Positions 1 through 64,000 of a stretch of DNA of 64,000 bases are shown in pieces; position 1 is the first letter of the stretch, and each line of letters opens with the position of its first letter. A model generated the notes under the pieces. It did no database searches and was not told where the DNA came from. It saw nothing but the letters and a program-made list of their open reading frames with translations. A program made the translations under genes and the position numbers. This DNA is from Anabaena sp. UHCC 0187. GTDB lineage: Bacteria; Cyanobacteriota; Cyanobacteriia; Cyanobacteriales; Nostocaceae. The stretch lies in assembly GCF_009712035.1 (NCBI RefSeq), contig NZ_VILB01000011.1:459355-523354 (forward strand), written 5' to 3'.

Positions 1-1073
1 CCCAAGCGGAAGCATGGCTACATCGTTATCGGGGTAAATTACCGATATTTGCTTGTATTTTAGGATTTACGGAAACTGGTTTAATTCCTGGTATTTCTGC
101 GGCTGGTTTGACTCCAGAGGATCGCCGATATACGGCTTGTGCTGATGCTGAATTTCTCTATTACGGTGCTAAACATCAAGCCAAGTACCCTCTCCCACCT
201 TTGACTTGCGGGGCTTCTCCTGTGCTGATTTCTAAGGCGGTGGTGGCTAATTTAAACATCCCTGTGTACTTGTTTAATGCGGGATTGCTACATACTCCAC
301 CTGTACCATTAATTGATTTGGGTGGTGCGCCGGCGAGGTGTTTAAGTCAGGGTGCAGCTATGGATATAGCTACGGTTAAACATTTACTGGCACAAGGATT
401 GCGTTGGGGTGATCAATTAAGTGCTGATATTACTGATGGATATCTAATTTTGAGCGAGTGTGTTGTCGGTGGGACAACAACCGCTTTGGCAATTTTAACT
501 GGGTTAGGAATTGATGCTATTGATAAAGTTAATAGTAGTCATCCTGTGTGTAATCATGGGCAAAAATGGGATTTGGTACAAGCTGGATTGGCAAAAATGC
601 CACCGTCTGTAGATCCTTTAGCACTTATAGCTGCGGTGGGTGATCCCATGCAGGTGGTAGTAGCAGGAATGGCGATCGCTGCTAGTCGGAGTTGTGGGGT
701 ATTATTAGGTGGGGGTACACAAATGTTAGCAGTTTATGCTTTAATTCAAGCGATCGCTCACACATACTCTTTATCTTGGCAACCCGCAGAAGTTGTTATC
801 GGTACAACCCGCTGGGTAGCCGAAGATCCTACCGGTGCGACAGTTGATTTAGCCCAAAGTTTCCCCAAAAATAGCATCCCTCCCTTGTTAGCTACACAAT
901 TGAGTTTTACTAATTCTCGATATCCCCAACTTCAAGCTTATGAACGGGGTTTTGTGAAAGAAGGTGTTGGTGCTGGTGCGGCTTGTATTGCTGCTTCCTT
1001 AAGTCAAAATTGGCAGCAAAATCAACTATTAGCAGCTATTGAAGCCCAACTTGAGCAACTTAGCACCAATTAA
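1..1073 (+). CDS. cobT: CobT-like nicotinate-nucleotide phosphoribosyltransferase (5-prime truncated by window)
   Basis: Family knowledge: CobT activates the lower-ligand base for cobamide assembly by transferring phosphoribose from nicotinate mononucleotide; cyanobacteria typically make pseudocobalamin, so the natural base may be adenine. Seen: the reading frame is open from base 3 through the left edge, so the gene starts outside the window; a TTG at 108 is not a real start because the family-like stretch GLIPGISAAGLTPEDRRYT runs through it. Gly-rich motifs such as GVLLGGGTQ and GVGAGAACIAA fit the CobT/COG2038 fold, and the length and style match the cyanobacterial and archaeal TIGR00303 branch rather than classical enteric CobT. 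The stop is TAA at 1071. No neighbouring cobalamin genes are visible. Family call is firm, exact substrate inferred. Confidence 0.85.
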   Translation, partial: QAEAWLHRYRGKLPIFACILGFTETGLIPGISAAGLTPEDRRYTACADAEFLYYGAKHQAKYPLPPLTCGASPVLISKAVVANLNIPVYLFNAGLLHTPPVPLIDLGGAPARCLSQGAAMDIATVKHLLAQGLRWGDQLSADITDGYLILSECVVGGTTTALAILTGLGIDAIDKVNSSHPVCNHGQKWDLVQAGLAKMPPSVDPLALIAAVGDPMQVVVAGMAIAASRSCGVLLGGGTQMLAVYALIQAIAHTYSLSWQPAEVVIGTTRWVAEDPTGATVDLAQSFPKNSIPPLLATQLSFTNSRYPQLQAYERGFVKEGVGAGAACIAASLSQNWQQNQLLAAIEAQLEQLSTN

Positions 1074-1078
1074 TAAAC

Positions 1079-1220
1079 GTAAGCATTCAGCCGTCAGCTA
1101 TCAGCAAGAATTGAATTGATAAGCATTCTGAATATTAATTACTGATGTCAGTCTCCCCACTTCAAAACCCCTAAAATCCGGTTTTAGCTGACTGTTGACC
1201 ACTGATAGCTGAATGCTTAC
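1079..1220. repeat. Inverted repeat bounding a 142-bp intergenic element
   Basis: GTAAGCATTCAGC at 1079-1091 recurs as its exact reverse complement at 1208-1220; the adjoining GCTATCAGC-type sequence is also shared (left arm has an additional 7 bp). The right arm ends on the first base of the stop codon of the minus-strand gene that follows. This is the TCAGCTATCAGC class of cyanobacterial intergenic repeat; function unknown. Confidence 0.7.
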
Positions 1221-1573
1221 TAATAAACTCTCTGTTTGAGTAACTGTTCTTCTAAGGCTGCAATCCGATGATATGCAGCGGTTAATTGAGTTGTTAGCCG
1301 TTGAATTTGGATTTCTGGTGTTATTTGTCTATCTGTAGCTTGATAGTTCATTTCTGGATAGACAAGACGATCTACTAAAACATCTTTATGCTCCAATTCT
1401 TGTAAATTATATCCTGGTTGTTTCTTTTCTAGATAATGTTCTATGACTGGTAATTGCTCTAAAGATGAATCTGACAAAGCTTGAGATAGCCGCATATCCA
1501 GCCTTTCAATCACTTCATAGATGGCATTAACTTTCTCACTTAAGGTGAGAATTTGTTTTTCTAATGATTCCAT
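1220..1573 (-). CDS. Small coiled-coil protein of unknown function
   Basis: Predicted 117 residues, no signal peptide or membrane segment. Residues 1-30 (EKQILTLSEKVNAIYEVIER) and 85-113 (RLTTQLTAAYHRIAALEEQL) show heptad-like hydrophobic spacing, so two coiled-coil helices flank a polar middle. I do not recognise a domain; it has the look of a cyanobacteria-restricted hypothetical. It is divergent from the adenylate cyclase gene, sharing a 322-bp upstream region, and its stop codon touches the inverted repeat described at 1079-1220. ATG start at 1573. Confidence 0.7.
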   Translation of the reverse strand: MESLEKQILTLSEKVNAIYEVIERLDMRLSQALSDSSLEQLPVIEHYLEKKQPGYNLQELEHKDVLVDRLVYPEMNYQATDRQITPEIQIQRLTTQLTAAYHRIAALEEQLLKQRVY

Positions 1574-1895
1574 TTAATACCTGCATTGAAAAATATTCTA
1601 TATATTTTATTCACTTTACTGACGATTTTAGATATACTTATGGATCATTTAACTTTTCGCTCATTTTTTACAAATACTGATAGTATTGATCTGTTAAGCT
1701 AGTAAATACACGTACATCGAATTTGAAGTTGGATAACGCTTCAACCCAAATTTCACAAATATTCCAGCAGATTTAATAATTATGAATTGAGAGAGACACC
1801 CCAATTTCTCACAAAGGGAAAAATCATTGATCAAGAGCGATACCAGGGGAAATTGATTTGATACATAAACAGCGTAGATAAGAAATATTTTTCCT
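1574..1895. other. Non-coding divergent intergenic region (322 bp)
   Basis: AT-rich spacer between the divergent coiled-coil gene and the cyclase gene. A minus-strand open frame covers part of it but has no protein-like composition. No convincing promoter hexamers, terminator or RNA structure was identified by eye; presumably it holds both promoters. Confidence 0.5.
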
Positions 1896-4088
1896 ATGTT
1901 TTTTAAGCCTGCAAAAACTAATCCAGTTAAATCCTCAATTTCCAAAACTCCAGCAGCACGAATCAAAAAATTTCCCCTGCGTACCACACTTATTGTTCCC
2001 TTTATATTACAAGTAACTACTGCCGTTGGCTTAGTCGGCTATCTTTCCTTCAAAAATGGTCAACAGGCAGTTAATGATCTCGCTAATCAACTTCAAAGCC
2101 AAGTTCAAGAACGAGTCAGTGAACGTCTAGAAGCTTATCTAGTCACACCGCATCAGGTCAACGAAATTAATATAGAAGCCATGAAATTAGGATTGATCAA
2201 AGGGCAGGGTACTAATACTACCCGCTTTTTTTGGAAGCAGATGAAAACATTTAAAAATCTTAGCTATATTAACTTTGGCACAGAAACGGGAAAGTTTTTG
2301 GGTATTGGTCGTGAAGATAATGGTGATTTGTATTTAGAATTAACAAAACCGAATCAGGTCAATAATTACGTGCGCTATGCGCTAGATGGACAGGGAAATC
2401 CTACGCGCACCATTGCCGAAGAAAACTATGCCTTTCGGGAACAAGAGTGGTATAGCAATGCAGCAACAGCAGGTCGGCCAACTTGGAGTTCAGTTTACCA
2501 GTGGAGCGATCGCCCGGATGTTCTTTCAATTTCCTCTAGCTACCCCGTCTATAACCAAGCAAATCGGTTAGTTGGTGTACTAGGAATTGATTTTATTCTC
2601 TCACAAGTCAGCACCTTTCTTCAAGGTTTGAAGATCACCAAATCTGGCAGAGTTTTCATTATCGAACGCAATGGATTAATTGTCTCTAGTTCCAGTGCTG
2701 AAAAGCCTTACATTGAGGTGAATGGGAAGGCAGAACGCTTGAGTTCACGTTCCAGTCAAGACCCAATAATTCAAGCAACCGCAAGGCATTTAGAATCGCA
2801 CTTCCAAAATCTTGACACAGTTAAAACAGCCCAACAGCTTGATTTCAAACTCAACAACGGTGAACGAGTTTTTGTGCATATTAAGCCTTGGCAAGATGCT
2901 TTAGGGTTAAATTGGCTAATTATCACCTCCGTCCCTGAATCTGACTTCATGGGACAAATCAACATTAGTAAAAATAATACAATCTTGCTCTGCTTCTTAA
3001 CATTTCTAGCCACAATTGTCATTGCCATTTTTACCTCGCGGAGAATTATTGATCCTGTGATGACATTGAGTCAAGCAGCCAATGAGATTGCTAATGGCAA
3101 TCTAGATACTCTCGTAGTTTTCAACGACACTTTCCAGATTATTGAGATCGACAATTTAGCTGATTTATTTAACAATATGTCCAGCCAACTCAAAACATCA
3201 TTTAATATATTAGAAGCGCAAAAGAACTCCTTCGCTCGATTTTTCCCACCAGAGTATCTGAAGTTTTTCGACAAGCAAAGTGTCATTGACATTGAGCTTG
3301 GTGATCATATCAGCAAAGAAATGGCAGTTATGTTCTCGGATATTCGCTCATTTACAACCCTATCTGAGAAGATGACACCCAAAGAGAATTTTGATTTTGT
3401 CAACGCTTATCTACACCGTGTCTCTCCGGAAATTCGCGCTCATAATGGGTTCATTGTCAAGTTTCTTGGTGATGGGATGATGGCAGTCTTTCCTAATAGT
3501 GTAGATGATGCAGTGGCATCAGGTATTGCCAAGTTCAAACAGGTGCAAGAATACAACCGACATCGTGAAGCAGAGGGCTTTTTACCGATTGAAGTGGGTA
3601 TGGGCATCCACTTTGGACATATAATGATGGGCATAGTTGGTGAAGATCACCGCATTGAAGGAGATGCTTTATCGGATAATGTTAATTTAACGGCTCGTCT
3701 AGAAGGATTAACAAAATATTACGGCATTTCTCTGCTAATTTCAGAAAATGTGTTACAGCGATTGAGCAATCCTCATCAATACAAGATTCGTTTCTTAGAC
3801 CGAGTTATTGTGAAAGGACGGACAGAACCAATTGCTATCTATGAAGTCCTCAATGCTGCACCCGAATCCATTCAAGCCTTAAAGCTGCAAACCATAGCCA
3901 TTTTTGACTCTGGACAGAAGCACTATAATCAGGGCAATTTTACCGCTGCCAAAGACTATTTTCAGCAGGTTCTAGTAGTTAATCCACTAGATAAAACTGC
4001 TAAACTTTATCTGGAGCGAGTTCAGCAATTACTGGTGAAAGGGACACCTGAAAATTGGAGCGGTATCTGGGCTTTTGAAGAAAAATAG
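1896..4088 (+). CDS. Membrane adenylate cyclase (Cache-HAMP-class III cyclase)
   Basis: Makes cAMP from ATP in response to an extracytoplasmic signal. Seen in order (730 residues): a first membrane helix around 28-50, a long periplasmic Cache-type sensor region about 55-355, a second helix around 361-378, HAMP about 380-435, class III cyclase domain about 470-640, and a TPR-like tail (HYNQGNFTAAKDYFQQVL) near 665-720. Catalytic set looks complete: metal-binding Asp482 (FSDIRSFT) and Asp526 (FLGDGMMAVF), adenine-specifying Lys522 and Asp594, transition-state Asn597 and Arg601. Lys/Asp at the specificity positions favours adenylate over guanylate cyclase. Resembles the multi-domain Anabaena Cya enzymes; which paralogue cannot be decided. 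Stands alone, with a TnpB element converging downstream. Confidence 0.9.
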   Translation: MFFKPAKTNPVKSSISKTPAARIKKFPLRTTLIVPFILQVTTAVGLVGYLSFKNGQQAVNDLANQLQSQVQERVSERLEAYLVTPHQVNEINIEAMKLGLIKGQGTNTTRFFWKQMKTFKNLSYINFGTETGKFLGIGREDNGDLYLELTKPNQVNNYVRYALDGQGNPTRTIAEENYAFREQEWYSNAATAGRPTWSSVYQWSDRPDVLSISSSYPVYNQANRLVGVLGIDFILSQVSTFLQGLKITKSGRVFIIERNGLIVSSSSAEKPYIEVNGKAERLSSRSSQDPIIQATARHLESHFQNLDTVKTAQQLDFKLNNGERVFVHIKPWQDALGLNWLIITSVPESDFMGQINISKNNTILLCFLTFLATIVIAIFTSRRIIDPVMTLSQAANEIANGNLDTLVVFNDTFQIIEIDNLADLFNNMSSQLKTSFNILEAQKNSFARFFPPEYLKFFDKQSVIDIELGDHISKEMAVMFSDIRSFTTLSEKMTPKENFDFVNAYLHRVSPEIRAHNGFIVKFLGDGMMAVFPNSVDDAVASGIAKFKQVQEYNRHREAEGFLPIEVGMGIHFGHIMMGIVGEDHRIEGDALSDNVNLTARLEGLTKYYGISLLISENVLQRLSNPHQYKIRFLDRVIVKGRTEPIAIYEVLNAAPESIQALKLQTIAIFDSGQKHYNQGNFTAAKDYFQQVLVVNPLDKTAKLYLERVQQLLVKGTPENWSGIWAFEEK

Positions 4089-4164
4089 CAACATTAAGCT
4101 GATACTAAAATTGCCTGATCCAACTCAACCGTGAAAGCCTATGGAGACAGTTTGCGTTGACACT

Positions 4165-4185
4165 CTCAGGTCTAAAGACACTGAG
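4165..4185 (-). ncRNA. Right-end hairpin; probable 3-prime part of the TnpB guide RNA scaffold
   Basis: CTCAG+GTC, loop TAAA, GAC+A+CTGAG: an eight-pair stem with one bulged A, 46 bp past the TnpB stop codon. In the IS200/IS605 family the right end of the element is transcribed with the tnpB 3-prime end as the omega/reRNA, whose guide is the flanking DNA just past the TCAA. Here the guide would be read from the complement of roughly 4138-4155. RNA boundaries are inferred, not seen. Confidence 0.5.
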
Positions 4186-4231
4186 ATTCTTGAATCAAGG
4201 ACGTGACTTACTTAGACAGGATTTCTCCAAC

Positions 4232-5386
4232 CTAAGCAGGGGTCTCATCTCCCCAAGCGTTGCTTGCGTCTAGCGCAAAAGTTCCCGTATGCCCTACGGT
4301 ACTCAATCCCCGACTAAGGATGATTAAGGCTGCGTTTTCATCTCTATCCATGAAGCATCCACACTTACAAACGTGGGTTCGAGTAGATAGCGTTTTCTTG
4401 ACAATTTCACCGCAACTAGAGCATTCCTGGCTAGTATATTGTGGATTAACAGCCACCGTGACTCTCTTGAATACGAGTCCAAAATATTCAAGCCAGATAC
4501 GGAACTGATACCAGGATGCGTCGTTTATTGACTTAGCTAAACAATGATTTTTCACCATGTTTTTAATTCTCAAATCTTCATAGGATATCAAGTCGTTAGA
4601 CTGAACTACGCACCGTGCTAATTTCACAGCATGGTCTTTACGTTTCCTACTTATTTTGAGGTGGCGTTTTCCTAAAATCTGTCTAGCTTTGCCTCGATTT
4701 TTTGAACCTTTGACTTTTCTAGAAACACGGCGTTGTGAACGCTTAAGAACCTTTTCTGCTTCCCGAAGAAACTTAGGATTCTCAATCATTACGCCATTGG
4801 AATCTGTGTAGTATTCTTTTAAACCTACATCTAATCCAATCGTATTTCCTGATGGTTCTATATTTTCTTGACGGTTAACATCAATGCAAAATTGACAATA
4901 ATAACCATCAGCCCTTTTTACCAATCTTACCCGTTTTATTTGGTTGATTTGGTAGAAATGAAGGTCACGAGTCCCTTTCATTTTTAATCTGCCAACACCT
5001 TTTTTATCTGTGAAAGTGATGGATTTACGATTATCTGCAAGCCGCCATCCTGATGTTTTATACTCAACAGAACGGCAATCTTTTTGGAACTGAGGAAACC
5101 CCTTTTTTCCAGAAATCCCCTTTTTGCAGTTATCGTAGAATCTAGAGATAGAAGACCATGCTCGTTCTGCACTGGCTTGCCTTGCCATAGAATTGAGTTC
5201 ATTGGCAAAGGGGAAATTAGCCGCTAGGACTGCACAATATTTCTGCAAGTCATTCTTGCCTACACCTTTAACGTCCATCCATAGCCGAATACAGCTATTG
5301 CGAACGAATTGGGCAGTCCGAATTGCGTCATCTATTGCTGTTAGCTGAACTGATTTTCCATAAACTTTAAACTCAAAAACAAGCAT
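4232..5386 (-). CDS. tnpB: TnpB, RNA-guided transposon nuclease (IS605 OrfB family)
   Basis: Family knowledge: TnpB is a miniature Cas12-like RuvC endonuclease directed by an RNA from the element right end, which favours retention of the element. Seen (384 residues, full length): N-terminal helix-turn-helix_Orf_IS605 region, RuvC-I Asp186 (TIGLDVGLKEY), RuvC-II Glu270 (LISYEDLRIKNM), four-Cys zinc knuckle (C322/C325 and C340/C342-344) and RuvC-III in MDRDENAA near 347-349. No frameshift, so it is probably active. Strong ribosome site GGAGGTAAGGGGAAGG sits upstream of the ATG at 5386. It inserted between the cyclase gene and a solute-binding protein gene, neither of which it interrupts. Confidence 0.92.
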   Translation of the reverse strand: MLVFEFKVYGKSVQLTAIDDAIRTAQFVRNSCIRLWMDVKGVGKNDLQKYCAVLAANFPFANELNSMARQASAERAWSSISRFYDNCKKGISGKKGFPQFQKDCRSVEYKTSGWRLADNRKSITFTDKKGVGRLKMKGTRDLHFYQINQIKRVRLVKRADGYYCQFCIDVNRQENIEPSGNTIGLDVGLKEYYTDSNGVMIENPKFLREAEKVLKRSQRRVSRKVKGSKNRGKARQILGKRHLKISRKRKDHAVKLARCVVQSNDLISYEDLRIKNMVKNHCLAKSINDASWYQFRIWLEYFGLVFKRVTVAVNPQYTSQECSSCGEIVKKTLSTRTHVCKCGCFMDRDENAALIILSRGLSTVGHTGTFALDASNAWGDETPA

Positions 5387-5464
5387 CGTTCCTACCTTCC
5401 CCTTACCTCCTATCTTATACTACTATTTATGGCGTAAGATTGTCAAGGTAATTGGTATAGGATT

Positions 5465-5560
5465 GAATGCGACTGAAGTCGCACGAGCCGCTTATATCTC
5501 AGCACTGAAGTGATGGTTCCTGAGCTTGTCGAAGGACTGAGCTTTACGCTTACCGGGTAT
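5465..5560. repeat. Short palindromic intergenic repeats
   Basis: GCGACTGAAGTCGC at 5469-5482 is a hairpin with 6-bp arms (GCGACT/AGTCGC), followed by CAGCACTGAAGTGATGG, a related but imperfect fold, and by the TGAGCTTGTCGAAGGACTGAG motif at 5520-5540 (a widespread bacterial hairpin repeat). They lie between the TnpB left end and the lipoprotein gene. Confidence 0.6.
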
Positions 5561-5608
5561 TCTTGTAAAAATGATTTAGGATGGCTATATTCACCAACTG
5601 CAAAATTA

Positions 5609-6739
5609 ATGGATAGACGATCTTTTTTATTAGGCACAAGTACATTAGCACTTTCCCAAATCATCACAGGATGCGGAACAAACCAGCAACCGCCCTTAAA
5701 TGTACAATTATTAAAAGGTTCAATCCCTGGTCAGGTCGTTAATCAGTTTCGGAAAACTGTAACTGCCGGGGGAAAGTTGAAATTTACCCCAATTAATCAG
5801 CTTGAGGATTTATTTAAATTATTACAAACTTGGCAACAACCGTCAACAAATAATCAAAAAGAATGGACTCGTTTTTTACCATTCAACCAAAATCAAAAAC
5901 CACCGACCGCAAATTTAGTCACCTTGGGAGATTATTGGTTACAAGCAGCAATTAATCAAAAACTAATTCAACCATTAGAAACAGCAAATATCAAAAATTT
6001 AGCTAACTTACATGAAAAATGGCAACAAATAATTAAACGTGACGAACAAGGGAAAATTTGGGGTATTCCTTACCGTTGGGGGAATACAGTAATTATTTAT
6101 AATCAAGAAAAGTTTCAGAAATTAGGTTGGAAACCAACGGACTGGAGTGATTTATGGCGAAGTGAATTGCAAAATCGGATTTCTTTACTTAATCATCCCA
6201 GAGAAGTAATTGGTTTGGTTTTGAAGAAATTAGGAAAATCTTATAATACAGAAAATATTAATCAAATCTCTGCACTAAAACCAGCATTACAAGCCTTAAA
6301 TCAACAAGTCAAATTTTATGATTCTACAAACTATCTAGAACCATTAATTACTGGGGATACTTGGTTAGCTGTCGGTTGGTCTGATGATATTATTCCGGTA
6401 ATAAGTAGTTATCAAAAATTTGCCGCAGTTGTTCCCCAATCAGGAACAGCAATTTGGGCAGATATGTGGGTCAGTCCGACAGGTGTTACTCCTAACAGTT
6501 TAGCAGATCAATGGCTAGATTTTTGTTTGCAACCCAAGATATCTCAACAAATTGCCTTACTAACTAAAAGTAATTCCCCTATTAACAAGAATATTGTAGT
6601 AGGGGATATCCAGCAGAAATTACAGAGTTTATTATTCACTAATTCGGAAATTTTCGCTAAAAGTGAGTTTTTACTCCCCTTACCTCCAGCAGTTATGAAA
6701 GAGTATGAAGCTTTATTTATGAAGATGAAACAATCTTGA
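5609..6739 (+). CDS. Extracellular solute-binding lipoprotein (PotD-like)
   Basis: Start chosen at ATG 5609 because it gives a clean lipoprotein signal (MDRRSFLLGTSTLALSQI, then ITGC lipobox); the upstream open extension to 5510 is repeat DNA. The protein is 376 residues; the DRRSFLLG start resembles a Tat-type leader. The body has the periplasmic type-2 binding fold signature for spermidine/putrescine-type proteins: GKIWGIPYRWGNTVIIYN, then LGWKPTDWSDLW. Likely binds a polyamine or similar small solute for an ABC importer, but no permease or ATPase gene lies nearby, so the ligand is unknown. The following small gene is convergent, 2 bp away. Confidence 0.8.
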   Translation: MDRRSFLLGTSTLALSQIITGCGTNQQPPLNVQLLKGSIPGQVVNQFRKTVTAGGKLKFTPINQLEDLFKLLQTWQQPSTNNQKEWTRFLPFNQNQKPPTANLVTLGDYWLQAAINQKLIQPLETANIKNLANLHEKWQQIIKRDEQGKIWGIPYRWGNTVIIYNQEKFQKLGWKPTDWSDLWRSELQNRISLLNHPREVIGLVLKKLGKSYNTENINQISALKPALQALNQQVKFYDSTNYLEPLITGDTWLAVGWSDDIIPVISSYQKFAAVVPQSGTAIWADMWVSPTGVTPNSLADQWLDFCLQPKISQQIALLTKSNSPINKNIVVGDIQQKLQSLLFTNSEIFAKSEFLLPLPPAVMKEYEALFMKMKQS

Positions 6740-6741
6740 TG

Positions 6742-7272
6742 TTATAGAGAATAACGTAATCCAACTTTGCTTTGATTATTCATTTGAATGCTACAAGAAG
6801 CAGGACTTTGAGGAAAATTACAGGTGTAAGAGGCTAAAGATTCTTTTTGATAGTCAAAAACTCGGATATTGTAACCAGATTTACTGGCTATGCTACCTAA
6901 ACGATTCACAAAAACATACCTTTCCATATAGTCTAATAAACTCCAAATTTGCTGATTAACAATTAAATCTACTCGTGGGGGTTCTGTTTGTGACGCTGGG
7001 TAAGCTATCCAATTATCTAAAAGTTTGTTTTCCGAGTTTTCCTTAGCCCACCATAAACTCGGAACTGTCAATTTTTGGGGATGAATAGTTTTAGCAGTGA
7101 TGATATTCTGGGTGGGTTGGGTGAGTAAATCTAATTCTAAAGGTGCATTAGAAGGTAAGGGGATATTTTTGGCTTTGGATGGGAGAATAGGTAAAAAACA
7201 AGAAGCAGCGAAACTCAGAATTGCTAATAATAGTAGGGGTTTTTTGCGGGTAAATAAGTTATTTTTAGTCAT
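6742..7272 (-). CDS. Exported protein of unknown function
   Basis: 176 residues. Residues 1-34 form a typical signal peptide (KKPLLLLAILSFAASCFLPI, then PSKAKN cleavage region). The mature part contains an LWWAKEN segment, YMERYVFVNRLGSIA and a C-terminal half with two Cys (residues near 151 and 160), which could form one disulphide. I recognise the style of a cyanobacterial conserved hypothetical but no named domain. It converges on the solute-binding gene with a 2-bp gap. ATG start at 7272 follows AACAGGAAAATAT, giving a plausible ribosome site. Confidence 0.7.
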   Translation of the reverse strand: MTKNNLFTRKKPLLLLAILSFAASCFLPILPSKAKNIPLPSNAPLELDLLTQPTQNIITAKTIHPQKLTVPSLWWAKENSENKLLDNWIAYPASQTEPPRVDLIVNQQIWSLLDYMERYVFVNRLGSIASKSGYNIRVFDYQKESLASYTCNFPQSPASCSIQMNNQSKVGLRYSL

Positions 7273-7313
7273 ATATTTTCCTGTTGGTGTTGAGGGTGGG
7301 TAGTAATTGAACC

Positions 7314-7448
7314 ACGTTCGCGTTCGCGAAGCGTGGCGTTAGCCATAGCGTCCCGTAGGGATAGACGCAAAGGACACGAAGGAAGAGGAAGAAAAGAGTC
7401 CTCTCTCCGTACTCTTTCCTCTGCCCCTCTGCGGCTCTGCGTGAGAAA
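7314..7448. repeat. Composite of two cyanobacterial intergenic repeat families
   Basis: Left part: GCGTTCGCGAAGCGTGGCGT followed by TAGCCATAGCGTCCCGTAGG, a palindromic family whose pieces recur at 34155-34177, near 27520 and at 43350-43370. Right part: GACGCAAAGGACACGAAGG and, at 7424-7446, TCTGCCCCTCTGCGGCTCTG, members of the CGCAGAGGCGCAGAG family. It fills the gap between the exported protein and the uvrA stop. Confidence 0.75.
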
Positions 7449-7453
7449 AAAAA

Positions 7454-10396
7454 TTATCCCACCGCCGGATATTGCGCCAAGACTTGCTGTAAATATTGAC
7501 CAGTATAAGACCTCTCATTTTTCGCCACATCTTCCGGCGTTCCGGCAGCAATCAGTTCTCCGCCTTTATCTCCTCCTTCTGGGCCTAAATCTATCACCCA
7601 ATCAGAACAACGAATGACATCTAAGTTATGTTCAATGACTAAGATTGAATTGCCTTTATCTACCAATCTTTGTAAAACGTCCAACAATTTGTGGACATCA
7701 TAAAAAGATAATCCTGTGGTGGGTTCATCAATTAAATACAAAGTTTTTCCTGTCGCTCGTCGAGATAATTCTGTGGCTAACTTCACCCGTTGCGCTTCTC
7801 CACCGGATAAGGTTGTGGCTGGTTGTCCTAATTGCACATAACCTAAACCAACATCAAATAAAGTTTGTAATCTCGTTACTGCTTTGGGAATGTTTTGACA
7901 GAAATCTAATGCTTCCTCCACTGTCATATTCAAAACATCAGAAATTGATTTATCTTTATATTTAACTTGGAGAGTTTCTCGGTTATATCTCGCACCTTTG
8001 CAAATTTCACATTGCACATAAACGTCAGGAAGAAAATTCATTTCAATCACGTTTACACCCTGTCCACTACAAGCTTCGCAACGTCCACCTTTAACGTTAA
8101 AAGAAAATTGTCCAGGTTTATAACCTCTGGTTTTGGCTTCTACTGTTTGGGAAAAGACATCACGAATAATATCGAAAACTCCGGTGTAGGTGGCTGGATT
8201 AGAACGGGGAGTTCTGCCTATGGGTGATTGGTCAATAACAATGGCTTTATCAACGCAGTTTAAACCCTTGATTTCATCTATATCTTTGGGTGCGGGAGCT
8301 TTTTTCAGTAAATGATGTTGTAAGGATGGATAAAGTAATTCGTTAATTAAGGTAGATTTTCCTGAACCGGAAACTCCTGTGACGGAAACAAGTTTTCCCA
8401 AGGGAATTTCTACATCTATATTTTGTAAGTTGTTCCGATGGGCATTTCTAATAGTTAAAGCGCGGCCGTTTCCTTCTCTTCTTTTAGCTGGGGTAGTGAT
8501 GACTCTTCTTCCTGATAGGTAAGCACCAGTTAAAGATTCTTCAGCATTGAGTAAGTTCTCTAAACTGCCTTCGGAAATAATATTTCCGCCATGAATTCCT
8601 GCTCCAGGTCCAATATCAACTATATAGTTAGCGGCGCGGATAGTTTCTTCGTCATGTTCGACGACTATTAAGGTATTTCCTAGGTCGCGTAATTTGGTTA
8701 AGGTTTTGAGTAATCGTCCGTTATCTCGTTGATGTAAACCAATGCTGGGTTCGTCTAAAACGTAAAGAACTCCTGTTAGTCCTGAACCGATTTGTGTGGC
8801 TAACCGAATGCGTTGGGCTTCTCCACCTGATAATGTCATGGCGGGACGATCTAAGGTGAGGTAATCTAAGCCCACATCTAATAAAAATTGTAATCTGGCT
8901 TTAACTTCTCTCAGAACTAAATCGGCTATTTGGGTTTGGCGATCGCTCAATTTTAATTTTTCTATTCTTTCCCGACATTCCCGAATGGAAACACTGGTAA
9001 AATCTAAAATTCCATATTGTCCCAACTTCACAGCTAAAGCTTCCGGTTTTAATCTTTTCCCTCCACAAACTTCACAGGGTTGGTCAATTAAATATTCTTC
9101 TAATTTCTGTTTAACTAACTCCGTTCCCCCTTCATACTGTCTTTGTAAAATGGGAATTACACCCTTAAAACTCTGCGACCTCTGCGCCTCTGTGGTTCGT
9201 TTCTCTTCTCCATACAAAACAACTTTTTGCTGTTCCGGTGTCAACTTCCCCCATTGGGTTTGTAATTCAAAGCCATAATTTAACCCCACAGCATACAGTA
9301 ATTCCAAATAATAGGAGTTTTCCTTTTCTGACCAAGGGGCGATCGCTGCATACATGGGCGAATCTGGGTTAGGGACAACCAACTCCGGGGAAAATCTTCT
9401 TAACGTCCCAATCCCATGACAATGGGGACAAGCACCATAGGGGGAATTAAAAGAAAACAACCGGGGGGATAATTCTTCCATTACCGCACCATGTTCGGGA
9501 CAAGCAAAATTTTCAGAAAATACCATTTCTGTGGGTAATTCTTGTTCTGAAATACCTTGATTTTCTGCCTCAGTTGATATATACTTACTATCAGGTCGCT
9601 CCAGCGCTATCTTATCCGATGTATCTTTTAATACCTCAATTGTTGCAATTCCGTGAGATTGCTTAAGGCAAGTTGCTAGAGAATCTACCAAACGCTCTTG
9701 AATACCATCTTTTTTAACTAATCTGTCAATAACCAGTTCTATAGTATGTGTGTTATTTTTATCTAACTCGATGGAATCTGATAGCTCTCGCACCTCTCCA
9801 TTTACCCGAATTCGGACAAATCCTTGCGCGGCTAAACCAGAAATTAATTTGCGGTGAGTTCCCTTTTTCCCCCGGACTACAGGGGCTAAGATTTGGAAGC
9901 GGGTACGGTCGGGAAGTTCCATGATCCGATCGCACATCTGGTCAATGGTTTGAGGAGCAATAGAGCGATCGCAGAGGGGACAATGGGGTTCACCAGCGCG
10001 ACCATATAACAAGCGCAAATAGTCATAAATTTCCGTCACCGTCCCCACTGTGGAACGGGGATTATGGGAAGTTGATTTTTGGTCAATGGAAATTGCCGGA
10101 CTTAAACCTTCAATTGCTTCCACATCCGGTTTATCCAACTGTCCCAAAAATTGCCGAGCATAGGCACTCAGAGATTCCACATAACGGCGTTGTCCTTCGG
10201 CGAAAATGGTATCAAAGGCCAAAGAGGATTTACCCGAACCAGAAACGCCAGTAAAGACAATCAAGCGATCGCGGGGTAATTCCAAATCAATATTTTTCAG
10301 ATTATGCTGCCTAGCGCCCCGAATGCGGATAGTATTCTGGCTATTGTGAGCGTTTGGCAGCACATCGTTTAAAGAAGCAGCTAGATTTTCTGACAT
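7454..10396 (-). CDS. uvrA: UvrA, excinuclease ABC subunit A
   Basis: Damage-recognition ATPase of nucleotide excision repair; loads UvrB. 980 residues. Two ABC modules: Walker A GVSGSGKSS near residue 50 and GVSGSGKST near 670; signatures LSGGEAQRIRLATQIGSG and LSGGEAQRVKLATELSRR; Walker B LYVLDEPSIGLH and LYLIDEPTTGL. Zinc-finger Cys pairs are visible (ACPHCHGIG with CEVCGGKRL, and RCEACSGQG with CEICKGARY). Oddity: the loop between VVLYGEE and FKGVIPILQRQYE reads KRTTEAQRSQS and is encoded by a copy of the CGCAGAGGCGCAGAG-type intergenic repeat (9171-9205), in frame. The gene otherwise looks intact. Start ATG at 10396; alternative starts within the first 20 residues cannot be excluded. Confidence 0.97.
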   Translation of the reverse strand: MSENLAASLNDVLPNAHNSQNTIRIRGARQHNLKNIDLELPRDRLIVFTGVSGSGKSSLAFDTIFAEGQRRYVESLSAYARQFLGQLDKPDVEAIEGLSPAISIDQKSTSHNPRSTVGTVTEIYDYLRLLYGRAGEPHCPLCDRSIAPQTIDQMCDRIMELPDRTRFQILAPVVRGKKGTHRKLISGLAAQGFVRIRVNGEVRELSDSIELDKNNTHTIELVIDRLVKKDGIQERLVDSLATCLKQSHGIATIEVLKDTSDKIALERPDSKYISTEAENQGISEQELPTEMVFSENFACPEHGAVMEELSPRLFSFNSPYGACPHCHGIGTLRRFSPELVVPNPDSPMYAAIAPWSEKENSYYLELLYAVGLNYGFELQTQWGKLTPEQQKVVLYGEEKRTTEAQRSQSFKGVIPILQRQYEGGTELVKQKLEEYLIDQPCEVCGGKRLKPEALAVKLGQYGILDFTSVSIRECRERIEKLKLSDRQTQIADLVLREVKARLQFLLDVGLDYLTLDRPAMTLSGGEAQRIRLATQIGSGLTGVLYVLDEPSIGLHQRDNGRLLKTLTKLRDLGNTLIVVEHDEETIRAANYIVDIGPGAGIHGGNIISEGSLENLLNAEESLTGAYLSGRRVITTPAKRREGNGRALTIRNAHRNNLQNIDVEIPLGKLVSVTGVSGSGKSTLINELLYPSLQHHLLKKAPAPKDIDEIKGLNCVDKAIVIDQSPIGRTPRSNPATYTGVFDIIRDVFSQTVEAKTRGYKPGQFSFNVKGGRCEACSGQGVNVIEMNFLPDVYVQCEICKGARYNRETLQVKYKDKSISDVLNMTVEEALDFCQNIPKAVTRLQTLFDVGLGYVQLGQPATTLSGGEAQRVKLATELSRRATGKTLYLIDEPTTGLSFYDVHKLLDVLQRLVDKGNSILVIEHNLDVIRCSDWVIDLGPEGGDKGGELIAAGTPEDVAKNERSYTGQYLQQVLAQYPAVG
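9171..9205. repeat. Intergenic-type repeat embedded in the uvrA coding sequence
   Basis: CTCTGCGACCTCTGCGCCTC followed by TGTGGTTCG on the plus strand is the same family as the intergenic copies at 7424, 44258, 45496, 48488 and 63637. It adds or replaces about a dozen codons without breaking the frame. Confidence 0.8.
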
Positions 10397-10623
10397 ATTG
10401 ACAGGTTAAGGAAAGGTTGCACAGTGAAACAATCCTTAATAATACTATCTTTACTCAGGTTATAGTAACGTAAGTTGCTAGACTGTGAAGAAAAAATGCC
10501 AAAGGCAATCTTGAAGCCTGATATTTTCAAGAATAAGTTATTAACTTTTACTTACCGTGCAGGTAGCAGCTATAAAATCAGATCACTAAGTTTTGTGGTC
10601 ATATTGTGATTATCCTTTGTTTA

Positions 10624-11277
10624 ATGAAATACAATACTGATACGCAATTAAGCCTGAATCTCTTACAGCAGAATCAACTTACTGCAAATTTGCCAGTAAA
10701 TAAACTTTCTGTTCCTGACGCAGAACTTATCCTCTATCCTAGTTATTTTCTAGAGGAAGAAAGTGATCTCATCTTCCAGCGGTTATTGACGGAAATTAAT
10801 TGGCGACAAGACAAGATCAAATTCTATGGTAAAGAGATAGACATACCCAGATTAACTGCATGGTATGGAGATCCTGGAAAATCTTACACATACTCGAATA
10901 TTACCATGAATCCCATACCTTGGACACCAGTTTTGTTTTTGATTAGAAATAGAATTGAAGACATAGCTAAAATTTCTTTTAATAGTGTTTTAATCAATCT
11001 TTATCGTCATGGTAAAGACAGTATGGGATGGCATTCTGATGATGAGCCAGAATTAGGGAAAGATCCCATTATTGCTTCTGTGAGTTTTGGGGGAGAAAGA
11101 AAATTCCAGCTTCGACATAAATTTAATAAAACATTAGAAAAAGTGGCATTCAATTTAACTCATGGTAGCCTGTTAATCATGAAAGGGAAAACCCAGGAAT
11201 ATTGGCAACATCAAATCCCTAAAACTGCAAAACCAGTAATGCCGAGAATAAATCTCACTTTTAGGGTTATCAAATGA
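10624..11277 (+). CDS. AlkB-like 2-oxoglutarate/Fe(II) dioxygenase
   Basis: Probably removes alkyl lesions from nucleic acid by oxidative demethylation. 217 residues from ATG 10624; an in-frame GTG at 10606 would add six residues. Seen: substrate-contact region RLTAWYGDPGKSYTYSNITM, iron ligands His and Asp in GWHSDDEPEL, third ligand His in YWQHQIPK, and 2OG-binding Arg pair in PRINLTFRVI at the C terminus, spaced as in ALKBH2/3-type proteins. Divergent from uvrA, with which it could share a DNA-repair role, and convergent with the DUF4435 gene 11 bp downstream. Confidence 0.9.
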   Translation: MKYNTDTQLSLNLLQQNQLTANLPVNKLSVPDAELILYPSYFLEEESDLIFQRLLTEINWRQDKIKFYGKEIDIPRLTAWYGDPGKSYTYSNITMNPIPWTPVLFLIRNRIEDIAKISFNSVLINLYRHGKDSMGWHSDDEPELGKDPIIASVSFGGERKFQLRHKFNKTLEKVAFNLTHGSLLIMKGKTQEYWQHQIPKTAKPVMPRINLTFRVIK

Positions 11278-11288
11278 ATTGTTTAAAG

Positions 11289-12233
11289 TTATAGATCATT
11301 TTGTAAAACTTTAAATGGTTGATTTTTGGTTTCCCATTTGCGGATTTCCAAATAAAGCTGTGTTTGATAGAAGTAATTTTCTTCATAGGCAAGTAGTAAA
11401 ATATTTTCAAGAGTGTTCTTACTATCATCACTATTGGATTTAACATCAATGGCTGGGTTAGAACCAATAGCCTTCCGTAAAGCAATTGATAGAATTTCTA
11501 CTAAATCATGACCACAGCACACTTGCCAAGGATTATGGCTGCTGTTTTTCTTATTTGTTAGTCGTTTTTGTAAATCTTTATTGTCCAATGAGTAGGCTTT
11601 GGATTTATTCTTTACTTCTTTAATCAGTTCAATTTCACTAATTTGAATAGTTTGGTTATCAACGAACTTTTTGAATTCAATACCCTCAAATTTCAGATTT
11701 AATCCATCAGATTGAGATACCCAGCGTAAATAGCCAACTGACTTACTACATTCAACCAATGCGGTTCTTAAATCTCGACCAAATTTGATAATTTTCTCCT
11801 CTGAACCAAACATCACAATTACTTTATCAAAAGCGGGAGACTCGATTAACATGGTTTCGAGGTCATGAGTATCCGTGCGGAGTAGATTGGGAATTGTAAC
11901 AGTTGTATTTTGCAAGTGGTCAAAATCTGCATCAACAATTGCTAGAACTCCCTGAAAATTTGATTTCTCCAAATTCTTCAAAATCTCAATAACAAACTGC
12001 TTATTAGATTTTCTTGTATCAGGAATTTCTACATCAGCAATTTCTACATCAGTAGTTTCTACATCAGTAGTTTCTACATCAGCAATTTCTAAGCGACAAG
12101 CTAAGTTATCAATAAATCGTTTATAAAAAACTTTGTCAGACTTTCCTTCTACTAATAAAAAAGAGCCTGAATAAGTCTCTCTTAATAGTCGAATCTTGTT
12201 GGCCATACGGTGAACAGTTAACAATTTTCTCAT
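11289..12233 (-). CDS. DUF4435/Toprim-like effector, candidate AriB of a PARIS-like system
   Basis: 314 residues. Seen: FLLVEGKSDKVFYKRF with Glu29, then GVLAIVDADFDHL with Asp101/Asp103/Asp105: the E...DxD arrangement of Toprim-fold nucleases, as in DUF4435. Family knowledge: in PARIS, the DUF4435 protein AriB is held by the ATPase AriA, released when a phage trigger is sensed, and cuts host tRNA. Here the gene overlaps the ATPase gene by 4 bp (ATGA), so the two are translationally coupled. Residues 49-72 are a pentapeptide run (E-I/T-A/T/P-D-V) coded by five 15-bp units, lying between the two catalytic motifs. Identity as AriB is inference from domain pair and order; a different ATPase/DUF4435 system is possible. 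Confidence 0.75.
   Translation of the reverse strand: MRKLLTVHRMANKIRLLRETYSGSFLLVEGKSDKVFYKRFIDNLACRLEIADVETTDVETTDVEIADVEIPDTRKSNKQFVIEILKNLEKSNFQGVLAIVDADFDHLQNTTVTIPNLLRTDTHDLETMLIESPAFDKVIVMFGSEEKIIKFGRDLRTALVECSKSVGYLRWVSQSDGLNLKFEGIEFKKFVDNQTIQISEIELIKEVKNKSKAYSLDNKDLQKRLTNKKNSSHNPWQVCCGHDLVEILSIALRKAIGSNPAIDVKSNSDDSKNTLENILLLAYEENYFYQTQLYLEIRKWETKNQPFKVLQNDL
12016..12090. repeat. 15-bp minisatellite, five units, inside the DUF4435 gene
   Basis: Units of the form ACATCAGCAATTTCT: 12016-12030 (diverged), 12031-12045, 12046-12060, 12061-12075 and 12076-12090. Units three and four are identical, and units two and five are identical. Each unit is five codons, so copy-number change keeps the frame. 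Confidence 0.9.
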
Positions 12234-13582
12234 TTTACAAGACCTTTCAGTTCAACCGTTAAATCCCACCTATCTTGTATAATATCTGGTGAATGAGTAG
12301 CTATGAGAATATCTACATCAACAATCTTTGTAATCTCTTGCAAGTCCTTTAAAAGCTGCACTTGCCAGCCTACATGAAGAGATAATTCAGGTTCATCAAT
12401 TAAGACTAAGGAATTGGGTTTAACTTTAAATAATAGTTCATATAAAAGCACTAATTCATGTTGTTCACCTGATGATAAATCAGTTGGTGATAGAGTTTTT
12501 GAATCAGATAAGGAGGAATTATAAAGTGTTGTAAAAATGAATCCTTTTTCTTTGCTAAAATTTATTTCTTTATAGGAAAATTTATTATTAATAATCCGCT
12601 TTAATAAATTAATTTTAGTCGCTATTTCAGTAAAGACATTGAGTTTTTTTTCTACATCTTCAACATATACTGATAAAGCATTTTTGGTACTTTCATCTAT
12701 ATCTTGAGGCTGAATTTGAAACTCTGAGTCTTCATCTTTATCTAAAAGTCCTACTTCTATAAGACCAGAACGAGTTTCTTCAAGTTCATTAAGTTGATTG
12801 CGTAGTTGTTCATCTGTTAAATCTGATGATGACTGTTGTTTTACTACCCTCATGGGAAAACTTCTATCAAGAGATTGAGATATTGTTCCATATTCTTTAA
12901 ACTTATCTTGCATTAGCTTGGCAAGTTCATAAGAATATGCAGATACAGTTGATAATATTGAAGGTGTTCTGTCATCTAATTTGAAAGGACGATTAGGAAA
13001 TAAGTTTAGTAAGCGTTGCGATTCTATCAGACGAATATAAATATTTTTATTTAATTTTTCAAACCATTCGGGTTCTGCTTCTGATTTAAATTTTATCCCC
13101 AATGAATCACCAAAACGCTCTAGAACTTCTTCTAAAGAAAGATTTTCTTGAGTAGGAGTATAAAGCCATTTTCTAGACGATATTCGTTCTAATCCTGGTA
13201 TATAGTCATCCAAAATACCAAGTGGAAGATTTTCTATATCAGGACGACGTTTTGGCTGAAAATTAGTTCTATCTACATTATTGTTATCATGGTTATCATG
13301 AAAATTAAAAACAAAATTGTTCTCTGTTTCTTTTGAGTTATCAATATTTTTGATAATCTCAACATTACTACCATCATCAAATTCAACGCAAAATTTACTA
13401 AAGGGGATAGTTCGCAACTCCGAGTATTGAGAGTTAAAAAATCCATTCAAAATTCTCAACATTGCTGTTTTTCCAAAACCGTTAGGACTATGAATGACGG
13501 TGATTCTATCATCCATATTCAATGGAATTACATGATCAAAAATTCCAAATAAGCCACTAACGGAAATTTGCTTAATTCGCAT
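12230..13582 (-). CDS. AAA/ABC-type ATPase, candidate AriA of a PARIS-like system
   Basis: 450 residues, single ABC-like ATPase module split by a helical insert, no C-terminal Toprim. Seen: Walker A HSPNGFGKTAML (Lys38, Thr39), ABC-like signature LSSGEQHELVLLYE near 368, Walker B SLVLIDEPELSLH (Asp396, Glu397), and switch His430 in LIATHSPDII. The middle region is highly charged with probable coiled coil (ELEETRSGLIEVGLLDKDED). This is the AAA_15/AAA_21 type that partners with DUF4435 in PARIS. It is the first gene of the pair; its stop overlaps the start of the effector. Lack of a Toprim domain argues against OLD/GajA. Base composition is more AT-rich than uvrA next door, consistent with a defence cassette gained by transfer. 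Confidence 0.8.
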   Translation of the reverse strand: MRIKQISVSGLFGIFDHVIPLNMDDRITVIHSPNGFGKTAMLRILNGFFNSQYSELRTIPFSKFCVEFDDGSNVEIIKNIDNSKETENNFVFNFHDNHDNNNVDRTNFQPKRRPDIENLPLGILDDYIPGLERISSRKWLYTPTQENLSLEEVLERFGDSLGIKFKSEAEPEWFEKLNKNIYIRLIESQRLLNLFPNRPFKLDDRTPSILSTVSAYSYELAKLMQDKFKEYGTISQSLDRSFPMRVVKQQSSSDLTDEQLRNQLNELEETRSGLIEVGLLDKDEDSEFQIQPQDIDESTKNALSVYVEDVEKKLNVFTEIATKINLLKRIINNKFSYKEINFSKEKGFIFTTLYNSSLSDSKTLSPTDLSSGEQHELVLLYELLFKVKPNSLVLIDEPELSLHVGWQVQLLKDLQEITKIVDVDILIATHSPDIIQDRWDLTVELKGLVK

Positions 13583-13637
13583 AATAATTAACTCCCATAT
13601 TCATAGACATTATCAAGCCTGATAGCTTTATGATTCT

Positions 13638-14066
13638 TCACTGTGTTTCAATCTGTAAATTCTTTAATGTCCTCTGCAAAAATTTACCCCATTCTGCTGC
13701 CAGAGGAACTTCTGTAAAAGGCACACGAATTGATTTAGTATTAGTTAATAAAAACTCTAATTCAATTTGACGACCTTTTTGAGGTGGATTTTCTATATCC
13801 ACAGAATTACCATTGACTAAAAAGCGAATTTCTTGAACATCCAATAAAGAAAAAGTTTCTACTTCAATTGGGCCTTTAGTTGTGGGTTTTCCCCAAGTAA
13901 TATCATTACCTTTTTGAGCTAATACTGCATAGATATCATATTTAGCTCGTTCAAATTGTTCTGCCCAAATTTGATAAGCTTGAAGTTTTTGATATTCCCG
14001 TGAACCTTGCCACGCTAACCAGAAAAATGCCACTAATAAAGGTAACCATAAAAGACCACGTTCCAT
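13638..14066 (-). CDS. Single-pass membrane protein of unknown function
   Basis: 142 residues: an N-terminal hydrophobic helix at about 4-19 (GLLWLPLLVAFFWLAW) acting as anchor or signal, a short helical segment, then a beta-rich soluble part (EVETFSLLDVQEIRFLVNG). Ends with KFLQRTLKNLQIETQ. No domain recognised; probably a conserved cyanobacterial protein facing the periplasm. It precedes the PARIS-like ATPase gene on the same strand with a 55-bp gap, but nothing links it to defence, and the sequence looks like host code. Confidence 0.7.
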   Translation of the reverse strand: MERGLLWLPLLVAFFWLAWQGSREYQKLQAYQIWAEQFERAKYDIYAVLAQKGNDITWGKPTTKGPIEVETFSLLDVQEIRFLVNGNSVDIENPPQKGRQIELEFLLTNTKSIRVPFTEVPLAAEWGKFLQRTLKNLQIETQ

Positions 14067-14382
14067 ATTAATTCGTAATACCTCTTTTAGAGGAGCTTTG
14101 CTAATGTATATTCTTTAAAATTATAACGGTTCTGGATTGAATAAGAATAGCAAAGTCTTGATTGGCAGATGATTTCAAGAATTGTTGCGGACTTCATGCA
14201 ACTGCGTACCCCTATATGCAATATTAGTATAGCTACCAAATATTACTTGTTCAATCCAAGTAAATTCAGTAATTACAAGTAACTGAAGATTTGAAAATTG
14301 ACAAGTATTATTGGCATTGAGAACTATGTCATACGAATTTAGTAGAAAATCAAGGTATTAGACTGAATAACCAGGAGACAGG
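14067..14382. other. Non-coding region upstream of the BLUF gene (316 bp)
   Basis: No ORF or repeat family recognised. A TTGACA hexamer at 14298 could be a -35 element for the downstream gene, but no well-spaced -10 box is convincing. Confidence 0.4.
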
Positions 14383-14817
14383 ATGAATTTATACCGTCTA
14401 ATTTATAGTAGTTATGCAAAATCTGATTTGGAGTATCATGATCTCAAAGCGATTATGCAGAAATCTGAGAAAAATAACCAAGCAGAGGGGATTACAGGAC
14501 TACTATGTTATGGTGATTCGATATTTTTACAGATATTGGAAGGCGACCGCACGGTAATTAGTAAAACTTATCATCGCATTGCCCTAGACACGCGCCATCA
14601 TACCCCGGAATTGATTGAATGTATCCCCATTGAAAGTCGTCTTTTTGGGGTTTGGTCTATGAAAGCCGTAAATATTAGCGATTTAAACTCTCAGCAAGTG
14701 AGAAATTTGATTTTAAAATATTCTCCATCTACTACCTTACAACCACACACCATGACTGCACAGCAATGTCTTAACCTGATGCAAGCATTAGCCGCATTAT
14801 ATGACAAAGCCGCCTGA
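14383..14817 (+). CDS. pixD: PixD-type BLUF blue-light photoreceptor
   Basis: FAD-binding blue-light sensor, 144 residues, only a BLUF domain plus two C-terminal helices. Seen: Tyr8 (LYRLIYSS), Asn31/Asn32, Gln50 (FLQILEGD), Trp91 and Met93 (FGVWSMKAV), all at the numbering known for Synechocystis PixD (Slr1694), and the characteristic TYHRIALDTRHHTPELIEC segment. The GGAGACAGG ribosome site at 14371 fixes the ATG at 14383. In Synechocystis PixD works with the response-regulator-like PixE to control phototaxis; no pixE-like gene is adjacent here, so the partner is unknown. Confidence 0.93.
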   Translation: MNLYRLIYSSYAKSDLEYHDLKAIMQKSEKNNQAEGITGLLCYGDSIFLQILEGDRTVISKTYHRIALDTRHHTPELIECIPIESRLFGVWSMKAVNISDLNSQQVRNLILKYSPSTTLQPHTMTAQQCLNLMQALAALYDKAA

Positions 14818-14904
14818 TTTTGATCGCAGGCATGATACCTACCTAATACTCCCTATTATAAGTTATTGTAGTGAACAAACTGACAAAAAGCGGTATCAGT
14901 GGAT

Positions 14905-16752
14905 ATGAAAAAACTTATATTATTGTGCTTGTTTGTCATCGGACTGACTGCTGCGGTATGGGGGTTTCTGAATTTTCAGGGACTAGCAGCTAAAGGTGAC
15001 TTCGAGACAATTTTACTCGATTTTCGGGAAGATAGATTAGAAACTGACATTCAAAAGGATTTACAAGCGATCGCCCAACAATATCATGTTACTCCCCAAC
15101 TGGATAATAAATATTCAGCAGCGGATCATGTCTATATTATCAAAGGGGATCGCCAAAGACTCACAGATTTAAAAAAATCTCCCTTTGCCAAAGTTACAGA
15201 ATTTATCGAACCAAATTACATTTACAGAACCGTACCCGAAGGAAAAGCTACTTGGTTGGGAGAACTATTAGCACCCGAAAACGACAAAGAACCCACTTCC
15301 TCTTTAATCGGTCCCAATGACCAATATTACAGCAAACAGTGGAATTTGCACAAAATCGGCATAGAAGCCGCATGGACGCGGAGTAAAGGTAGTGGCATCA
15401 CCGTTGCCGTCATTGATACTGGTATTACCAAAGTCCGCGACTTAAATGAAACCAAATTTGTCAAAGGCTATGATTTTGTCAACGACACAGAAGCAGCCAA
15501 AGACGACAACGGCCATGGAACTCATGTCGCCGGTACAGTAGCCCAAGCTACCAATAACGCCTATGGTGTCGCGGGAGTGGCCTATGAAGCCAGCCTCATG
15601 CCCTTAAAGGTCTTAAATGCTGACGGTGCAGGAACAGTAGCCGATATTGCCGAAGCCATTAAATTTGCGGCTGATAACGGTGCAGATATCATTAACATGA
15701 GTTTAGGTGGTGGTGGTGCCAGCCAACTCATGGAAGATGCTGTTAAATACGCCCATAACAAAGGTGTAACTATCATTGCCGCTGCCGGAAATGAAGACAC
15801 CAACGGCGTTAGCTATCCTGCCCGTTATGATCATGTTATCGGTGTTTCCGCCTTTGGAGCAGACGGCGAAAGAGCATCCTATTCTAATTATGGTGCTGGT
15901 GTGGATATTTCTGCCCCTGGGGGGAGTGAAACCGGGACAATTCTCCAAGAAACTATTAATGAAGAAGGAGAAGGTGTATTTCTGGGACTTCAAGGCACAA
16001 GTATGGCTTCTCCCCACGTTGCAGGTGTAGCGGCATTAATCAAAGCCTTGGGAATCAAAGAACCCGATGAAATTTTACAGGTTTTGCAACAGTCAGCCAG
16101 AGTCATTCAAGATGACGGTTTAAACTATTATGGGGCTGGACAACTTAACGCCGAAGCAGCGGTTAAATTAGCCAGTGACGGCATCATTAGTGTTCCCGAC
16201 TTTTTCCGCTGGTTGCGAGAACAGGGCTATCTGAATCCCGGCTTTTGGATAGATGGCGGGGCGATCGCTTTAGTGCCTAAAATATTAATGGTGGTAGGTT
16301 CTTATCTCCTCGCTTGGTTCTTACGGGTTTACTTTCCCTTCGCTTGGAGTTGGTCTTTATCTAGTGGTTTAATTTTTGGTAGTTCTGGCTTATTCTTCCT
16401 CAAGGGATTTTATATCTTTGATCTTCCTCAATGGCCTTTCCGGGTTTTAGGTAGTTCCATTCCCGAACTAGGCAACACTTTACAGGGAACGGACGCATTA
16501 AATCCGCTTTTTGCCAGTGTCTTAATTCCCTTTGTGTTAATAGCCTTATTTTTAGGACATCCCACTGGGAAATTGTTTGCAATTGGTGTCACTTTAGGAA
16601 TAACAGCTTTCTTAACAGTTAGTGCAGTTTATGATCCCGCTGTTTGGGGTTTAGGAAATAGTAACCTAGCCCGAATTTTCCTTCTTGTTAATGCTTTACT
16701 TTGTTACGGACTAGCTCGTTTAGCATTGAAAAACAACGGACAAACTGCTTAA
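14905..16752 (+). CDS. Membrane-anchored subtilisin-like serine protease (S8)
   Basis: About 615 residues from ATG 14905 (an in-frame GTG lies two codons upstream). Order: signal/anchor helix at 3-20, an I9-like propeptide region (QRLTDLKKSPFAKVTEFIEP), the S8 catalytic domain about 145-425, and a C-terminal membrane domain with about four helices (450-610). Catalytic triad: Asp171 (VAVIDTGIT), His207 (NGHGTHVAGT), Ser366 (QGTSMASPHVAG); oxyanion Asn in AAAGNEDTNG. The C-terminal membrane bundle is unusual for secreted subtilases and would tether the enzyme. Monocistronic, with repeat DNA downstream. Substrate unknown. Confidence 0.92.
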   Translation: MKKLILLCLFVIGLTAAVWGFLNFQGLAAKGDFETILLDFREDRLETDIQKDLQAIAQQYHVTPQLDNKYSAADHVYIIKGDRQRLTDLKKSPFAKVTEFIEPNYIYRTVPEGKATWLGELLAPENDKEPTSSLIGPNDQYYSKQWNLHKIGIEAAWTRSKGSGITVAVIDTGITKVRDLNETKFVKGYDFVNDTEAAKDDNGHGTHVAGTVAQATNNAYGVAGVAYEASLMPLKVLNADGAGTVADIAEAIKFAADNGADIINMSLGGGGASQLMEDAVKYAHNKGVTIIAAAGNEDTNGVSYPARYDHVIGVSAFGADGERASYSNYGAGVDISAPGGSETGTILQETINEEGEGVFLGLQGTSMASPHVAGVAALIKALGIKEPDEILQVLQQSARVIQDDGLNYYGAGQLNAEAAVKLASDGIISVPDFFRWLREQGYLNPGFWIDGGAIALVPKILMVVGSYLLAWFLRVYFPFAWSWSLSSGLIFGSSGLFFLKGFYIFDLPQWPFRVLGSSIPELGNTLQGTDALNPLFASVLIPFVLIALFLGHPTGKLFAIGVTLGITAFLTVSAVYDPAVWGLGNSNLARIFLLVNALLCYGLARLALKNNGQTA

Positions 16753-16857
16753 TTGGTAATGGGTAATGGGTAATTGGTAATTGGTAATTTTTTCCTCTTA
16801 CCTCTTACCTCTTACCTAACAACTGACAACTAACAACTAACAACTAACAAATGACAA
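16753..16857. repeat. Heptamer tandem repeats (STRR type)
   Basis: Runs of GGTAATG/GGTAATT, then CCTCTTA, then CAACTAA units, typical short tandemly repeated repetitive sequences of heterocystous cyanobacteria. The last unit, AAATGACAAATG, runs straight into and supplies the ATG of the next gene. Similar tracts lie at 20686-20760, 22162-22225, 24404-24436, 37624-37672 and 60765-60832. Confidence 0.85.
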
Positions 16858-17085
16858 ATGACTATTACAATTACTGGTACTATCGAACGTCGAAATATTG
16901 GACTTGGTGCTTGGGCTTTGATCACAGAAGATGGTGTGACTTACGAAATTCCCAAAAGTTCTGATAAAAATCTATTAAAATCAGGACAAAAAGCCACAGT
17001 TATAGGAAAAGTCCGAGAAGATTTAATGACAACGGCAATGATTGGATCTGTTTTAGAAGTTCAGTCTTTTGAAGTGATGACATAA
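16858..17085 (+). CDS. Small beta-rich conserved protein
   Basis: 75 residues with a pattern GTIERRNIGLGAWALITEDG, then TYEI and KATVIGKVREDLMTTAMIG, suggestive of a small OB-like beta barrel with no signal peptide. No named function; small proteins of this kind are frequent in Nostocales. The start codon is embedded in a heptamer repeat and lacks a Shine-Dalgarno sequence. The gene is followed by a hairpin-rich region. Confidence 0.65.
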   Translation: MTITITGTIERRNIGLGAWALITEDGVTYEIPKSSDKNLLKSGQKATVIGKVREDLMTTAMIGSVLEVQSFEVMT

Positions 17086-17203
17086 TCAAGATGATGATTC
17101 TCCCCAAAAATTTCATCTTTAGTTAGCTTTAGCTTACTTTTGATATTAGCCTGAGAATTCATTCTAAGGCGGACTCACGGGCAATGGTAATATTTAAACC
17201 CGT

Positions 17204-17251
17204 CTGGGAATGAATTCCCAGTCTCATAACGAAAGTCGGCTCAAGCCGACT
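17204..17251. repeat. Twin hairpin repeat
   Basis: CTGGGAATGAATTCCCAG at 17204-17221 and AGTCGGCTCAAGCCGACT at 17234-17251 each fold into a stem of 7-8 bp. Part of a cyanobacterial intergenic repeat family; they lie between the small protein gene and the decayed PEP-CTERM gene. Confidence 0.65.
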
Positions 17252-17287
17252 CAAAGATGTTTATTATGTTTTATCTATAAAATCAAA

Positions 17288-17546
17288 CTAAGCCTCAACC
17301 GATACCATGCGTTTTTTAGCAAGATGGTTTCTGCGGACTTTAGCAGCACCAAAGCAAATACCTAATGTTGCTATTCCCACAGCCGAGTTAAACTCAAAGG
17401 GAACAGGTGTAGCAGTATATCCCGAAACTGAAAATTGAAATTAAGAGCATGAGCAGGGGTAGCAGCTAACAAAACATAAGCCATAAATCCAGCCATAGCA
17501 AGGGTTTTGGCGATTATAAGGGGGTAGAGATCTTCATCTTGATCAT
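17288..17546 (-). pseudogene. Decayed short PEP-CTERM protein gene (two frameshifts)
   Basis: On the minus strand three frames together spell a short exported protein. Frame 1 from ATG 17546 reads MIKMKISTPL then stops; frame 2 continues with IAKTLAMAGFMAYVLLAATP and AHALNFNF, a signal peptide; frame 3 gives SGYTATPVPFEFNSAVGIAT then LGICFGAAKVRRN to a TAG at 17288, the cyanobacterial PEP-CTERM sorting tail (PFEF, hydrophobic helix, basic end). The first shift is at a run of five C around 17520, the second near 17428. No single frame encodes the protein. An ATG at 17496 could still express the signal peptide alone. Confidence 0.7.
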
Positions 17547-17655
17547 GACTATCAAATCCTCATATTTGCCTAACTCCATGAGTTTAAACTAAGTGCGTAG
17601 TGAAAACAAGCACTAAAATAATTATTTCTTATCTAGAAAAAATACTGAAAAACCC

Positions 17656-17688
17656 AGATCCCCGACTTCTTCAAAAAGTTGAGGATCT
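17656..17688. repeat. Decayed AGATCCCCGACTTCTT hairpin repeat
   Basis: Third and most degenerate member of the family at 41333-41365 and 43204-43236: outer arms AGATCCCC and GAGGATCT remain with one mismatch, the inner stem is eroded. Confidence 0.65.
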
Positions 17689-17793
17689 TCAAATCAAAAA
17701 TTCAATTCTTTAGTTTATATAAAATCACATTTAAGTTATGAAATTCCCTTTCTAAGATAGAAGCAGGAACATGACCCCATAGCAGCAAACAAC

Positions 17794-18825
17794 ATGACTC
17801 AAGTATCAGAACCTTTAGATTTGTCCACAGATAAAGCTCTAGACCGTGATTGTACAACATTATCCCGCCACGTCCTCCAGCAACTCCAGAGTTTTGGACC
17901 AGACGCACAGGATTTAAGTGCGCTCATGAATCGCATCGCTTTAGCGGGTAAATTAGTTGCCCGTCGCTTGAGTCGCGCTGGTTTAATGGAAGGGGTGCTG
18001 GGATTTACTGGAGAAGTCAACGTCCAGGGAGAATCCGTGAAAAAGATGGATGTTTACGCCAATGAAGTATTTATTTCCGTCTTCAAGCAAAGCGGCTTAG
18101 TTTGTCGTCTGGCTTCCGAAGAGATGGAAAAACCCTACTACATCCCCGAAAACTGCCCCATTGGTCGTTATACGCTTCTTTATGACCCCATTGACGGCTC
18201 ATCTAACACAGATAACAATCTCAGTTTAGGTTCTATCTTTGCCATTCGTCAGCAAGAAGGAGAAGATGCTGATGGTGAAGCCAAGGATCTACTTACAAAT
18301 GGCCGCAAGCAATTAGCAGCAGGATATATTCTTTATGGACCAAGCACCATGCTAGTTTATAGCATAGGTACAGGTGTACATTCATTCATTCTTGATCCTA
18401 GCTTAGGTGAGTTTATTCTCTGTCAAGAAAATATCAAAATGCCAGATCATGCCGCCACCTATAGCGTTAATGATGGTAACTTCTGGCAATGGGATGAATC
18501 TTTTCGAGAATATATCCGTTATGTTCACCGCACAGAAGGCTATAGTTCCCGTTACAGTGGCGCAATGGTCAGCGATATTCACAGAATTTTATTACAGGGT
18601 GGGGTATTTCTCTATCCAGGAACACTACAAAAACCAGAGGGTAAATTACGTTTGCTGTATGAAACTGCTCCCTTAGCATTTTTAATTGAACAAGCTGGGG
18701 GTATAGCGACTACAGGAACAATGGATATTTTAGATGTAGTTCCTACCAAACTGCACCAGCGGACACCGTTAATTATTGGTAGTAAAGAAAATGTCGCCAA
18801 GGTGATGTCTTTTATTAAAAGCTAA
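17794..18825 (+). CDS. fbp: Fructose-1,6-bisphosphatase class I
   Basis: Hydrolyses fructose-1,6-bisphosphate to fructose-6-phosphate in gluconeogenesis and the Calvin cycle. 343 residues. Seen: LASEEMEKP and the metal/phosphate motif [53 protein letters not shown]: complete class I enzyme. It lacks the long Cys-rich redox insertion of plant chloroplast FBPase, as usual in cyanobacteria. First gene of the fbp-zwf-opcA group; spacer to zwf is 323 bp. In other Nostocales tal sits in that spacer; it is absent here. Confidence 0.96.
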
Positions 18826-19148
18826 ATTTGTGGTTTTGAGCGATCGCTAGTTGAATTACCCATCAAAACCTTAAAACACTCCAACATCAACAGCAATATC
18901 AGTGCCGTCATGAAACAATGACCAGAGTAAAGCATTGATTAACTTAAATTCTGTATTGATGTACCTACAATCTCCCGTCTGTGTACCGTCTGTGTCATTC
19001 CTGAACTCTTTAAAAAGCCAAGTCAAGCTATTCTCACCTGTAGAGGGAATTGGGGAATCAGAGAAAGATAAAGAAATCAGGAAAATCTTTACTTTCCCCT
19101 CTTACCTAAACCCCAACCCCAAATCTAAAATCTAAAATCTAAAATCCT
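18826..19148. other. fbp-zwf spacer (323 bp) lacking tal, ending in heptamer repeats
   Basis: No transaldolase coding remnant was recognised. It contains a HIP1 site near 18840 and, at 19121-19147, four AAAATCT heptamers ending two bases before the zwf ATG. Confidence 0.6.
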
Positions 19149-20678
19149 ATGGTCAGTTTGTTAGAAAATCCATTGCGGGCTGGACTACAGCAGCAAGGAA
19201 TGCCCGAACCACAAATAATTGTCATCTTTGGCGCGTCTGGAGATTTAACTTGGCGGAAATTAGTCCCAGCATTATACAAATTGCGGAGAGAAAGACGGAT
19301 TCCCGCAGAAACCACCATTGTGGGCGTAGCCCGTCGGGAATGGAGTCATGAATACTTCCGTGAGCAGATGCAAAAAGGCATGGAAGAAGCTCATGCTGGT
19401 GTAGAACTAGGTGAACTTTGGCAAGACTTTTCTCAAGGTTTGTTTTACTGTCCTGGGAACATAGACGACCCCGCAGGTTATCAAAAACTCAAAACCCTAT
19501 TAGCTGAACTAGACGAGAAACGGGGAACACGCGGAAACCGGATGTTCTACCTTTCCGTTGCCCCCAACTTCTTCCCTGAAGCTATTAAGCAGCTAGGGTT
19601 AGGGGGAATGTTAGATGATCCCGAAAAACATCGTCTCGTGATCGAAAAACCCTTTGGACGTGACTTAGCTTCCGCCCAAAACCTCAACCAAGTAGTCCAA
19701 AAGTTTTGTAAAGAAAACCAAGTTTATCGCATTGACCACTACTTAGGTAAAGAAACAGTCCAAAACTTGCTGGTTTTCCGCTTTGCCAATGCCATTTTTG
19801 AACCTTTGTGGAATCGGCAATTTGTTGACCACGTACAAATCACTGTAGCTGAAACCGTAGGCGTTGAAGACCGGGCTGGCTATTATGAAAGTGCCGGTGC
19901 ATTGCGGGATATGTTGCAAAACCACCTCATGCAGCTTTACTGTTTAACGGCTATGGAAGCGCCCAACGCTATGGATGCTGATAGTATCCGTACAGAAAAG
20001 GTGAAGGTGCTACGAGCTACTCGATTAGCGGATGTTCATGATTTGTCAAAATCAGCAATTCGTGGCCAGTACAGCGCCGGCTGGATGAAAGGACAACAGG
20101 TAGAAGGGTATCGAAATGAACCAGGAGTTAATCCTGAATCCACCACCCCCACCTATGTAGCTATGAAGTTTATGGTGGATAACTGGCGTTGGAAAGGTGT
20201 TCCTTTCTACCTGCGGACTGGCAAGCGGATGCCAAAAAAAGTCAGTGAAATTGCCATTCACTTCCGCGAAGTTCCTGCCAGAATGTTCCCCTCCGCTTCT
20301 CAACAAGCAAGTCCCAACGTTTTGACCATGCGGATACAACCCAATGAAGGGATTTCCCTGCGGTTTGATGTGAAAATGCCCGGTGGCGATTTCCGTACCC
20401 GTTCCGTAGATATGGATTTTAGCTATGGTTCTTTTGGGATTTCAGCTACAAGTGACGCCTATGACCGCCTTTTCCTTGATTGTATGATGGGCGACCAAAC
20501 TTTATTTACACGGGCGGATGAAGTAGAAGCTGCTTGGCAAGTAGTTACACCAGCCCTATCTGTATGGGATTTACCCGCAGATCCGGCTACAGTGCCTCAG
20601 TATGAAGCTGGTACATGGGAACCAACAGAAGCAGAATTATTAATTAACCAAGACGGCCGCCGTTGGCGCAGACTTTAA
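19149..20678 (+). CDS. zwf: Glucose-6-phosphate 1-dehydrogenase
   Basis: Oxidises glucose-6-phosphate to 6-phosphogluconolactone with NADP+, first step of the oxidative pentose phosphate pathway, the main source of reductant in the dark and in heterocysts. 509 residues, full length. Seen: nucleotide-binding [19 protein letters not shown], active-site [13 protein letters not shown], and substrate region [15 protein letters not shown]. In cyanobacteria the enzyme is thiol-regulated and needs OpcA, encoded next downstream. ATG at 19149 follows a heptamer repeat without a clear ribosome site. Confidence 0.97.
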
Positions 20679-20685
20679 GTATTTG

Positions 20686-20760
20686 GGTAATGGGTAATAG
20701 GTAATGGGTAATGGGCAAATAAATCTTACCAATTACCAATCACCAATTACCAATCACCAG
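20686..20760. repeat. Heptamer repeats between zwf and opcA
   Basis: GGTAATG-type units (TGGGTAATAGGTAATGGGTA) followed by their reverse complement (ACCAATTACCAATCACCAAT), so the tract can fold back on itself. Confidence 0.8.
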
Positions 20761-20787
20761 TTTTTTACTCACAATCCAAAATAGACT

Positions 20788-22161
20788 ATGATTTCCCAAG
20801 CACCAACAATTTTTTCTTTGCAAGCGCCCAAGGATGTTTCCCTCAGCGAAATTGAAGTGGAACTCACTAAAGTTTGGCAAAGTTACGGTATTCAAGGGGA
20901 AGACGGTGGTTTACCCGCTGCTACCCGTGCAACAACATTTACTTTAGTGGTTTACGAACCCGAAGAAACCCAGTATTTGTTAACTGCGACAGGCTTTTAT
21001 AATGGTCCGGTTGATGGCATTTTGGGACCCCAAACCAAAACAGCCTTACAAGAATTACAGAAAAAGCATCATCTTCCAGAAACTGGTAGTGCTACACCAG
21101 AAACTCTCACGGCTTTGCGCCAAGAGTATTTCCAAAAGCAGCAAACTGGACCCAAGGGAGATAATCATGGTGCAGCTATGGGCTATACTTTCAGTCCTAC
21201 CAGTCCCACCATTGCTGACGAAATTGCTATCCGTAACCCTTGCCGAATCATTGCTTTATGTCCCATTGCTGGGGATGATGAAGGGGTAAAGGCACAAGTT
21301 TCTGCCTATTGTCCAATTCAAAAGCAATCTTCTAGCACTCTTGTCTGCTGTGAATATATTACTCTCACTGGGACTGCTGGGGCTTTAGAACGCATTGGGG
21401 GGATGATTCCCGCTTTGTTAATTGGTGGTTTACCTAAGTTCCTTTGGTGGAAAGCTACACCTGATGCTGCTAACCCTCTATTCAAACGTTTAGCGGCAGT
21501 TTGCAATAATGTCATTGTTGATTCTTGCAACTTTAATACACCAGAAGATGATTTACTCAGCTTGCAAAAGTTAGTAGAATCTGGTGTACCTCTGGCTGAT
21601 TTGAATTGGCGGCGGTTGTCAGCATGGCAAGAGTTGACAGCACAAGCTTTTGATGCGCCTAATCGTCGCGCTGCGCTCAAAGAAATTGATCGTGTCAATA
21701 TTGATTATGAAAAAGGCAATGCTGCTCAAGCATTGTTGTATTTGGGTTGGTTAGCTAATCGCTTGGAATGGCAGCCAGTTTCCTATCGGCAGGAAAACGG
21801 TGATTATGATATCACATACATTAAATTCCTGTCTCAAGACCAAAAACACATAGAAGCCGAGTTAGCAGGTGTTCCCATTGCTGATATGGGCGAAATTATT
21901 GGTGATTTAATTGGTTTGCGCTTGAGTTCTACCAATCCTCAAGCTAATTGTGGAACTGTGATTTGTTCAGAAACTGGCGGTTGTATGCGAATGGAAACTC
22001 ATGGTGGCGCTCAGTCTTCTGGGTTGTTCCAACAGGTCAGTTCTCTTTCGGAACAAAAGGCAGAAGCGTTGTTAAGTCAACAGGTACAACGCTGGGGACG
22101 TGAGGCTTTATTTGAAGACAGTCTAACTGTCATTGGTAACACTATTAAATTAGGCAAATAG
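20788..22161 (+). CDS. opcA: OpcA, glucose-6-phosphate dehydrogenase assembly/activation protein
   Basis: Allosteric effector needed for active tetrameric G6PDH; target of thioredoxin. 457 residues: an N-terminal region, a peptidoglycan-binding-like helical module about 50-110 (TGFYNGPVDGILGPQTKTAL), then the OpcA domain from about 140. The Cys cluster NCGTVICSETGGCMRME near 390-405 is the likely redox-sensitive region. The PG-binding-like module in a cytosolic protein is odd but I believe it is normal for cyanobacterial OpcA. Lies 109 bp after zwf on the same strand. Confidence 0.94.
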   Translation: MISQAPTIFSLQAPKDVSLSEIEVELTKVWQSYGIQGEDGGLPAATRATTFTLVVYEPEETQYLLTATGFYNGPVDGILGPQTKTALQELQKKHHLPETGSATPETLTALRQEYFQKQQTGPKGDNHGAAMGYTFSPTSPTIADEIAIRNPCRIIALCPIAGDDEGVKAQVSAYCPIQKQSSSTLVCCEYITLTGTAGALERIGGMIPALLIGGLPKFLWWKATPDAANPLFKRLAAVCNNVIVDSCNFNTPEDDLLSLQKLVESGVPLADLNWRRLSAWQELTAQAFDAPNRRAALKEIDRVNIDYEKGNAAQALLYLGWLANRLEWQPVSYRQENGDYDITYIKFLSQDQKHIEAELAGVPIADMGEIIGDLIGLRLSSTNPQANCGTVICSETGGCMRMETHGGAQSSGLFQQVSSLSEQKAEALLSQQVQRWGREALFEDSLTVIGNTIKLGK

Positions 22162-22236
22162 TTAATTGGTAATGGGTAATGGGTAATTGGTAATATTCTT
22201 GCCTCTTGCCTCTTGCCTCTTGCCTTTTCTAAACAT

Positions 22237-22259
22237 TAAAAAACCCGGCTAAACCGGGC
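22237..22259 (-). terminator. Rho-independent terminator for the minus-strand membrane gene
   Basis: On the minus strand GCCCGGTTTAGCCGGG folds into a 5-bp GC stem (CCCGG/CCGGG) followed by TTTTTTAATG. It sits 36 bp beyond the stop of the gene at 22295-22669. It also lies between the convergent opcA and that gene. Confidence 0.8.
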
Positions 22260-22294
22260 AGATGTACTGTTTGTCGAGTTTTAGCTAATGATAA

Positions 22295-22669
22295 TTATTG
22301 GTTGATTTCACAAGTTAAAGGACAAGCTGCATAAACAGTGGTTTGGGCTTTTTCAGCTTTACCATGCAACCAACTTAACCATTTTATTTGCGTAGGATGA
22401 ATACCTTTAGCCGTTAGCACTCCAGCAGCAATTAATACTGCCATAACATTAAACATTACTAAACCACCTGCCACAATTAACACGGCACTAGCAGGCATCA
22501 CAGATTGCAAAACAATAGACAATAGACAACCAACTGTAGCCATCAATACAACCAATGGAAAGCCGACGACTAACAAGCACACTGCCAATGTAAATGTCCA
22601 GATTAAAAAGCTTTTCATCATTAACAAGGAGTCGGTCTGACCTAGATTAGAGCTTTGAGCAGAAACCAT
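22295..22669 (-). CDS. Small membrane protein of unknown function
   Basis: 124 residues with two strongly hydrophobic segments, about 19-55 (SFLIWTFTLAVCLLVVGFPL) and 60-85 (SAVLIVAGGLVMFNVMAVLI), then a soluble tail with two Cys (AACPLTCEINQ). Topology probably two or three helices. No named domain. Clean stand-alone gene with its own terminator and a ribosome site AGGAGGAAAAGTC just before ATG 22669. An inner ATG (MMKSFL) lies 16 codons in. Confidence 0.75.
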   Translation of the reverse strand: MVSAQSSNLGQTDSLLMMKSFLIWTFTLAVCLLVVGFPLVVLMATVGCLLSIVLQSVMPASAVLIVAGGLVMFNVMAVLIAAGVLTAKGIHPTQIKWLSWLHGKAEKAQTTVYAACPLTCEINQ

Positions 22670-23146
22670 GACTTTTCCTCCTAATACACAGCAAGTTTAA
22701 ATTTCAGTTGTTGATCACTCGAAAGCGAATTAACTGATTTTGATTTTGTTTCAGTGAAATTTAGTATATAAAACCTTAGCTCCAAAATGAGCATTTCTTT
22801 ACTAAAGTTTACAGTTGATTTTTTCTACTTATGAATGAGAATTCACATATACCCACAGGTAGGGAAAAGAGTTGTGGTCTATGCCTTGAGAAATATAGCC
22901 TAATGATAGATGAGAAGCAGATATTGATCCCCGCCATCGGACTTGCCAGATGCTTAACATTTCTTATAGCAAACTGGATTGTTTCTCATAATTCATAAAG
23001 AAGTGAGAAAACACAGATAACAGGTGACGGGTAATTCTAAATTTTCCGCGCATTTACCCATCTCTTTGTCTGCAATCACTTATATTATTAGTTACAGCTA
23101 CTTTATGATTTTAGCAATTAGTTAAATTTTCCATCTACCAAAATAT
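22670..23146. other. Non-coding divergent region upstream of pilT (477 bp)
   Basis: No coding frame with protein-like composition and no repeat family recognised. It must hold the promoters of both the small membrane protein and the pilT-like gene. A TATAAAACC box near 22766 is AT-rich but has no clear partner. Confidence 0.4.
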
Positions 23147-24403
23147 ATGACAGAACCACAAGCACGCAGAATGCCACCGCCACCGCCACCATTACCAACA
23201 GCAACGGCAACAGGTCCGCTACCAACAGCACAGCGTCAAGGGGTAAATAATTTAGGAATGAATGCAGCACAGTCAACAATGACTGCACCTGTGGGCATAA
23301 ATCCAGCAGCAGCATCTTCAACTACCCCCACAAATAAAGCTTCAGGACTTACCTTGGCGCAGTTGATCAAAGAAGCATTTGATCAGGGTTACTCTGATGT
23401 TCACTTGGGAGTAGGAGAAATACCCCGCTTCCGCAGCCGGGGGGAGATTCAAACTACAAGTTATCCGGAAATTGATAAACCGACTTTTATGAGTTGGTTG
23501 CGGGAGATTCTCACAGATGCAGAAATTCAAAGGTTTCAAGAACAACTAGAATTTGATGGGGCGACTCAGTACGAATTTGCCCGTGTGCGGATTAATATCT
23601 TTGACTCCCTGCGTGGTTATGCCATGGTACTGCGGTTAATTCCTCTCAAAATTCTGTCTATGGAGCAATTGCGTTTACCACCAGTGTTTCGGGATATTTG
23701 TCATAGTCACAAAGGCTTGGTTTTGGTGACAGGGCCAACTGGTTCAGGTAAATCCACAACAATGGCAGCAATGGTTGATTATATCAATCGGGAGATGGCT
23801 AAACATATTATTACGATTGAAGATCCAGTAGAATTTGTTCACCAAAGTCGCAAGTCCCTAGTCAAACAACGGGAAGTGGGAATGCACACTTTGAAATTTG
23901 ATAACGCCTTAAAAGCAGCTTTGCGGGAAGATCCAGATTTGATTCTGGTGGGGGAAATGCGGGATAAGGAAACTGTGAATACTGCACTCAAAGCAGCGCA
24001 AACAGGTCACTTGGTGATGGGAACTCTGCACACCAATAGTGCTGTAAAAACTATTGAACGGATTCTCAATTTGTATTCCGGTGCAGAACAAGATGCCATG
24101 CGCGTAGCATTGGCGGAATCCTTAGTATGTGTTATTGCTCAAGGTTTATGCCGAACTACAGATGGCAAACGGGCAGCTTTTCATGATGTTCTCATTAATA
24201 CTGAAGCTGTCAAAGAATGGGTGAAAGACGGTAAGTATGATGAAATTGGAGAGTTAATGAAACAAGCCGGCTTTGATGGCATGGTGACAATGAATCAGTC
24301 ATTACTCAATCTTTACCAAGAAGGCCGAATTACTGAGGAAACAGCTTTGGAAATGTCGCCAACTCCCAATGAAATGGCGCAATTCCTCCGAGGTCGTGTT
24401 TAA
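23147..24403 (+). CDS. pilT: Type IV pilus retraction ATPase, PilT family
   Basis: Hexameric ATPase that depolymerises type IV pili, driving twitching/hormogonium motility and DNA uptake. 418 residues. Seen: Pro-rich unstructured head (RMPPPPPPLP, about 1-65) not found in enteric PilT, PAS-like N-terminal domain (GYSDVHLGVGEIPRFRSRG), Walker A GPTGSGKSTT, Asp box IITIEDPVEFVH, Walker B LILVGEMRD, His box GHLVMGTLHTNSA, and C-terminal AFHDVLINT. GEMRD in place of pure GEIRD is normal for PilT. Cyanobacteria have two or more pilT genes; which paralogue this is cannot be settled from sequence alone. Confidence 0.93.
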   Translation: MTEPQARRMPPPPPPLPTATATGPLPTAQRQGVNNLGMNAAQSTMTAPVGINPAAASSTTPTNKASGLTLAQLIKEAFDQGYSDVHLGVGEIPRFRSRGEIQTTSYPEIDKPTFMSWLREILTDAEIQRFQEQLEFDGATQYEFARVRINIFDSLRGYAMVLRLIPLKILSMEQLRLPPVFRDICHSHKGLVLVTGPTGSGKSTTMAAMVDYINREMAKHIITIEDPVEFVHQSRKSLVKQREVGMHTLKFDNALKAALREDPDLILVGEMRDKETVNTALKAAQTGHLVMGTLHTNSAVKTIERILNLYSGAEQDAMRVALAESLVCVIAQGLCRTTDGKRAAFHDVLINTEAVKEWVKDGKYDEIGELMKQAGFDGMVTMNQSLLNLYQEGRITEETALEMSPTPNEMAQFLRGRV

Positions 24404-24436
24404 TGGGTAATGGTAATCACCAATGACCAATGACCA

Positions 24437-25207
24437 ATGACTAAGTTGAATTTAGACAAACTATCTAAGCCTCAGTTGTTCAAAGGTATTGCCTTATTTA
24501 CGCCTGGAGGAGATTTAATTTATTGTATTGACCCTAGTAAACAAGGACGATGGCATTTACATCTGTGTGCGGCTTTGCAGGAAATCCTCGATTTACCAGA
24601 GCCGCCACATTTTTTAGTACCTTGTTATACTGCAACTATTGATCACTGGTTAAATCCTCGAACTCAACAACTTCAAATATTTGCGGAAGCTTATCCCGCA
24701 GTAATTCGTCATCAACCTGTGCTAAATGCGATTTTTGGGACGGGGGATTTGGTGTGGCAATCAGCACCTTGGCAGGATGGATTGTGCGATCGCTTGGTAT
24801 TATCAACTTATCGCACTACGTTTCCTCAACTTTGGGAAGATCATGATTTAATTGTGCGTTTGGATTTGGCTGATTCTCCTTCACAGTACCCGCAACCAGT
24901 GGCCAATACACAAGCAGCACTAGAAAATAGCCAAAGTCCCCCAGGCTATGTTTTGCGCTTGTTTGTCGCCGGTCATAGCGCCACTACGGAAAAAATTCTC
25001 CAAAACTTGCACGAATCCCTAGAGCGATCGCTAGGATATCCTTATACTCTTAAAGTTGTTGATGTTCTCACAAATCCAGAACAGGCGGAAATTGATCAAG
25101 TTTCCGCTACTCCTACTTTAGTTAAGGTTTGGCCGCATCCAATTCGGCGGATGGTTGGTAATTTAGATAATATGGATAAACTTTTACAAATGTTAGCGGG
25201 ACAGTGA
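24437..25207 (+). CDS. KaiB-domain protein with N-terminal extension
   Basis: 256 residues. The C-terminal 90 residues (GYVLRLFVAGHSATTEKILQ ... VSATPTLVKVWPHPIRRMVG) match the thioredoxin-like KaiB/SasA sensory fold. The N-terminal 160 residues (KLSKPQLFKGIALFTPGGDL, WHLHLCAALQEIL) are not a kinase or Kai domain I recognise. So this is a KaiB-like domain fused to an unknown module, not classical kaiB (about 100 residues) nor sasA. It probably binds KaiC-like partners, inferred. The ATG is supplied by the repeat CCAATGACCAATGACCAATG; it follows pilT by 33 bp. Confidence 0.8.
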   Translation: MTKLNLDKLSKPQLFKGIALFTPGGDLIYCIDPSKQGRWHLHLCAALQEILDLPEPPHFLVPCYTATIDHWLNPRTQQLQIFAEAYPAVIRHQPVLNAIFGTGDLVWQSAPWQDGLCDRLVLSTYRTTFPQLWEDHDLIVRLDLADSPSQYPQPVANTQAALENSQSPPGYVLRLFVAGHSATTEKILQNLHESLERSLGYPYTLKVVDVLTNPEQAEIDQVSATPTLVKVWPHPIRRMVGNLDNMDKLLQMLAGQ

Positions 25208-25258
25208 GTCAATTAAAAATTCAGAATTAAAAATTAAAAATGAGGAACTTCTGTAATT

Positions 25259-26011
25259 ATGAATTTTACTTGGTTAGATAGTAATAGTTGGTTGGTGGAA
25301 ATTGGGGAACAGAGAATACTAATTGACCCTTGGTTAATTGGTGATTTAACCTTTAATAATTTAGATTGGTTATTTAAAGGTTCTCGTTCTCAGGATCGGT
25401 CAATACCAGATAATATAAATTTAATTCTCCTTTCTCAAGGCTTAGAAGATCACGCACACCCACCCACCTTAAAGCAACTTGACAAAAATATCCCTGTTGT
25501 TGCTTCTCCCAATGCGGTTAAAGTAGTAGAAAAACTGGGTTATCAACAAATCATTAGCCTTAATCATGGCGAAACCTTCACCTTAAATCAACAAGTAGAA
25601 ATTAAAGCTTTTCCCGGTTCTCCCATTGGACCGACTTTATTAGAAAACGGCTATCTGCTCAAAGATTTAGCAAATAATTCTACATTGTATTATGAACCTC
25701 ATGGTTATCATTCTCCCCAACTCCAAGAAATAGCACCCATTGACGTAGTAATTACACCAATTATTGATTTGAGTTTACCTGTACTTGGTCCGATTATCAA
25801 AGGCATGAATAGCGCCCTAGAAGTGGCAAAATCGGTAAAGCCTCGATTTATGCTTCCTACCGCAGCCGGAGGGGATATTTTGTTTGAGGGATTATTGGTA
25901 AAATTCCTCCAAGCTAGGGGAACTGTAGAAGAATTTCAGACATTACTCGAAAAAAACAATTTAACAACCCAGGTAATTGCGCCTAAACCCGGTGAAAAAG
26001 TTATGGTTTGA
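25259..26011 (+). CDS. Metallo-beta-lactamase-fold protein with altered metal site
   Basis: 250 residues, UlaG/COG2220-like beta-lactamase fold: starts FTWLDSNSWLVEIGEQRILI, then DPW, as in that family. The usual THxHxDH metal motif is replaced by LLSQGLEDHAHPPT, keeping Asp-His but lacking the first two histidines. The same replacement occurs in a plant/cyanobacterial branch, so it may be a conserved variant rather than decay. Later motifs (YYEPHGYHSP, FMLPTAAGGD) are intact. Function unknown. Start ATG 25259, 51 bp after the KaiB-domain gene. Confidence 0.8.
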   Translation: MNFTWLDSNSWLVEIGEQRILIDPWLIGDLTFNNLDWLFKGSRSQDRSIPDNINLILLSQGLEDHAHPPTLKQLDKNIPVVASPNAVKVVEKLGYQQIISLNHGETFTLNQQVEIKAFPGSPIGPTLLENGYLLKDLANNSTLYYEPHGYHSPQLQEIAPIDVVITPIIDLSLPVLGPIIKGMNSALEVAKSVKPRFMLPTAAGGDILFEGLLVKFLQARGTVEEFQTLLEKNNLTTQVIAPKPGEKVMV

Positions 26012-26115
26012 ATAATTTAAAATCAATGATAGTTTGAGGATGTTATAATCTGCGATTTAAAGGCTTGATGTAAATATATGTACATCAAGTTTTCTCAATA
26101 TCTGTGTGATTAACT

Positions 26116-27432
26116 ATGGCAAAAATTCGTGTTTCCCTAGCCTTGAGTATAGCTACCCTCGCCAGTGGTTTCTTATTAGCCGCTTGTGAAAATCCTACTC
26201 CCCCATCATCACCTACAGCAAGTAGTCCCGCTTCACCAACAGCTACTACTACAACCAGTGATACCAAAGGATTGAAAATTGGGAGTTTATTACCCACAAC
26301 TGGTGACTTGGCTTCCATTGGCCAACAAATGGTTGGTTCAGTTCCCTTACTGGTAGACACAGTTAACGCTTGCGGGGGTGTAAATGGTGAAAAAGTCACT
26401 TTGATACAAGTAGACGACCAAACAGACCCCAAAGCCGGGGCTGCGGGAATGACTAAATTAGCAACTTTAGATAAAGTCGGTGGTGTTGTCGGTTCTTTTG
26501 CTAGTAGTGTGTCTACTGCGGCGGTTTCTGTGGCTGTACCTAATAAGGTTATGATCATTTCTCCTGGTAGCACCAGCCCCGTATTTACTGACAAAGCTAA
26601 AAAAGGCGACTTTAAGGGCTTTTGGGCGCGGACTGCTCCCCCTGATACTTACCAAGCATTGGCTTTGGCTCAACTGGCTCGGAAAAAGGGTTTTAAACGC
26701 GTTTCCACTGTAGTTATTAACAATGACTATGGTGTGGGTTTTGAAAAAGCATTTGTGGAGACTTTTGAAAAATTAGGTGGAACAGTAGTTAATAAAGATA
26801 AGCCTGTTCGCTATGATCCTAAAGCGCAAACATTTGATACAGAAGCAACTGCGGCATTTGCTGGCAAACCAGATGCTGTTTTAGGTGTGTTATATGCAGA
26901 AACTGGGAGTTTATTTCTCAAAGCTGCTTATCAGCAAGGTGTCACCAAAGGAGTACAAATTTTACTCACTGACGGTGTAAAATCCCCTACTTTCCCTGAT
27001 CAAGTCGGTAAAGCTAGTGATGGCAAGTATATTTTATCCGGGGCAATTGGGACAGTTCCTGGTTCTAGTGGTCCAGGTTTGGAAAACTTTAATAAACTTT
27101 GGAAAGATAAAAAAGGCGGTTCACCAGGAGAATATGCACCTCAAGCTTGGGACGCTGCGGCCTTATTGGTATTAGCCGCCCAAGCCGCTAAGGAAAATAC
27201 AGGGGTAGCGATCGCTGGTAAACTGCGGGAAGTAGCCGCTGGTAGTGGTACACCAGTTAGCGATGTCTGTGAAGGATTGAAGCTTCTGAAAGCAGGGAAA
27301 CAGATTAATTACCAAGGCGCAAGCGGTGATGTAGATGTTGACGCTAACGGTGATGTTATTGGTACTTATGATGTCTGGACTGTGGGCGATGATGGCAAAA
27401 TCAAGGTAATTGATAAGGTTAGTCCTAAGTAA
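26116..27432 (+). CDS. ABC transporter substrate-binding lipoprotein, branched-chain amino acid type
   Basis: 438 residues. Lipoprotein signal SIATLASGFLLAACENPTPP with the lipobox LAAC, then a Ser/Thr/Pro-rich linker, then a type I periplasmic binding fold (Peripla_BP_6): LKIGSLLPTTGDLASIG, FASSVSTAAVSVAVPNKVMI, YAPQAWDAAALLVLAAQAA. This is the family of LivJ and of NatB, the binding protein of the Nostoc N-I neutral amino-acid transporter; NatB is a reasonable candidate but no nat permease/ATPase genes are adjacent. Monocistronic; ligand inferred only. Confidence 0.88.
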   Translation: MAKIRVSLALSIATLASGFLLAACENPTPPSSPTASSPASPTATTTTSDTKGLKIGSLLPTTGDLASIGQQMVGSVPLLVDTVNACGGVNGEKVTLIQVDDQTDPKAGAAGMTKLATLDKVGGVVGSFASSVSTAAVSVAVPNKVMIISPGSTSPVFTDKAKKGDFKGFWARTAPPDTYQALALAQLARKKGFKRVSTVVINNDYGVGFEKAFVETFEKLGGTVVNKDKPVRYDPKAQTFDTEATAAFAGKPDAVLGVLYAETGSLFLKAAYQQGVTKGVQILLTDGVKSPTFPDQVGKASDGKYILSGAIGTVPGSSGPGLENFNKLWKDKKGGSPGEYAPQAWDAAALLVLAAQAAKENTGVAIAGKLREVAAGSGTPVSDVCEGLKLLKAGKQINYQGASGDVDVDANGDVIGTYDVWTVGDDGKIKVIDKVSPK

Positions 27433-27470
27433 GCAGAGGAACAGGGGGCAGGGTGCAGCAGGGGGCTGGG

Positions 27471-27547
27471 AGAAAGAAGTTTCCTATTCCCTATTCTCTC
27501 TTAACTGTCACCTGTCCCCGTGGCGTAGCACCTGTCACCTATTCCCT
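27471..27547. repeat. Left copy of a 46-bp perfect inverted repeat plus variable tail
   Basis: AGAAAGAAGTTTCCTATTCC through CTGTCACCTGTC (27471-27516) is the exact reverse complement of 29563-29608. The following tail carries a CCCGTGGCGTAGCA insertion relative to the other copy before the shared CCTGTCACCTATT. Confidence 0.85.
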
Positions 27548-27552
27548 ATTTT

Positions 27553-28281
27553 CTAAAACCCACTGAAGTTATAACCAACACCTAATAAAAGCCCGACATC
27601 AGTTTGATTAAAAAACCCAGCGTTGACGGCGGCTGTGGCGGTTAGGCGATTATTTAGGGGTACGTCTATCCCACCAGTTACTAAAAAAGCGGTTTCAGAT
27701 TGATTACCAGTTTTAATGGCTGCACCTAATCCCACATAAGGAGCTATGGCTAAAGGTTCACTAAATGGATCTGCTGATTTAAAGGAAAAATCGTAAGTGA
27801 TAGGAGCGAGAATTGTGGTGTCGTTTCCTAAGATTACTGCTGGTCTAACTGATAGAGATTTGGTAACACCAATTTTACTGATGACAGTGAAATTACCATC
27901 ACCCAAGGCAGAAGAGTTACCTGTTACACCAACGTTCACACCAACGCCAACATAGCTACTACCACCACGAGTTTCTCTAGCTATACCAATGTCGGATTGT
28001 GCTACTCGATTGGATGGTTCTGTTTTTTCACTAGCTTCTGTAGAACCAGGATTGAGCATGACTGATGAAGTTTCCACTGTCCCTGGTACAGGTGTGATTG
28101 TCCGGCTGGCTATTTCTTCGGTAGCTGTGGTAGATATTGATTCTTGGTTTGTGGGGATGATAATTGTTTCTGGCTCAGTTGTTTGAGCATTGACGGAAAT
28201 TCCACTACCTAGGATTACCAAAGCCACAATACCTGGTAAGGCCAAAAAGCTTTTACGAAGATTAATATTACTCATGTTCAC
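27553..28281 (-). CDS. Outer-membrane beta-barrel-like exported protein
   Basis: 242 residues. Signal peptide about 1-32 (LALPGIVALVILGSGISVNA), a Thr/Ser/Glu-rich linker to about 100, then alternating hydrophobic/Gly beta strands (SYVGVGVNVGVTG, APYVGLGAAIKTG, VGLLLGVGYNFSGF) ending in Phe, the usual terminal residue of outer-membrane barrels. Probably an eight-strand-like barrel or surface protein; no ligand inferred. Enclosed, with the next gene, by the 46-bp inverted repeat. Confidence 0.75.
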   Translation of the reverse strand: MNMSNINLRKSFLALPGIVALVILGSGISVNAQTTEPETIIIPTNQESISTTATEEIASRTITPVPGTVETSSVMLNPGSTEASEKTEPSNRVAQSDIGIARETRGGSSYVGVGVNVGVTGNSSALGDGNFTVISKIGVTKSLSVRPAVILGNDTTILAPITYDFSFKSADPFSEPLAIAPYVGLGAAIKTGNQSETAFLVTGGIDVPLNNRLTATAAVNAGFFNQTDVGLLLGVGYNFSGF

Positions 28282-28535
28282 TCCTCACTAGATTTAAGAC
28301 TGACACCTATTAGATATCATCTAAGTTAACAAATTTCGTTAATACTCACCATTTAACACGAAAACTAAAAATTTGCATCTTGATTTTGTTGAATTAACCC
28401 AAGTTGCTAATTATATATTTTAGGTCGGTAATGGGTAATTGATAAAATCCTTATCCCAGCCTAATTTTAGCAATGCCATTTTTTTTATTGAGGTTTTTGT
28501 TAAAATTAATGAAATTTTCGCAGCAAAATACCACT

Positions 28536-29546
28536 ATGGCTTTATACGCAGAATTGCATCGGCATTTAGGTGGTTCAGTCGTACCTCGTGTACTATGGCG
28601 ATATTTCCAACGTCATAATACTGAGTTAATTTCTCGCTTTGCTGAATATCCAGAATTTGAAGATTTTTACACTCGTCCCCGGAACACCTTAGATGAATAT
28701 TTAGAACTGCACACCCTAGTTGAAAGTGTGCAAACCGTAGAAACCTTACCCTACTTTATTTACCGCTTATTGCGCGGCGCTTATATTTTTGAGAATTTGG
28801 CTTATTTGGAATTACGTTATACTCCCTATTTACGCACTCCTGAACATTTGAGCCAAAATGAGAGAATTGATAAAATGGGGGAAATTGTGGATATTGTCGG
28901 TAAATCTAGTCATGTACCCGAATATCCCATTGTTACTCGTCAAATTCTCTGTATGCACTCCCGTTTACCCTTTGAGGTAAATCAGGCAATTATTGATTTA
29001 GCGGCACAAAATAAAGAATATGTCTGTGCGATAGATGTGGCAGGTGGCGATCGCTATTATGCTGAACGCATGGAAGAATGGGTCAGTTTATATAATTATG
29101 CCCATTCTTTGGGTATTAACACCACAGGGCATCTTTATGAAACCAAGGACGGTTGTTATCCAGAATTGTTACCCTATTTAATGCGAATTGGTCACGGTAT
29201 CCAAATTCCGCTTTTGTATCCTGAATTACTGCCAGAAATTGCGAGAAGAGGGCAATGTTTAGAGGTTTGTCCGACAACTTACTTAAAAACTGGGACTTTA
29301 CAGGATATTCGTCAGCTAAAATTAGTTTTTGACCGCTGTTTTGCAGCCGGAGTTGATATTGCCATTTGTACGGATAATGCGGGATTACATAATATGCGTC
29401 TCCCGTTTGAATATGAAAATCTTTTGACTTACGACATTATTAATTTTCAACAGTTACAAGCTTGTCAGGATGCAGCTTTTCGTCATGCGTTCGCTTGGCC
29501 TCACAGTCAACGTCCAGCATCTTTGTTAACTGGGTTGTTGAGGTAG
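28536..29546 (+). CDS. Adenosine deaminase-like amidohydrolase
   Basis: 336 residues from ATG 28536; earlier in-frame starts (28473, 28509) add a non-conserved tail. Metal-dependent TIM-barrel of the ADA family: AELHRHLGGS (HxH motif), GHLYETKDG, IGHGIQIPLL, CLEVCPTTYLKTG and AICTDNAGLHN. The second motif is HLYE rather than HAGE, and the terminal motif is TDNA rather than DD, so it is a divergent subgroup whose substrate may not be adenosine. Divergent from the barrel gene. Stop at 29546 is followed at once by the right copy of the inverted repeat. Confidence 0.82.
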   Translation: MALYAELHRHLGGSVVPRVLWRYFQRHNTELISRFAEYPEFEDFYTRPRNTLDEYLELHTLVESVQTVETLPYFIYRLLRGAYIFENLAYLELRYTPYLRTPEHLSQNERIDKMGEIVDIVGKSSHVPEYPIVTRQILCMHSRLPFEVNQAIIDLAAQNKEYVCAIDVAGGDRYYAERMEEWVSLYNYAHSLGINTTGHLYETKDGCYPELLPYLMRIGHGIQIPLLYPELLPEIARRGQCLEVCPTTYLKTGTLQDIRQLKLVFDRCFAAGVDIAICTDNAGLHNMRLPFEYENLLTYDIINFQQLQACQDAAFRHAFAWPHSQRPASLLTGLLR

Positions 29547-29549
29547 AAA

Positions 29550-29640
29550 ATAGGTGACAGGTGACAGGTGACAGTTAAGAGAGAATAGGGAATAGGAAAC
29601 TTCTTTCTCTCTGCTCCCTGCCCCCTGCTCCCCTGCCTCC
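29550..29640. repeat. Right copy of the 46-bp inverted repeat
   Basis: 29563-29608 pairs exactly with 27471-27516 in reverse complement. GTGACAG heptamers occur three times at its left edge (29553-29573), and a CTGCTCCCTGCCCCCTGC tract at the right. Confidence 0.85.
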
Positions 29641-29641
29641 T

Positions 29642-29977
29642 TTAAGCTGCTACGCCTTCTGTAGCACCACCAATGGATTTCCAGGCTTCTAAACCACCAC
29701 CCAGTTCAGCCACGGTGGTAAAACCGAGGAATTGTAAGGTTCTCACAGCTAGGGCTGATTGGCTGTCATTTTCGCCATAAATGTAGATTTGGCGTTCTCT
29801 GTGGAGGGATGTTTGGGCGCGAGATTCCAGGTCATTGAGGGGGATAGAAATTGCTCCGGTGATGCGGCTATGATTGTATGTTGAGCGATCGCGCACATCA
29901 ATAATTGTAAAAGCAGGTTGACCCCATTGGAGACTTGTCCTTAAGTCATTAACATCAGCAACTAAATTAATACTCAT
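29642..29977 (-). CDS. Rhodanese-fold protein lacking the catalytic cysteine
   Basis: 111 residues, single rhodanese domain: FTIIDVRDRSTYNHSRITGA, then ISIPL, and the C-terminal GFTTVAELGGGLEAWKSIGG. The active-site loop, normally C-x5-R after a strand, reads IYIYGENDSQS, with Gly where Cys should be, and the protein has no Cys at all. It therefore cannot carry a persulphide; more likely a binding or regulatory module. Stands between the ADA-like gene and mutL on the opposite strand. Confidence 0.85.
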   Translation of the reverse strand: MSINLVADVNDLRTSLQWGQPAFTIIDVRDRSTYNHSRITGAISIPLNDLESRAQTSLHRERQIYIYGENDSQSALAVRTLQFLGFTTVAELGGGLEAWKSIGGATEGVAA

Positions 29978-30149
29978 AAACTTTTCCCGCGTCTAATCTA
30001 ATCAGAAATCTACCAAATATCCCCTCTTAATTTGTATTTCTTTAGAATGACAGCAGATTTGAGAAATAATAATTTTGTAATCATAATATTGTAAGCTAAT
30101 TGTCTGAATGTACAGACAATTTTTAATTTTTAATTTGTAATTATTCATA

Positions 30150-31817
30150 ATGACATCTACTATTCAAGCTTTACCAACAGAGGTTGTATATCTAATTACG
30201 GCAGGAGAGGTAATTGACTCTTTAATGGCTGTTGTCAGGGAGTTGGTGGAAAATTCTCTAGATGCTGGAGCAACGCGCATTGTAGTTTCTTTATGGCCGC
30301 AATTGTGGCGAGTTCGTGTGGCTGATAATGGTTGCGGGATGAACTTGGATGATTTGCAACAAGCCGCAACTGCACACAGTACCAGTAAAATTCATTCTAG
30401 TGCAGATTTGTGGAAAATTAGCAGTTTGGGGTTTCGTGGTGAGGCGTTACATAGTTTAACAACTTTGGCAAATGTAGAAGTTTTAAGTCGTCCTTTGGGG
30501 GGAAGTGAAGGCTGGCGAATTAATTACAATAATGAAGGAGAAGTAGCAGAAGTAGACTTTGCTGCCATTGCACCTGGTACTGTAGTAACTGTTAATAATT
30601 TATTTGCTAATTGTGAAAACCGTCGTCAAGGTTTACCAGCAACAAATCAACAATTGAAAGCTGTACAAGGGATAATTCAACAAATAGCTTTATGTCATCC
30701 TCATGTTAATTATCAAGTTTGGCAAAATGACAAAGAATGGTTTACGATTTGTCCCGCACCAACTGTAGGAAAACTAATTCCCCAAATCCTCCCCCAAGTA
30801 CGACAAGGTGATTTACAAGAAGTGAATGTAGAAATCCCAAACTTGGAAAATTCATCTTTGCATTTAGTGATAGGATTACCCGATAGATGTCATCGTCATC
30901 GTCCTGATTGGGTGAAGGTGGCAATTAATGGCAGAATGATTAAAACACCGGAATTAGAACAAACTATTCTTTCGGCTTTTCATAAAACATTACCACGCGA
31001 TCGCTATCCTGTTTGTTTTTTACATTTGACTATTTCTCCTGAACAAATTAACTGGAATCGTAACCCAGCTAAAACAGAAATTTATCTGAATGAACTACCT
31101 TTTTGGCAAGAACAAATTACCGAAGCTATTAATAAATCACTGCGGATTTCGGAAACTAATATTAAAGAATCAGTTCACACCACCAGAGTTAGTAATTTAT
31201 TAAAAGTCGCCGAATCCAAAGGTGAATATAACTTTAATTCTTCCAGTTCCCAAAATTCCCCAAGTAGTGAAAATCAAAACTATTTAAAAGCTGTTGCTCA
31301 AGTAAGTAATACTTATATTGTGGCTGAACATTCTGGGGGAATGTGGTTAGTAGAACAACATATTGCCCATGAACGAGTATTATATGAAAAGTTATGTGAT
31401 AACTGGCAATTAGTACCTGTAGAAACTCCAATTATTATTTATCAATTATCACCAGCACAGGTTTCCCAATTACAACGGATTGGTCTAGATATTGAACCAT
31501 TTGGTGATAAACTTTGGGCAGTGCGTAACATACCAGCTATATTAAAACAACGGGAAGATTGTGCTGAGGCAATTTTAGAATTAAGTTGGGGAGGAGATTT
31601 ACAAACTGCTCAAGTTGCTGTTGCTTGTCGGAGTGCAATTCGCAATGGCACAAAAATGAGTTTACCAGAAATGCAGACTTTATTAGATAATTGGCAACAG
31701 ACCCGTAACCCGCGTACCTGTCCCCATGGTAGACCAATTTATTTATCTTTGGAAGAATCGGCATTGGCACGGTTTTTTCGACGGAATTGGGTAATTGGCA
31801 AAAGTCATGGAATTTAA
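30150..31817 (+). CDS. mutL: DNA mismatch repair protein MutL
   Basis: Matchmaker of mismatch repair linking MutS to downstream nucleases. 555 residues. Seen: GHKL ATPase N-terminal domain with AGEVIDSLMAVVRELVENSL (Glu in ELVEN), DAGATRIVV, DNGCGM, TAHSTSKI, LGFRGEALHSL; central domain VAINGRMIKTPELE; C-terminal domain VEQHIAHERVLYEKL and CPHGRPIYLS. The C-terminal DQHAxxE-like metal motif reads EQHIAHERV, and CPHGRP is the conserved zinc-site segment, so endonuclease activity is plausible. Relatively short linker. Confidence 0.95.
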   Translation: MTSTIQALPTEVVYLITAGEVIDSLMAVVRELVENSLDAGATRIVVSLWPQLWRVRVADNGCGMNLDDLQQAATAHSTSKIHSSADLWKISSLGFRGEALHSLTTLANVEVLSRPLGGSEGWRINYNNEGEVAEVDFAAIAPGTVVTVNNLFANCENRRQGLPATNQQLKAVQGIIQQIALCHPHVNYQVWQNDKEWFTICPAPTVGKLIPQILPQVRQGDLQEVNVEIPNLENSSLHLVIGLPDRCHRHRPDWVKVAINGRMIKTPELEQTILSAFHKTLPRDRYPVCFLHLTISPEQINWNRNPAKTEIYLNELPFWQEQITEAINKSLRISETNIKESVHTTRVSNLLKVAESKGEYNFNSSSSQNSPSSENQNYLKAVAQVSNTYIVAEHSGGMWLVEQHIAHERVLYEKLCDNWQLVPVETPIIIYQLSPAQVSQLQRIGLDIEPFGDKLWAVRNIPAILKQREDCAEAILELSWGGDLQTAQVAVACRSAIRNGTKMSLPEMQTLLDNWQQTRNPRTCPHGRPIYLSLEESALARFFRRNWVIGKSHGI

Positions 31818-31906
31818 AGTATCTTTAGAGGGTGTTTGAAAATAACTATTTTGGTATACGATTTTTTATTTGTGAGAAATGTGGGTGAGGAATAAGGGGT
31901 AATTGA

Positions 31907-32887
31907 ATGCGGGCTTTTGTCACTGGTGGTACGGGGTTTATTGGTTCTCATGTCGTGCGGTTGCTGCTACAGGAAGGCTACAAAGTTACAGCTTTAGTCC
32001 GTTCTAGTAGTAACCTGGGAAATTTACAGGGTTTGGCTGTAGATATTGTTAAAGGCGATTTAAATAACCCAAATATCTGGGAACAGATGCAGGGTTGTCA
32101 ATATTTGTTTCATGTTGCTGCCCATTATTCTCTGTGGCAAAAAGACCGAGAATTGCTTTATCTTGATAATGTGGAAGGTACGCGCAATATTTTAGCAGCG
32201 GCTGAAAAAGCGGGAATTGAAAGGACAGTTTATACCAGTTCTGTTGCTGCTATTGGTGTCGGTAAATCAGGGGAAATTGTGAATGAAACCCATCAAAGTC
32301 CGGTAGCAAAATTAGTAGGAGACTACAAAAAATCTAAATTTTTGGCTGAACAAGTTGCAATAGAAGCTGCAAAAAAAGGACAGGATATTGTGATTGTTAA
32401 TCCTAGTAGTCCCATTGGTCCCTTAGATATTAAACCGACACCCACAGGGGACATTATTCTGCGGTTTTTGCGGCGACAAATGCCAGCTTATGTGGATACG
32501 GGGTTAAATTTTATTGATGTGCGAGATGTAGCTTGGGGACATTTATTAGGATTACAAAAAGGCCAGTCAGGCGATCGCTATATTCTCGGTAATCAAAATC
32601 TTAGTCTCAAACAACTTCTAGAACAACTTTCCCACATCACCAATTTACCCGCACCGCAAACATCTATACCAGCTTGGATACCCCTAACTGTAGCTTGGGT
32701 AGATGAAAAAATTCTTGCACCTCTAGGAAAAACCCCCACCGTTCCCATAGATGGTGTCCGCATGGCACAGCAACCAATGTATTATGATGCTTCTAAGGCT
32801 ATCCGCGAATTAGGTTTACCTCAGTCCCCTCTGAATATAGCCCTCAAGGATGCTGTAGATTGGTTTGTGTCTAATGGTTATGTCTAA
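31907..32887 (+). CDS. hpnA: Hopanoid-associated sugar epimerase HpnA
   Basis: NAD(P)-dependent short-chain epimerase associated with bacteriohopanepolyol biosynthesis. 326 residues. Seen: Rossmann motif FVTGGTGFIGSHVVRLLL, FHVAAHYSLWQKDRELL (the HYSLW signature of HpnA), active-site region YTSSVAAIGV and YKKSKFLAE (YxxxK), NPSSPIGPLDIKPTPTG, and DVRDVAWGHLLGLQKG. Linked to hpnH 128 bp downstream, which supports a hopanoid role. Confidence 0.93.
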   Translation: MRAFVTGGTGFIGSHVVRLLLQEGYKVTALVRSSSNLGNLQGLAVDIVKGDLNNPNIWEQMQGCQYLFHVAAHYSLWQKDRELLYLDNVEGTRNILAAAEKAGIERTVYTSSVAAIGVGKSGEIVNETHQSPVAKLVGDYKKSKFLAEQVAIEAAKKGQDIVIVNPSSPIGPLDIKPTPTGDIILRFLRRQMPAYVDTGLNFIDVRDVAWGHLLGLQKGQSGDRYILGNQNLSLKQLLEQLSHITNLPAPQTSIPAWIPLTVAWVDEKILAPLGKTPTVPIDGVRMAQQPMYYDASKAIRELGLPQSPLNIALKDAVDWFVSNGYV

Positions 32888-32895
32888 TGAAAAAC

Positions 32896-32972
32896 CTCTC
32901 CCCTAACCCCTCTCCTACAAGGAGAGGGGAAATAAGCCCCCTTCCATCTTAGGGAAGGGGGTTGGGGGTTAG
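32896..32972. repeat. CCCCTCTCC / CCCCCTTCC hairpin repeat
   Basis: Two adjacent stems: CCCCTCTCCTACAAGGAGAG (32907-32929) and CCCCCTTCCATCTTAGGGAA (32937-32961), bracketed by CCTAACCCC and GGGGTTAGG. A common Nostocales intergenic element, in the hpnA-hpnH spacer. Confidence 0.75.
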
Positions 32973-33015
32973 GTCTTTAAGTAAGTGGTGTAATTAATCG
33001 AGGAGTGTTAGTTTC

Positions 33016-34032
33016 ATGGCAATTAATTTACAACAAGCAATTGATATTGGTAAGTATCTAGTAACTCAACGTCTATTAGGACGGAAACGCTTTCCCCTGG
33101 TCTTGATGTTAGAACCGCTGTTTCGGTGTAATTTAGCTTGTACTGGTTGCGGTAAAATCCAGCATCCAGTGGAAATACTCAAGCAAAATCTTACCCCAGA
33201 ACAGTGTTTTGCGGCGGTGGAAGAATGCGGCGCACCAGTTGTTTCTATTCCTGGTGGAGAACCTTTATTACATCCCCAAATAGGTGAAATTGTTGAGGGT
33301 TTAATTAAACGCAAGAAATATATTTACTTGTGTACTAATGGTTTATTACTAGAAAAGAGTCTTGATAAGTTTAAACCTTCTCCCTATCTAACTTTTAGCG
33401 TCCATTTAGATGGAATGCGAGAATGGCATGATAAATGTGTAGACAGAAAAGGCGTTTTTGATACTGCTGTTCAAGCAATTCGCGCAGCTAAAGCTAAGGG
33501 TTTTCGTGTCGCTACTAACACTACTATTTTTGAAGGTTGTGATATTCAAGAAATGCAGGGATTTTTTGATTTTCTGGAAACCTTGGGTACTGACGGGATG
33601 ATGATTTCTCCTGGTTATAGTTACGAATGGGCCCCAGATCAAGATCATTTTCTGCAAAAAGAACAAACCCGCGCTTTATTTAGAGAAATTCTCTCACCTT
33701 ACACATCTGGTAAGAAGAATTGGAACTTTAATCACAATCCTTTATTCTTAGATTTTCTCATTGGTGAGAAAGACTATGAATGCACTCCTTGGGGTAGTCC
33801 TAGTTACAGTGTTCTCGGCTGGCAAAAACCTTGCTATCTGTTGAATGAGGGTTACTATGCAACCTTCAAAGAGTTGTTGGATAAGACTGATTGGAGTCAA
33901 TATGGCGGCGCTAGTGGTAATCCTAAATGTGCTGATTGTATGGTTCATTGTGGTTATGAACCAACAGCAGCAATGGATGCTATGCAGCCGAAAAATATTG
34001 CTCGTTCTCTAACTACTGTGTTTGGGAAGTAA
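33016..34032 (+). CDS. hpnH: Adenosyl-hopene transferase HpnH (radical SAM)
   Basis: Adds the 5-prime-deoxyadenosyl group to diploptene, the first step towards extended hopanoids. 338 residues. Seen: radical SAM cluster motif [10 protein letters not shown] near 38-44, [12 protein letters not shown] (GGE motif), [28 protein letters not shown], and a C-terminal Cys cluster [15 protein letters not shown] 33016 is preceded by AGGAG at 33001. Same strand as hpnA. Confidence 0.95.
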
Positions 34033-34298
34033 TCGTCTGAATCAGGATACTCAGGATTAAAGGATGTACAGGATTAAATAGTAGTTAAGTGGTATTTAAT
34101 CTTATTAATCTTCAAATCTAGAAATTCCTGATTCTGATGGTAAAAATATCTGATAGCGAAGCGTGGCGTAGCCATATCAGGATAAAATAATTGTCAGATT
34201 AATCATTTTTTCCTTCTGAAAATTCCTATAGTATTTCTCAAATTCTTGATTCTGATTTTTTAGTTAATCAAGAATAAAGTAAAATACTGATTTCCTAA

Positions 34299-35363
34299 TC
34301 AAGTTAATAAGTCTTGATTAGCTTGATAAAGTTCTTGAACTATTGTTAGCATATCAAATATTAAAAGATTCCAATTATCAATTGATTTAGGTATTAAATT
34401 ATTAGTTTGCTTTGGACGCAAATGAACAATTTGATTTCTGAGGTTACACAAATACTTACTAGGACTATAATTTTGTTTATCAGCATATTGATAATTTATA
34501 TTTATTGAGTCCAGTAGCTTTTTTAAAGAATCTTCTAATTTAGGTTCTAATTTCGTAGTTTCATAAAAATCACTATAGAAATCTTGGACAGATTTGCCTG
34601 TCAATGTCAATTTATCATATTTAAAGCCCAATTTATCATAAAAATCTTTTAAAAAATAGAGAGGTTGTAATCCTTCTATGCACCTATACAAATCCAAATA
34701 AGCAAATTTAAAATCAGAGGCTACATAACTCGCTAAAATATTTTCAAAAGGAATATATTTATTCCCATTTTCAAAGGTACTTTTAAACTCTTGCAATAGT
34801 TCCACACTATATGGTAGCAAACAATAACTATTGTTTTCGGTTAAAGCAATGCCTGTCATTTGATTTAATTCTTCTTTTTGAGTAAATCTGTCAATTATTT
34901 TATATAAAGCAATTCTTGGAAAGAAATCTTTTAGCGTATATCCATTAATTTCTTCCTCAATATTGACTGATTTAAGTTCTTCTCCATTTCTAGTTTTCTT
35001 AGTTTCCCATTCGTTATCCAAAATTTCTTCTAATATTGATATATCCGCATCTTTTTTAATAGATAAGTCTAATTCATCAATAATGACTATCCAAGCACCC
35101 GAATTAAGAGTTTCTTCTTGCAAAAAACTGGGAAATTGAGATGAAAATTCATGATTGATTAATACTAAATAATGAAAATTTCGATAAGTCAGCCAAGCAC
35201 TATAAAAATTAGGAAATAACCGTATTATATTATCAATATTTAGAAATTTCAACCAGTCCATACAAGTTGAATCACCATGAATAGTATAAGTTTCCTTTGT
35301 ATCAATAACATTTGATATTTTTTCTACGACTCTTTTGATTGATATTATAATATTTCTGCTCAT
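34299..35363 (-). CDS. Unrecognised protein with a HEPN-type Rx4H motif
   Basis: 354 residues from ATG 35363 (a longer start at 35405 would overlap the upstream gene and adds a poor tail). I do not recognise the full protein. Seen: a helix-rich C-terminal half with RCIEGLQPLYFLKDFYDKLG and, near the end, LCNLRNQIVHLRPKQ, where Arg309 and His314 form R-x4-H, the hallmark of HEPN ribonuclease-type domains. The N-terminal half has beta segments (WIVIIDELDLS) without Walker motifs. Its start is 4 bp after the stop of the DGQHR-like gene, so the two form an operon. AT-rich composition and isolation between core genes suggest transfer. Function (possible RNase effector) is inference. Confidence 0.65.
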   Translation of the reverse strand: MSRNIIISIKRVVEKISNVIDTKETYTIHGDSTCMDWLKFLNIDNIIRLFPNFYSAWLTYRNFHYLVLINHEFSSQFPSFLQEETLNSGAWIVIIDELDLSIKKDADISILEEILDNEWETKKTRNGEELKSVNIEEEINGYTLKDFFPRIALYKIIDRFTQKEELNQMTGIALTENNSYCLLPYSVELLQEFKSTFENGNKYIPFENILASYVASDFKFAYLDLYRCIEGLQPLYFLKDFYDKLGFKYDKLTLTGKSVQDFYSDFYETTKLEPKLEDSLKKLLDSININYQYADKQNYSPSKYLCNLRNQIVHLRPKQTNNLIPKSIDNWNLLIFDMLTIVQELYQANQDLLT

Positions 35364-35367
35364 AGTT

Positions 35368-36471
35368 TTAGTACATTTTATTCCAACAAACAGCAAAAGA
35401 GTCAATTTCAGGTTCAGAAAAGATCACTTTAAACCCATCTAAAAAAGCTTGTCTATGTTTTTCTTTGGGAATAGAACGTAAGTTTTCTTTTAAAATATCC
35501 AAGGCAAGAAAGTTATAGTTTTGCTCAAGACTCTGACAAACTATCTGAGATTTAAGTCTATGTAGTTTTAATCGTATATCGTGAAAATTACTCTCTATTT
35601 GTGAATAGTCTTTTTCAAGATTACTTCCTAATAAACCAAAGGTTTTTTCGGCACAAGCTACCATAAAACCAACTCTTGCAGTTTGATTATTAAAAACATA
35701 GCGGTCTTCAATTCCTTCAAGTAATTGGTCAATTTCAGTCATCAATATAAATATTTCTTCAAATTTACCAATAGTGTGTACTGATTTCTCCCTAATTAAA
35801 CTCATAATATCTAAAGCTGCATGATATTCAGCTAATTGTTGTTTTTTGTTAATTCTGACTTTTCTAGAAGTAAATGCCAAAAATAACTCGACAATTTCTG
35901 ACTGTTTATATATTTTTTCAGAAATTAAATTCTCTAAATAGGGAATACGATATTTTAAATTCTGCACAATCGGTTTAAAAACTACTTCTAATTGTTTATC
36001 AATTCCCCAAGGAATTTGACCAGAATTGAGTACCAACATTCTATATAATAAAGCATCTTCATCTGGAGCAAACCAAAACTCAACCCTCAAATTCTGAGCA
36101 ATTTCTTTTTGAAGCATAGCATCTTTTAAGGCTTGTATTCTTTGCATTCCATCTAAAATACTAATTTTTTGTTTATTTTGAATTAAATTAAAAAAATTAT
36201 GTTGATCTATATCTTCATAACAAATAATTCCTAATACTATAGGAGGTAGTATTCCACCCTCTTTCAAATCTTCCAGCATTTGATTACGAATAATTTTAGC
36301 AGACCTAGTTTGCAAAACTTCTCTCTGCTCATCAAGGTTGCCTTTTTCTTCATGAATAGGTTTAACAAATTCTATAAAATCAGGAATGCTAACTACTGTA
36401 AGAACAGAGTAGCAATTAAGATTTGTATCTTCTTGAATATCAATTATTTTGAATTTCATAGATAAATCCAT
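35368..36471 (-). CDS. DGQHR/ParB-like protein, first gene of a two-gene cassette
   Basis: 367 residues. Seen: an N-terminal ParB/DndB-like fold with LPPIVLGIICYED (residues 75-88), ISILDGMQRIQALKD (Asp107-Gly-Met-Gln-Arg111, a variant of the DGQHR signature), a beta strand RVEFWF and RMLVLNSGQIPWGIDKQLE near 144-162, all in the order seen in DGQHR-domain proteins. The C-terminal half is helical. Family knowledge: DGQHR proteins include DndB, a regulator of DNA phosphorothioation, and standalone homologues in defence islands. No dnd genes are present here. Partner is the HEPN-like gene 4 bp downstream. Confidence 0.7.
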   Translation of the reverse strand: MDLSMKFKIIDIQEDTNLNCYSVLTVVSIPDFIEFVKPIHEEKGNLDEQREVLQTRSAKIIRNQMLEDLKEGGILPPIVLGIICYEDIDQHNFFNLIQNKQKISILDGMQRIQALKDAMLQKEIAQNLRVEFWFAPDEDALLYRMLVLNSGQIPWGIDKQLEVVFKPIVQNLKYRIPYLENLISEKIYKQSEIVELFLAFTSRKVRINKKQQLAEYHAALDIMSLIREKSVHTIGKFEEIFILMTEIDQLLEGIEDRYVFNNQTARVGFMVACAEKTFGLLGSNLEKDYSQIESNFHDIRLKLHRLKSQIVCQSLEQNYNFLALDILKENLRSIPKEKHRQAFLDGFKVIFSEPEIDSFAVCWNKMY

Positions 36472-36580
36472 ATTTTGTGGTACTCAAATTATATCTTACC
36501 AGTTTATTGACTTACAACTTACCATCACTTGTTATAGTTACTTTTATTCCTAATGCTCTCATAAAATCTCTAACTTTATT

Positions 36581-37072
36581 TCATCCTGCATTTAAATCCA
36601 TCATCATCTCGTAAGTTGCCACACTAAATCCATTATCTTCAAATAGCTTTTTAGCAAATTCGTTTTGTGCTGCAACTTGAAGGATCAATATTTGTGAACC
36701 TAACTGTTTTGCGGCATCTATAGAAGCATCTAACAGCAATTTTCCTGCTCCCCATCCCCGCACCGATTCATCAATATAAATGTCATGAAGCCATGCTGAA
36801 GCTGGTGCAATATCAACCAAACTGCTTTCTTCTAACCGTGTAAATGAGTAACCAACAATTTCATTTTCGACTTCGACAACCAAAACAACTGCTTGGGGAT
36901 TAACAATCTCTTCGGCAAAAAAATCAAAAAGCTGTTGTTCATGATTGGCAAATTCAACAAACCTCAAGGGATTAAAATTTTGATGTTGATGAACAAGTTT
37001 GATAGCGTACTTAATCACGCCTTGATGATCATTTATGGTGGCTTTTCTAATTGTAATATTTGGCTTTTTCAT
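36581..37072 (-). CDS. GNAT-family N-acetyltransferase
   Basis: 163 residues with the full GNAT order: ITIRKATINDHQGVIKYAIK at the start, acceptor strand VVLVVEVENEIVGYSFTRLE, SAWLHDIYIDESVRGWGAGK with the acetyl-CoA pyrophosphate loop RGWGAGKLLLD, and NEFAKKLFEDNGF before the end. Substrate unknown. Monocistronic, opposite no obvious partner. Upstream AGGAGAAAAATG gives a good ribosome site. Confidence 0.88.
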   Translation of the reverse strand: MKKPNITIRKATINDHQGVIKYAIKLVHQHQNFNPLRFVEFANHEQQLFDFFAEEIVNPQAVVLVVEVENEIVGYSFTRLEESSLVDIAPASAWLHDIYIDESVRGWGAGKLLLDASIDAAKQLGSQILILQVAAQNEFAKKLFEDNGFSVATYEMMMDLNAG

Positions 37073-37223
37073 TTTTCTCCTCCGTTTCCAAAAAATACGC
37101 CTCGTTTTTTGACACCAGTATGCGGAAAATAGTTGCCAAAATACTTGGCAAATAAAAAATCATCTGCTATATTGAACTCATACCCAAAAACCTAATCCCC
37201 TAATCCCCTGTCCCTACGGGGAT

Positions 37224-37251
37224 GTAGAGACGTTCCTCGGAGCGTCTCTAC
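37224..37251. repeat. GTAGAGACG hairpin repeat
   Basis: GTAGAGACG and CGTCTCTAC form a 9-bp stem around a 10-nt loop; a well-known cyanobacterial intergenic hairpin, here between gatC and the GNAT gene. Confidence 0.75.
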
Positions 37252-37332
37252 TCTTTTGTAGTGATATTGCAGGAGTTGAGGAGAAAGAAAAAATTCTTGC
37301 CTATATTTCCTATATCTTCAATCAGTTCCTAG

Positions 37333-37623
37333 CTAATCAGCATTAAGAATTTTGGGAACTCGGAAAAAATCACCTTCCTGTTGAGGCGCACTGCTGAGGA
37401 TTGCTTCTCTGTCAGGGCAGGGTTGAAGAATATCTTCTCTGGTGACATTGCTAACATCAATAGCTCTGGTTGTCGGTATTACATTGGTGACATCCAGTTG
37501 ATTTAGTTGTTCTATATAATCCAGAATACTACCCAATTGAGTAGTAAATTGTACTTCTTCATCTGCTGTCAATTCTAAACGAGCGAGATTAGCAACTTTA
37601 CGAACTTGTTCACTATCAATCAT
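37333..37623 (-). CDS. gatC: Asp-tRNA(Asn)/Glu-tRNA(Gln) amidotransferase subunit C
   Basis: Small stabilising subunit of the GatCAB complex that converts Glu-tRNA(Gln) to Gln-tRNA(Gln), the route cyanobacteria use in place of GlnRS. 96 residues, full length: VRKVANLARLELTADEEVQF, LGSILDYIEQLNQLDV, TTRAIDVSNVTREDILQPCP, ending with FFRVPKIL, all canonical. gatA and gatB are not adjacent, as is common in this phylum. Confidence 0.95.
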   Translation of the reverse strand: MIDSEQVRKVANLARLELTADEEVQFTTQLGSILDYIEQLNQLDVTNVIPTTRAIDVSNVTREDILQPCPDREAILSSAPQQEGDFFRVPKILNAD

Positions 37624-37672
37624 AATTTGTCAGTTGTCAGTTGTCAGTTGTTAGTTGTCATTTGTCAGTTGT
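37624..37672. repeat. GTCAGTT heptamer tandem repeat
   Basis: TTTGTCAGTTGTCAGTTGTC and following units (GTTAGTT, GTCATTT, GTCAGTT): about six heptamers between gatC and ycf3. Confidence 0.85.
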
Positions 37673-37705
37673 TAGGCAAAATTGTACAACCGACAAATGA
37701 TTAAT

Positions 37706-38227
37706 TTAAAAGAATACGTCAATTTGCGATCGCCCGGTGGTTTTGATCCAGTTTTGAGCTTCAATATAATTATTGGGAGCCATGCGAATTGCTCTAATCC
37801 AATAATCCGATGCTTGATCAAATAATGCTTCACCACCATCATGATCTCCGGCTTCCTTAGCCTTCTCACCTTGAAAATGATATATTACCGCAATATTATT
37901 CAAGGCTTGGGGTAATTGGGGATTTAACTCAATGGCTTGATGATAATACTCTAAAGCCTTATTATGATCACCATTACTGGCATAAATTAAGCCCATATTA
38001 TAGAGAATATAACTCCGATCATTGGAGTCTTCTTCCATTTCCAGGGCTTCTACATAGTAATCTAGGGCTTCGGCATATTCACCTTCTGCCTGTGCGGACA
38101 TCCCATCTCGGTAGTAAACAAATGCTTCTTTAGCTTTTCGGTTGGTTGGCAATATCTTGAGAATGATATCCGCCATTACGGTAAAGGATTTGTCAACAAA
38201 GTTATCGTTTTTCTGTGTTCTTGGCAT
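37706..38227 (-). CDS. ycf3: Photosystem I assembly protein Ycf3
   Basis: TPR scaffold protein needed for photosystem I assembly at the thylakoid. 173 residues, the usual length. Seen: start [20 protein letters not shown], three TPR units ([60 protein letters not shown]) and the conserved tail [20 protein letters not shown]. High-confidence core photosynthesis gene; a direct sign of a cyanobacterium. Confidence 0.97.
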
Positions 38228-38237
38228 ATTCGCCTCT

Positions 38238-38435
38238 ATGGTTGCTCAAATGAAGCAGGATGATACATTTACGCGATATTTAACCCGGATGTTACCGGAT
38301 AAAATAACGATAGCACTATCACCTGCATCGGTAACAGTGGCAGTATCACACCAAGCTTTTAGGAAAATCCCAAAAGCACTATTAAAATCCTATGGAATGG
38401 AATATCCACATTCAAAATTTGGGTTAATTAATTAA
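38238..38435 (+). CDS. Possible small protein, doubtful
   Basis: A 65-residue frame exactly filling the gap between the divergent ycf3 start (38227) and the cysK stop (overlapping the latter by 4 bp). Contains [20 protein letters not shown] and a basic C-terminal half ([20 protein letters not shown]). No recognised domain, no clear ribosome site. It could be chance or a fragment of a larger gene. Confidence 0.3.
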
Positions 38436-39373
38436 CTCATCAAATCTTGAAACATGGCGGTACTTAAATAGCGTTCACCAAAAGAAGGTTGAATCATTAC
38501 TATTAATTTACCAGCATTTTCTGGGCGTTTACCGACTTCAATAGCAGCAGCTAAAGCCGCACCTGAAGATATTCCTGATAATAACCCTTCTTCTCTAGCT
38601 AATCTCCGTCCATATTCCATTGCGGCTGCGTCTTCAACTTGTACTACTTCATCAATTAAGTCTTGACGCAAAACATCAGGAATAAACCCCGCACCAATAC
38701 CTTGAATTTTGTGAGAACCTGCCTTACCACCCGATAGAATCGGACTATTACTAGGTTCTACGGCAATTACTTGAAAACTCGGTTTCCGTTCTTTAATGAC
38801 CTCAGCAATACCAGTAATTGTGCCGCCAGTTCCGACCCCAGAAATTAAGATATCAACTTCTCCGTCAGTATCTTCCCAAATTTCCTCAGCGGTGGTTTCT
38901 CGGTGAATTTTTGGATTGGCTGAGTTAGCAAATTGCTGCAACATAAAAGCATTGGGAGTATTGGCAACAATTTCCTCCGCTTTGTTAATTGCTCCCCGCA
39001 TTCCTTGAGTACCGGGTGTTAATTCCAAACTAGCACCATAAGCCCGCAACATGGCGCGTCTTTCTTGGCTCATGGTTTCCGGCATGGTTAAAATTAATTG
39101 ATAGCCACGGGCGGCTGCTACCATTGCTAAGGCGATACCTGTATTACCAGATGTGGGTTCGACTAAAATGGTTTTACCCGGTGAAATTAAACCTTCGGCT
39201 TCAGCGGAAAGAATCATGCTTACGCCAATTCTATCTTTTACAGAGGCCGCAGGATTCATGCTTTCTAATTTGACAACTATTCTAGCTACCACTCCCTCGG
39301 CTTGGGGAATTTTATTTAACTGAATTAATGGAGTTTTCCCAATAAGTTCTGTTACGTCTTTAGCAATTCGCAT
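38432..39373 (-). CDS. cysK: Cysteine synthase A (O-acetylserine sulfhydrylase)
   Basis: PLP enzyme making cysteine from O-acetylserine and sulfide. 313 residues, complete. Seen: the PLP lysine in [15 protein letters not shown], substrate loop [22 protein letters not shown] phosphate loop [17 protein letters not shown], and [15 protein letters not shown]. CysK versus CysM: the TSGNTG and GVGTGGT signatures suit the CysK type. Faces ycf3 across a short gap; 900 bp of non-coding DNA upstream. Confidence 0.95.
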
Positions 39374-39535
39374 TTATTCACTCCTAAAATTTATATATTA
39401 ATCTATTTTGGTTACGTATTTATCTGATTAATTTTTATATCAGCCATAGCTATTCTACCACAATCTCTGTCTATTGCCAGCACAAAATTTTACCAATTGT
39501 TAATACCTTCGCCAAATTGAAAAAAGTCTTGATTC

Positions 39536-39621
39536 GTAGGTTGGGTTGACGCAAGGAAACCCAACAACTCTTACTATCTTACCGCCAATGTTGGGTTGCG
39601 CTGTCGCTTAACCCAACCTAC
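39536..39621. mobile_element. MITE-like element with GTAGGTTGGGTT termini
   Basis: 86 bp with inverted ends GTAGGTTGGGTT and AACCCAACCTAC and inner inverted CCCAACA/TGTTGGG. The arms are GACGCAAGGAAACCCAACA on the left and TGTTGGGTTGCGCTGTCGCT on the right. A second copy in opposite orientation lies at 52116-52191. No transposase; ends are typical of cyanobacterial MITE-like repeats. Confidence 0.75.
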
Positions 39622-39841
39622 AAAAATGGTGAAGGTATTGATTGTTGAAAACAATACTATTCTAATTTCCTTAGAATATCTTAATTTTGTTTCTGAGTTA
39701 TTCAAGATATCTTAGGTCTAGCCTTGTCATGAGATCCTGTGATTTGAGTACAGTTTGTACTTGTGAATCTTACTTTCAAAATATCTCAAACCAATAGCCC
39801 ATCTTAGTTTGAGTTTGAGTACAAAATCCCCCGTCCCCTCC

Positions 39842-39883
39842 CTCAAAAATGCTAGTACCCCACTCAAAAAATACTAGCACCCC
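39842..39883. repeat. Direct duplication of a 20-21-bp motif
   Basis: CTCAAAAATGCTAGTACCCC (39842-39861) is followed after one base by CTCAAAAAATACTAGCACCC(C) (39863-39883). Spacing of 21 bp, two helical turns, would suit a protein-binding pair of sites; no regulator is known. Confidence 0.5.
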
Positions 39884-39903
39884 TACACCAAATATTTTTT
39901 TAT

Positions 39904-39978
39904 ATGCTTGCACAGTCAGGATTACAGGCTGTGAGTATTGTCGTAATCATCTTAATAATATTAATTGGCATCGCTTAA
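39904..39978 (+). CDS. Possible 24-residue single-helix membrane peptide
   Basis: ATG at 39904 to TAA at 39978 encodes MLAQSGLQAVSIVVIILIIL followed by IGIA: a short polar head and one uninterrupted transmembrane helix. Size and composition resemble small subunits of membrane complexes or small hydrophobic toxins, but it matches none I can name. No obvious ribosome site upstream. Low confidence because short hydrophobic frames occur by chance in AT-rich DNA. Confidence 0.3.
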   Translation: MLAQSGLQAVSIVVIILIILIGIA

Positions 39979-40273
39979 AGCTGGGACTAGAAAGGCAACT
40001 GATATAAACGATATAGGATTTACGCAGAGATTCCCCTCTACCCCCCGAAGTTCCTAAGATGAAAGTCTGACGAATCAGGGGGGACTTCTTAACTCCTATA
40101 TCTCTCAAGATTTATCTAAATACTATCTGTATTACTCCATACGGAAAGGACATAATTTTGTTTTTGAGTAGATTTTGATAAGCATATTTTGAATAACAAA
40201 AAGGTGCAAAAATCAATCTAATAGAAATTTTATTTCTATCTAGGTAATCTATACCTGGCAATGGAGAATAAAT

Positions 40274-40702
40274 ATGAAAGTCAAACTTTTAAATGTGCTG
40301 ACCGTAAGTTTGGTAACTTTAGCATTGATTTCTCCAGGGGTAGTAGTATTTGCTATAGTTTGGGGACAACATAGAGAGTTCGTTAAAACACAGAATTTAT
40401 CCTGTGAATTGCCGAAAATAAAGATAGCATCTCCTCAATTAGTTCCCCAAACACAGATTATCAATACTCAGCCATCTTTAGTCAAGGTTAAATTATCTGA
40501 CAATAATTTTCTACATCAACTAAAAATTGCGGCAAAAAAATATAAATTAGCGACAATTTTGCAATGGTTATTTTTAGTGACACCGATTTGTATTGGTGTA
40601 GGAATTATCGCTTATGACAGGTATCTTGTCTACCGGGCTGCTGTATTAAAAGAACATATTGCCATGTTGGAAAGAATGTGGCAACAAAGCATCGAACAGT
40701 AA
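40274..40702 (+). CDS. Two-helix membrane protein of unknown function
   Basis: 142 residues: helix 1 about 5-30 (VLTVSLVTLALISPGVVVFA), a periplasmic or lumenal stretch of about 60 residues with one Cys, helix 2 about 95-115 (ATILQWLFLVTPICIGVGII), then a charged helical tail HIAMLERMWQQSIEQ. No recognised domain. ATG follows a GGAG at 40264. May be the first gene of a same-strand run of small genes to 43170. Confidence 0.65.
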   Translation: MKVKLLNVLTVSLVTLALISPGVVVFAIVWGQHREFVKTQNLSCELPKIKIASPQLVPQTQIINTQPSLVKVKLSDNNFLHQLKIAAKKYKLATILQWLFLVTPICIGVGIIAYDRYLVYRAAVLKEHIAMLERMWQQSIEQ

Positions 40703-40739
40703 TTTTGCAAATTAATCATTCACCATAAACTAAATTATC

Positions 40740-41003
40740 ATGACAGACGAACGCCAAACACAGTATTTTAATTTAATTGATGAACTTCTCCAATGTCCTA
40801 ATGGTCAAGAACCAGAAGTTTTGGAAGCACAACCGGAATTAATTGATTCTGGTTTAGTTCAAGCAATGTTACAAGTAGCCACAATGTTTGCCCATCAAGG
40901 TAATCAAGATGGAGCGCAATTTCTATTTTTTGTTGCTAAACAATTAGCAAAGGAATTAGGTTTATATCCTGAAGTTTCTAATCAAGTTGTCACTCAGGAG
41001 TAA
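40740..41003 (+). CDS. Small helical cyanobacterial protein
   Basis: 87 residues, all-helical and acidic: RQTQYFNLIDELLQCPNGQE, LVQAMLQVATMFAHQGNQDG, FLFFVAKQLAKELG. I recognise the pattern (short-helix protein with LLxCPxGxE and A..Q.L) from Nostocales, where it often precedes TPR/CHAT genes, but its function is unknown. The next gene begins 3 bp after its stop, suggesting coupling. Confidence 0.7.
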   Translation: MTDERQTQYFNLIDELLQCPNGQEPEVLEAQPELIDSGLVQAMLQVATMFAHQGNQDGAQFLFFVAKQLAKELGLYPEVSNQVVTQE

Positions 41004-41005
41004 TA

Positions 41006-41317
41006 ATGCTATTGACTTCAACTGATGCTGGAAAAATATCATTAGAATTTCTTTTGGCAGATTGGAATATTGCTGATGACTATAGAGATTGGTTTACAGT
41101 GTGCAATTCTCGATTAATGGGTGAGAGTTGGTACATTGTAGAATTGGGTGTAGAGGGATTACCTGATAGATGGTTTATGCAGGTTTATGACACAGGAGTC
41201 TGTGACCCTAACTATACTTTTATTTCGCCAATTTCTGGTGCAGAAGGATATACCGATTTGAAAAGTCTACCAGATATTATTGCTGATGTTTTAGTAGCAG
41301 AACGTAATTCTCGATAA
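41006..41317 (+). CDS. Conserved hypothetical protein
   Basis: 103 residues, soluble, acidic, aromatic-rich (SWYIVELGVEGLPDRWFMQV). No motif recognised. Translationally close to the preceding gene (2-bp gap). A perfect hairpin repeat starts 16 bp after its stop and may end the transcript. Confidence 0.65.
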   Translation: MLLTSTDAGKISLEFLLADWNIADDYRDWFTVCNSRLMGESWYIVELGVEGLPDRWFMQVYDTGVCDPNYTFISPISGAEGYTDLKSLPDIIADVLVAERNSR

Positions 41318-41332
41318 AAACTTGAAATCTTT

Positions 41333-41365
41333 AGATCCCCGACTTCTTAAAGAAGTCGGGGATCT
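41333..41365. repeat. Perfect 15-bp-stem hairpin, possible terminator
   Basis: AGATCCCCGACTTCT, loop TAA, AGAAGTCGGGGATCT. It lies 16 bp after a stop codon and is followed by an AT-rich tract (TATTTTATTATTAATTTTG). Related copies at 17656-17688 and 43204-43236; the latter keeps pairing through a compensatory C-G to A-T change. Confidence 0.85.
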
Positions 41366-41453
41366 GGTATTTTATTATTAATTTTGTCAGGTTTAAATGA
41401 CAATTATATGTTATACTAAATAGAGTTATGGAAGCTACAGAAGAATCAGTCAA

Positions 41454-41789
41454 ATGATTACTGAAGACATCCTAGCCCAAGAATTTATTAGAGTCGTAAA
41501 TGACTATTATCCAGCCGTGGGAGAACTCTTAGAAGGCTGTCATGTGAAAGTTATCACTTGCTTTTGGGGACGACCTGCAAAACGGTTTCGATATATAGGA
41601 ATTTATTGTCGAGAAGACATAATGCCCTGTATTCAAGCCAAAAAAGAAATCCTCAGAGACTTAGCCGAAAATATGGGTTTAATTCAAGTAGTTTGTCTCA
41701 ATGCTAAACGATTGCTACGTGACCCTATGTCGAAGTTAAAACAGTCTGAACCTCGATTATGGTTGGAGTTGCAATTAATGGCAGCCTAA
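41454..41789 (+). CDS. Conserved hypothetical protein
   Basis: 111 residues, no membrane segment, three Cys. Contains YYPAVGELLEGCHVKVITCF and IMPCIQAKKEILRDLAENMG. No domain recognised. Followed by the flavin oxidoreductase gene 18 bp later on the same strand. Confidence 0.65.
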   Translation: MITEDILAQEFIRVVNDYYPAVGELLEGCHVKVITCFWGRPAKRFRYIGIYCREDIMPCIQAKKEILRDLAENMGLIQVVCLNAKRLLRDPMSKLKQSEPRLWLELQLMAA

Positions 41790-41807
41790 TCTAATATTTG
41801 GTCAACA

Positions 41808-42806
41808 ATGAAAACAGGACTTTTCTGCAATTACGAAAATCATCACCAAGATGCTAGACGGACTATCTTTGAGCAAGTTTTATTGGTAAAAGAGGCTGAA
41901 AGTTTAGGTTTTGAAGAAGCTTGGGTAACAGAACATCATTTTAATGAGTTCAATCTTAGTTCTTCAATTCTGTTGTTATTGGCGCATTTAGCAGGTGTGA
42001 CTTCGCAAATTCGTCTAGGAACTGCGGCTGTGTTATTGCCATTTCACCAACCAATTCGCGTAGCTGAAGATATTGCTACTTTGGACAATCTTTGTAGTGG
42101 GAGGCTGGCTTTTGGAGTTGCTAAAGGTGGACCATTTCCGCAGCAAAATAAACATTTTGGGGTGACAACTCAGGAATCTCGTACCAGAATGTTAGAGTCA
42201 GTAGCATTGATTCAAAAGCTTTTATATGAAACTGACGTATCATTTAATGGCGAATATTATCAATGTGAAAATCTCACAATTCATCCCCAACCATTGCAAA
42301 AACCAATTCCCATATATGTTGCTACGGGTGATGATGAAGCAATTGAATTTGCTGCTAAAAATTCCTTTGGAATCATGGGTGGTCCACCTTTTTCTTTAGA
42401 AAGACTGAAGAAGACAGTCAATAAATATCGGGAATTTAATTCCAGTGGTGCTGATAAGTTCCTGTTAGCCCGGTTCTTTTTTGTAGGTAAAACTCATGAT
42501 GAAGCGGTAAATGAAGCATTGCCTTTTATTCGCCACTTCAGTAAAGAAATGACAGCTAACTCGACTCAAGTAATGCAGAAAAGTCCTCAACAACCAGCAT
42601 TTGATCGGACAAATATTTGTTTTGATGAAGACTATTTGATTGAGAATTCAATTATCGGTGATGTTAACGGTTGTCGTGACAAAATCAAGAAATTTCAGGA
42701 CGAATTAGATCTCAGCACACTAGCGTTAAAACCCTCATCTTTTTCTTTGCAAAAAAATCGAGAAAGTTTGCAACGCTACAATCAAGAGGTGCGGAATTAT
42801 GTCTAA
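41808..42806 (+). CDS. LLM-class flavin-dependent oxidoreductase
   Basis: Bacterial-luciferase-like monooxygenase using FMNH2 or F420. 332 residues: ESLGFEEAWVTEHHFNEFNL (the EHHF signature of the alkanal-type group), IRLGTAAVLLPFHQPIRVAE, DNLCSGRLAFGVAKGG, YVATGDDEAIEFAAKN, FFVGKTHDEA. Substrate unknown. Its end overlaps the next gene by 8 bp, so the two are probably co-transcribed and coupled. Confidence 0.88.
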   Translation: MKTGLFCNYENHHQDARRTIFEQVLLVKEAESLGFEEAWVTEHHFNEFNLSSSILLLLAHLAGVTSQIRLGTAAVLLPFHQPIRVAEDIATLDNLCSGRLAFGVAKGGPFPQQNKHFGVTTQESRTRMLESVALIQKLLYETDVSFNGEYYQCENLTIHPQPLQKPIPIYVATGDDEAIEFAAKNSFGIMGGPPFSLERLKKTVNKYREFNSSGADKFLLARFFFVGKTHDEAVNEALPFIRHFSKEMTANSTQVMQKSPQQPAFDRTNICFDEDYLIENSIIGDVNGCRDKIKKFQDELDLSTLALKPSSFSLQKNRESLQRYNQEVRNYV

Positions 42807-43170
42807 ACTTTCTTTACTTCCTCCCGATGATTTACCTCCTACTAAGGTAACAAAAGAGGATGGAATTCTTCATTTGGAGTTAGAACAGTCTATTGGTAGA
42901 TGCTTTTTCTATGCGTGCGATCGCATTACTCAAGTATTACTATCTAATTGTCAGTGGTACATGACTACAAATAACACTACTTTGATGTTAATTGTAGACT
43001 GTCCCGATATAGTTGCTTATTGGCATATAGTCAGCAATATTCCCCAATTGGGAAATAGACTGGAAAGATTTACTAAAAATGCCAAAATTCGCGTTTATCC
43101 TCCCTTTGGCAAAGGATCACCTTTTGAAATTGGAGTAACCGAAATTTCAGCCTATCGAGATTGGTTGTAA
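42799..43170 (+). CDS. Conserved hypothetical protein coupled to the flavin oxidoreductase
   Basis: 123 residues, soluble. Contains SIGRCFFYACDRITQVLLSN and MLIVDCPDIVAYWHIVSNIP. No recognised fold. The 8-bp overlap with the upstream gene implies functional linkage, perhaps as an accessory protein, but this is inference only. Confidence 0.65.
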   Translation: MSKLSLLPPDDLPPTKVTKEDGILHLELEQSIGRCFFYACDRITQVLLSNCQWYMTTNNTTLMLIVDCPDIVAYWHIVSNIPQLGNRLERFTKNAKIRVYPPFGKGSPFEIGVTEISAYRDWL

Positions 43171-43203
43171 ATCCTAAATTATATTTTAATCACTAAAATC
43201 ACC

Positions 43204-43236
43204 AGATACCCAACTTCTTTAAGTAGTCGGGTATCT
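43204..43236. repeat. Hairpin repeat with compensatory change
   Basis: AGATACCCAACTTCTTTAAG then TAGTCGGGTATCT; same family as 41333-41365. Outer stem AGATACCC/GGGTATCT is preserved although one pair differs from the other copy. Lies 34 bp after a stop codon. Confidence 0.7.
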
Positions 43237-43247
43237 ATCTTCTATCT

Positions 43248-43380
43248 GGCGTTGCTTATTAAGGGTATGAATTTTAGTCTCACGCAAAGGCGCAAAGGCG
43301 CAAAGGTAAGAGTTTTAAAGGTTCAATTTGGGAATTTCATACCTCAATATGGCTTCGCCACGCAGGCTATCAGCAACGCC
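43248..43380. mobile_element. 133-bp MITE-like inverted-repeat element
   Basis: GGCGTTGCT at 43248-43256 and AGCAACGCC at 43372-43380 form the ends; GGGTATGAATTTT and GGAATTTCATACC form a second inner pair. The interior carries a CACGCAAAGGCGCAAAGGCG repeat and the GGCTTCGCCACGCAGGCTAT motif, so three repeat families are nested. Confidence 0.65.
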
Positions 43381-43423
43381 TTCTATCTTGTTATAATAAA
43401 GTAAATACAAAAATATATCGGAC

Positions 43424-44032
43424 ATGATTAGTAACTTTGTCAATAATAAAAAAGAATTATTTGACCGTTGGGCAAATAGTTATGATTGGGCATTTCCTTC
43501 ATTTATTTACCAAGCAATTCATCAAAGATTACTCACAAAAGTTGAATTATCACCTCATGCAAATGTTCTAGATTTAGGTTGTGGGACTGGACGCTTATTA
43601 GATAGATTAGCAACTCATTTTCCAGAAATTACAGCTACAGGTTTAGATTTATCTACCCAAATGTTGCGGATAGCGAGACAAAATAACCGTCACCGTCCCC
43701 GATTAATTTATCTTGAAGGTAATGCGGAAAATCTCCCCTTTGCTGAGGGACAATTTGATGCGGTTTTTAATACTATTAGTTTCTTACATTATCCCCAACC
43801 AGAACAGGTTTTAAATGAGGTAGCCAGGGTACTTTCTCCCGGTGGTAAATTCTATTTAGTAGACATCACCTTTAATAACTCATCACCATGTCAAATTACG
43901 CCCCATTCTCATACAGGAATTAAGTTTTATAGCCAAAAACAAAGAGAAGAAATGGGTAATAATGCTGGTTTAAATTGTTTAGGCCACTATGATTTATTAG
44001 GTTTTGTATTATTAACGGTTTTTCAGAAATAA
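43424..44032 (+). CDS. Class I SAM-dependent methyltransferase
   Basis: 202 residues. Motif I VLDLGCGTGRLLDRLA, motif II ITATGLDLSTQML, post motif ENLPFAEGQFDAVFNTISFL, and LNEVARVLSPGGKFYLVDIT: the UbiE/Methyltransf_11 type. Slightly short, without a substrate-specifying extra domain. Substrate unknown. Convergent with hypB. Confidence 0.88.
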   Translation: MISNFVNNKKELFDRWANSYDWAFPSFIYQAIHQRLLTKVELSPHANVLDLGCGTGRLLDRLATHFPEITATGLDLSTQMLRIARQNNRHRPRLIYLEGNAENLPFAEGQFDAVFNTISFLHYPQPEQVLNEVARVLSPGGKFYLVDITFNNSSPCQITPHSHTGIKFYSQKQREEMGNNAGLNCLGHYDLLGFVLLTVFQK

Positions 44033-44048
44033 AGCTAATTTTATGAGA

Positions 44049-44063
44049 GTGGGCAATGCCCAC
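44049..44063. repeat. GTGGGCAATGCCCAC hairpin
   Basis: 6-bp stem GTGGGC/GCCCAC closing on AAT; 17 bp beyond the methyltransferase stop, a frequent cyanobacterial intergenic hairpin. Confidence 0.65.
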
Positions 44064-44257
44064 CCCACGAAAATAGTGCAATATAACCCGGATTTCTCAC
44101 CAAAATCCTCAAACCCTTATAAAATATGGATTCTGGGTTTTCAGACTGCATCAAAAATCAACCCGGTGAAAAATGCCTGAAACAGTTTCTCTATAAGGAT
44201 TATATAGATTGCGATCACATTGTTTGTGAGAAATGCGGGTATAAGCATTTTTTATTC

Positions 44258-44287
44258 TCTCTGCGTCCTCTGCGCCTCTGCGGTTAG
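44258..44287. repeat. CGCAGAGG-family repeat downstream of hypB
   Basis: TCTCTCTGCGTCCTCTGCGC then CTCTGCGGTT, in reverse orientation to the copies at 45496 and 48488. Confidence 0.8.
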
Positions 44288-44324
44288 TAAAAAAAATATT
44301 ATACTCAACACAAAGCACATTGAT

Positions 44325-45149
44325 TTATAGAGAAATTAAATTAGTTGAATTATTCACCTGTTGAGATAACCAATGATATAAACCTACCAACCCTTCCCCA
44401 GTAGTAGCAGAAACTTGGAAAACTTGGATTTTGGGATTTACCTGTTTTGCATATTCAATACAACGTTGAACATCAAATTGTAAATAGGGAAGTAAATCAA
44501 CTTTCGTGAGAATCATAATTTCACTATTGCGGAAAATATGAGGATATTTAATTGGTTTATCTTCCCCTTCCGTCACTGATAAAATTACAACCTTAGCAGC
44601 TTCTCCCAAGTCAAACAAAGCCGGACAAACCAAATTTCCGACATTTTCAATCATCACCACAGAATTTAAAGGTGGGTTAAGTTCCTGCAAACCCCTTTCT
44701 ATCATTGATGCGTCTAAATGACAGCCTGTACCCGTGTTAATTTGCACGACTTTACAGCCTGTTTGTTTAATCTTTTCCGCATCATTAGTAGTTTCTTGAT
44801 CACCTTCAATCACACTAATAGTTAATTTATCTTTTAAATCATTAATAGTGCGAGTTAATAATGTAGTTTTTCCCGCACCGGGAGAACTCATTAAATTCAA
44901 AGCCAGAATATTTCGACCTTTAAACCAGCCGCGATTTTGGGCAGCTAATAAGTTATTTTTACCTAAAATTTCTTGTTCTAAAGATATCGTTGTATTATGA
45001 ATTTTAGCATGAATTTGGGGTAGTTCTTCATGGTGATGAGTATGAGTAATTACAGTCCCATCTGCTAAAGTATGAGTATGATGATGTTCATTGTCCATGT
45101 TTGTAATTGTCGTTTGATTATCGTCAGCACAGCCGCAAGTTACACACAT
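44325..45149 (-). CDS. hypB: Hydrogenase nickel incorporation GTPase HypB
   Basis: GTPase that, with HypA, delivers nickel to the [NiFe]-hydrogenase large subunit. 274 residues. Seen: N-terminal CVTCGCADD metal motif, His-rich stretch (EHHHTHTLADGTVITHTHHH) for nickel storage, P-loop NLMSSPGAGKTTLLTRT, ISVIEGDQETTNDAEKI, GCHLDASMI, and NKxD equivalent LTKVDLLPY. Last gene of the maturation operon; overlaps hypA by 10 bp. Confidence 0.97.
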   Translation of the reverse strand: MCVTCGCADDNQTTITNMDNEHHHTHTLADGTVITHTHHHEELPQIHAKIHNTTISLEQEILGKNNLLAAQNRGWFKGRNILALNLMSSPGAGKTTLLTRTINDLKDKLTISVIEGDQETTNDAEKIKQTGCKVVQINTGTGCHLDASMIERGLQELNPPLNSVVMIENVGNLVCPALFDLGEAAKVVILSVTEGEDKPIKYPHIFRNSEIMILTKVDLLPYLQFDVQRCIEYAKQVNPKIQVFQVSATTGEGLVGLYHWLSQQVNNSTNLISL

Positions 45150-45481
45150 AATTCCTCCACTTCAATTTCTTTGATTTTTAATTCTTCACCAGCTATGATA
45201 TCTAATTGCACACTACCACATTCACAAATCCCGAAAGGTTTATCTATACTAAAAGTTGTACCACATTGACGACATTTAGCCATTCCGGGTATTTCTAAAA
45301 TCTCTAATATTGCCCCTTCAACTATTGTACCTTGGGCGCAAATATCAAAACAGAATTTAATGGCATCTGGCATAATAGCTGATAATTCGCCAATTTCTAA
45401 TAATACTCTTTGAACTTTTTTATTTTGGGCATTTTCGCTAACTATAGCGATGATGTTTTGGGTGATTCCTAGTTCGTGCAT
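45140..45481 (-). CDS. hypA: Hydrogenase nickel incorporation protein HypA
   Basis: Nickel metallochaperone partner of HypB. 113 residues: MHELGITQNIIAIVSENAQN with the nickel-binding His2, and zinc site Cys pairs CRQCGTTF and CECGSVQ. Full length. Overlaps hypB start by 10 bp. Confidence 0.97.
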   Translation of the reverse strand: MHELGITQNIIAIVSENAQNKKVQRVLLEIGELSAIMPDAIKFCFDICAQGTIVEGAILEILEIPGMAKCRQCGTTFSIDKPFGICECGSVQLDIIAGEELKIKEIEVEELCV

Positions 45482-45495
45482 AGCTTTTTTTTATT

Positions 45496-45528
45496 TCACG
45501 CAGAGACGCAGAGGCACAGAGAGAGGAG
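45496..45528. repeat. CGCAGAGG-family repeat between hypA and hypE
   Basis: TTCACGCAGAGACGCAGAGG followed by CACAGAGAGAGG fills most of the 52-bp gap. Confidence 0.85.
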
Positions 45529-45533
45529 GGAGT

Positions 45534-46628
45534 TTAACAAATTCTTGGGAGTTGGTCGCCGACTAGCATATCTATTATTCTTTCTGCACCGAAGGTGGTT
45601 TTTAAGAGGACTATTCCTGGTGGTGTGGGAATAATTTCACCAATGATAGATGCTTGTTTTCCTGTGGGGTGGGTTTTCATTGTTGCTAAAATTAAATCGG
45701 CTTTTTCTGGTGGTGCAACTATAACTAATTTTCCTTCGTTGGCTAAATACAAGGGTTCTAAACCGAGTATTTCACAGACTCCATTTACTTCTTCTCTAAT
45801 GGGAATGGCGTTTTCATTTATGCGTATTCCTACGTTGGCTGTGAGGGCAAATTCATTTAATACTGTGGCTAAACCTCCTCTAGTTGCGTCTCTCATAGCG
45901 TGAATTTGTGGGCAAACTTTGATAATTTCAGCGACTAATTCATGTAATGGTTGACAGTCGCTTTCTATATCTGTTTCTAATGCTAATTCTCCTCTGGCAA
46001 TTAATATTGCTGTTCCATGATTTCCTATTTCTCCATTAATAATTACTACGTCTCCCGGTTGAATATTGCGAGGAGAGATATCAATGTTTGCGGGAATTAT
46101 GCCAATACCAGCAGTATTAATAAATAGTTTATCAGCACAACCACGATTAACAACTTTTGTGTCTCCTGTGACTATTTGCACTCCTGCTGATGCTGCCGCT
46201 TTTTGCATACTAGCCACAACTTTTCGCAATGTTTCTATTGGTAAACCTTCTTCTAAAATCATGCTACAAGTGAGATATAAAGGTTTTGCCCCACTCACTG
46301 CTAAATCATTAATTGTGCCATTGATAGCGAGTTCTCCTATGTCTGAACCAGGAAAAAATAAGGGGTCTACGACATAGGAATCTGTAGTAAATGCTAATCT
46401 ATTGCCATGTTGGGAAAGATTAGCTAAATCAAATGTGGCTTGGTCTTCTAATTGCGATAAAATGGGATTATCAAAACTTTTAACAAAGATATTATCTATT
46501 AAATCTCTCATGGCTTTACCACCACTACCATGAGATAAATTAATGTGGGTATCTTTAATTTGAGAAGGACGACGGCGGGCTGTTTCTATTTTTTGAAAAA
46601 GCAGATTTTGATGAGAGTTAATTGTCAT
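45534..46628 (-). CDS. hypE: Hydrogenase maturation protein HypE
   Basis: Dehydrates the carbamoyl group received from HypF to make the cyanide ligand of the active-site iron. 364 residues. Seen: HGSGGKAMRDLIDNIFV near the N terminus, AFTTDSYVVDPLFFPGSDIG, ATRGGLATVLNEFA, and the C-terminal PRIC tetrapeptide whose Cys carries the thiocarboxamide. Complete. Confidence 0.97.
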   Translation of the reverse strand: MTINSHQNLLFQKIETARRRPSQIKDTHINLSHGSGGKAMRDLIDNIFVKSFDNPILSQLEDQATFDLANLSQHGNRLAFTTDSYVVDPLFFPGSDIGELAINGTINDLAVSGAKPLYLTCSMILEEGLPIETLRKVVASMQKAAASAGVQIVTGDTKVVNRGCADKLFINTAGIGIIPANIDISPRNIQPGDVVIINGEIGNHGTAILIARGELALETDIESDCQPLHELVAEIIKVCPQIHAMRDATRGGLATVLNEFALTANVGIRINENAIPIREEVNGVCEILGLEPLYLANEGKLVIVAPPEKADLILATMKTHPTGKQASIIGEIIPTPPGIVLLKTTFGAERIIDMLVGDQLPRIC

Positions 46629-46697
46629 TTTTAATTTTTTTCTAATGATAAAGTGTTTTCTTTTAAGACAGGCATCTTGCCTGTCAGTTTAAATTAT

Positions 46698-46988
46698 TTA
46701 CCTATTTTTTCTATCATCTCGGTCGTCTCGGTCGTCCCTTTCTTTTCTTTCGCGTCTGTCGTCTCGGTCGTCTCGGTCGTCTCTTTCATCGCGCCTATTG
46801 CTGTTTTTATCATAAGACAAAACTCCACCAACTGCCCAATCTTCTCCTTCAATTTCTTCAATATGAACAATTATTGATTCAGATTTAGTGTCTATAACTG
46901 AGGATAAGGCATCAGTTATATTTTTAACTAATTTCCTCTTTTTTTCTATGGAATTATTTTTACCAATGCGGACGGTTACATAAGCCAT
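46698..46988 (-). CDS. 4-oxalocrotonate tautomerase-family protein without catalytic Pro1, with RDD tail
   Basis: 96 residues. Residues 1-62 fit the small tautomerase fold (YVTVRIGKNNSIEKKRKLVK, ITDALSSVI, IIVHIEEIEGEDWAVGGVL). The essential N-terminal proline is Ala here (start reads Met-Ala-Tyr; codon GCT, one base from CCT), so classical chemistry is unlikely. Residues 65-96 are an Arg/Asp repeat tail (RDERDDRDDRDDRRERKERD) coded by 9-bp GGTCGTCTC-type units. Known context: a tautomerase gene sits among hyp genes in Nostocales, so its place between hypE and hypD is normal; the tail may be strain-specific. Confidence 0.85.
   Translation of the reverse strand: MAYVTVRIGKNNSIEKKRKLVKNITDALSSVIDTKSESIIVHIEEIEGEDWAVGGVLSYDKNSNRRDERDDRDDRDDRRERKERDDRDDRDDRKNR
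46707..46792. repeat. 9-bp CGGTCGTCT tandem repeats
   Basis: TCTCGGTCGTCTCGGTCGTC occurs twice, separated by a CTTTCTTTTCTTTCG spacer, and encodes the Arg/Asp tail of the tautomerase-like protein. Confidence 0.85.
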
Positions 46989-47012
46989 CTAATTTTCCTC
47001 AAATTGTGCAAT

Positions 47013-48164
47013 TTAGACTGATAGAGGTTGGGTCGATGCACCTAATTTTTCTCTTTTAGCCATTGTTGAAAGTCGCCCATATTTATAATACGCTGCACAA
47101 GCACCTTCAGAAGAAACCATACAAGTTCCTATGGGTGTTTCCGGTGTGCAAGCTGTTCCAAATACTTTACATTGCCAAGGTTTTAAAACTCCTTTAAGAA
47201 TTTCTCCACATTGGCAAGCTTTATGATCTGCTACTTTTAAATTAGGAATTGTAAATTTAGCTTCAGCATCAAATTGGGCGTATTCTGCGCGAATTTTAAA
47301 ACCGGAATTGGGGATTTCTCCTAAACCTCTCCATGCAAATTTTTCACGCACTGTAAACACTTTATTTATGGCTGTTAAGGCGTTTTGATTTCCCCTAGGT
47401 TCTACTAAGCGATTATATTGATTTTCGACTTGACAACGATTTTCTACTATTTGTTTTAATAACATCCAAATTGATTGGAAGATATCTAATGGTTCAAAGC
47501 CAGAAATAACGATGGGTTTATGATATTTTTGGGCAATAAATTCGTATGGTTCTGTGCCTATGACCATACTTACATGACCGGGACCGACAAAACCATCAAG
47601 TTGTAAATCGGGGTTTTCTAATAATGCTTGTAAGGCAGGAATTACTAATACATGATTAGAAAACATACTAAAGTTAGTAATATTTTCTGCGGCTGCTTGG
47701 AGGATGGTAAATGCGGTGCTGGGGGCGGTGGTTTCAAAGCCTAAGCCGAAAAAGACTATTTCTTTATGGGGGTTTTCTTTGGCTATTTTTAGGCTATCTA
47801 AGGGTGAATAAACCATGCGAATATCCGCACCTTGGGCTTTGGCTTGCAATAAGCTGGTTTTTGCACCGGGTACGCGCATTGCGTCGCCAAATGTGGTAAA
47901 GATTATGTTAGGATTTTGGCAGAGTGCGATCGCATCATCTATTCTCCCTTTAGGCATTACGCAAACTGGACAACCCGGACCATGAATTAATTCAATATTA
48001 TCGGGTAATATTTCTTCGATTCCGTATTTGAAAATAGCATGGGTATGTCCTCCGCATACTTCCATTATTTTTATATGTTTGTCTATTTTTTGGCTGAGTT
48101 TTTTGATTTCTTGTTGTAAGGCTTGGGCTTTTTCTGGGTTACGAAATTCGTTTACATATTTCAT
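47013..48164 (-). CDS. hypD: Hydrogenase maturation protein HypD
   Basis: [4Fe-4S] scaffold on which the Fe(CN)2CO unit is built together with HypC. Start set at ATG 48164 (MKYVNEFRNPEKAQ), giving 383 residues; the in-frame extension upstream is coded by intergenic repeat. Seen: IMEVCGGHTHAIFKYG, IHGPGCPVCVMPKGR, FTTFGDAMRVPG, FGLGFETTAPSTA, and C-terminal cluster Cys region CQCGEILKG with FGTACTPETPIGTCMVSSEG. Confidence 0.97.
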   Translation of the reverse strand: MKYVNEFRNPEKAQALQQEIKKLSQKIDKHIKIMEVCGGHTHAIFKYGIEEILPDNIELIHGPGCPVCVMPKGRIDDAIALCQNPNIIFTTFGDAMRVPGAKTSLLQAKAQGADIRMVYSPLDSLKIAKENPHKEIVFFGLGFETTAPSTAFTILQAAAENITNFSMFSNHVLVIPALQALLENPDLQLDGFVGPGHVSMVIGTEPYEFIAQKYHKPIVISGFEPLDIFQSIWMLLKQIVENRCQVENQYNRLVEPRGNQNALTAINKVFTVREKFAWRGLGEIPNSGFKIRAEYAQFDAEAKFTIPNLKVADHKACQCGEILKGVLKPWQCKVFGTACTPETPIGTCMVSSEGACAAYYKYGRLSTMAKREKLGASTQPLSV

Positions 48165-48172
48165 ATTTTTAT

Positions 48173-48210
48173 TTCTCACGCAAAGGCGCAAAGACGCAAA
48201 GGAAGAGAGG
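48173..48210. repeat. CGCAAAGG-family repeat between hypC and hypD
   Basis: TCTCACGCAAAGGCGCAAAG followed by ACGCAAAGGAAGAGAGG; the hypD frame is open into it. Confidence 0.85.
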
Positions 48211-48213
48211 TTT

Positions 48214-48462
48214 TTAAGTATAAGATTGGGCTATTTCTTCTAGTAACTGTAATGTTTCTGCGGCTTCTTGTTCGTTGATTCGGTTCATGGCAAAACCAAC
48301 GTGGACTAATACCCAATCTCCTATACAAGCTTCTGGAGGGTGTTGTTCGTCAACTATACAGGCTATGTTTATTTGGCGTTTGACTCCTCCAATATTAACT
48401 ATAGCTAGTTTATGTTCTGGGTTGGTTATTTCTGTGATTTGTCCGGGTATTCCTAAGCACAT
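48214..48462 (-). CDS. hypC: Hydrogenase maturation chaperone HypC
   Basis: Small chaperone that carries the iron-cyanide complex from HypD to the hydrogenase precursor. 82 residues: MCLGIPGQITEITNPEHKLA with the essential Cys2, and GDWVLVHVGFAMNRINEQEA. Canonical length and motif. Confidence 0.97.
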   Translation of the reverse strand: MCLGIPGQITEITNPEHKLAIVNIGGVKRQINIACIVDEQHPPEACIGDWVLVHVGFAMNRINEQEAAETLQLLEEIAQSYT

Positions 48463-48487
48463 TTCAGTTTTCCTTTTTTAAGATTTA

Positions 48488-48518
48488 TTTCACGCAGAGG
48501 CGCAGAGACAACAGAGGT
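48488..48518. repeat. CGCAGAGG-family repeat between hypF and hypC
   Basis: TTTCACGCAGAGGCGCAGAG followed by ACAACAGAGG fills the spacer. Confidence 0.85.
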
Positions 48519-48520
48519 TT

Positions 48521-50872
48521 TTATGTTATTTCTTTTAAGTATTTAGCGGCTGCAATTACGGCTTGTCCTAGTGATAATCCGCCATCATTTGCAGGAATTA
48601 TGCTATGAGTTAATACATTAATTTCTAATTTTTCTAATCGCATTTTTACCTGTTGTAATAGAATTTGATTTTGAAATACTCCCCCTGTTAATGCTACTTG
48701 ATTAAATTGATGTTCTTGTCTCAATTGTTTAACTATTTTGACAGTGGCAATAGCTAAACTTTGATGAAATTTCGCAGCTATTTCTGATGGTGAAATTTGC
48801 TGTTTGATATCATTGAGTATTTCTCGCCATGTTGGAGATGTATCTATATAATAGATATTATCTGATTTTTCAAGTTTAAAGGAATAATTTACAGTTTCTT
48901 TATCATTGTTTAAAATATTTATATCAGCTATTGCTTCCATTTCTATGGCTGCTTGTCCTTCATAACTGCATTGTTCTCGACAAATACCTATTGCGGCTGC
49001 AACTGCATCAAATAATCTCCCTACTGATGATGTTATGGGTGAATTAATACCTTTTTCTATGATTTGATTGAGTAATTTAGGGTTTTTATGTTCCAAGAAT
49101 TTGATTATTTCTAAATCACTATATTTTTCTTTAATTTCTTCCCAGGTAAAAGCATTAATCAATTGAGAGTATGTATTTCTCCAAGGTTGATAAATTGCCT
49201 GTTTTCCTCCTATCATGGACATAGGTTTAAATGTGGCTAAACGTTGAAAATTTCGATAATCTGCTAAGATAAATTCTCCTCCCCATATTGTACCATCTTC
49301 ACCATACCCTAAACCATCAAATGCTATTCCTAAAATGGATTTTGTATCTAAGGAAATTTGATTTTCTGCCATACAAGCCGCAATATGGGCGTGATGATGT
49401 TGAATTTCTGCTAATTTAATTTTGTTACCTGTTGCTAGTTCTTTACCAAGTTTAGATGATAGATATTCTGGATGTTTATCAATAGCAATTATTTCTGGTT
49501 TATGTTGAAATAAGTTGAGATATAAATTCAATGTTTCTTGATAAGCATTGAAAGCAGCCGCATTTTCCAAATCTCCTAAATGTTGTGATAAAATCGCCTC
49601 ACCTTCTCTTAATAAACAAAAGGTATTTTTTAACTCGCTACCCATTGCTAAAATTGGCGGTATTTTTGCAAATCCAGGTGGTAATTTAATCGGTGCTGGT
49701 GCATATCCCCTGGCACGTCTGAGGGTTTGAAGTTGATTATCAATAACTCTAACTATGGAATCATCCACCCTATTAACAATATCTCGATTATGTAAAAGAA
49801 AATAATCAGCTATTTTCGATAATTTATCTTTTGCATCTTCATTATCTATACATTGTGGTTCATCAGAAATATTCCCACTAGTTAAAACTATGGGTACTTT
49901 CATTCTTCTCAGAATTAAGTGATGTAAAGGCGTATAAGGTAGCATGAAACCCAGGGTATTTTGTCCTGGGGCTATGGCAGATGCTAATTTACTATGATCT
50001 TTAATTTTTAATAAAACAATAGGTGCTGCTGGACTGGTTAATAATTCTTTTTCTAAATCATTAATATAGCAATATTCAGAAATAATATTAATATCTCTAG
50101 CCATTAAAGCCAACGGTTTATGATATCTTTGTTTACGATTTCTGAGTTTAGCAACTGCATTTGCTAAAGTTGCACCACAAGCTAAATGAAAACCTCCTAA
50201 ACCTTTAATAGCAACAATTTCACCCTTTTGTAATAAAGTACAAACAGCATCAACATCATCCAACATTGAGAACATATCAGATATTACAGGTTTACCGTCA
50301 GCCCTTTCTAACCATGCGCGAGGTCCACAGGTAAAACAAGCCACAGGTTGGGCATGAAACCGACGATTTTCCACATCTTGATATTCCTTTTCACATTCCT
50401 TACACATTGAAAAATTCACCATGCTAGTGTTATTTCTATCGTAAGGAATAGCCCGAATAATACTCAACCTTGGACCACAATCAGTACAATTAGTAAAAGG
50501 ATAACGAAAATAACGACTAAAAGGATCAAAAATCTCCCTTTGACATTGGGGACAACTTGCCGCGTCAGGAGAAATTTCCGTTTTCACCACACTATTAACA
50601 CTGCGAGAAATCACAAAATCATCAAAATCAAACTCCCCCAAATATGGACTTCTAATCACCTCATTAATTCTTGCCAAAGGCGGACATTCTTGATATATTT
50701 TATTTACAAACTCCGTGATTTCTTCCTCACTACCAGAAACACGAATTAACACCCCTTCACCATCATTACAAACATCACCTTTCAAACCCAAAACCTTCGC
50801 CAAACCATACACAGTAGGACGAAAACCCACACCTTGCACAGTACCACAAACCCGAATTTCCTCAAGCGGCAT
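48521..50872 (-). CDS. hypF: Carbamoyltransferase HypF
   Basis: Makes the cyanide precursor by transferring a carbamoyl group from carbamoyl phosphate to HypE. 783 residues. Domains in order: acylphosphatase (EIRVCGTVQGVGFRPTVYGL) about 1-90; two zinc fingers with CPQCQREIF, NCTDCGPRLS, MCKECEKEY and ACFTCGPRA about 100-190; YrdC-like domain (KGLGGFHLACGATLANAVAK) about 200-385; Kae1-like domain with metal histidines in EIQHHHAHIAACMAENQ about 480 and GIAFDGLGYGEDGTIWGGEF. Complete. Confidence 0.97.
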   Translation of the reverse strand: MPLEEIRVCGTVQGVGFRPTVYGLAKVLGLKGDVCNDGEGVLIRVSGSEEEITEFVNKIYQECPPLARINEVIRSPYLGEFDFDDFVISRSVNSVVKTEISPDAASCPQCQREIFDPFSRYFRYPFTNCTDCGPRLSIIRAIPYDRNNTSMVNFSMCKECEKEYQDVENRRFHAQPVACFTCGPRAWLERADGKPVISDMFSMLDDVDAVCTLLQKGEIVAIKGLGGFHLACGATLANAVAKLRNRKQRYHKPLALMARDINIISEYCYINDLEKELLTSPAAPIVLLKIKDHSKLASAIAPGQNTLGFMLPYTPLHHLILRRMKVPIVLTSGNISDEPQCIDNEDAKDKLSKIADYFLLHNRDIVNRVDDSIVRVIDNQLQTLRRARGYAPAPIKLPPGFAKIPPILAMGSELKNTFCLLREGEAILSQHLGDLENAAAFNAYQETLNLYLNLFQHKPEIIAIDKHPEYLSSKLGKELATGNKIKLAEIQHHHAHIAACMAENQISLDTKSILGIAFDGLGYGEDGTIWGGEFILADYRNFQRLATFKPMSMIGGKQAIYQPWRNTYSQLINAFTWEEIKEKYSDLEIIKFLEHKNPKLLNQIIEKGINSPITSSVGRLFDAVAAAIGICREQCSYEGQAAIEMEAIADINILNNDKETVNYSFKLEKSDNIYYIDTSPTWREILNDIKQQISPSEIAAKFHQSLAIATVKIVKQLRQEHQFNQVALTGGVFQNQILLQQVKMRLEKLEINVLTHSIIPANDGGLSLGQAVIAAAKYLKEIT

Positions 50873-50877
50873 TTTTC

Positions 50878-50910
50878 TTCCTTTGCGTCTTTGCGCCTTG
50901 GCGTGAGATA
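50878..50910. repeat. CGCAAAGG-family repeat between NHL gene and hypF
   Basis: CTTCCTTTGCGTCTTTGCGC followed by CTTGGCGTGAG, reverse orientation; it ends 2 bp before the NHL gene stop. Confidence 0.85.
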
Positions 50911-50911
50911 A

Positions 50912-52072
50912 TTAAAACTTCCAAATCAAAACGCGATTATTCCCAGAATCAGCAACCACCGCAGTTTCCCCACAAACCTTAATTCCATAACACCAATTCA
51001 AACTTCGTCTTGTTGGTAGTCCAAAATTCCGATTTTCACTCTTATTTGTAAAGTTATCTTGTCCCATCACACCATCAGCATCCGCACCTTGCAATAATAA
51101 AATAGATGCTCGTTTTTTCCATCCTAGCAAACGAGAATTAGCAGTATCAGCAACTATTAACCAATCCCCCGCAACATCTACCCCATAAGGCATACTTAAA
51201 CTACTGGCACTAGGCAAATAAACCCCTTGATTTAATTCCACAAAATTGAAGTTTTTTTGTCCTAAAACCACCGCACAAGGGGCATTATTTTCTGTGGGAA
51301 TTCCTGACCAAATCATGACTCGGTTATTACCTGCATCGGTGACAACTAAATTATCTTCCCAAAGGGTGATATCATGACACCAACGCATACTGGAAGCCGT
51401 AGGAGAACCCCCTCCATTTTCATTACGAGATATCATATCTGGTTGTCCCAAAACTATATCCGCAGGTTGTCCATTTTCTGTGGGTAATTGATGCCAAATT
51501 AATAACCGACGATTGCCAGTATCAGCTACAAATAGCTTACCTTGATGAGAGAAAACACCATAAGGCCAATGTAAAGTATTTGCCGCAGGTTGTTGATTTC
51601 CTCGGTTATGTAAATTATCAATAAAGTTAGTTTGTCCTAATACTAAATCTGCGGGAATATGACTATCTATGGGAACATTATACCAGATTAAAATCCGATG
51701 ATTCCAAGCATCTGCAACGGCTAAACCATTACCACATTTACAAATACCTGTAGGGACACTAAATGTAGATTTCCCTGGTGTACCTTTGGCGTTTTGTCCT
51801 TCATGAAAAAAGTCTGGTTGTCCTATTACCCAGTCAGCCGGTTGATGATCTTTTGTGGGTAAATTTCGCCAACCTAATAAACGATGATGTCCTGTATCTG
51901 CTACCCATAATGGTCCCGTTGGTGACAATAAACAAGCTGCACGGGGTCCAAACATTGTTGTGGGAGTAGGTGCAATAGGTATGGCTATTTGTTCAGGTGT
52001 AATATTGTTTCCTAATATTATTTTTGCACCATGAGGGGAGAGGGGTAAATGGGGGATATTTTGGGTTTTCAA
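50912..52072 (-). CDS. NHL-repeat protein of the hydrogenase maturation locus
   Basis: 386 residues forming about six NHL blades, each with the pattern VADTGHHRLLGW, VADAWNHRILIW, VADTGNRRLLIW, VTDAGNNRVMIW, VADTANSRLLGW, VADSGNNRVLIW and an intervening VLGQ(T/P)xF strand; the last blade ends at the C terminus. No signal peptide. Established context: in Nostoc, an NHL-repeat gene precedes hypF between the hup and hyp genes and has been proposed to help mature the uptake hydrogenase small subunit. Here it keeps its place upstream of hypF. Molecular role inferred. Confidence 0.9.
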   Translation of the reverse strand: MKTQNIPHLPLSPHGAKIILGNNITPEQIAIPIAPTPTTMFGPRAACLLSPTGPLWVADTGHHRLLGWRNLPTKDHQPADWVIGQPDFFHEGQNAKGTPGKSTFSVPTGICKCGNGLAVADAWNHRILIWYNVPIDSHIPADLVLGQTNFIDNLHNRGNQQPAANTLHWPYGVFSHQGKLFVADTGNRRLLIWHQLPTENGQPADIVLGQPDMISRNENGGGSPTASSMRWCHDITLWEDNLVVTDAGNNRVMIWSGIPTENNAPCAVVLGQKNFNFVELNQGVYLPSASSLSMPYGVDVAGDWLIVADTANSRLLGWKKRASILLLQGADADGVMGQDNFTNKSENRNFGLPTRRSLNWCYGIKVCGETAVVADSGNNRVLIWKF

Positions 52073-52115
52073 TGTAGATAGGGAATTAATATTTTATGGT
52101 TCAGTTAATAAAATT

Positions 52116-52191
52116 GTAGGTTGGGTTAAGCGATAGCGAAACCCAACAAAGTTCGGAAAATGTTGGGTTTCCTTGCGTCAACCCAACCTAC
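52116..52191. mobile_element. MITE-like element abutting the RM stop codon
   Basis: 76 bp, ends GTAGGTTGGGTT and AACCCAACCTAC; arms AAGCGATAGCGAAACCCAAC and TGTTGGGTTTCCTTGCGTCA. It is an inverted copy of 39536-39621. Its right end is base 52191 and the RM stop codon begins at 52192. Confidence 0.8.
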
Positions 52192-55100
52192 TTAGATTAT
52201 CGGAAAATCTGGAATAGTTCTATCAATTTCCTGCATTATTCGCAAAGTTTCTGTTAAAGCAATGACAATTTTTTGATACTGGTTAATTTCCTCAGTAGAT
52301 AATTCTCGCTTGGCGTTTTTTCGATCTTTTAACCATTTATCTAATACTTGATATCCACCAATTTTAAATTCCCAGATATGTGGGGGAATATCTGTAAAAT
52401 AATTCTGTTTATTTATATAAACTCTTTGCAATTCTACATTGTAAGTAACTTCGCTAATTAGATTATCTCCTATGGCTTGGTATGTTGTCGTTAAGGTGTT
52501 GAGTGTATCAGATTTCATTAAATGTAAATTAACTAATTCTTCTCCTTTTATAGCTAATTCGTGAAAGAGTTTTTGATTACTGGTTAAGGGAAGACGAGGA
52601 AAATCTATTTTCAGAAATTCAGCGTATCTAGTGCGATAGGTAGGACTATGAAATATAGCATAAGCATAGTAAAATATTTGTTCTGGTGTGGGTATTTTAC
52701 CAAATTTTTCTTTGATAGTTTCTAAGAATTTTGGAGATAAGTTTGGAGTTTTTTCTATGAAAAGGTTTGTTTGTTTATTTTCTGTATTTGGATATGTGTA
52801 GAGAGGAAAAACATAAGTCCTTTCTCTACTTGCTGATGAAATAGAACAGATTTCAGGAACTAAATCAGTAACAAAAATATGTCTCCACCCTATAATAGAA
52901 AGCTGACGATTACATAATAAACTTAGATTATCTTGTATTAGATGCTGTTTCAATGGTGGACGGGGAAAATCCATTGCTACTGTACTTAAATAACAGAAAC
53001 GCTTATCAAAAGGACGATACAAACAAGAAATTAAATCATTTTCCCAGTTGAGATTTTTTCTAACTTGTTTTCGCGCTTCAGCTAAATTCCAATCTCTACT
53101 ATCATGAATACTATATAATTCTTGCAAATAACCATTAGATAAATCTTCAGAAATTAAATCACTTATTCTTTTTTTAACTACATCTTTATCAAAATCTATT
53201 GCAAAGTTATCTCTATGAGTGGTAAAGCCACTAGAATTAGTTATAAATATATCGCTGATTAAGCATCCCTGATTATATTCAGTAGCTAAATCAAAATCTT
53301 TTGGTGCGAAAAAGTAATTGGGTTCAGTTGGTTGTAACTCTATCCAATCAACATTATTTAAACTTGCAGATTCTAAAAACTTATATTTATCCTCACGTCT
53401 TCCCCAGACATCATAATATAACACCTTTGCCATTTCCTTTATACCATCTCTGGATTTATAAGCACTAGAACCATAATCAGGTTTGCTTTTTTCGCGCACA
53501 GCAATTAAAATCGCTACACCTTGTTGAATATCAAAAACATTTTGATCAATATTTCCCTCTGGGGTGGTTTCTTTTAATAAGGAATTACCATGTAAATCCA
53601 TGATATATAATTTATCAAAATACTTTAATAATTCTTCCCTCATACCTCGATGAATTAAACCATTGAGATAGGAATGATTAGTAATAAAACCAATAATACC
53701 AGCATCTTGAGCATTATTTTCAATTTGATATTGAGCAAAACGAATAAATTTAATATAATCATCATCTAAAGGTTGAATATTTTTTTCTCCTTCTAGTCTG
53801 ACCCTACCTTTATATAATTCTAAAAGTTCCCCAATATGAGTTAATTCAGTAATGGTTTTACCCGCTTTTCCTATTTTATAAATCCGATTCCAAACTGAAC
53901 CAGTATACTCAACGTCAGCTAAATATCTCTCATCTTGATTTAAGATTCTTTTCCGTTTACTAGCATTTTGGGAACTGACAGAATAAGGAGGATTTCCTAA
54001 TACTACAGTCACAGAAATTTCTGTTTTTACTTTTGCTGCTTGACTTGATTCTTCAGCGATAATTTGCGTAATACCAGGAATTAAGTCACCTTGTTTTATT
54101 CCTTCTTCCAACGCATTAGTTAAATAAACTTTTAATCTTTCTTCTGGTGCAAATTTATAACCTAAATCTCCTAATAATAAACCTAATTTTAGATGTGCTA
54201 TAGTATAAGGAGTCATCAATAATTCAAACCCAAATAAGCGGTTTAAAAGTTTTACATCTCTTAAAAAACTATTCCATTTGTCAACACCATATTTAGCGAC
54301 ATTGTCACGAATTTGTTTAATAACTGCATATAAAAAAGTTCCTGTTCCGGTTGCGGGGTCAAGAATTGTGACTTTGCGATTTCCTAAACCATATTGTAAA
54401 TCAAAAATTTCTTCATTAACTAAAAGATCATTAACAGAACGGACAATAAAATTAACCACAGGTTCAGGAGTATAATAAACTCCCCTGCTTTTTCTTAATG
54501 AAGCTTGATAAGCAGCTAAAAATGTTTCATAAAAGTGAATAACTGGATCTTCTGTGCGGGTTTCTTGACCAAAATTTTCTAAAATATTGGTCATGTCTAT
54601 GTTGTTGAATAAATCTATTAAATTTTCAATTGATTTGTGAATTTTACTAACGCTATCAGTTCCTAAAACTAAATCAAATAAACCTTTCAAAAAAGGGATT
54701 TTATCACTAATATAAATACTTGCTGTTGTCCGACTAAATGTAAATTCTCCAGGGTTTTGTGCATGACCAATTTTTGCGGTAAATAACCCATAAGCAATAG
54801 TTTGGGAGTACATATCCGCAAATTTATCATTATCTATATCTAAAAGTAATAATTTTTTAAATGTTTCTTTTAATTGATTTAATTCTTCTGTACTTGTTTC
54901 TATTTCTAAAGATGATTGAATAGCATTTCTAATGGTTTTGGTATAAGCTGCCATTTCTTTAGCTAAATCATAATAATTATTAATATCTTTGGCTTTTTGA
55001 TTCAGAAATGATTGCAGTAATTCTGTTATTGCTTGTAAATCCTTAACCAGAATAATTTCACCTTGTTCTAAATCAGCTAATTTAACAATTTTCTCACATT

Positions 55101-55431
55101 CTCCATCTACATACCAACGAAATTCTAGATAATTAGTTAAAATCAAATTATAACCAATATTTGATTCTAAGTAACGTTTGATTTGTGCAGTATTTTCGAT
55201 TTTACTTAAATCAATATTAATATCTTTAGCTTCTATATATCCCAAAATTAGATCATTTTTTCTGATAGTTAAATCAGGGATTCCTGCTTGATTCCCTTTC
55301 TCTTCAATTCTAGCATTAACACCAATCGTTAAACCCTCAATTAGACTTTTTAGACTGGGGTAATGACTGCGTTCTCCACTACGTTGGCTATTTTCTTGTA
55401 AATCTTGAATGTAGTTATTAAAAGTAGACAT
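52192..55431 (-). CDS. Type IIG-like restriction-modification enzyme (nuclease-methylase fusion)
   Basis: 1079 residues. N-terminal PD-(D/E)xK nuclease: IPDLTIRKNDLILGYIEAKD with Asp53 and Glu67-x-Lys69. Middle helical linker with YYTPEPVVNFIVRSVNDLL. N6-adenine methylase core: motif I TILDPATGTGTFLYAV near 357, motif IV VVLGNPPYSVSS near 477. C-terminal half (600-1000) is presumably target recognition. No helicase motifs, so not type I or ISP; Eco57I-like single-chain enzymes fit. Both active sites look intact, so it should cut and self-protect, with one strand-methylating activity. It is not accompanied by specificity or other RM genes. Lies directly upstream of the hyp operon, same strand. 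Confidence 0.88.
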   Translation of the reverse strand: MSTFNNYIQDLQENSQRSGERSHYPSLKSLIEGLTIGVNARIEEKGNQAGIPDLTIRKNDLILGYIEAKDINIDLSKIENTAQIKRYLESNIGYNLILTNYLEFRWYVDGECEKIVKLADLEQGEIILVKDLQAITELLQSFLNQKAKDINNYYDLAKEMAAYTKTIRNAIQSSLEIETSTEELNQLKETFKKLLLLDIDNDKFADMYSQTIAYGLFTAKIGHAQNPGEFTFSRTTASIYISDKIPFLKGLFDLVLGTDSVSKIHKSIENLIDLFNNIDMTNILENFGQETRTEDPVIHFYETFLAAYQASLRKSRGVYYTPEPVVNFIVRSVNDLLVNEEIFDLQYGLGNRKVTILDPATGTGTFLYAVIKQIRDNVAKYGVDKWNSFLRDVKLLNRLFGFELLMTPYTIAHLKLGLLLGDLGYKFAPEERLKVYLTNALEEGIKQGDLIPGITQIIAEESSQAAKVKTEISVTVVLGNPPYSVSSQNASKRKRILNQDERYLADVEYTGSVWNRIYKIGKAGKTITELTHIGELLELYKGRVRLEGEKNIQPLDDDYIKFIRFAQYQIENNAQDAGIIGFITNHSYLNGLIHRGMREELLKYFDKLYIMDLHGNSLLKETTPEGNIDQNVFDIQQGVAILIAVREKSKPDYGSSAYKSRDGIKEMAKVLYYDVWGRREDKYKFLESASLNNVDWIELQPTEPNYFFAPKDFDLATEYNQGCLISDIFITNSSGFTTHRDNFAIDFDKDVVKKRISDLISEDLSNGYLQELYSIHDSRDWNLAEARKQVRKNLNWENDLISCLYRPFDKRFCYLSTVAMDFPRPPLKQHLIQDNLSLLCNRQLSIIGWRHIFVTDLVPEICSISSASRERTYVFPLYTYPNTENKQTNLFIEKTPNLSPKFLETIKEKFGKIPTPEQIFYYAYAIFHSPTYRTRYAEFLKIDFPRLPLTSNQKLFHELAIKGEELVNLHLMKSDTLNTLTTTYQAIGDNLISEVTYNVELQRVYINKQNYFTDIPPHIWEFKIGGYQVLDKWLKDRKNAKRELSTEEINQYQKIVIALTETLRIMQEIDRTIPDFPII

Positions 55432-55617
55432 AATTCCTGGAAAATTAGTTATTAATTCTCCTTCTAGGATGGCACATATTTTTTAAATTTTATCAATTTG
55501 ATACCATTACCCGCTTCTTTCTCCTAACATTATATCTATCAATCTTTTTTTGATTGTTAAGAAAGATGCAGAATGTTACCTTAGCTGTGTATGATTCTGA
55601 TGTGATTTCAAAATTAA

Positions 55618-55638
55618 GGGTTTAGCAACACTAAACCC
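55618..55638. repeat. GGGTTTAG hairpin
   Basis: GGGTTTAG and CTAAACCC form an 8-bp stem around CAACA; common cyanobacterial hairpin, here in the tsaC leader, 30 bp before the ATG. Confidence 0.65.
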
Positions 55639-55667
55639 CTACTCTCGCAAGAAAACTATATTTATTT

Positions 55668-56243
55668 ATGAATGTTTCTCTACAAACCCTGATAACCGCC
55701 GCAAACGCTGGAAAACTCATCAGCTTCCCCACAGATACCGTCCCCGCATTAGCCACCATACCCGCACAATCAGAATTGATTTATGCTGCTAAACAACGCA
55801 GTTTTGATAAACCGTTGATTTTAATGGCTGCCAAAGCGGAAGATTTGTGGGATTATGTTCAAGGTAGCCAAATAGAATACCAAATTTGGCAAAAAGTTGT
55901 TAATCAATATTGGCCAGGTGCATTAACTTTAGTTTTACCAGCTAGTGACAAAATTCCTCTAGTCATGAACCCTCTCGAACCCACTACCATTGGGATTAGA
56001 GTCCCAAATAATCCCATTGCTCAAACTATTTTGGCGCAAACTGGGCCAATGGCTACAACCAGTGCTAATTTATCAGGACAACCAGCCTTAGAAAAAAAAG
56101 CCGAAATAGAAGCTCAATTTCCCGAAGTTCTCACTTTAGAATCTATAGAATATCAAGGTTTGGGCATACCTTCCACCGTTGCTAAATGGACTGGGAACAA
56201 TTGGCAGATTTTAAGATCAGGTAGTATTAAATTAGATAATTGA
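55668..56243 (+). CDS. tsaC: L-threonylcarbamoyladenylate synthase (TsaC/Sua5 type)
   Basis: Forms the threonylcarbamoyl-AMP used for t6A37 modification of ANN-decoding tRNAs. 191 residues, YrdC fold without a Sua5 extension: GKLISFPTDTVPALATIPAQ, AAKQRSFDKPLILMAAKAED, WPGALTLVLPASDKIPLV, IGIRVPNNPIAQTILAQTGP, MATTSANLSGQPA. Complete; overlaps or abuts the kinase gene downstream. Confidence 0.93.
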   Translation: MNVSLQTLITAANAGKLISFPTDTVPALATIPAQSELIYAAKQRSFDKPLILMAAKAEDLWDYVQGSQIEYQIWQKVVNQYWPGALTLVLPASDKIPLVMNPLEPTTIGIRVPNNPIAQTILAQTGPMATTSANLSGQPALEKKAEIEAQFPEVLTLESIEYQGLGIPSTVAKWTGNNWQILRSGSIKLDN

Positions 56244-56260
56244 TCATTTCATTTAAAATC

Positions 56261-57184
56261 ATGAATTTTAGTAACTGGCTATATCTAGGAACAGGAATAG
56301 GATTAGGAATAGGTTTTTGTAAATTATTTCTTCAGTCCTCTAAATCTCCATCCATTTCCTTGGCAAATGCTCCACAGCAACAAGAAACTGAGATTTTACA
56401 AGAATTGAAGCAAACCCAATTAGCATATCAAATGGCGCGGGAAATCAGCCAGTTTAAATCTGGTTTTTTAGCTCGGACTAGCCATGAATTGCGATCGCCA
56501 TTAAGTGGTTTAATCGGATTACATCAATTAATTTTGGCAGACTTGTGCGAAAATCCCGAAGAAGAACGGGAATTTGTCGGCCAAGCTCACGAAAAATCCC
56601 TAAAATTACTCAAACTAATTGATGAAATTCTCACTGTTTCTAAAATAGAATCTGGTAGAAATAAATTAGATATTGAAACTTTGCAATTATCTGAATTTTT
56701 ACAAGAAATTTATAACTTAACTTATCTATTAGCAGTCAATCGTAATTATCCTTTTACTTTATCACCACCAGATCCAGAAATTTACATTTTGGCAGATTCC
56801 CGTTGGCTCAAACAAGTATTAATAAACTTGATAGATACGACAATTACTCAAATGGAAGAAGGGAATATTTATCTTTCTAGTCATCTACAACCTACAGATA
56901 ATTATGTAAATATCTGCTTAGATGTACCCACTGAAACTGTAGTTACAAGTGAATCTATAGATTTGATGATAGCTGAAAATCAGACAACTCAGAAAAATAT
57001 AGTTCTGTCACCAGGAATGAAACTTTCACTTAATCAAAGTTTAATAGAATTGATGGGAGGAAAGTTAGAAATTTTGCCTTTCCTCACCAACCAGGAAGAA
57101 AAATCACAGTTAACAAGATGGCAAATATCTATGCCTCTAACGACTCTTGAAGTTGAATCTCTCCAGGAACAAAAGCAAAATTAG
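56261..57184 (+). CDS. Histidine kinase-like protein with degenerate ATPase domain
   Basis: 307 residues from ATG 56261 (the upstream TTG at 56240 is less likely). An N-terminal membrane helix about 5-25 (WLYLGTGIGLGIGFCKLF), HisKA with the phospho-acceptor His in TSHELRSPLSGLIGLHQL, then an HATPase_c-like region. N box survives as LKQVLINLIDTTITQM, but the G1 DxGxG box is absent (LDVPTETVV) and the G2 region reads LSPGMKLSLNQSLIELMGGK. ATP binding is therefore doubtful; it may be phosphorylated in trans or act as a scaffold. Its last 56 bp overlap the convergent GNAT gene. Confidence 0.78.
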   Translation: MNFSNWLYLGTGIGLGIGFCKLFLQSSKSPSISLANAPQQQETEILQELKQTQLAYQMAREISQFKSGFLARTSHELRSPLSGLIGLHQLILADLCENPEEEREFVGQAHEKSLKLLKLIDEILTVSKIESGRNKLDIETLQLSEFLQEIYNLTYLLAVNRNYPFTLSPPDPEIYILADSRWLKQVLINLIDTTITQMEEGNIYLSSHLQPTDNYVNICLDVPTETVVTSESIDLMIAENQTTQKNIVLSPGMKLSLNQSLIELMGGKLEILPFLTNQEEKSQLTRWQISMPLTTLEVESLQEQKQN

Positions 57185-57596
57185 ATTGATTGTATAGCAC
57201 CATTGTTGTTGTGTTATTTGCTTGAAAACCAATCTTCTCATAAAATTCCTGTTGGTGAGTTGTCATCAAATACACACGCTCTACTTTTTGCATTCGCGGA
57301 TGACTTAAAACAGTTTCTACTAGCTTGCTGCCCAATCCATTACCTTGATAATCTGGATGAATGACAACATCCCAAATTGTAGCGCGATAGATGCCATCAG
57401 AAGTCGCTCTCGCAAAGCCAATTAATAATTCCCTATCCCAGACAGAAATCACAGGTTCACTATTAGCAATAGCTATACCCCAATCCTTAATACTTCGTCC
57501 TTTTGCCCAAAAAGCAGCCAGATTAAACAGTTCTTGGAGTTGGTAAAGATCAATATCCGCATGACTGTGGCTAAATTGAATCTGAGAATATTTCAT
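57129..57596 (-). CDS. GNAT acetyltransferase of the cyanobacterial/plastid type
   Basis: 155 residues. Seen: LQELFNLAAFWAKGRSIKDW, ELLIGFARATSDGIYRATIW, DVVIHPDYQGNGLGSKLVET (acetyl-CoA loop QGNGLG), VYLMTTHQQEFYEKIGFQAN. The pattern resembles plastid GNATs and serotonin-N-acetyltransferase-like cyanobacterial enzymes. The C terminus overlaps the convergent kinase gene by 56 bp, so the ends of both are constrained. Confidence 0.88.
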   Translation of the reverse strand: MKYSQIQFSHSHADIDLYQLQELFNLAAFWAKGRSIKDWGIAIANSEPVISVWDRELLIGFARATSDGIYRATIWDVVIHPDYQGNGLGSKLVETVLSHPRMQKVERVYLMTTHQQEFYEKIGFQANNTTTMVLYNQSNFAFVPGEIQLQESLEA

Positions 57597-57724
57597 CTAT
57601 AAACACCCATTTATCCTAGGATTTTTGTTTCTGTTATGGCATATTTTCCTAGAAATTACTAAACCTGTATATGTATATGCAACACTTCAATTAAAAACCT
57701 CCTTTTTATTCACTGTTCCGGTGT

Positions 57725-58135
57725 TCATTGACAAACCCACTTCCATAAAGGGTGAGAAGATCCTTGTTGACGAATACGATAAACTTGCTTTTTTAATTTT
57801 TCCTGTTCTACCAATGGTAATCCCCAGAGAATATTGCGACTTTGCCAGATTAAAACAGAAGTTGTCACACTTATGCAAAAACTTAAACCCAGGGCAGATA
57901 GAGGATGAAAAATTAGTGTATATCGTAATGCTACCCAGGTAAAATATTGTTGTAACAAGGAAATTTCTACCCGTAAATCCCACAAGCAAACAGGAGCTAT
58001 TATTAGCCACAAACAGCCGACAAATAACCATCTGCCGTATACTGTAAGCTGATGTAGCTTGTGGATTTGTTGAGTAAAAGCAGAATCTAATCCCAATTCT
58101 TCTACCTCAATTTGTGGTTCTTCAGGTTTATCCAT
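57725..58135 (-). CDS. Conserved cyanobacterial membrane protein
   Basis: 136 residues. Acidic N terminus (PEEPQIEVEELGLDSAF), two hydrophobic segments about 36-55 (WLFVGCLWLIIAPVCLW) and 78-97 (HPLSALGLSFCISVTTSVLI), and a basic tail KLKKQVYRIRQQGSSHPLWK. No known domain; similar short two-helix proteins are conserved in cyanobacteria. The start ATG at 58135 is followed by repeat DNA upstream. Confidence 0.75.
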   Translation of the reverse strand: MDKPEEPQIEVEELGLDSAFTQQIHKLHQLTVYGRWLFVGCLWLIIAPVCLWDLRVEISLLQQYFTWVALRYTLIFHPLSALGLSFCISVTTSVLIWQSRNILWGLPLVEQEKLKKQVYRIRQQGSSHPLWKWVCQ

Positions 58136-58173
58136 AGGAAGAGTATAGCTTGCGTCTACAAAATCTCGTTAAT

Positions 58174-58280
58174 CTCGTTCCCAGTCTCCGACTGGGAATG
58201 TTTATCATTGAGGCTCTGCCTCTAGTGACAAGGAGGCAGAGCCTCAAATTAGGCATTCCCAGCCAGAGGCTAGGAACGAG
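58174..58280. mobile_element. MITE-like repeat with CTCGTTCC ends
   Basis: CTCGTTCC at 58174 and GGAACGAG at 58273-58280 form the ends. Inside, GAGGCTCTGCCTC (58210-58222) and GAGGCAGAGCCTC (58233-58245) are a perfect 13-bp inverted repeat. About 107 bp, no coding capacity, between secF and a membrane-protein gene. Confidence 0.75.
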
Positions 58281-58299
58281 GTATTTTCCATGAATGAAT

Positions 58300-59280
58300 T
58301 TAACTTTCTGGAGAAGTCACAGGGGTTTTAACTGGGTAATTTTGACTGCGTTCTCGCCACCAAATCAGGAGTGTACTAGCAATGAAAATACTAGAATAAG
58401 CCCCCATTAAAAAGCCCACAATTAAAGCCAGAGAGAAATAATGCAGCGTTTCCCCACCAAATAGGAAAATAGCAGTTAATGTCAGTAAAGTGGTTAAAGT
58501 CGTGTTGATTGACCGAGATAAAGTTTGGTTAACAGCATTATCAACAACTTCAGCAATTGGTTGTTCAGGATGAAGTTTAATAGTTTCCCGAATGCGGTCA
58601 TAAATTACCACAGTATCATTGACTGAAAACCCTGTGATAGTTAACAAAGCAACAATGAAAAGGCTATCTACTTCAATGCCGAAAACTAAGCCTAAAATTG
58701 AGAAAATGCCAGTTGTTACCAAAATATCGTGAAACAACGCCACAATAGCTAATAAGGCATAGTCCAACTGAAACCGAAAAGTCATGTAAATAGTAATCCC
58801 GATAAAGGAAACTATTAAAGCTAACACCCCAGAAGTAAATAACTCCTTTCCTAAAGTCGCACCAACGGAATCAATTTGATTTTTTTGGGGGTCGAAAGCC
58901 CCGATTTTTTCAGTTAAGGCAGTTTGCAAATTACTCCGTTGTTCTGTCTCCAGATTTTTGGTGCGAATAGTAATACCATTCTCTACATTCTTGTTTCCTA
59001 TTTTTTCCGAGATTAACTGAATGCTACTATCTCCAAGTCCCTGAGATTTAGCCACTTCTCGCACCAGATTAATATCTATTGGCTGGTCACAGTTACCAGG
59101 TTGTCCACAGTCCCGCACAAATTGCAACCTTGTTCCCCCAATAAAGTCCAAGCTGGGACGCAGAGGTGCTTTAATACTGGGATTGAAGGAAGATATCACC
59201 ATGGAAATGATACCGGCCAAAATAATAACAGCGGAAATAGTCCACCAAGTACCCCTGGCTTTGTTAATATCTAATCTCAT
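58300..59280 (-). CDS. secF: Protein translocase subunit SecF
   Basis: Membrane subunit that, with SecD, uses proton motive force to pull proteins through SecYEG. 326 residues: first helix [20 protein letters not shown], periplasmic domain, [12 protein letters not shown], then five helices with [40 protein letters not shown] and [20 protein letters not shown]. Starts overlapping secD end by 4 bp (ATGA). Confidence 0.96.
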
Positions 59281-60710
59281 TGTGCCACTCCTGTCTTATT
59301 TGTTACTGGCACATTAGGAGCATAAAATTCTGTTTTCCGCAAAGAGGGAATGGAAATAACTAAAAACATCAATGTGCGACTACAAGTAATTGCGGTAAAC
59401 ATACTCACCCCTACGCCTAAAGCTAAGGTCAGAGCAAAGCCTTTGACTAGTCCTGAACCTAACCAAAATAATGCAGCACAAGCAATCCAGGTAGTAACGT
59501 TACTATCTAAAATGCTAGAAAAGGCGCGGTAAAAACCTGATTCTACGGAACGATATAAAGATTTACCTGATTGTAATTCTTCCCTGGTGCGTTCAAAAAT
59601 CAAGACGTTAGCATCAACCGCCATACCGATACTGAGAATAAAACCTGCAATTCCCGGTAATGTGAGAGTGACACTCAATAAACAAAATGCAGCCCAAGTC
59701 AGTAGGGAGTAGATCAATAGTGATATATTCGCTATCACTCCTGGTAATCTATAGTACCACACCATAAATATTAATACTAAAGTCAGACCACCAATACCAG
59801 CGTAGATACTTCTTTGAATACTATCTTTTCCTAAAGTAGCTCCTACCGTTCTTCTCTCCGCAATTTCCACAGGAACAGGTAATGCACCTCCGCGCAACTG
59901 TACCCCTAAATCATTGGCTTCTTGGGCTTTAAAATTACCTGTAATGATAGCAGCACCGCCAGTAATGCCGGTGGCAGCGTGTTCTACGCCCACAGTGGGT
60001 GAACTGATGACTTCATTATCTAGGAAAATACCAATACTCCGACCAGTTCCAGCCAGTTCTTTTGTTAGTCCAGCAAAGAGTTCACCACCCTTGGGATCAA
60101 AACGGATGGCCACATTCCAGTTAGTGCCTTGATTGGGTTCACCGTAGGCATCCTTGAGATATTTACCTGTTAGGGGTGGATTCGTACTTTCAAACAATTC
60201 GGCGATCGCTTGATTACTTTTATCAAACTCTTGCTTATTTTTATCAATTGCTGCTTGATCTGGGTTCTTTTTCAACTCATCCCGCTTGGTTTTCAGGTCA
60301 TTTCGTGTTACCTGAAGGGCAAAAAGTTGAGTTTCTGTATTTGGTTTTTGGACACGGAACTCTAACTGCGCTGTACCGCCTAATACCCGTTCTGCTTGTT
60401 CTGGATCATTGACACCAGGTAGTTGTACGGAAATCTTATCTGTACCGATAGTTTGAATTACTGGCTCAGAAACACCAAGACCATTAATCCGCCCTTCCAC
60501 TACTTTTTTTACAGCTTCCAATTCTCTTTCGGTGATTTGCGGAATTTCCGCCGTTGGTTTCACCTGAATTGTAAGCTGTGAACCACCCCGTAGGTCTAAT
60601 CCCAAGGGGACAGGAATTGTCACAATCACCGTAATAGCGGCGATGACCAAAACTATAATTAACGCTAATAGCGATCGCTGTTTTTGCATACCATCACTCA
60701 CAACTGACAA
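59277..60710 (-). CDS. secD: Protein translocase subunit SecD
   Basis: Partner of SecF. 477 residues: signal-like helix at 12-32 ([20 protein letters not shown]), conserved [15 protein letters not shown]1 periplasmic domain, [77 protein letters not shown]. Operon with secF and, upstream, pdhB: the pdhB-secD-secF order is typical for cyanobacteria. GC content matches the core genome. Confidence 0.96.
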
Positions 60711-60764
60711 AGGTTATAATAACGTTCTTTTTGCCAGTTGTGAGGAGAAGTTTGAGGTGGTCAG

Positions 60765-60832
60765 TGGTCAGTAGTCAGTAGTCAGTGGTTCACAGCAACG
60801 GACAAAGAACAACTGACAACTGACAACTAACA
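60765..60832. repeat. GTCAGTA heptamer repeats between pdhB and secD
   Basis: GTGGTCAGTAGTCAGTAGTC followed by CAACTGACAACTGACAACTA, the latter the reverse complement type of the former, so the tract can pair with itself. Confidence 0.85.
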
Positions 60833-60837
60833 ATTTC

Positions 60838-61821
60838 CTAAACTCGCAAAGCCACCATTTTCTGGACTGCTTCGACGATTTGCTCTGGTTGAATAATAGT
60901 TAGACGCTCAAGATTACCATTGTAAGGTGTAGGAATATCTTGAGAAGAAAGCCGCAACACAGGTGCATCTAATTCATCAAATAAGCGGTCATTAATGGAA
61001 GCAACTAATTCTGCACCAATACCCCCAGTTCTCATGCACTCTTCCACAACAATCACCCGGTGAGTCTTGCGAATTGATGCGCCAATAGTCTCAAAATCAA
61101 GAGGTTTCAAGGAAATTAAGTCAATAACTTCTGGATCATAACCTTCTTTTTCCAAAGTTTTCACCGCTTGCAGCACATGATACCGCATCCGCGAATAAGT
61201 GAGAATTGTCACATCCTTACCTTGACGGACAACTTCAGCCTTATCTAGGGGAAGTATATATTCTGTTTCTGGCAGGTCTTCTTTTAAGTTATAAAGTAAA
61301 ACGTGTTCAAAAAATAACACCGGGTTATCATCGCGGATAGCTGCTTTCAGCAATCCCTTAGCGTTATAAGGTGTGGAACAAGCCACAATTTTTAAACCAG
61401 GAACAGCTTGGAAATAAGCTTCAAGACGTTGGGAATGTTCCGCACCAAGCTGTCTACCCACACCCCCAGGGCCACGAATCACCATGGGGATTTTAAAGTT
61501 ACCACCGGAAGTGTAGCGTAACATCCCCGCATTGTTAGAAATTTGGTTGAAGGCCAGGAGCAGAAAGCCCATATTCATACCTTCAATAATCGGTCTTAAC
61601 CCCGTCATAGCCGCCCCTACAGCTATCCCAGTAAAGCTATTTTCGGCAATAGGGGTATCTAAAACTCGCAAATCACCATATTTTTGGTGTAAATCTTTAG
61701 TAACCTTATAAGAACCGCCATAGTGTCCTACGTCTTCACCCAGAATGAATACGCTAGAATCGCGGGACATTTCTTCGTCAATAGCTTCCCGCAGGGCGTT
61801 GAAAAATAGTGTTTCTGCCAT
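60838..61821 (-). CDS. pdhB: Pyruvate dehydrogenase E1 component, beta subunit
   Basis: With PdhA decarboxylates pyruvate using thiamine diphosphate. 327 residues: [40 protein letters not shown] (Glu near 60 activates ThDP), [59 protein letters not shown]. Complete. pdhA is elsewhere. First gene of the pdhB-secDF run. Confidence 0.96.
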
Positions 61822-62073
61822 TTAGACCTTTATCGCAATTTATCGTTATAGAATTTTATCGTGCCATTGTCCCGAATACCGTCAGCGATCGCACTCTTGT
61901 TGAGAACATGGGATAATTTTCTTTATAATCCACTTTAAGCACGTAGCGGTAGAAAATTCATGATATCTGACCTCAAGAATAATTGCACGCAAAAATAATA
62001 AAGGTTGGTTAAAGTGGGGTAAAATACAAACAACATCTTTATATCCCATTGTCAAGCTAAGAGCATAAATAAA

Positions 62074-62538
62074 ATGCTGACACTAGAGCGCGACGTTTCT
62101 CAATTAATCGCAGACTTACCAAAGCAGATAGACTGCAAACCTCAAGCCCACACAACAAAAATATATCTTGATTTCGGAAATTTATTTCTGCAAATTAGCC
62201 AAAAGTTCCAAGAAAGAGCAAATCAAATTGAAACCGACTGGGATTACTATACCAGCACTGTGTCATCAGAGAATCTGGAAAATGAATTAAGCAACATTGA
62301 AGAATTGACAAAACAATTAACTTCAATAGAGTCAACTATCAAAGAAAAACAGCAATTTGTAAACCTGACTCTTCAAAAAGGCTTAAATGCGTTGACAGAA
62401 GCTCTCAAACATTATCAAGATGTAATTCTTGACACAGTGGAATCTGCGACGATAACAGATGAAGTCAGAGAATTAAGGTCAAAACCCTTGGAAAAGAGTA
62501 GAATTGAGGAAGCAAAAGAAATTTTGTCTTTCCTTTAG
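62074..62538 (+). CDS. Coiled-coil protein upstream of a PIN-domain gene
   Basis: 154 residues, all helical, charged: LFLQISQKFQERANQIETDW, NELSNIEELTKQLTSIESTI, KEKQQFVNLTLQKGLNALTE, with heptad spacing over about residues 45-130. No DNA-binding motif seen. It precedes the PIN-domain gene by 82 bp and might be its antitoxin or partner, but the gap and lack of a recognisable antitoxin domain make this speculative. ATG 62074 preceded by AAGAGCATAAATAAA, weak ribosome site. Confidence 0.65.
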   Translation: MLTLERDVSQLIADLPKQIDCKPQAHTTKIYLDFGNLFLQISQKFQERANQIETDWDYYTSTVSSENLENELSNIEELTKQLTSIESTIKEKQQFVNLTLQKGLNALTEALKHYQDVILDTVESATITDEVRELRSKPLEKSRIEEAKEILSFL

Positions 62539-62620
62539 TGTTCAGAATAAGACGTATAAAGTTCTTTTATTCTGGCATGAGGTTAGATAGCTATGAAAAC
62601 CGTAAAATATTCTACTTCCA

Positions 62621-63109
62621 ATGGAAACCAAGGTTAGGGCTGTAATTGATACCTCTGTTTATCTAGCATCTTTTAAATCAAGAAGTACAACAAGCGCCCC
62701 CGTAAAAGTTATAGATAACTTACGCGAGGGCAATTTTTTGGCTATTGTAAGCCCTCAAATATTTTTAGAAACTCAAGATGTTGCTACTAGACAAAAACAC
62801 GGTTTTACCCAAGATTATGTTCGGACTTTTTTTGGCGGCATAAAATCAAATATAATTATCATATCAGGTTATTACACTTGCTATAAATTAGATGATATAG
62901 ATATCAAAGACAATATGATTTTAGCTGCTGCTTTAGAAAGTAAAGCTGATTACATCATAAGTTTGGACAGAGAACACTTATTACCTTTAAAAAATTACCA
63001 AGAAATACAAATAGTTAATCCACATCAGTTTTTAAAGGAATTTAAAGATTACGAAAGCATTAAAAATGCTTTTTCTAATGAAGTTATTGATACTTCTAAT
63101 ATTTCCTAA
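62621..63109 (+). CDS. PIN-domain ribonuclease-like protein (COG1569 type)
   Basis: 162 residues. PIN fold acidic residues: Asp10 (AVIDTSVYLAS), Glu50 (SPQIFLETQDV), Asp97 (DIKDNMILAAALESKADYII), Asp116 (SLDREHLLPL). Family knowledge: COG1569 proteins are putative toxins of type II toxin-antitoxin modules, cutting RNA. Ends with IVNPHQFLKEF, the usual C-terminal strand/helix, plus a short extra tail. A terminator follows at 63143. Partner uncertain (see upstream coiled-coil gene). Confidence 0.85.
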   Translation: METKVRAVIDTSVYLASFKSRSTTSAPVKVIDNLREGNFLAIVSPQIFLETQDVATRQKHGFTQDYVRTFFGGIKSNIIIISGYYTCYKLDDIDIKDNMILAAALESKADYIISLDREHLLPLKNYQEIQIVNPHQFLKEFKDYESIKNAFSNEVIDTSNIS

Positions 63110-63142
63110 TTAGATACTCTTGTTTGGGATAATAAAAAAATA

Positions 63143-63175
63143 CCAGAAAAATTAGGCTGTTTTTCTGGCTTTTTA
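63143..63175 (+). terminator. Rho-independent terminator after the PIN gene
   Basis: CCAGAAAAA (63143-63151) and TTTTTCTGG (63160-63168) form a 9-bp stem around TTAGGCTG, followed by CTTTTTAG. 34 bp downstream of the PIN stop. Confidence 0.8.
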
Positions 63176-63193
63176 GATTATTTTTACTATTAC

Positions 63194-63475
63194 TTAAGGT
63201 ATAGGTATATAGTTAATTTCGTGATAGATATAATTCAGATTAAAATCATTGATGTTTCCATCATCAAACTTAACTGTTACATAGTTATCGTAACCCGGTA
63301 AAATCTTTGATGTGATACCATATTCATTATATTCAATAATTGTTCCACTTCTATTAGATAAGCCAAAATCATATTTTTGTCCAAGATAAAAATCTACAAT
63401 TCCTCCTTCAGCATGACTATATTCATCTGAAAAAACCAAAGTGCCTTTTTCTCCGTAAAAATTTAGCTTAACCAT
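63194..63475 (-). CDS. Small beta-rich hypothetical protein
   Basis: 93 residues from ATG 63475, chosen because AGGAAC lies 7-12 bp upstream; an upstream in-frame start at 63526 adds a non-conserved tail. Alternating strands (KLNFYGEKGTLVFSDEYSHA, DFYLGQKYDFGLSN, YVTVKFDDGNINDFNLNYIY); no signal peptide, no known domain. It converges on the PIN gene terminator. Very AT-rich. Confidence 0.6.
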   Translation of the reverse strand: MVKLNFYGEKGTLVFSDEYSHAEGGIVDFYLGQKYDFGLSNRSGTIIEYNEYGITSKILPGYDNYVTVKFDDGNINDFNLNYIYHEINYIPIP

Positions 63476-63636
63476 ATTAATTGTTCCTAAGATAAACCAT
63501 TCGTAATATGAATATATAAATATCATGTTATTAAAACAACAGTATTATTACGCAAAATAATCTTTATTATCTTTACTTTGTTTTTGCATAAACAATACCA
63601 AAAAATCTCACGCCCAAACACAAAAACACTCAAAAT

Positions 63637-63669
63637 CCTCTCCGCGCCTCTGCGTCTCTGCGTGAGATA
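63637..63669. repeat. CGCAGAGG-family repeat downstream of hemB
   Basis: CCTCTCCGCGCCTCTGCGTC followed by TCTGCGTGAG, ending 11 bp from the hemB stop. Confidence 0.8.
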
Positions 63670-63679
63670 ATATCCTAAC

Positions 63680-64000
<321 letters not shown>

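Follow-up and report, generated by a model that had tools for sequence, protein, structure and literature searches.

Dazbog, which consists of DzbA and DzbB, is the described defense system closest to the gene pair considered here. In the available part of a 2026 review its mechanism is listed as unknown (PMC12926258), and the available portions of two other papers state that DUF262 in Dazbog likely allows recognition of methylated DNA (PMC10952713) and that the system is said to be activated by methylases (PMC12409349). The first of these two also lists PD-T4-2, another phage defense system, under both DUF262 and HEPN (PMC10952713). The hallmarks of HEPN proteins, as given in the accessible text of a survey of the superfamily, are an Rx4-6H motif at the end of helix 3, typically a polar residue after the arginine, and in many cases a conserved acidic residue on helix 2; the survey further places HEPN families in operons with ParB-fold genes (PMC3710099). 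A precedent that has been tested is Tha-1 of S. aureus phage 80alpha, an anti-phage RNase of 301 aa whose C-terminal HEPN region carries the motif R265-N-S-I-M-H270 and for which the available part of the description mentions no DUF262/DGQHR partner (PMC11087260). In the later literature that the search covered, we found no description of DzbB as a HEPN protein, although one may already be in print.

The gene pair and its surroundings

The window is the whole analyzed stretch of 64,000 nucleotides from Anabaena sp. UHCC 0187, whose genome comprises 5.1 Mb on 57 contigs. Its features of interest are as follows.

34274..37106, segment holding the GNAT-like gene, gene A and gene B, missing in two congeners (blastn)
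34299..35363, minus strand, gene B: DzbB-like protein, 354 aa, a C-terminal HEPN-type RNase candidate (ATG start)
34422..34439, minus strand, codons of R309-N-Q-I-V-H314 (R-x4-H) in gene B, computed from the 35363 start
34674..34688, minus strand, codons of Y226-x3-E230 in gene B, computed from the 35363 start
35368..36471, minus strand, gene A: DzbA-like protein, 367 aa (ATG start)
36581..37072, minus strand, GNAT-like gene, an optional companion upstream of gene A (109-nt gap)

The original prediction described two open reading frames of 367 and 354 residues separated by 4 bp, and both the coordinates and the gap (4 nt from the stop of gene A to the ATG of gene B) were verified on the minus strand. 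An alternative TTG start of gene B at 35405, 14 codons longer, is also open. The motifs that it had singled out, LDGMQRIQAL and LRNQIVHLR, lie at residues 106 to 115 of A and 308 to 316 of B, respectively, so numbered that the arginine and histidine of the latter are indeed Arg309 and His314. The pair is AT rich, as had been noted, with a GC content of 29.1% in gene A and 26.8% in gene B versus 38.0% in the whole window.

Like the original prediction, we tentatively read the gene at 36581..37072 as GNAT-like from its sequence motifs. Farther upstream lie genes that we presume to be gatC and then ycf3, and the gene downstream, convergent to gene B, is one that we take to be hpnH. Rfam at gathering thresholds gave no match in positions 33000 to 38500, and a promoter scan returned 20 sites versus 17.8 in shuffled sequences (standard deviation, 4.5), i.e., no excess.

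Relation to Dazbog

The gene A protein matches the PADLOC DzbA profile (PDLC03835) with an E value of 1.4e-31 over nearly its full length (residues 7 to 364 on profile positions 2 to 383 of 393), and it matches phrog_27603 at 9.8e-69; NCBIfam gave no match at E ≤ 1. All 52 rows of an A alignment, the window protein included, match DzbA (best, 9.4e-63). The residues D107, G108, Q110, and R111 (D107-G108-M109-Q110-R111 in window A) are invariant across these rows, which, like those of the corresponding B alignment, were drawn from loci whose B protein showed RN-x3-H. Protein A had been predicted to be DGQHR/ParB-like, and the Pfam matches agree, although both fall below their cutoffs: GmrSD_N at E 9e-5 (23.1 bits; cutoff, 33.2) and DndB at E 0.012 (15.1 bits; cutoff, 29.1). 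The label “DGQHR-like” is thus reasonable, with DUF262/GmrSD_N as the nearer Pfam relative. Window A shares a variant D-G-x-Q-R signature with DndB/DGQHR proteins, but its partner is a DzbB homolog, and we dropped the label “DndB-type” because GmrSD_N and DzbA score better.

The relationship of protein B to DzbB is more remote. No PADLOC model, the DzbB profile (PDLC03836) included, matched the window protein at E ≤ 1, and a plain HMM built from nine canonical DzbB sequences matched none of 52 aligned B family members at E < 1e-3. The gap was bridged by profile-profile comparison and by PADLOC's own model. Aligned with hhalign against the nine canonical DzbB sequences, the B family scored 94.1% (E 1.3e-7), versus at most 0.5% for 11 negatives; the matching stretch covers columns 218 to 302 (78 columns), spans Y226 and E230, and ends before the R-x4-H motif. 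Against each of the two canonical DzbB branches separately, the scores were 19.9% and 6.9%. The PADLOC DzbB profile matched 35 of the 52 members at E ≤ 0.01. As it misses the remaining 17 members of a widespread branch, Dazbog-type systems may be undercounted, bloom-forming cyanobacteria included.

The original prediction could not match the pair to a named system. This part of it did not stand: A is a homolog of DzbA over its full length and B is a remote homolog of DzbB, and the pair therefore belongs with Dazbog. The two share gene order and similar gene sizes, canonical DzbB has the same Y-x3-E and R-x4-H as window B, and canonical copies occur in the window's own genus. However, window B falls below the PADLOC DzbB profile, and window-type B proteins mostly carry RN-x3-H, whereas eight of nine canonical DzbB proteins carry R[CS]-x3-H. 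Further, a quick tree of A with 51 rows from nine phyla, which carries long-branch warnings, separates window-type A as a branch of its own (SH-aLRT, 99) from the two branches that canonical Dazbog forms. The best reading of these sequence comparisons is that the pair represents a putative third branch of Dazbog, combining a DUF262/DGQHR-type sensor with a HEPN RNase effector.

The canonical Dazbog loci of cyanobacteria (L155, L156, L157, L158, L159, and L160) themselves form two strongly diverged branches, with the DzbB motifs R[CS]LIVH and RCC[IT]AH. On a Lactiplantibacillus plasmid (L045, 3692-5796), a DzbA homolog (E 7.4e-46) is followed by a protein that keeps Y-x3-E and R-N-x3-H and has no PADLOC or Pfam match at E ≤ 1. 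Three other B homologs (L116, L117, and L138) have an extra stretch of about 200 aa, an estimate based on how far the profile match extends.

Co-occurrence and patchy distribution

Searching genome and viral collections with A gave 98 loci, 97 of them unique, the genome loci being the best 80 of 92. In 92 of the 97, the end of A was present together with at least 1,150 nt downstream. A B homolog lies downstream of A in 88 of these 92 usable loci (the genome part again being the best 80 of 92), is full length in 81 of the 88, and sits within about 60 nt of A in 87, with distances estimated from profile positions. Co-occurrence of the two genes in other bacteria, a search that the original prediction had called for, is thereby borne out. 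The four loci in which A has no downstream B homolog (L056, L066, L087, and L102) count against the explanation that we favor; the open reading frames adjoining the DzbA-like gene there look unrelated by eye. In six of the 92 loci (L047, L071, L086, L088, L101, and L105), a broken or truncated B stands beside an intact A, and in one (L112), a broken A stands beside an intact B. Searching the viral collection with B yielded six loci, and every one of them is on a contig that the A search had likewise recovered.

Among 386 cyanobacterial genomes, relatives of B occur in 13 and relatives of A in 18. In all 13, A adjoins B, and the five genomes with A only carry a canonical DzbB at E ≤ 1e-10; none was found in the host genome at that threshold. 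This distribution is patchy and mobile, and the hpnH site illustrates it. Within the genus, hpnH was found in 14 of the 16 genomes, counting the host. In two of the other 13 (G064 and G125), the pair stands next to hpnH; in G125, some 2.5 kb of sequence interrupts B. Two (G386 and G387) have a clean empty site in which the GNAT-like gene, A, and B are missing between hpnH and gatC, and in L197 and L199, one blastn match ends at 34270-34273 of the window and the next starts at 37107. Two more (G391 and G048) retain fragments only, i.e., a decayed pair at the hpnH site, and the remaining seven hpnH genomes have neither the pair nor gatC in the stretch examined beside hpnH.

Relatives are also found on plasmids of Pantoea, Roseobacter, and Sulfitobacter, typed as conjugative in PLSDB. 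A plasmid search with window B gave no match, nor did tblastn of the A and B proteins against phage records, and no relative turned up in a viral scan with a canonical DzbA. Genes annotated as DNA cytosine methyltransferases are located close to window-type pairs on two marine plasmids (L042, 8131-9288; L043, 8131-9288) and next to a pair of canonical type in Moritella (L202, 1912-3486).

Protein B as a candidate HEPN RNase and the function of the pair

Every one of the 83 B proteins compared, those of the window and of 82 unique relatives (unweighted for relatedness), has Y226, E230, R309, and H314 at the aligned positions, although a diverged relative lacking the motif could escape this count because the recognition profile came from the same family. 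Of the 88 unique loci in which B was found downstream, the 82 whose single match extends into the C-terminal part supplied these relatives; the six loci with a broken or truncated B were left out. The HEPN-type motif that had been recognized in the second protein is thus upheld. The residue after R309 is N in 74 proteins, H in eight, and C in one. Invariance within the 52-row B alignment is partly a matter of choice because its rows were picked for RN-x3-H. The motif exceeds chance: placed 35 to 75 residues from the C terminus, RN-x3-H occurs in 108 of 117 B homologs of 300 to 450 aa versus 1 of 344 other open reading frames of that length, and the looser R-x4-H occurs in 116 of 117 versus 37 of 344, in counts that were not deduplicated and include some genes in more than one locus. 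Canonical DzbB carries all four of the residues that are invariant in window-type B.

Window B thus has an R-x4-6-H motif with a polar next residue and a conserved upstream acid, E230. The context of E230, however, is E-G-L-Q-P and lacks the typical HEPN form Ex3[KR], which counts against the assignment. Among the B proteins whose scores were shown, no Pfam HEPN model was above its cutoff. At E ≤ 0.01, HEPN_Apea matched four of the 52 B members, pEK499_p136 two, and RiboL-PSP-HEPN one, and three non-HEPN models matched one member each. Scanned singly at E ≤ 1, 6 of 10 proteins had HEPN_Apea, RiboL-PSP, Swt1-like, MAE_28990-like, or Csm6 HEPN matches covering R-x4-H, whereas the other four (two canonical DzbB and two window-type B proteins) had no HEPN-named match. 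The HEPN_Apea match in L041, below cutoff, also covers R-x4-H, as do subcutoff matches to the PADLOC Cas13a, Csx1/Csm6, and RTasHEPN models, in one protein each. In L111 and L113, a non-HEPN model outscores the HEPN models, and L114 has an hSac2 match at 0.0017. By hhalign, the B family scored 2.9% against HEPN_Apea, for which the cyanobacterial sequences are too few and divergent for a firm link, and PDB profile searches with both alignments did no better than chance (lowest E values, 0.37 and 0.31). We consider protein B very likely to be a HEPN protein. Like window B, Tha-1 has a C-terminal R-N-x3-H HEPN motif, and its N-terminal half, in the available description, has no discernible domain (PMC11087260).

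We hypothesize that the two genes form an anti-phage system homologous to Dazbog, a reading in which we have reasonably good confidence. Protein A, with its DUF262/DGQHR-type domain, would have a holding or sensing role and, on infection, would license protein B, the trigger being possibly phage-modified DNA or a phage methylase activity. Protein B, a predicted RNase of the HEPN superfamily with R309, H314, and E230 as its putative active site, would cut RNA and so stop the infected cell. The HEPN signature in protein B suggests how Dazbog-like systems may stop viruses, and the four residues common to canonical DzbB and the window family offer a direct test of whether DzbB is a HEPN RNase. Of the original two-protein reading, the DGQHR-like A and the HEPN-type motif in B stand, and the lack of a named system does not.

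The same two genes could instead be a toxin-antitoxin module in which A neutralizes B, a HEPN RNase toxin, with a role in addiction or stress rather than phage defense. Two adjacent genes in a small unit of patchy presence would suit such a module, as would the finding of broken B with intact A in 6 of 92 loci against the reverse in one, although the use of A as the search query biases these counts, and several of the breaks come down to one frameshift in a draft contig. The homology of the pair to one described as a defense system makes this account unlikely in our view. We give still less credence to a pair resembling the type IV restriction endonuclease GmrSD, in which A would recognize modified DNA and B would cut it. 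The resemblance of A to GmrSD_N and the likely recognition of methylated DNA by DUF262 in Dazbog, as stated in the accessible text of PMC10952713, are in its favor, but no DUF1524 or HNH model is among the Pfam matches of the scanned B proteins, and the sole invariant residues of B, Y-x3-E and R-x4-H, follow the HEPN RNase pattern.

The GNAT-like gene raises the prospect of a three-gene unit whose acetyltransferase modifies B or the target of B. It lies upstream of A in six of nine close-clade loci, the window included, and G386 and G387 lack it along with the pair; however, neither L048, L050, and L163 nor those distant loci that were scanned (some with short upstream stretches) gave a homolog of this GNAT at E ≤ 1e-5, and hitchhiking accounts equally well for the linkage, leaving such a unit quite improbable. 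A sensor or regulator A and a predicted RNase B that would arrest the infected cell remain the most likely assignment. Much more speculatively, all of Dazbog might be one DUF262-HEPN class with a HEPN RNase effector, the window pair belonging to an unrecognized third branch in at least nine phyla, and the linked cyanobacterial GNAT might add control by acetylation, like AMPylation in HEPN/MNT modules.

PD-T4-2, although it combines the same two protein types according to the available text of PMC10952713, differs from the pair at the sequence level: neither of its models gave a match at E ≤ 1, PD-T4-2_A when compared with window A and PD-T4-2_B (168 positions) when run against the host genome. 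The host genome does carry a second DUF262-type gene (L175, 1213-2328; G000:C53, about 80.6-81.7 kb), which matches PADLOC NsnA at E 2.1e-117. The NsnB model, which also matches in all 14 control genomes and is thus partly unspecific, matches directly after it (G000:C53:81710-83086; E 3.4e-122), forming another PADLOC pair.
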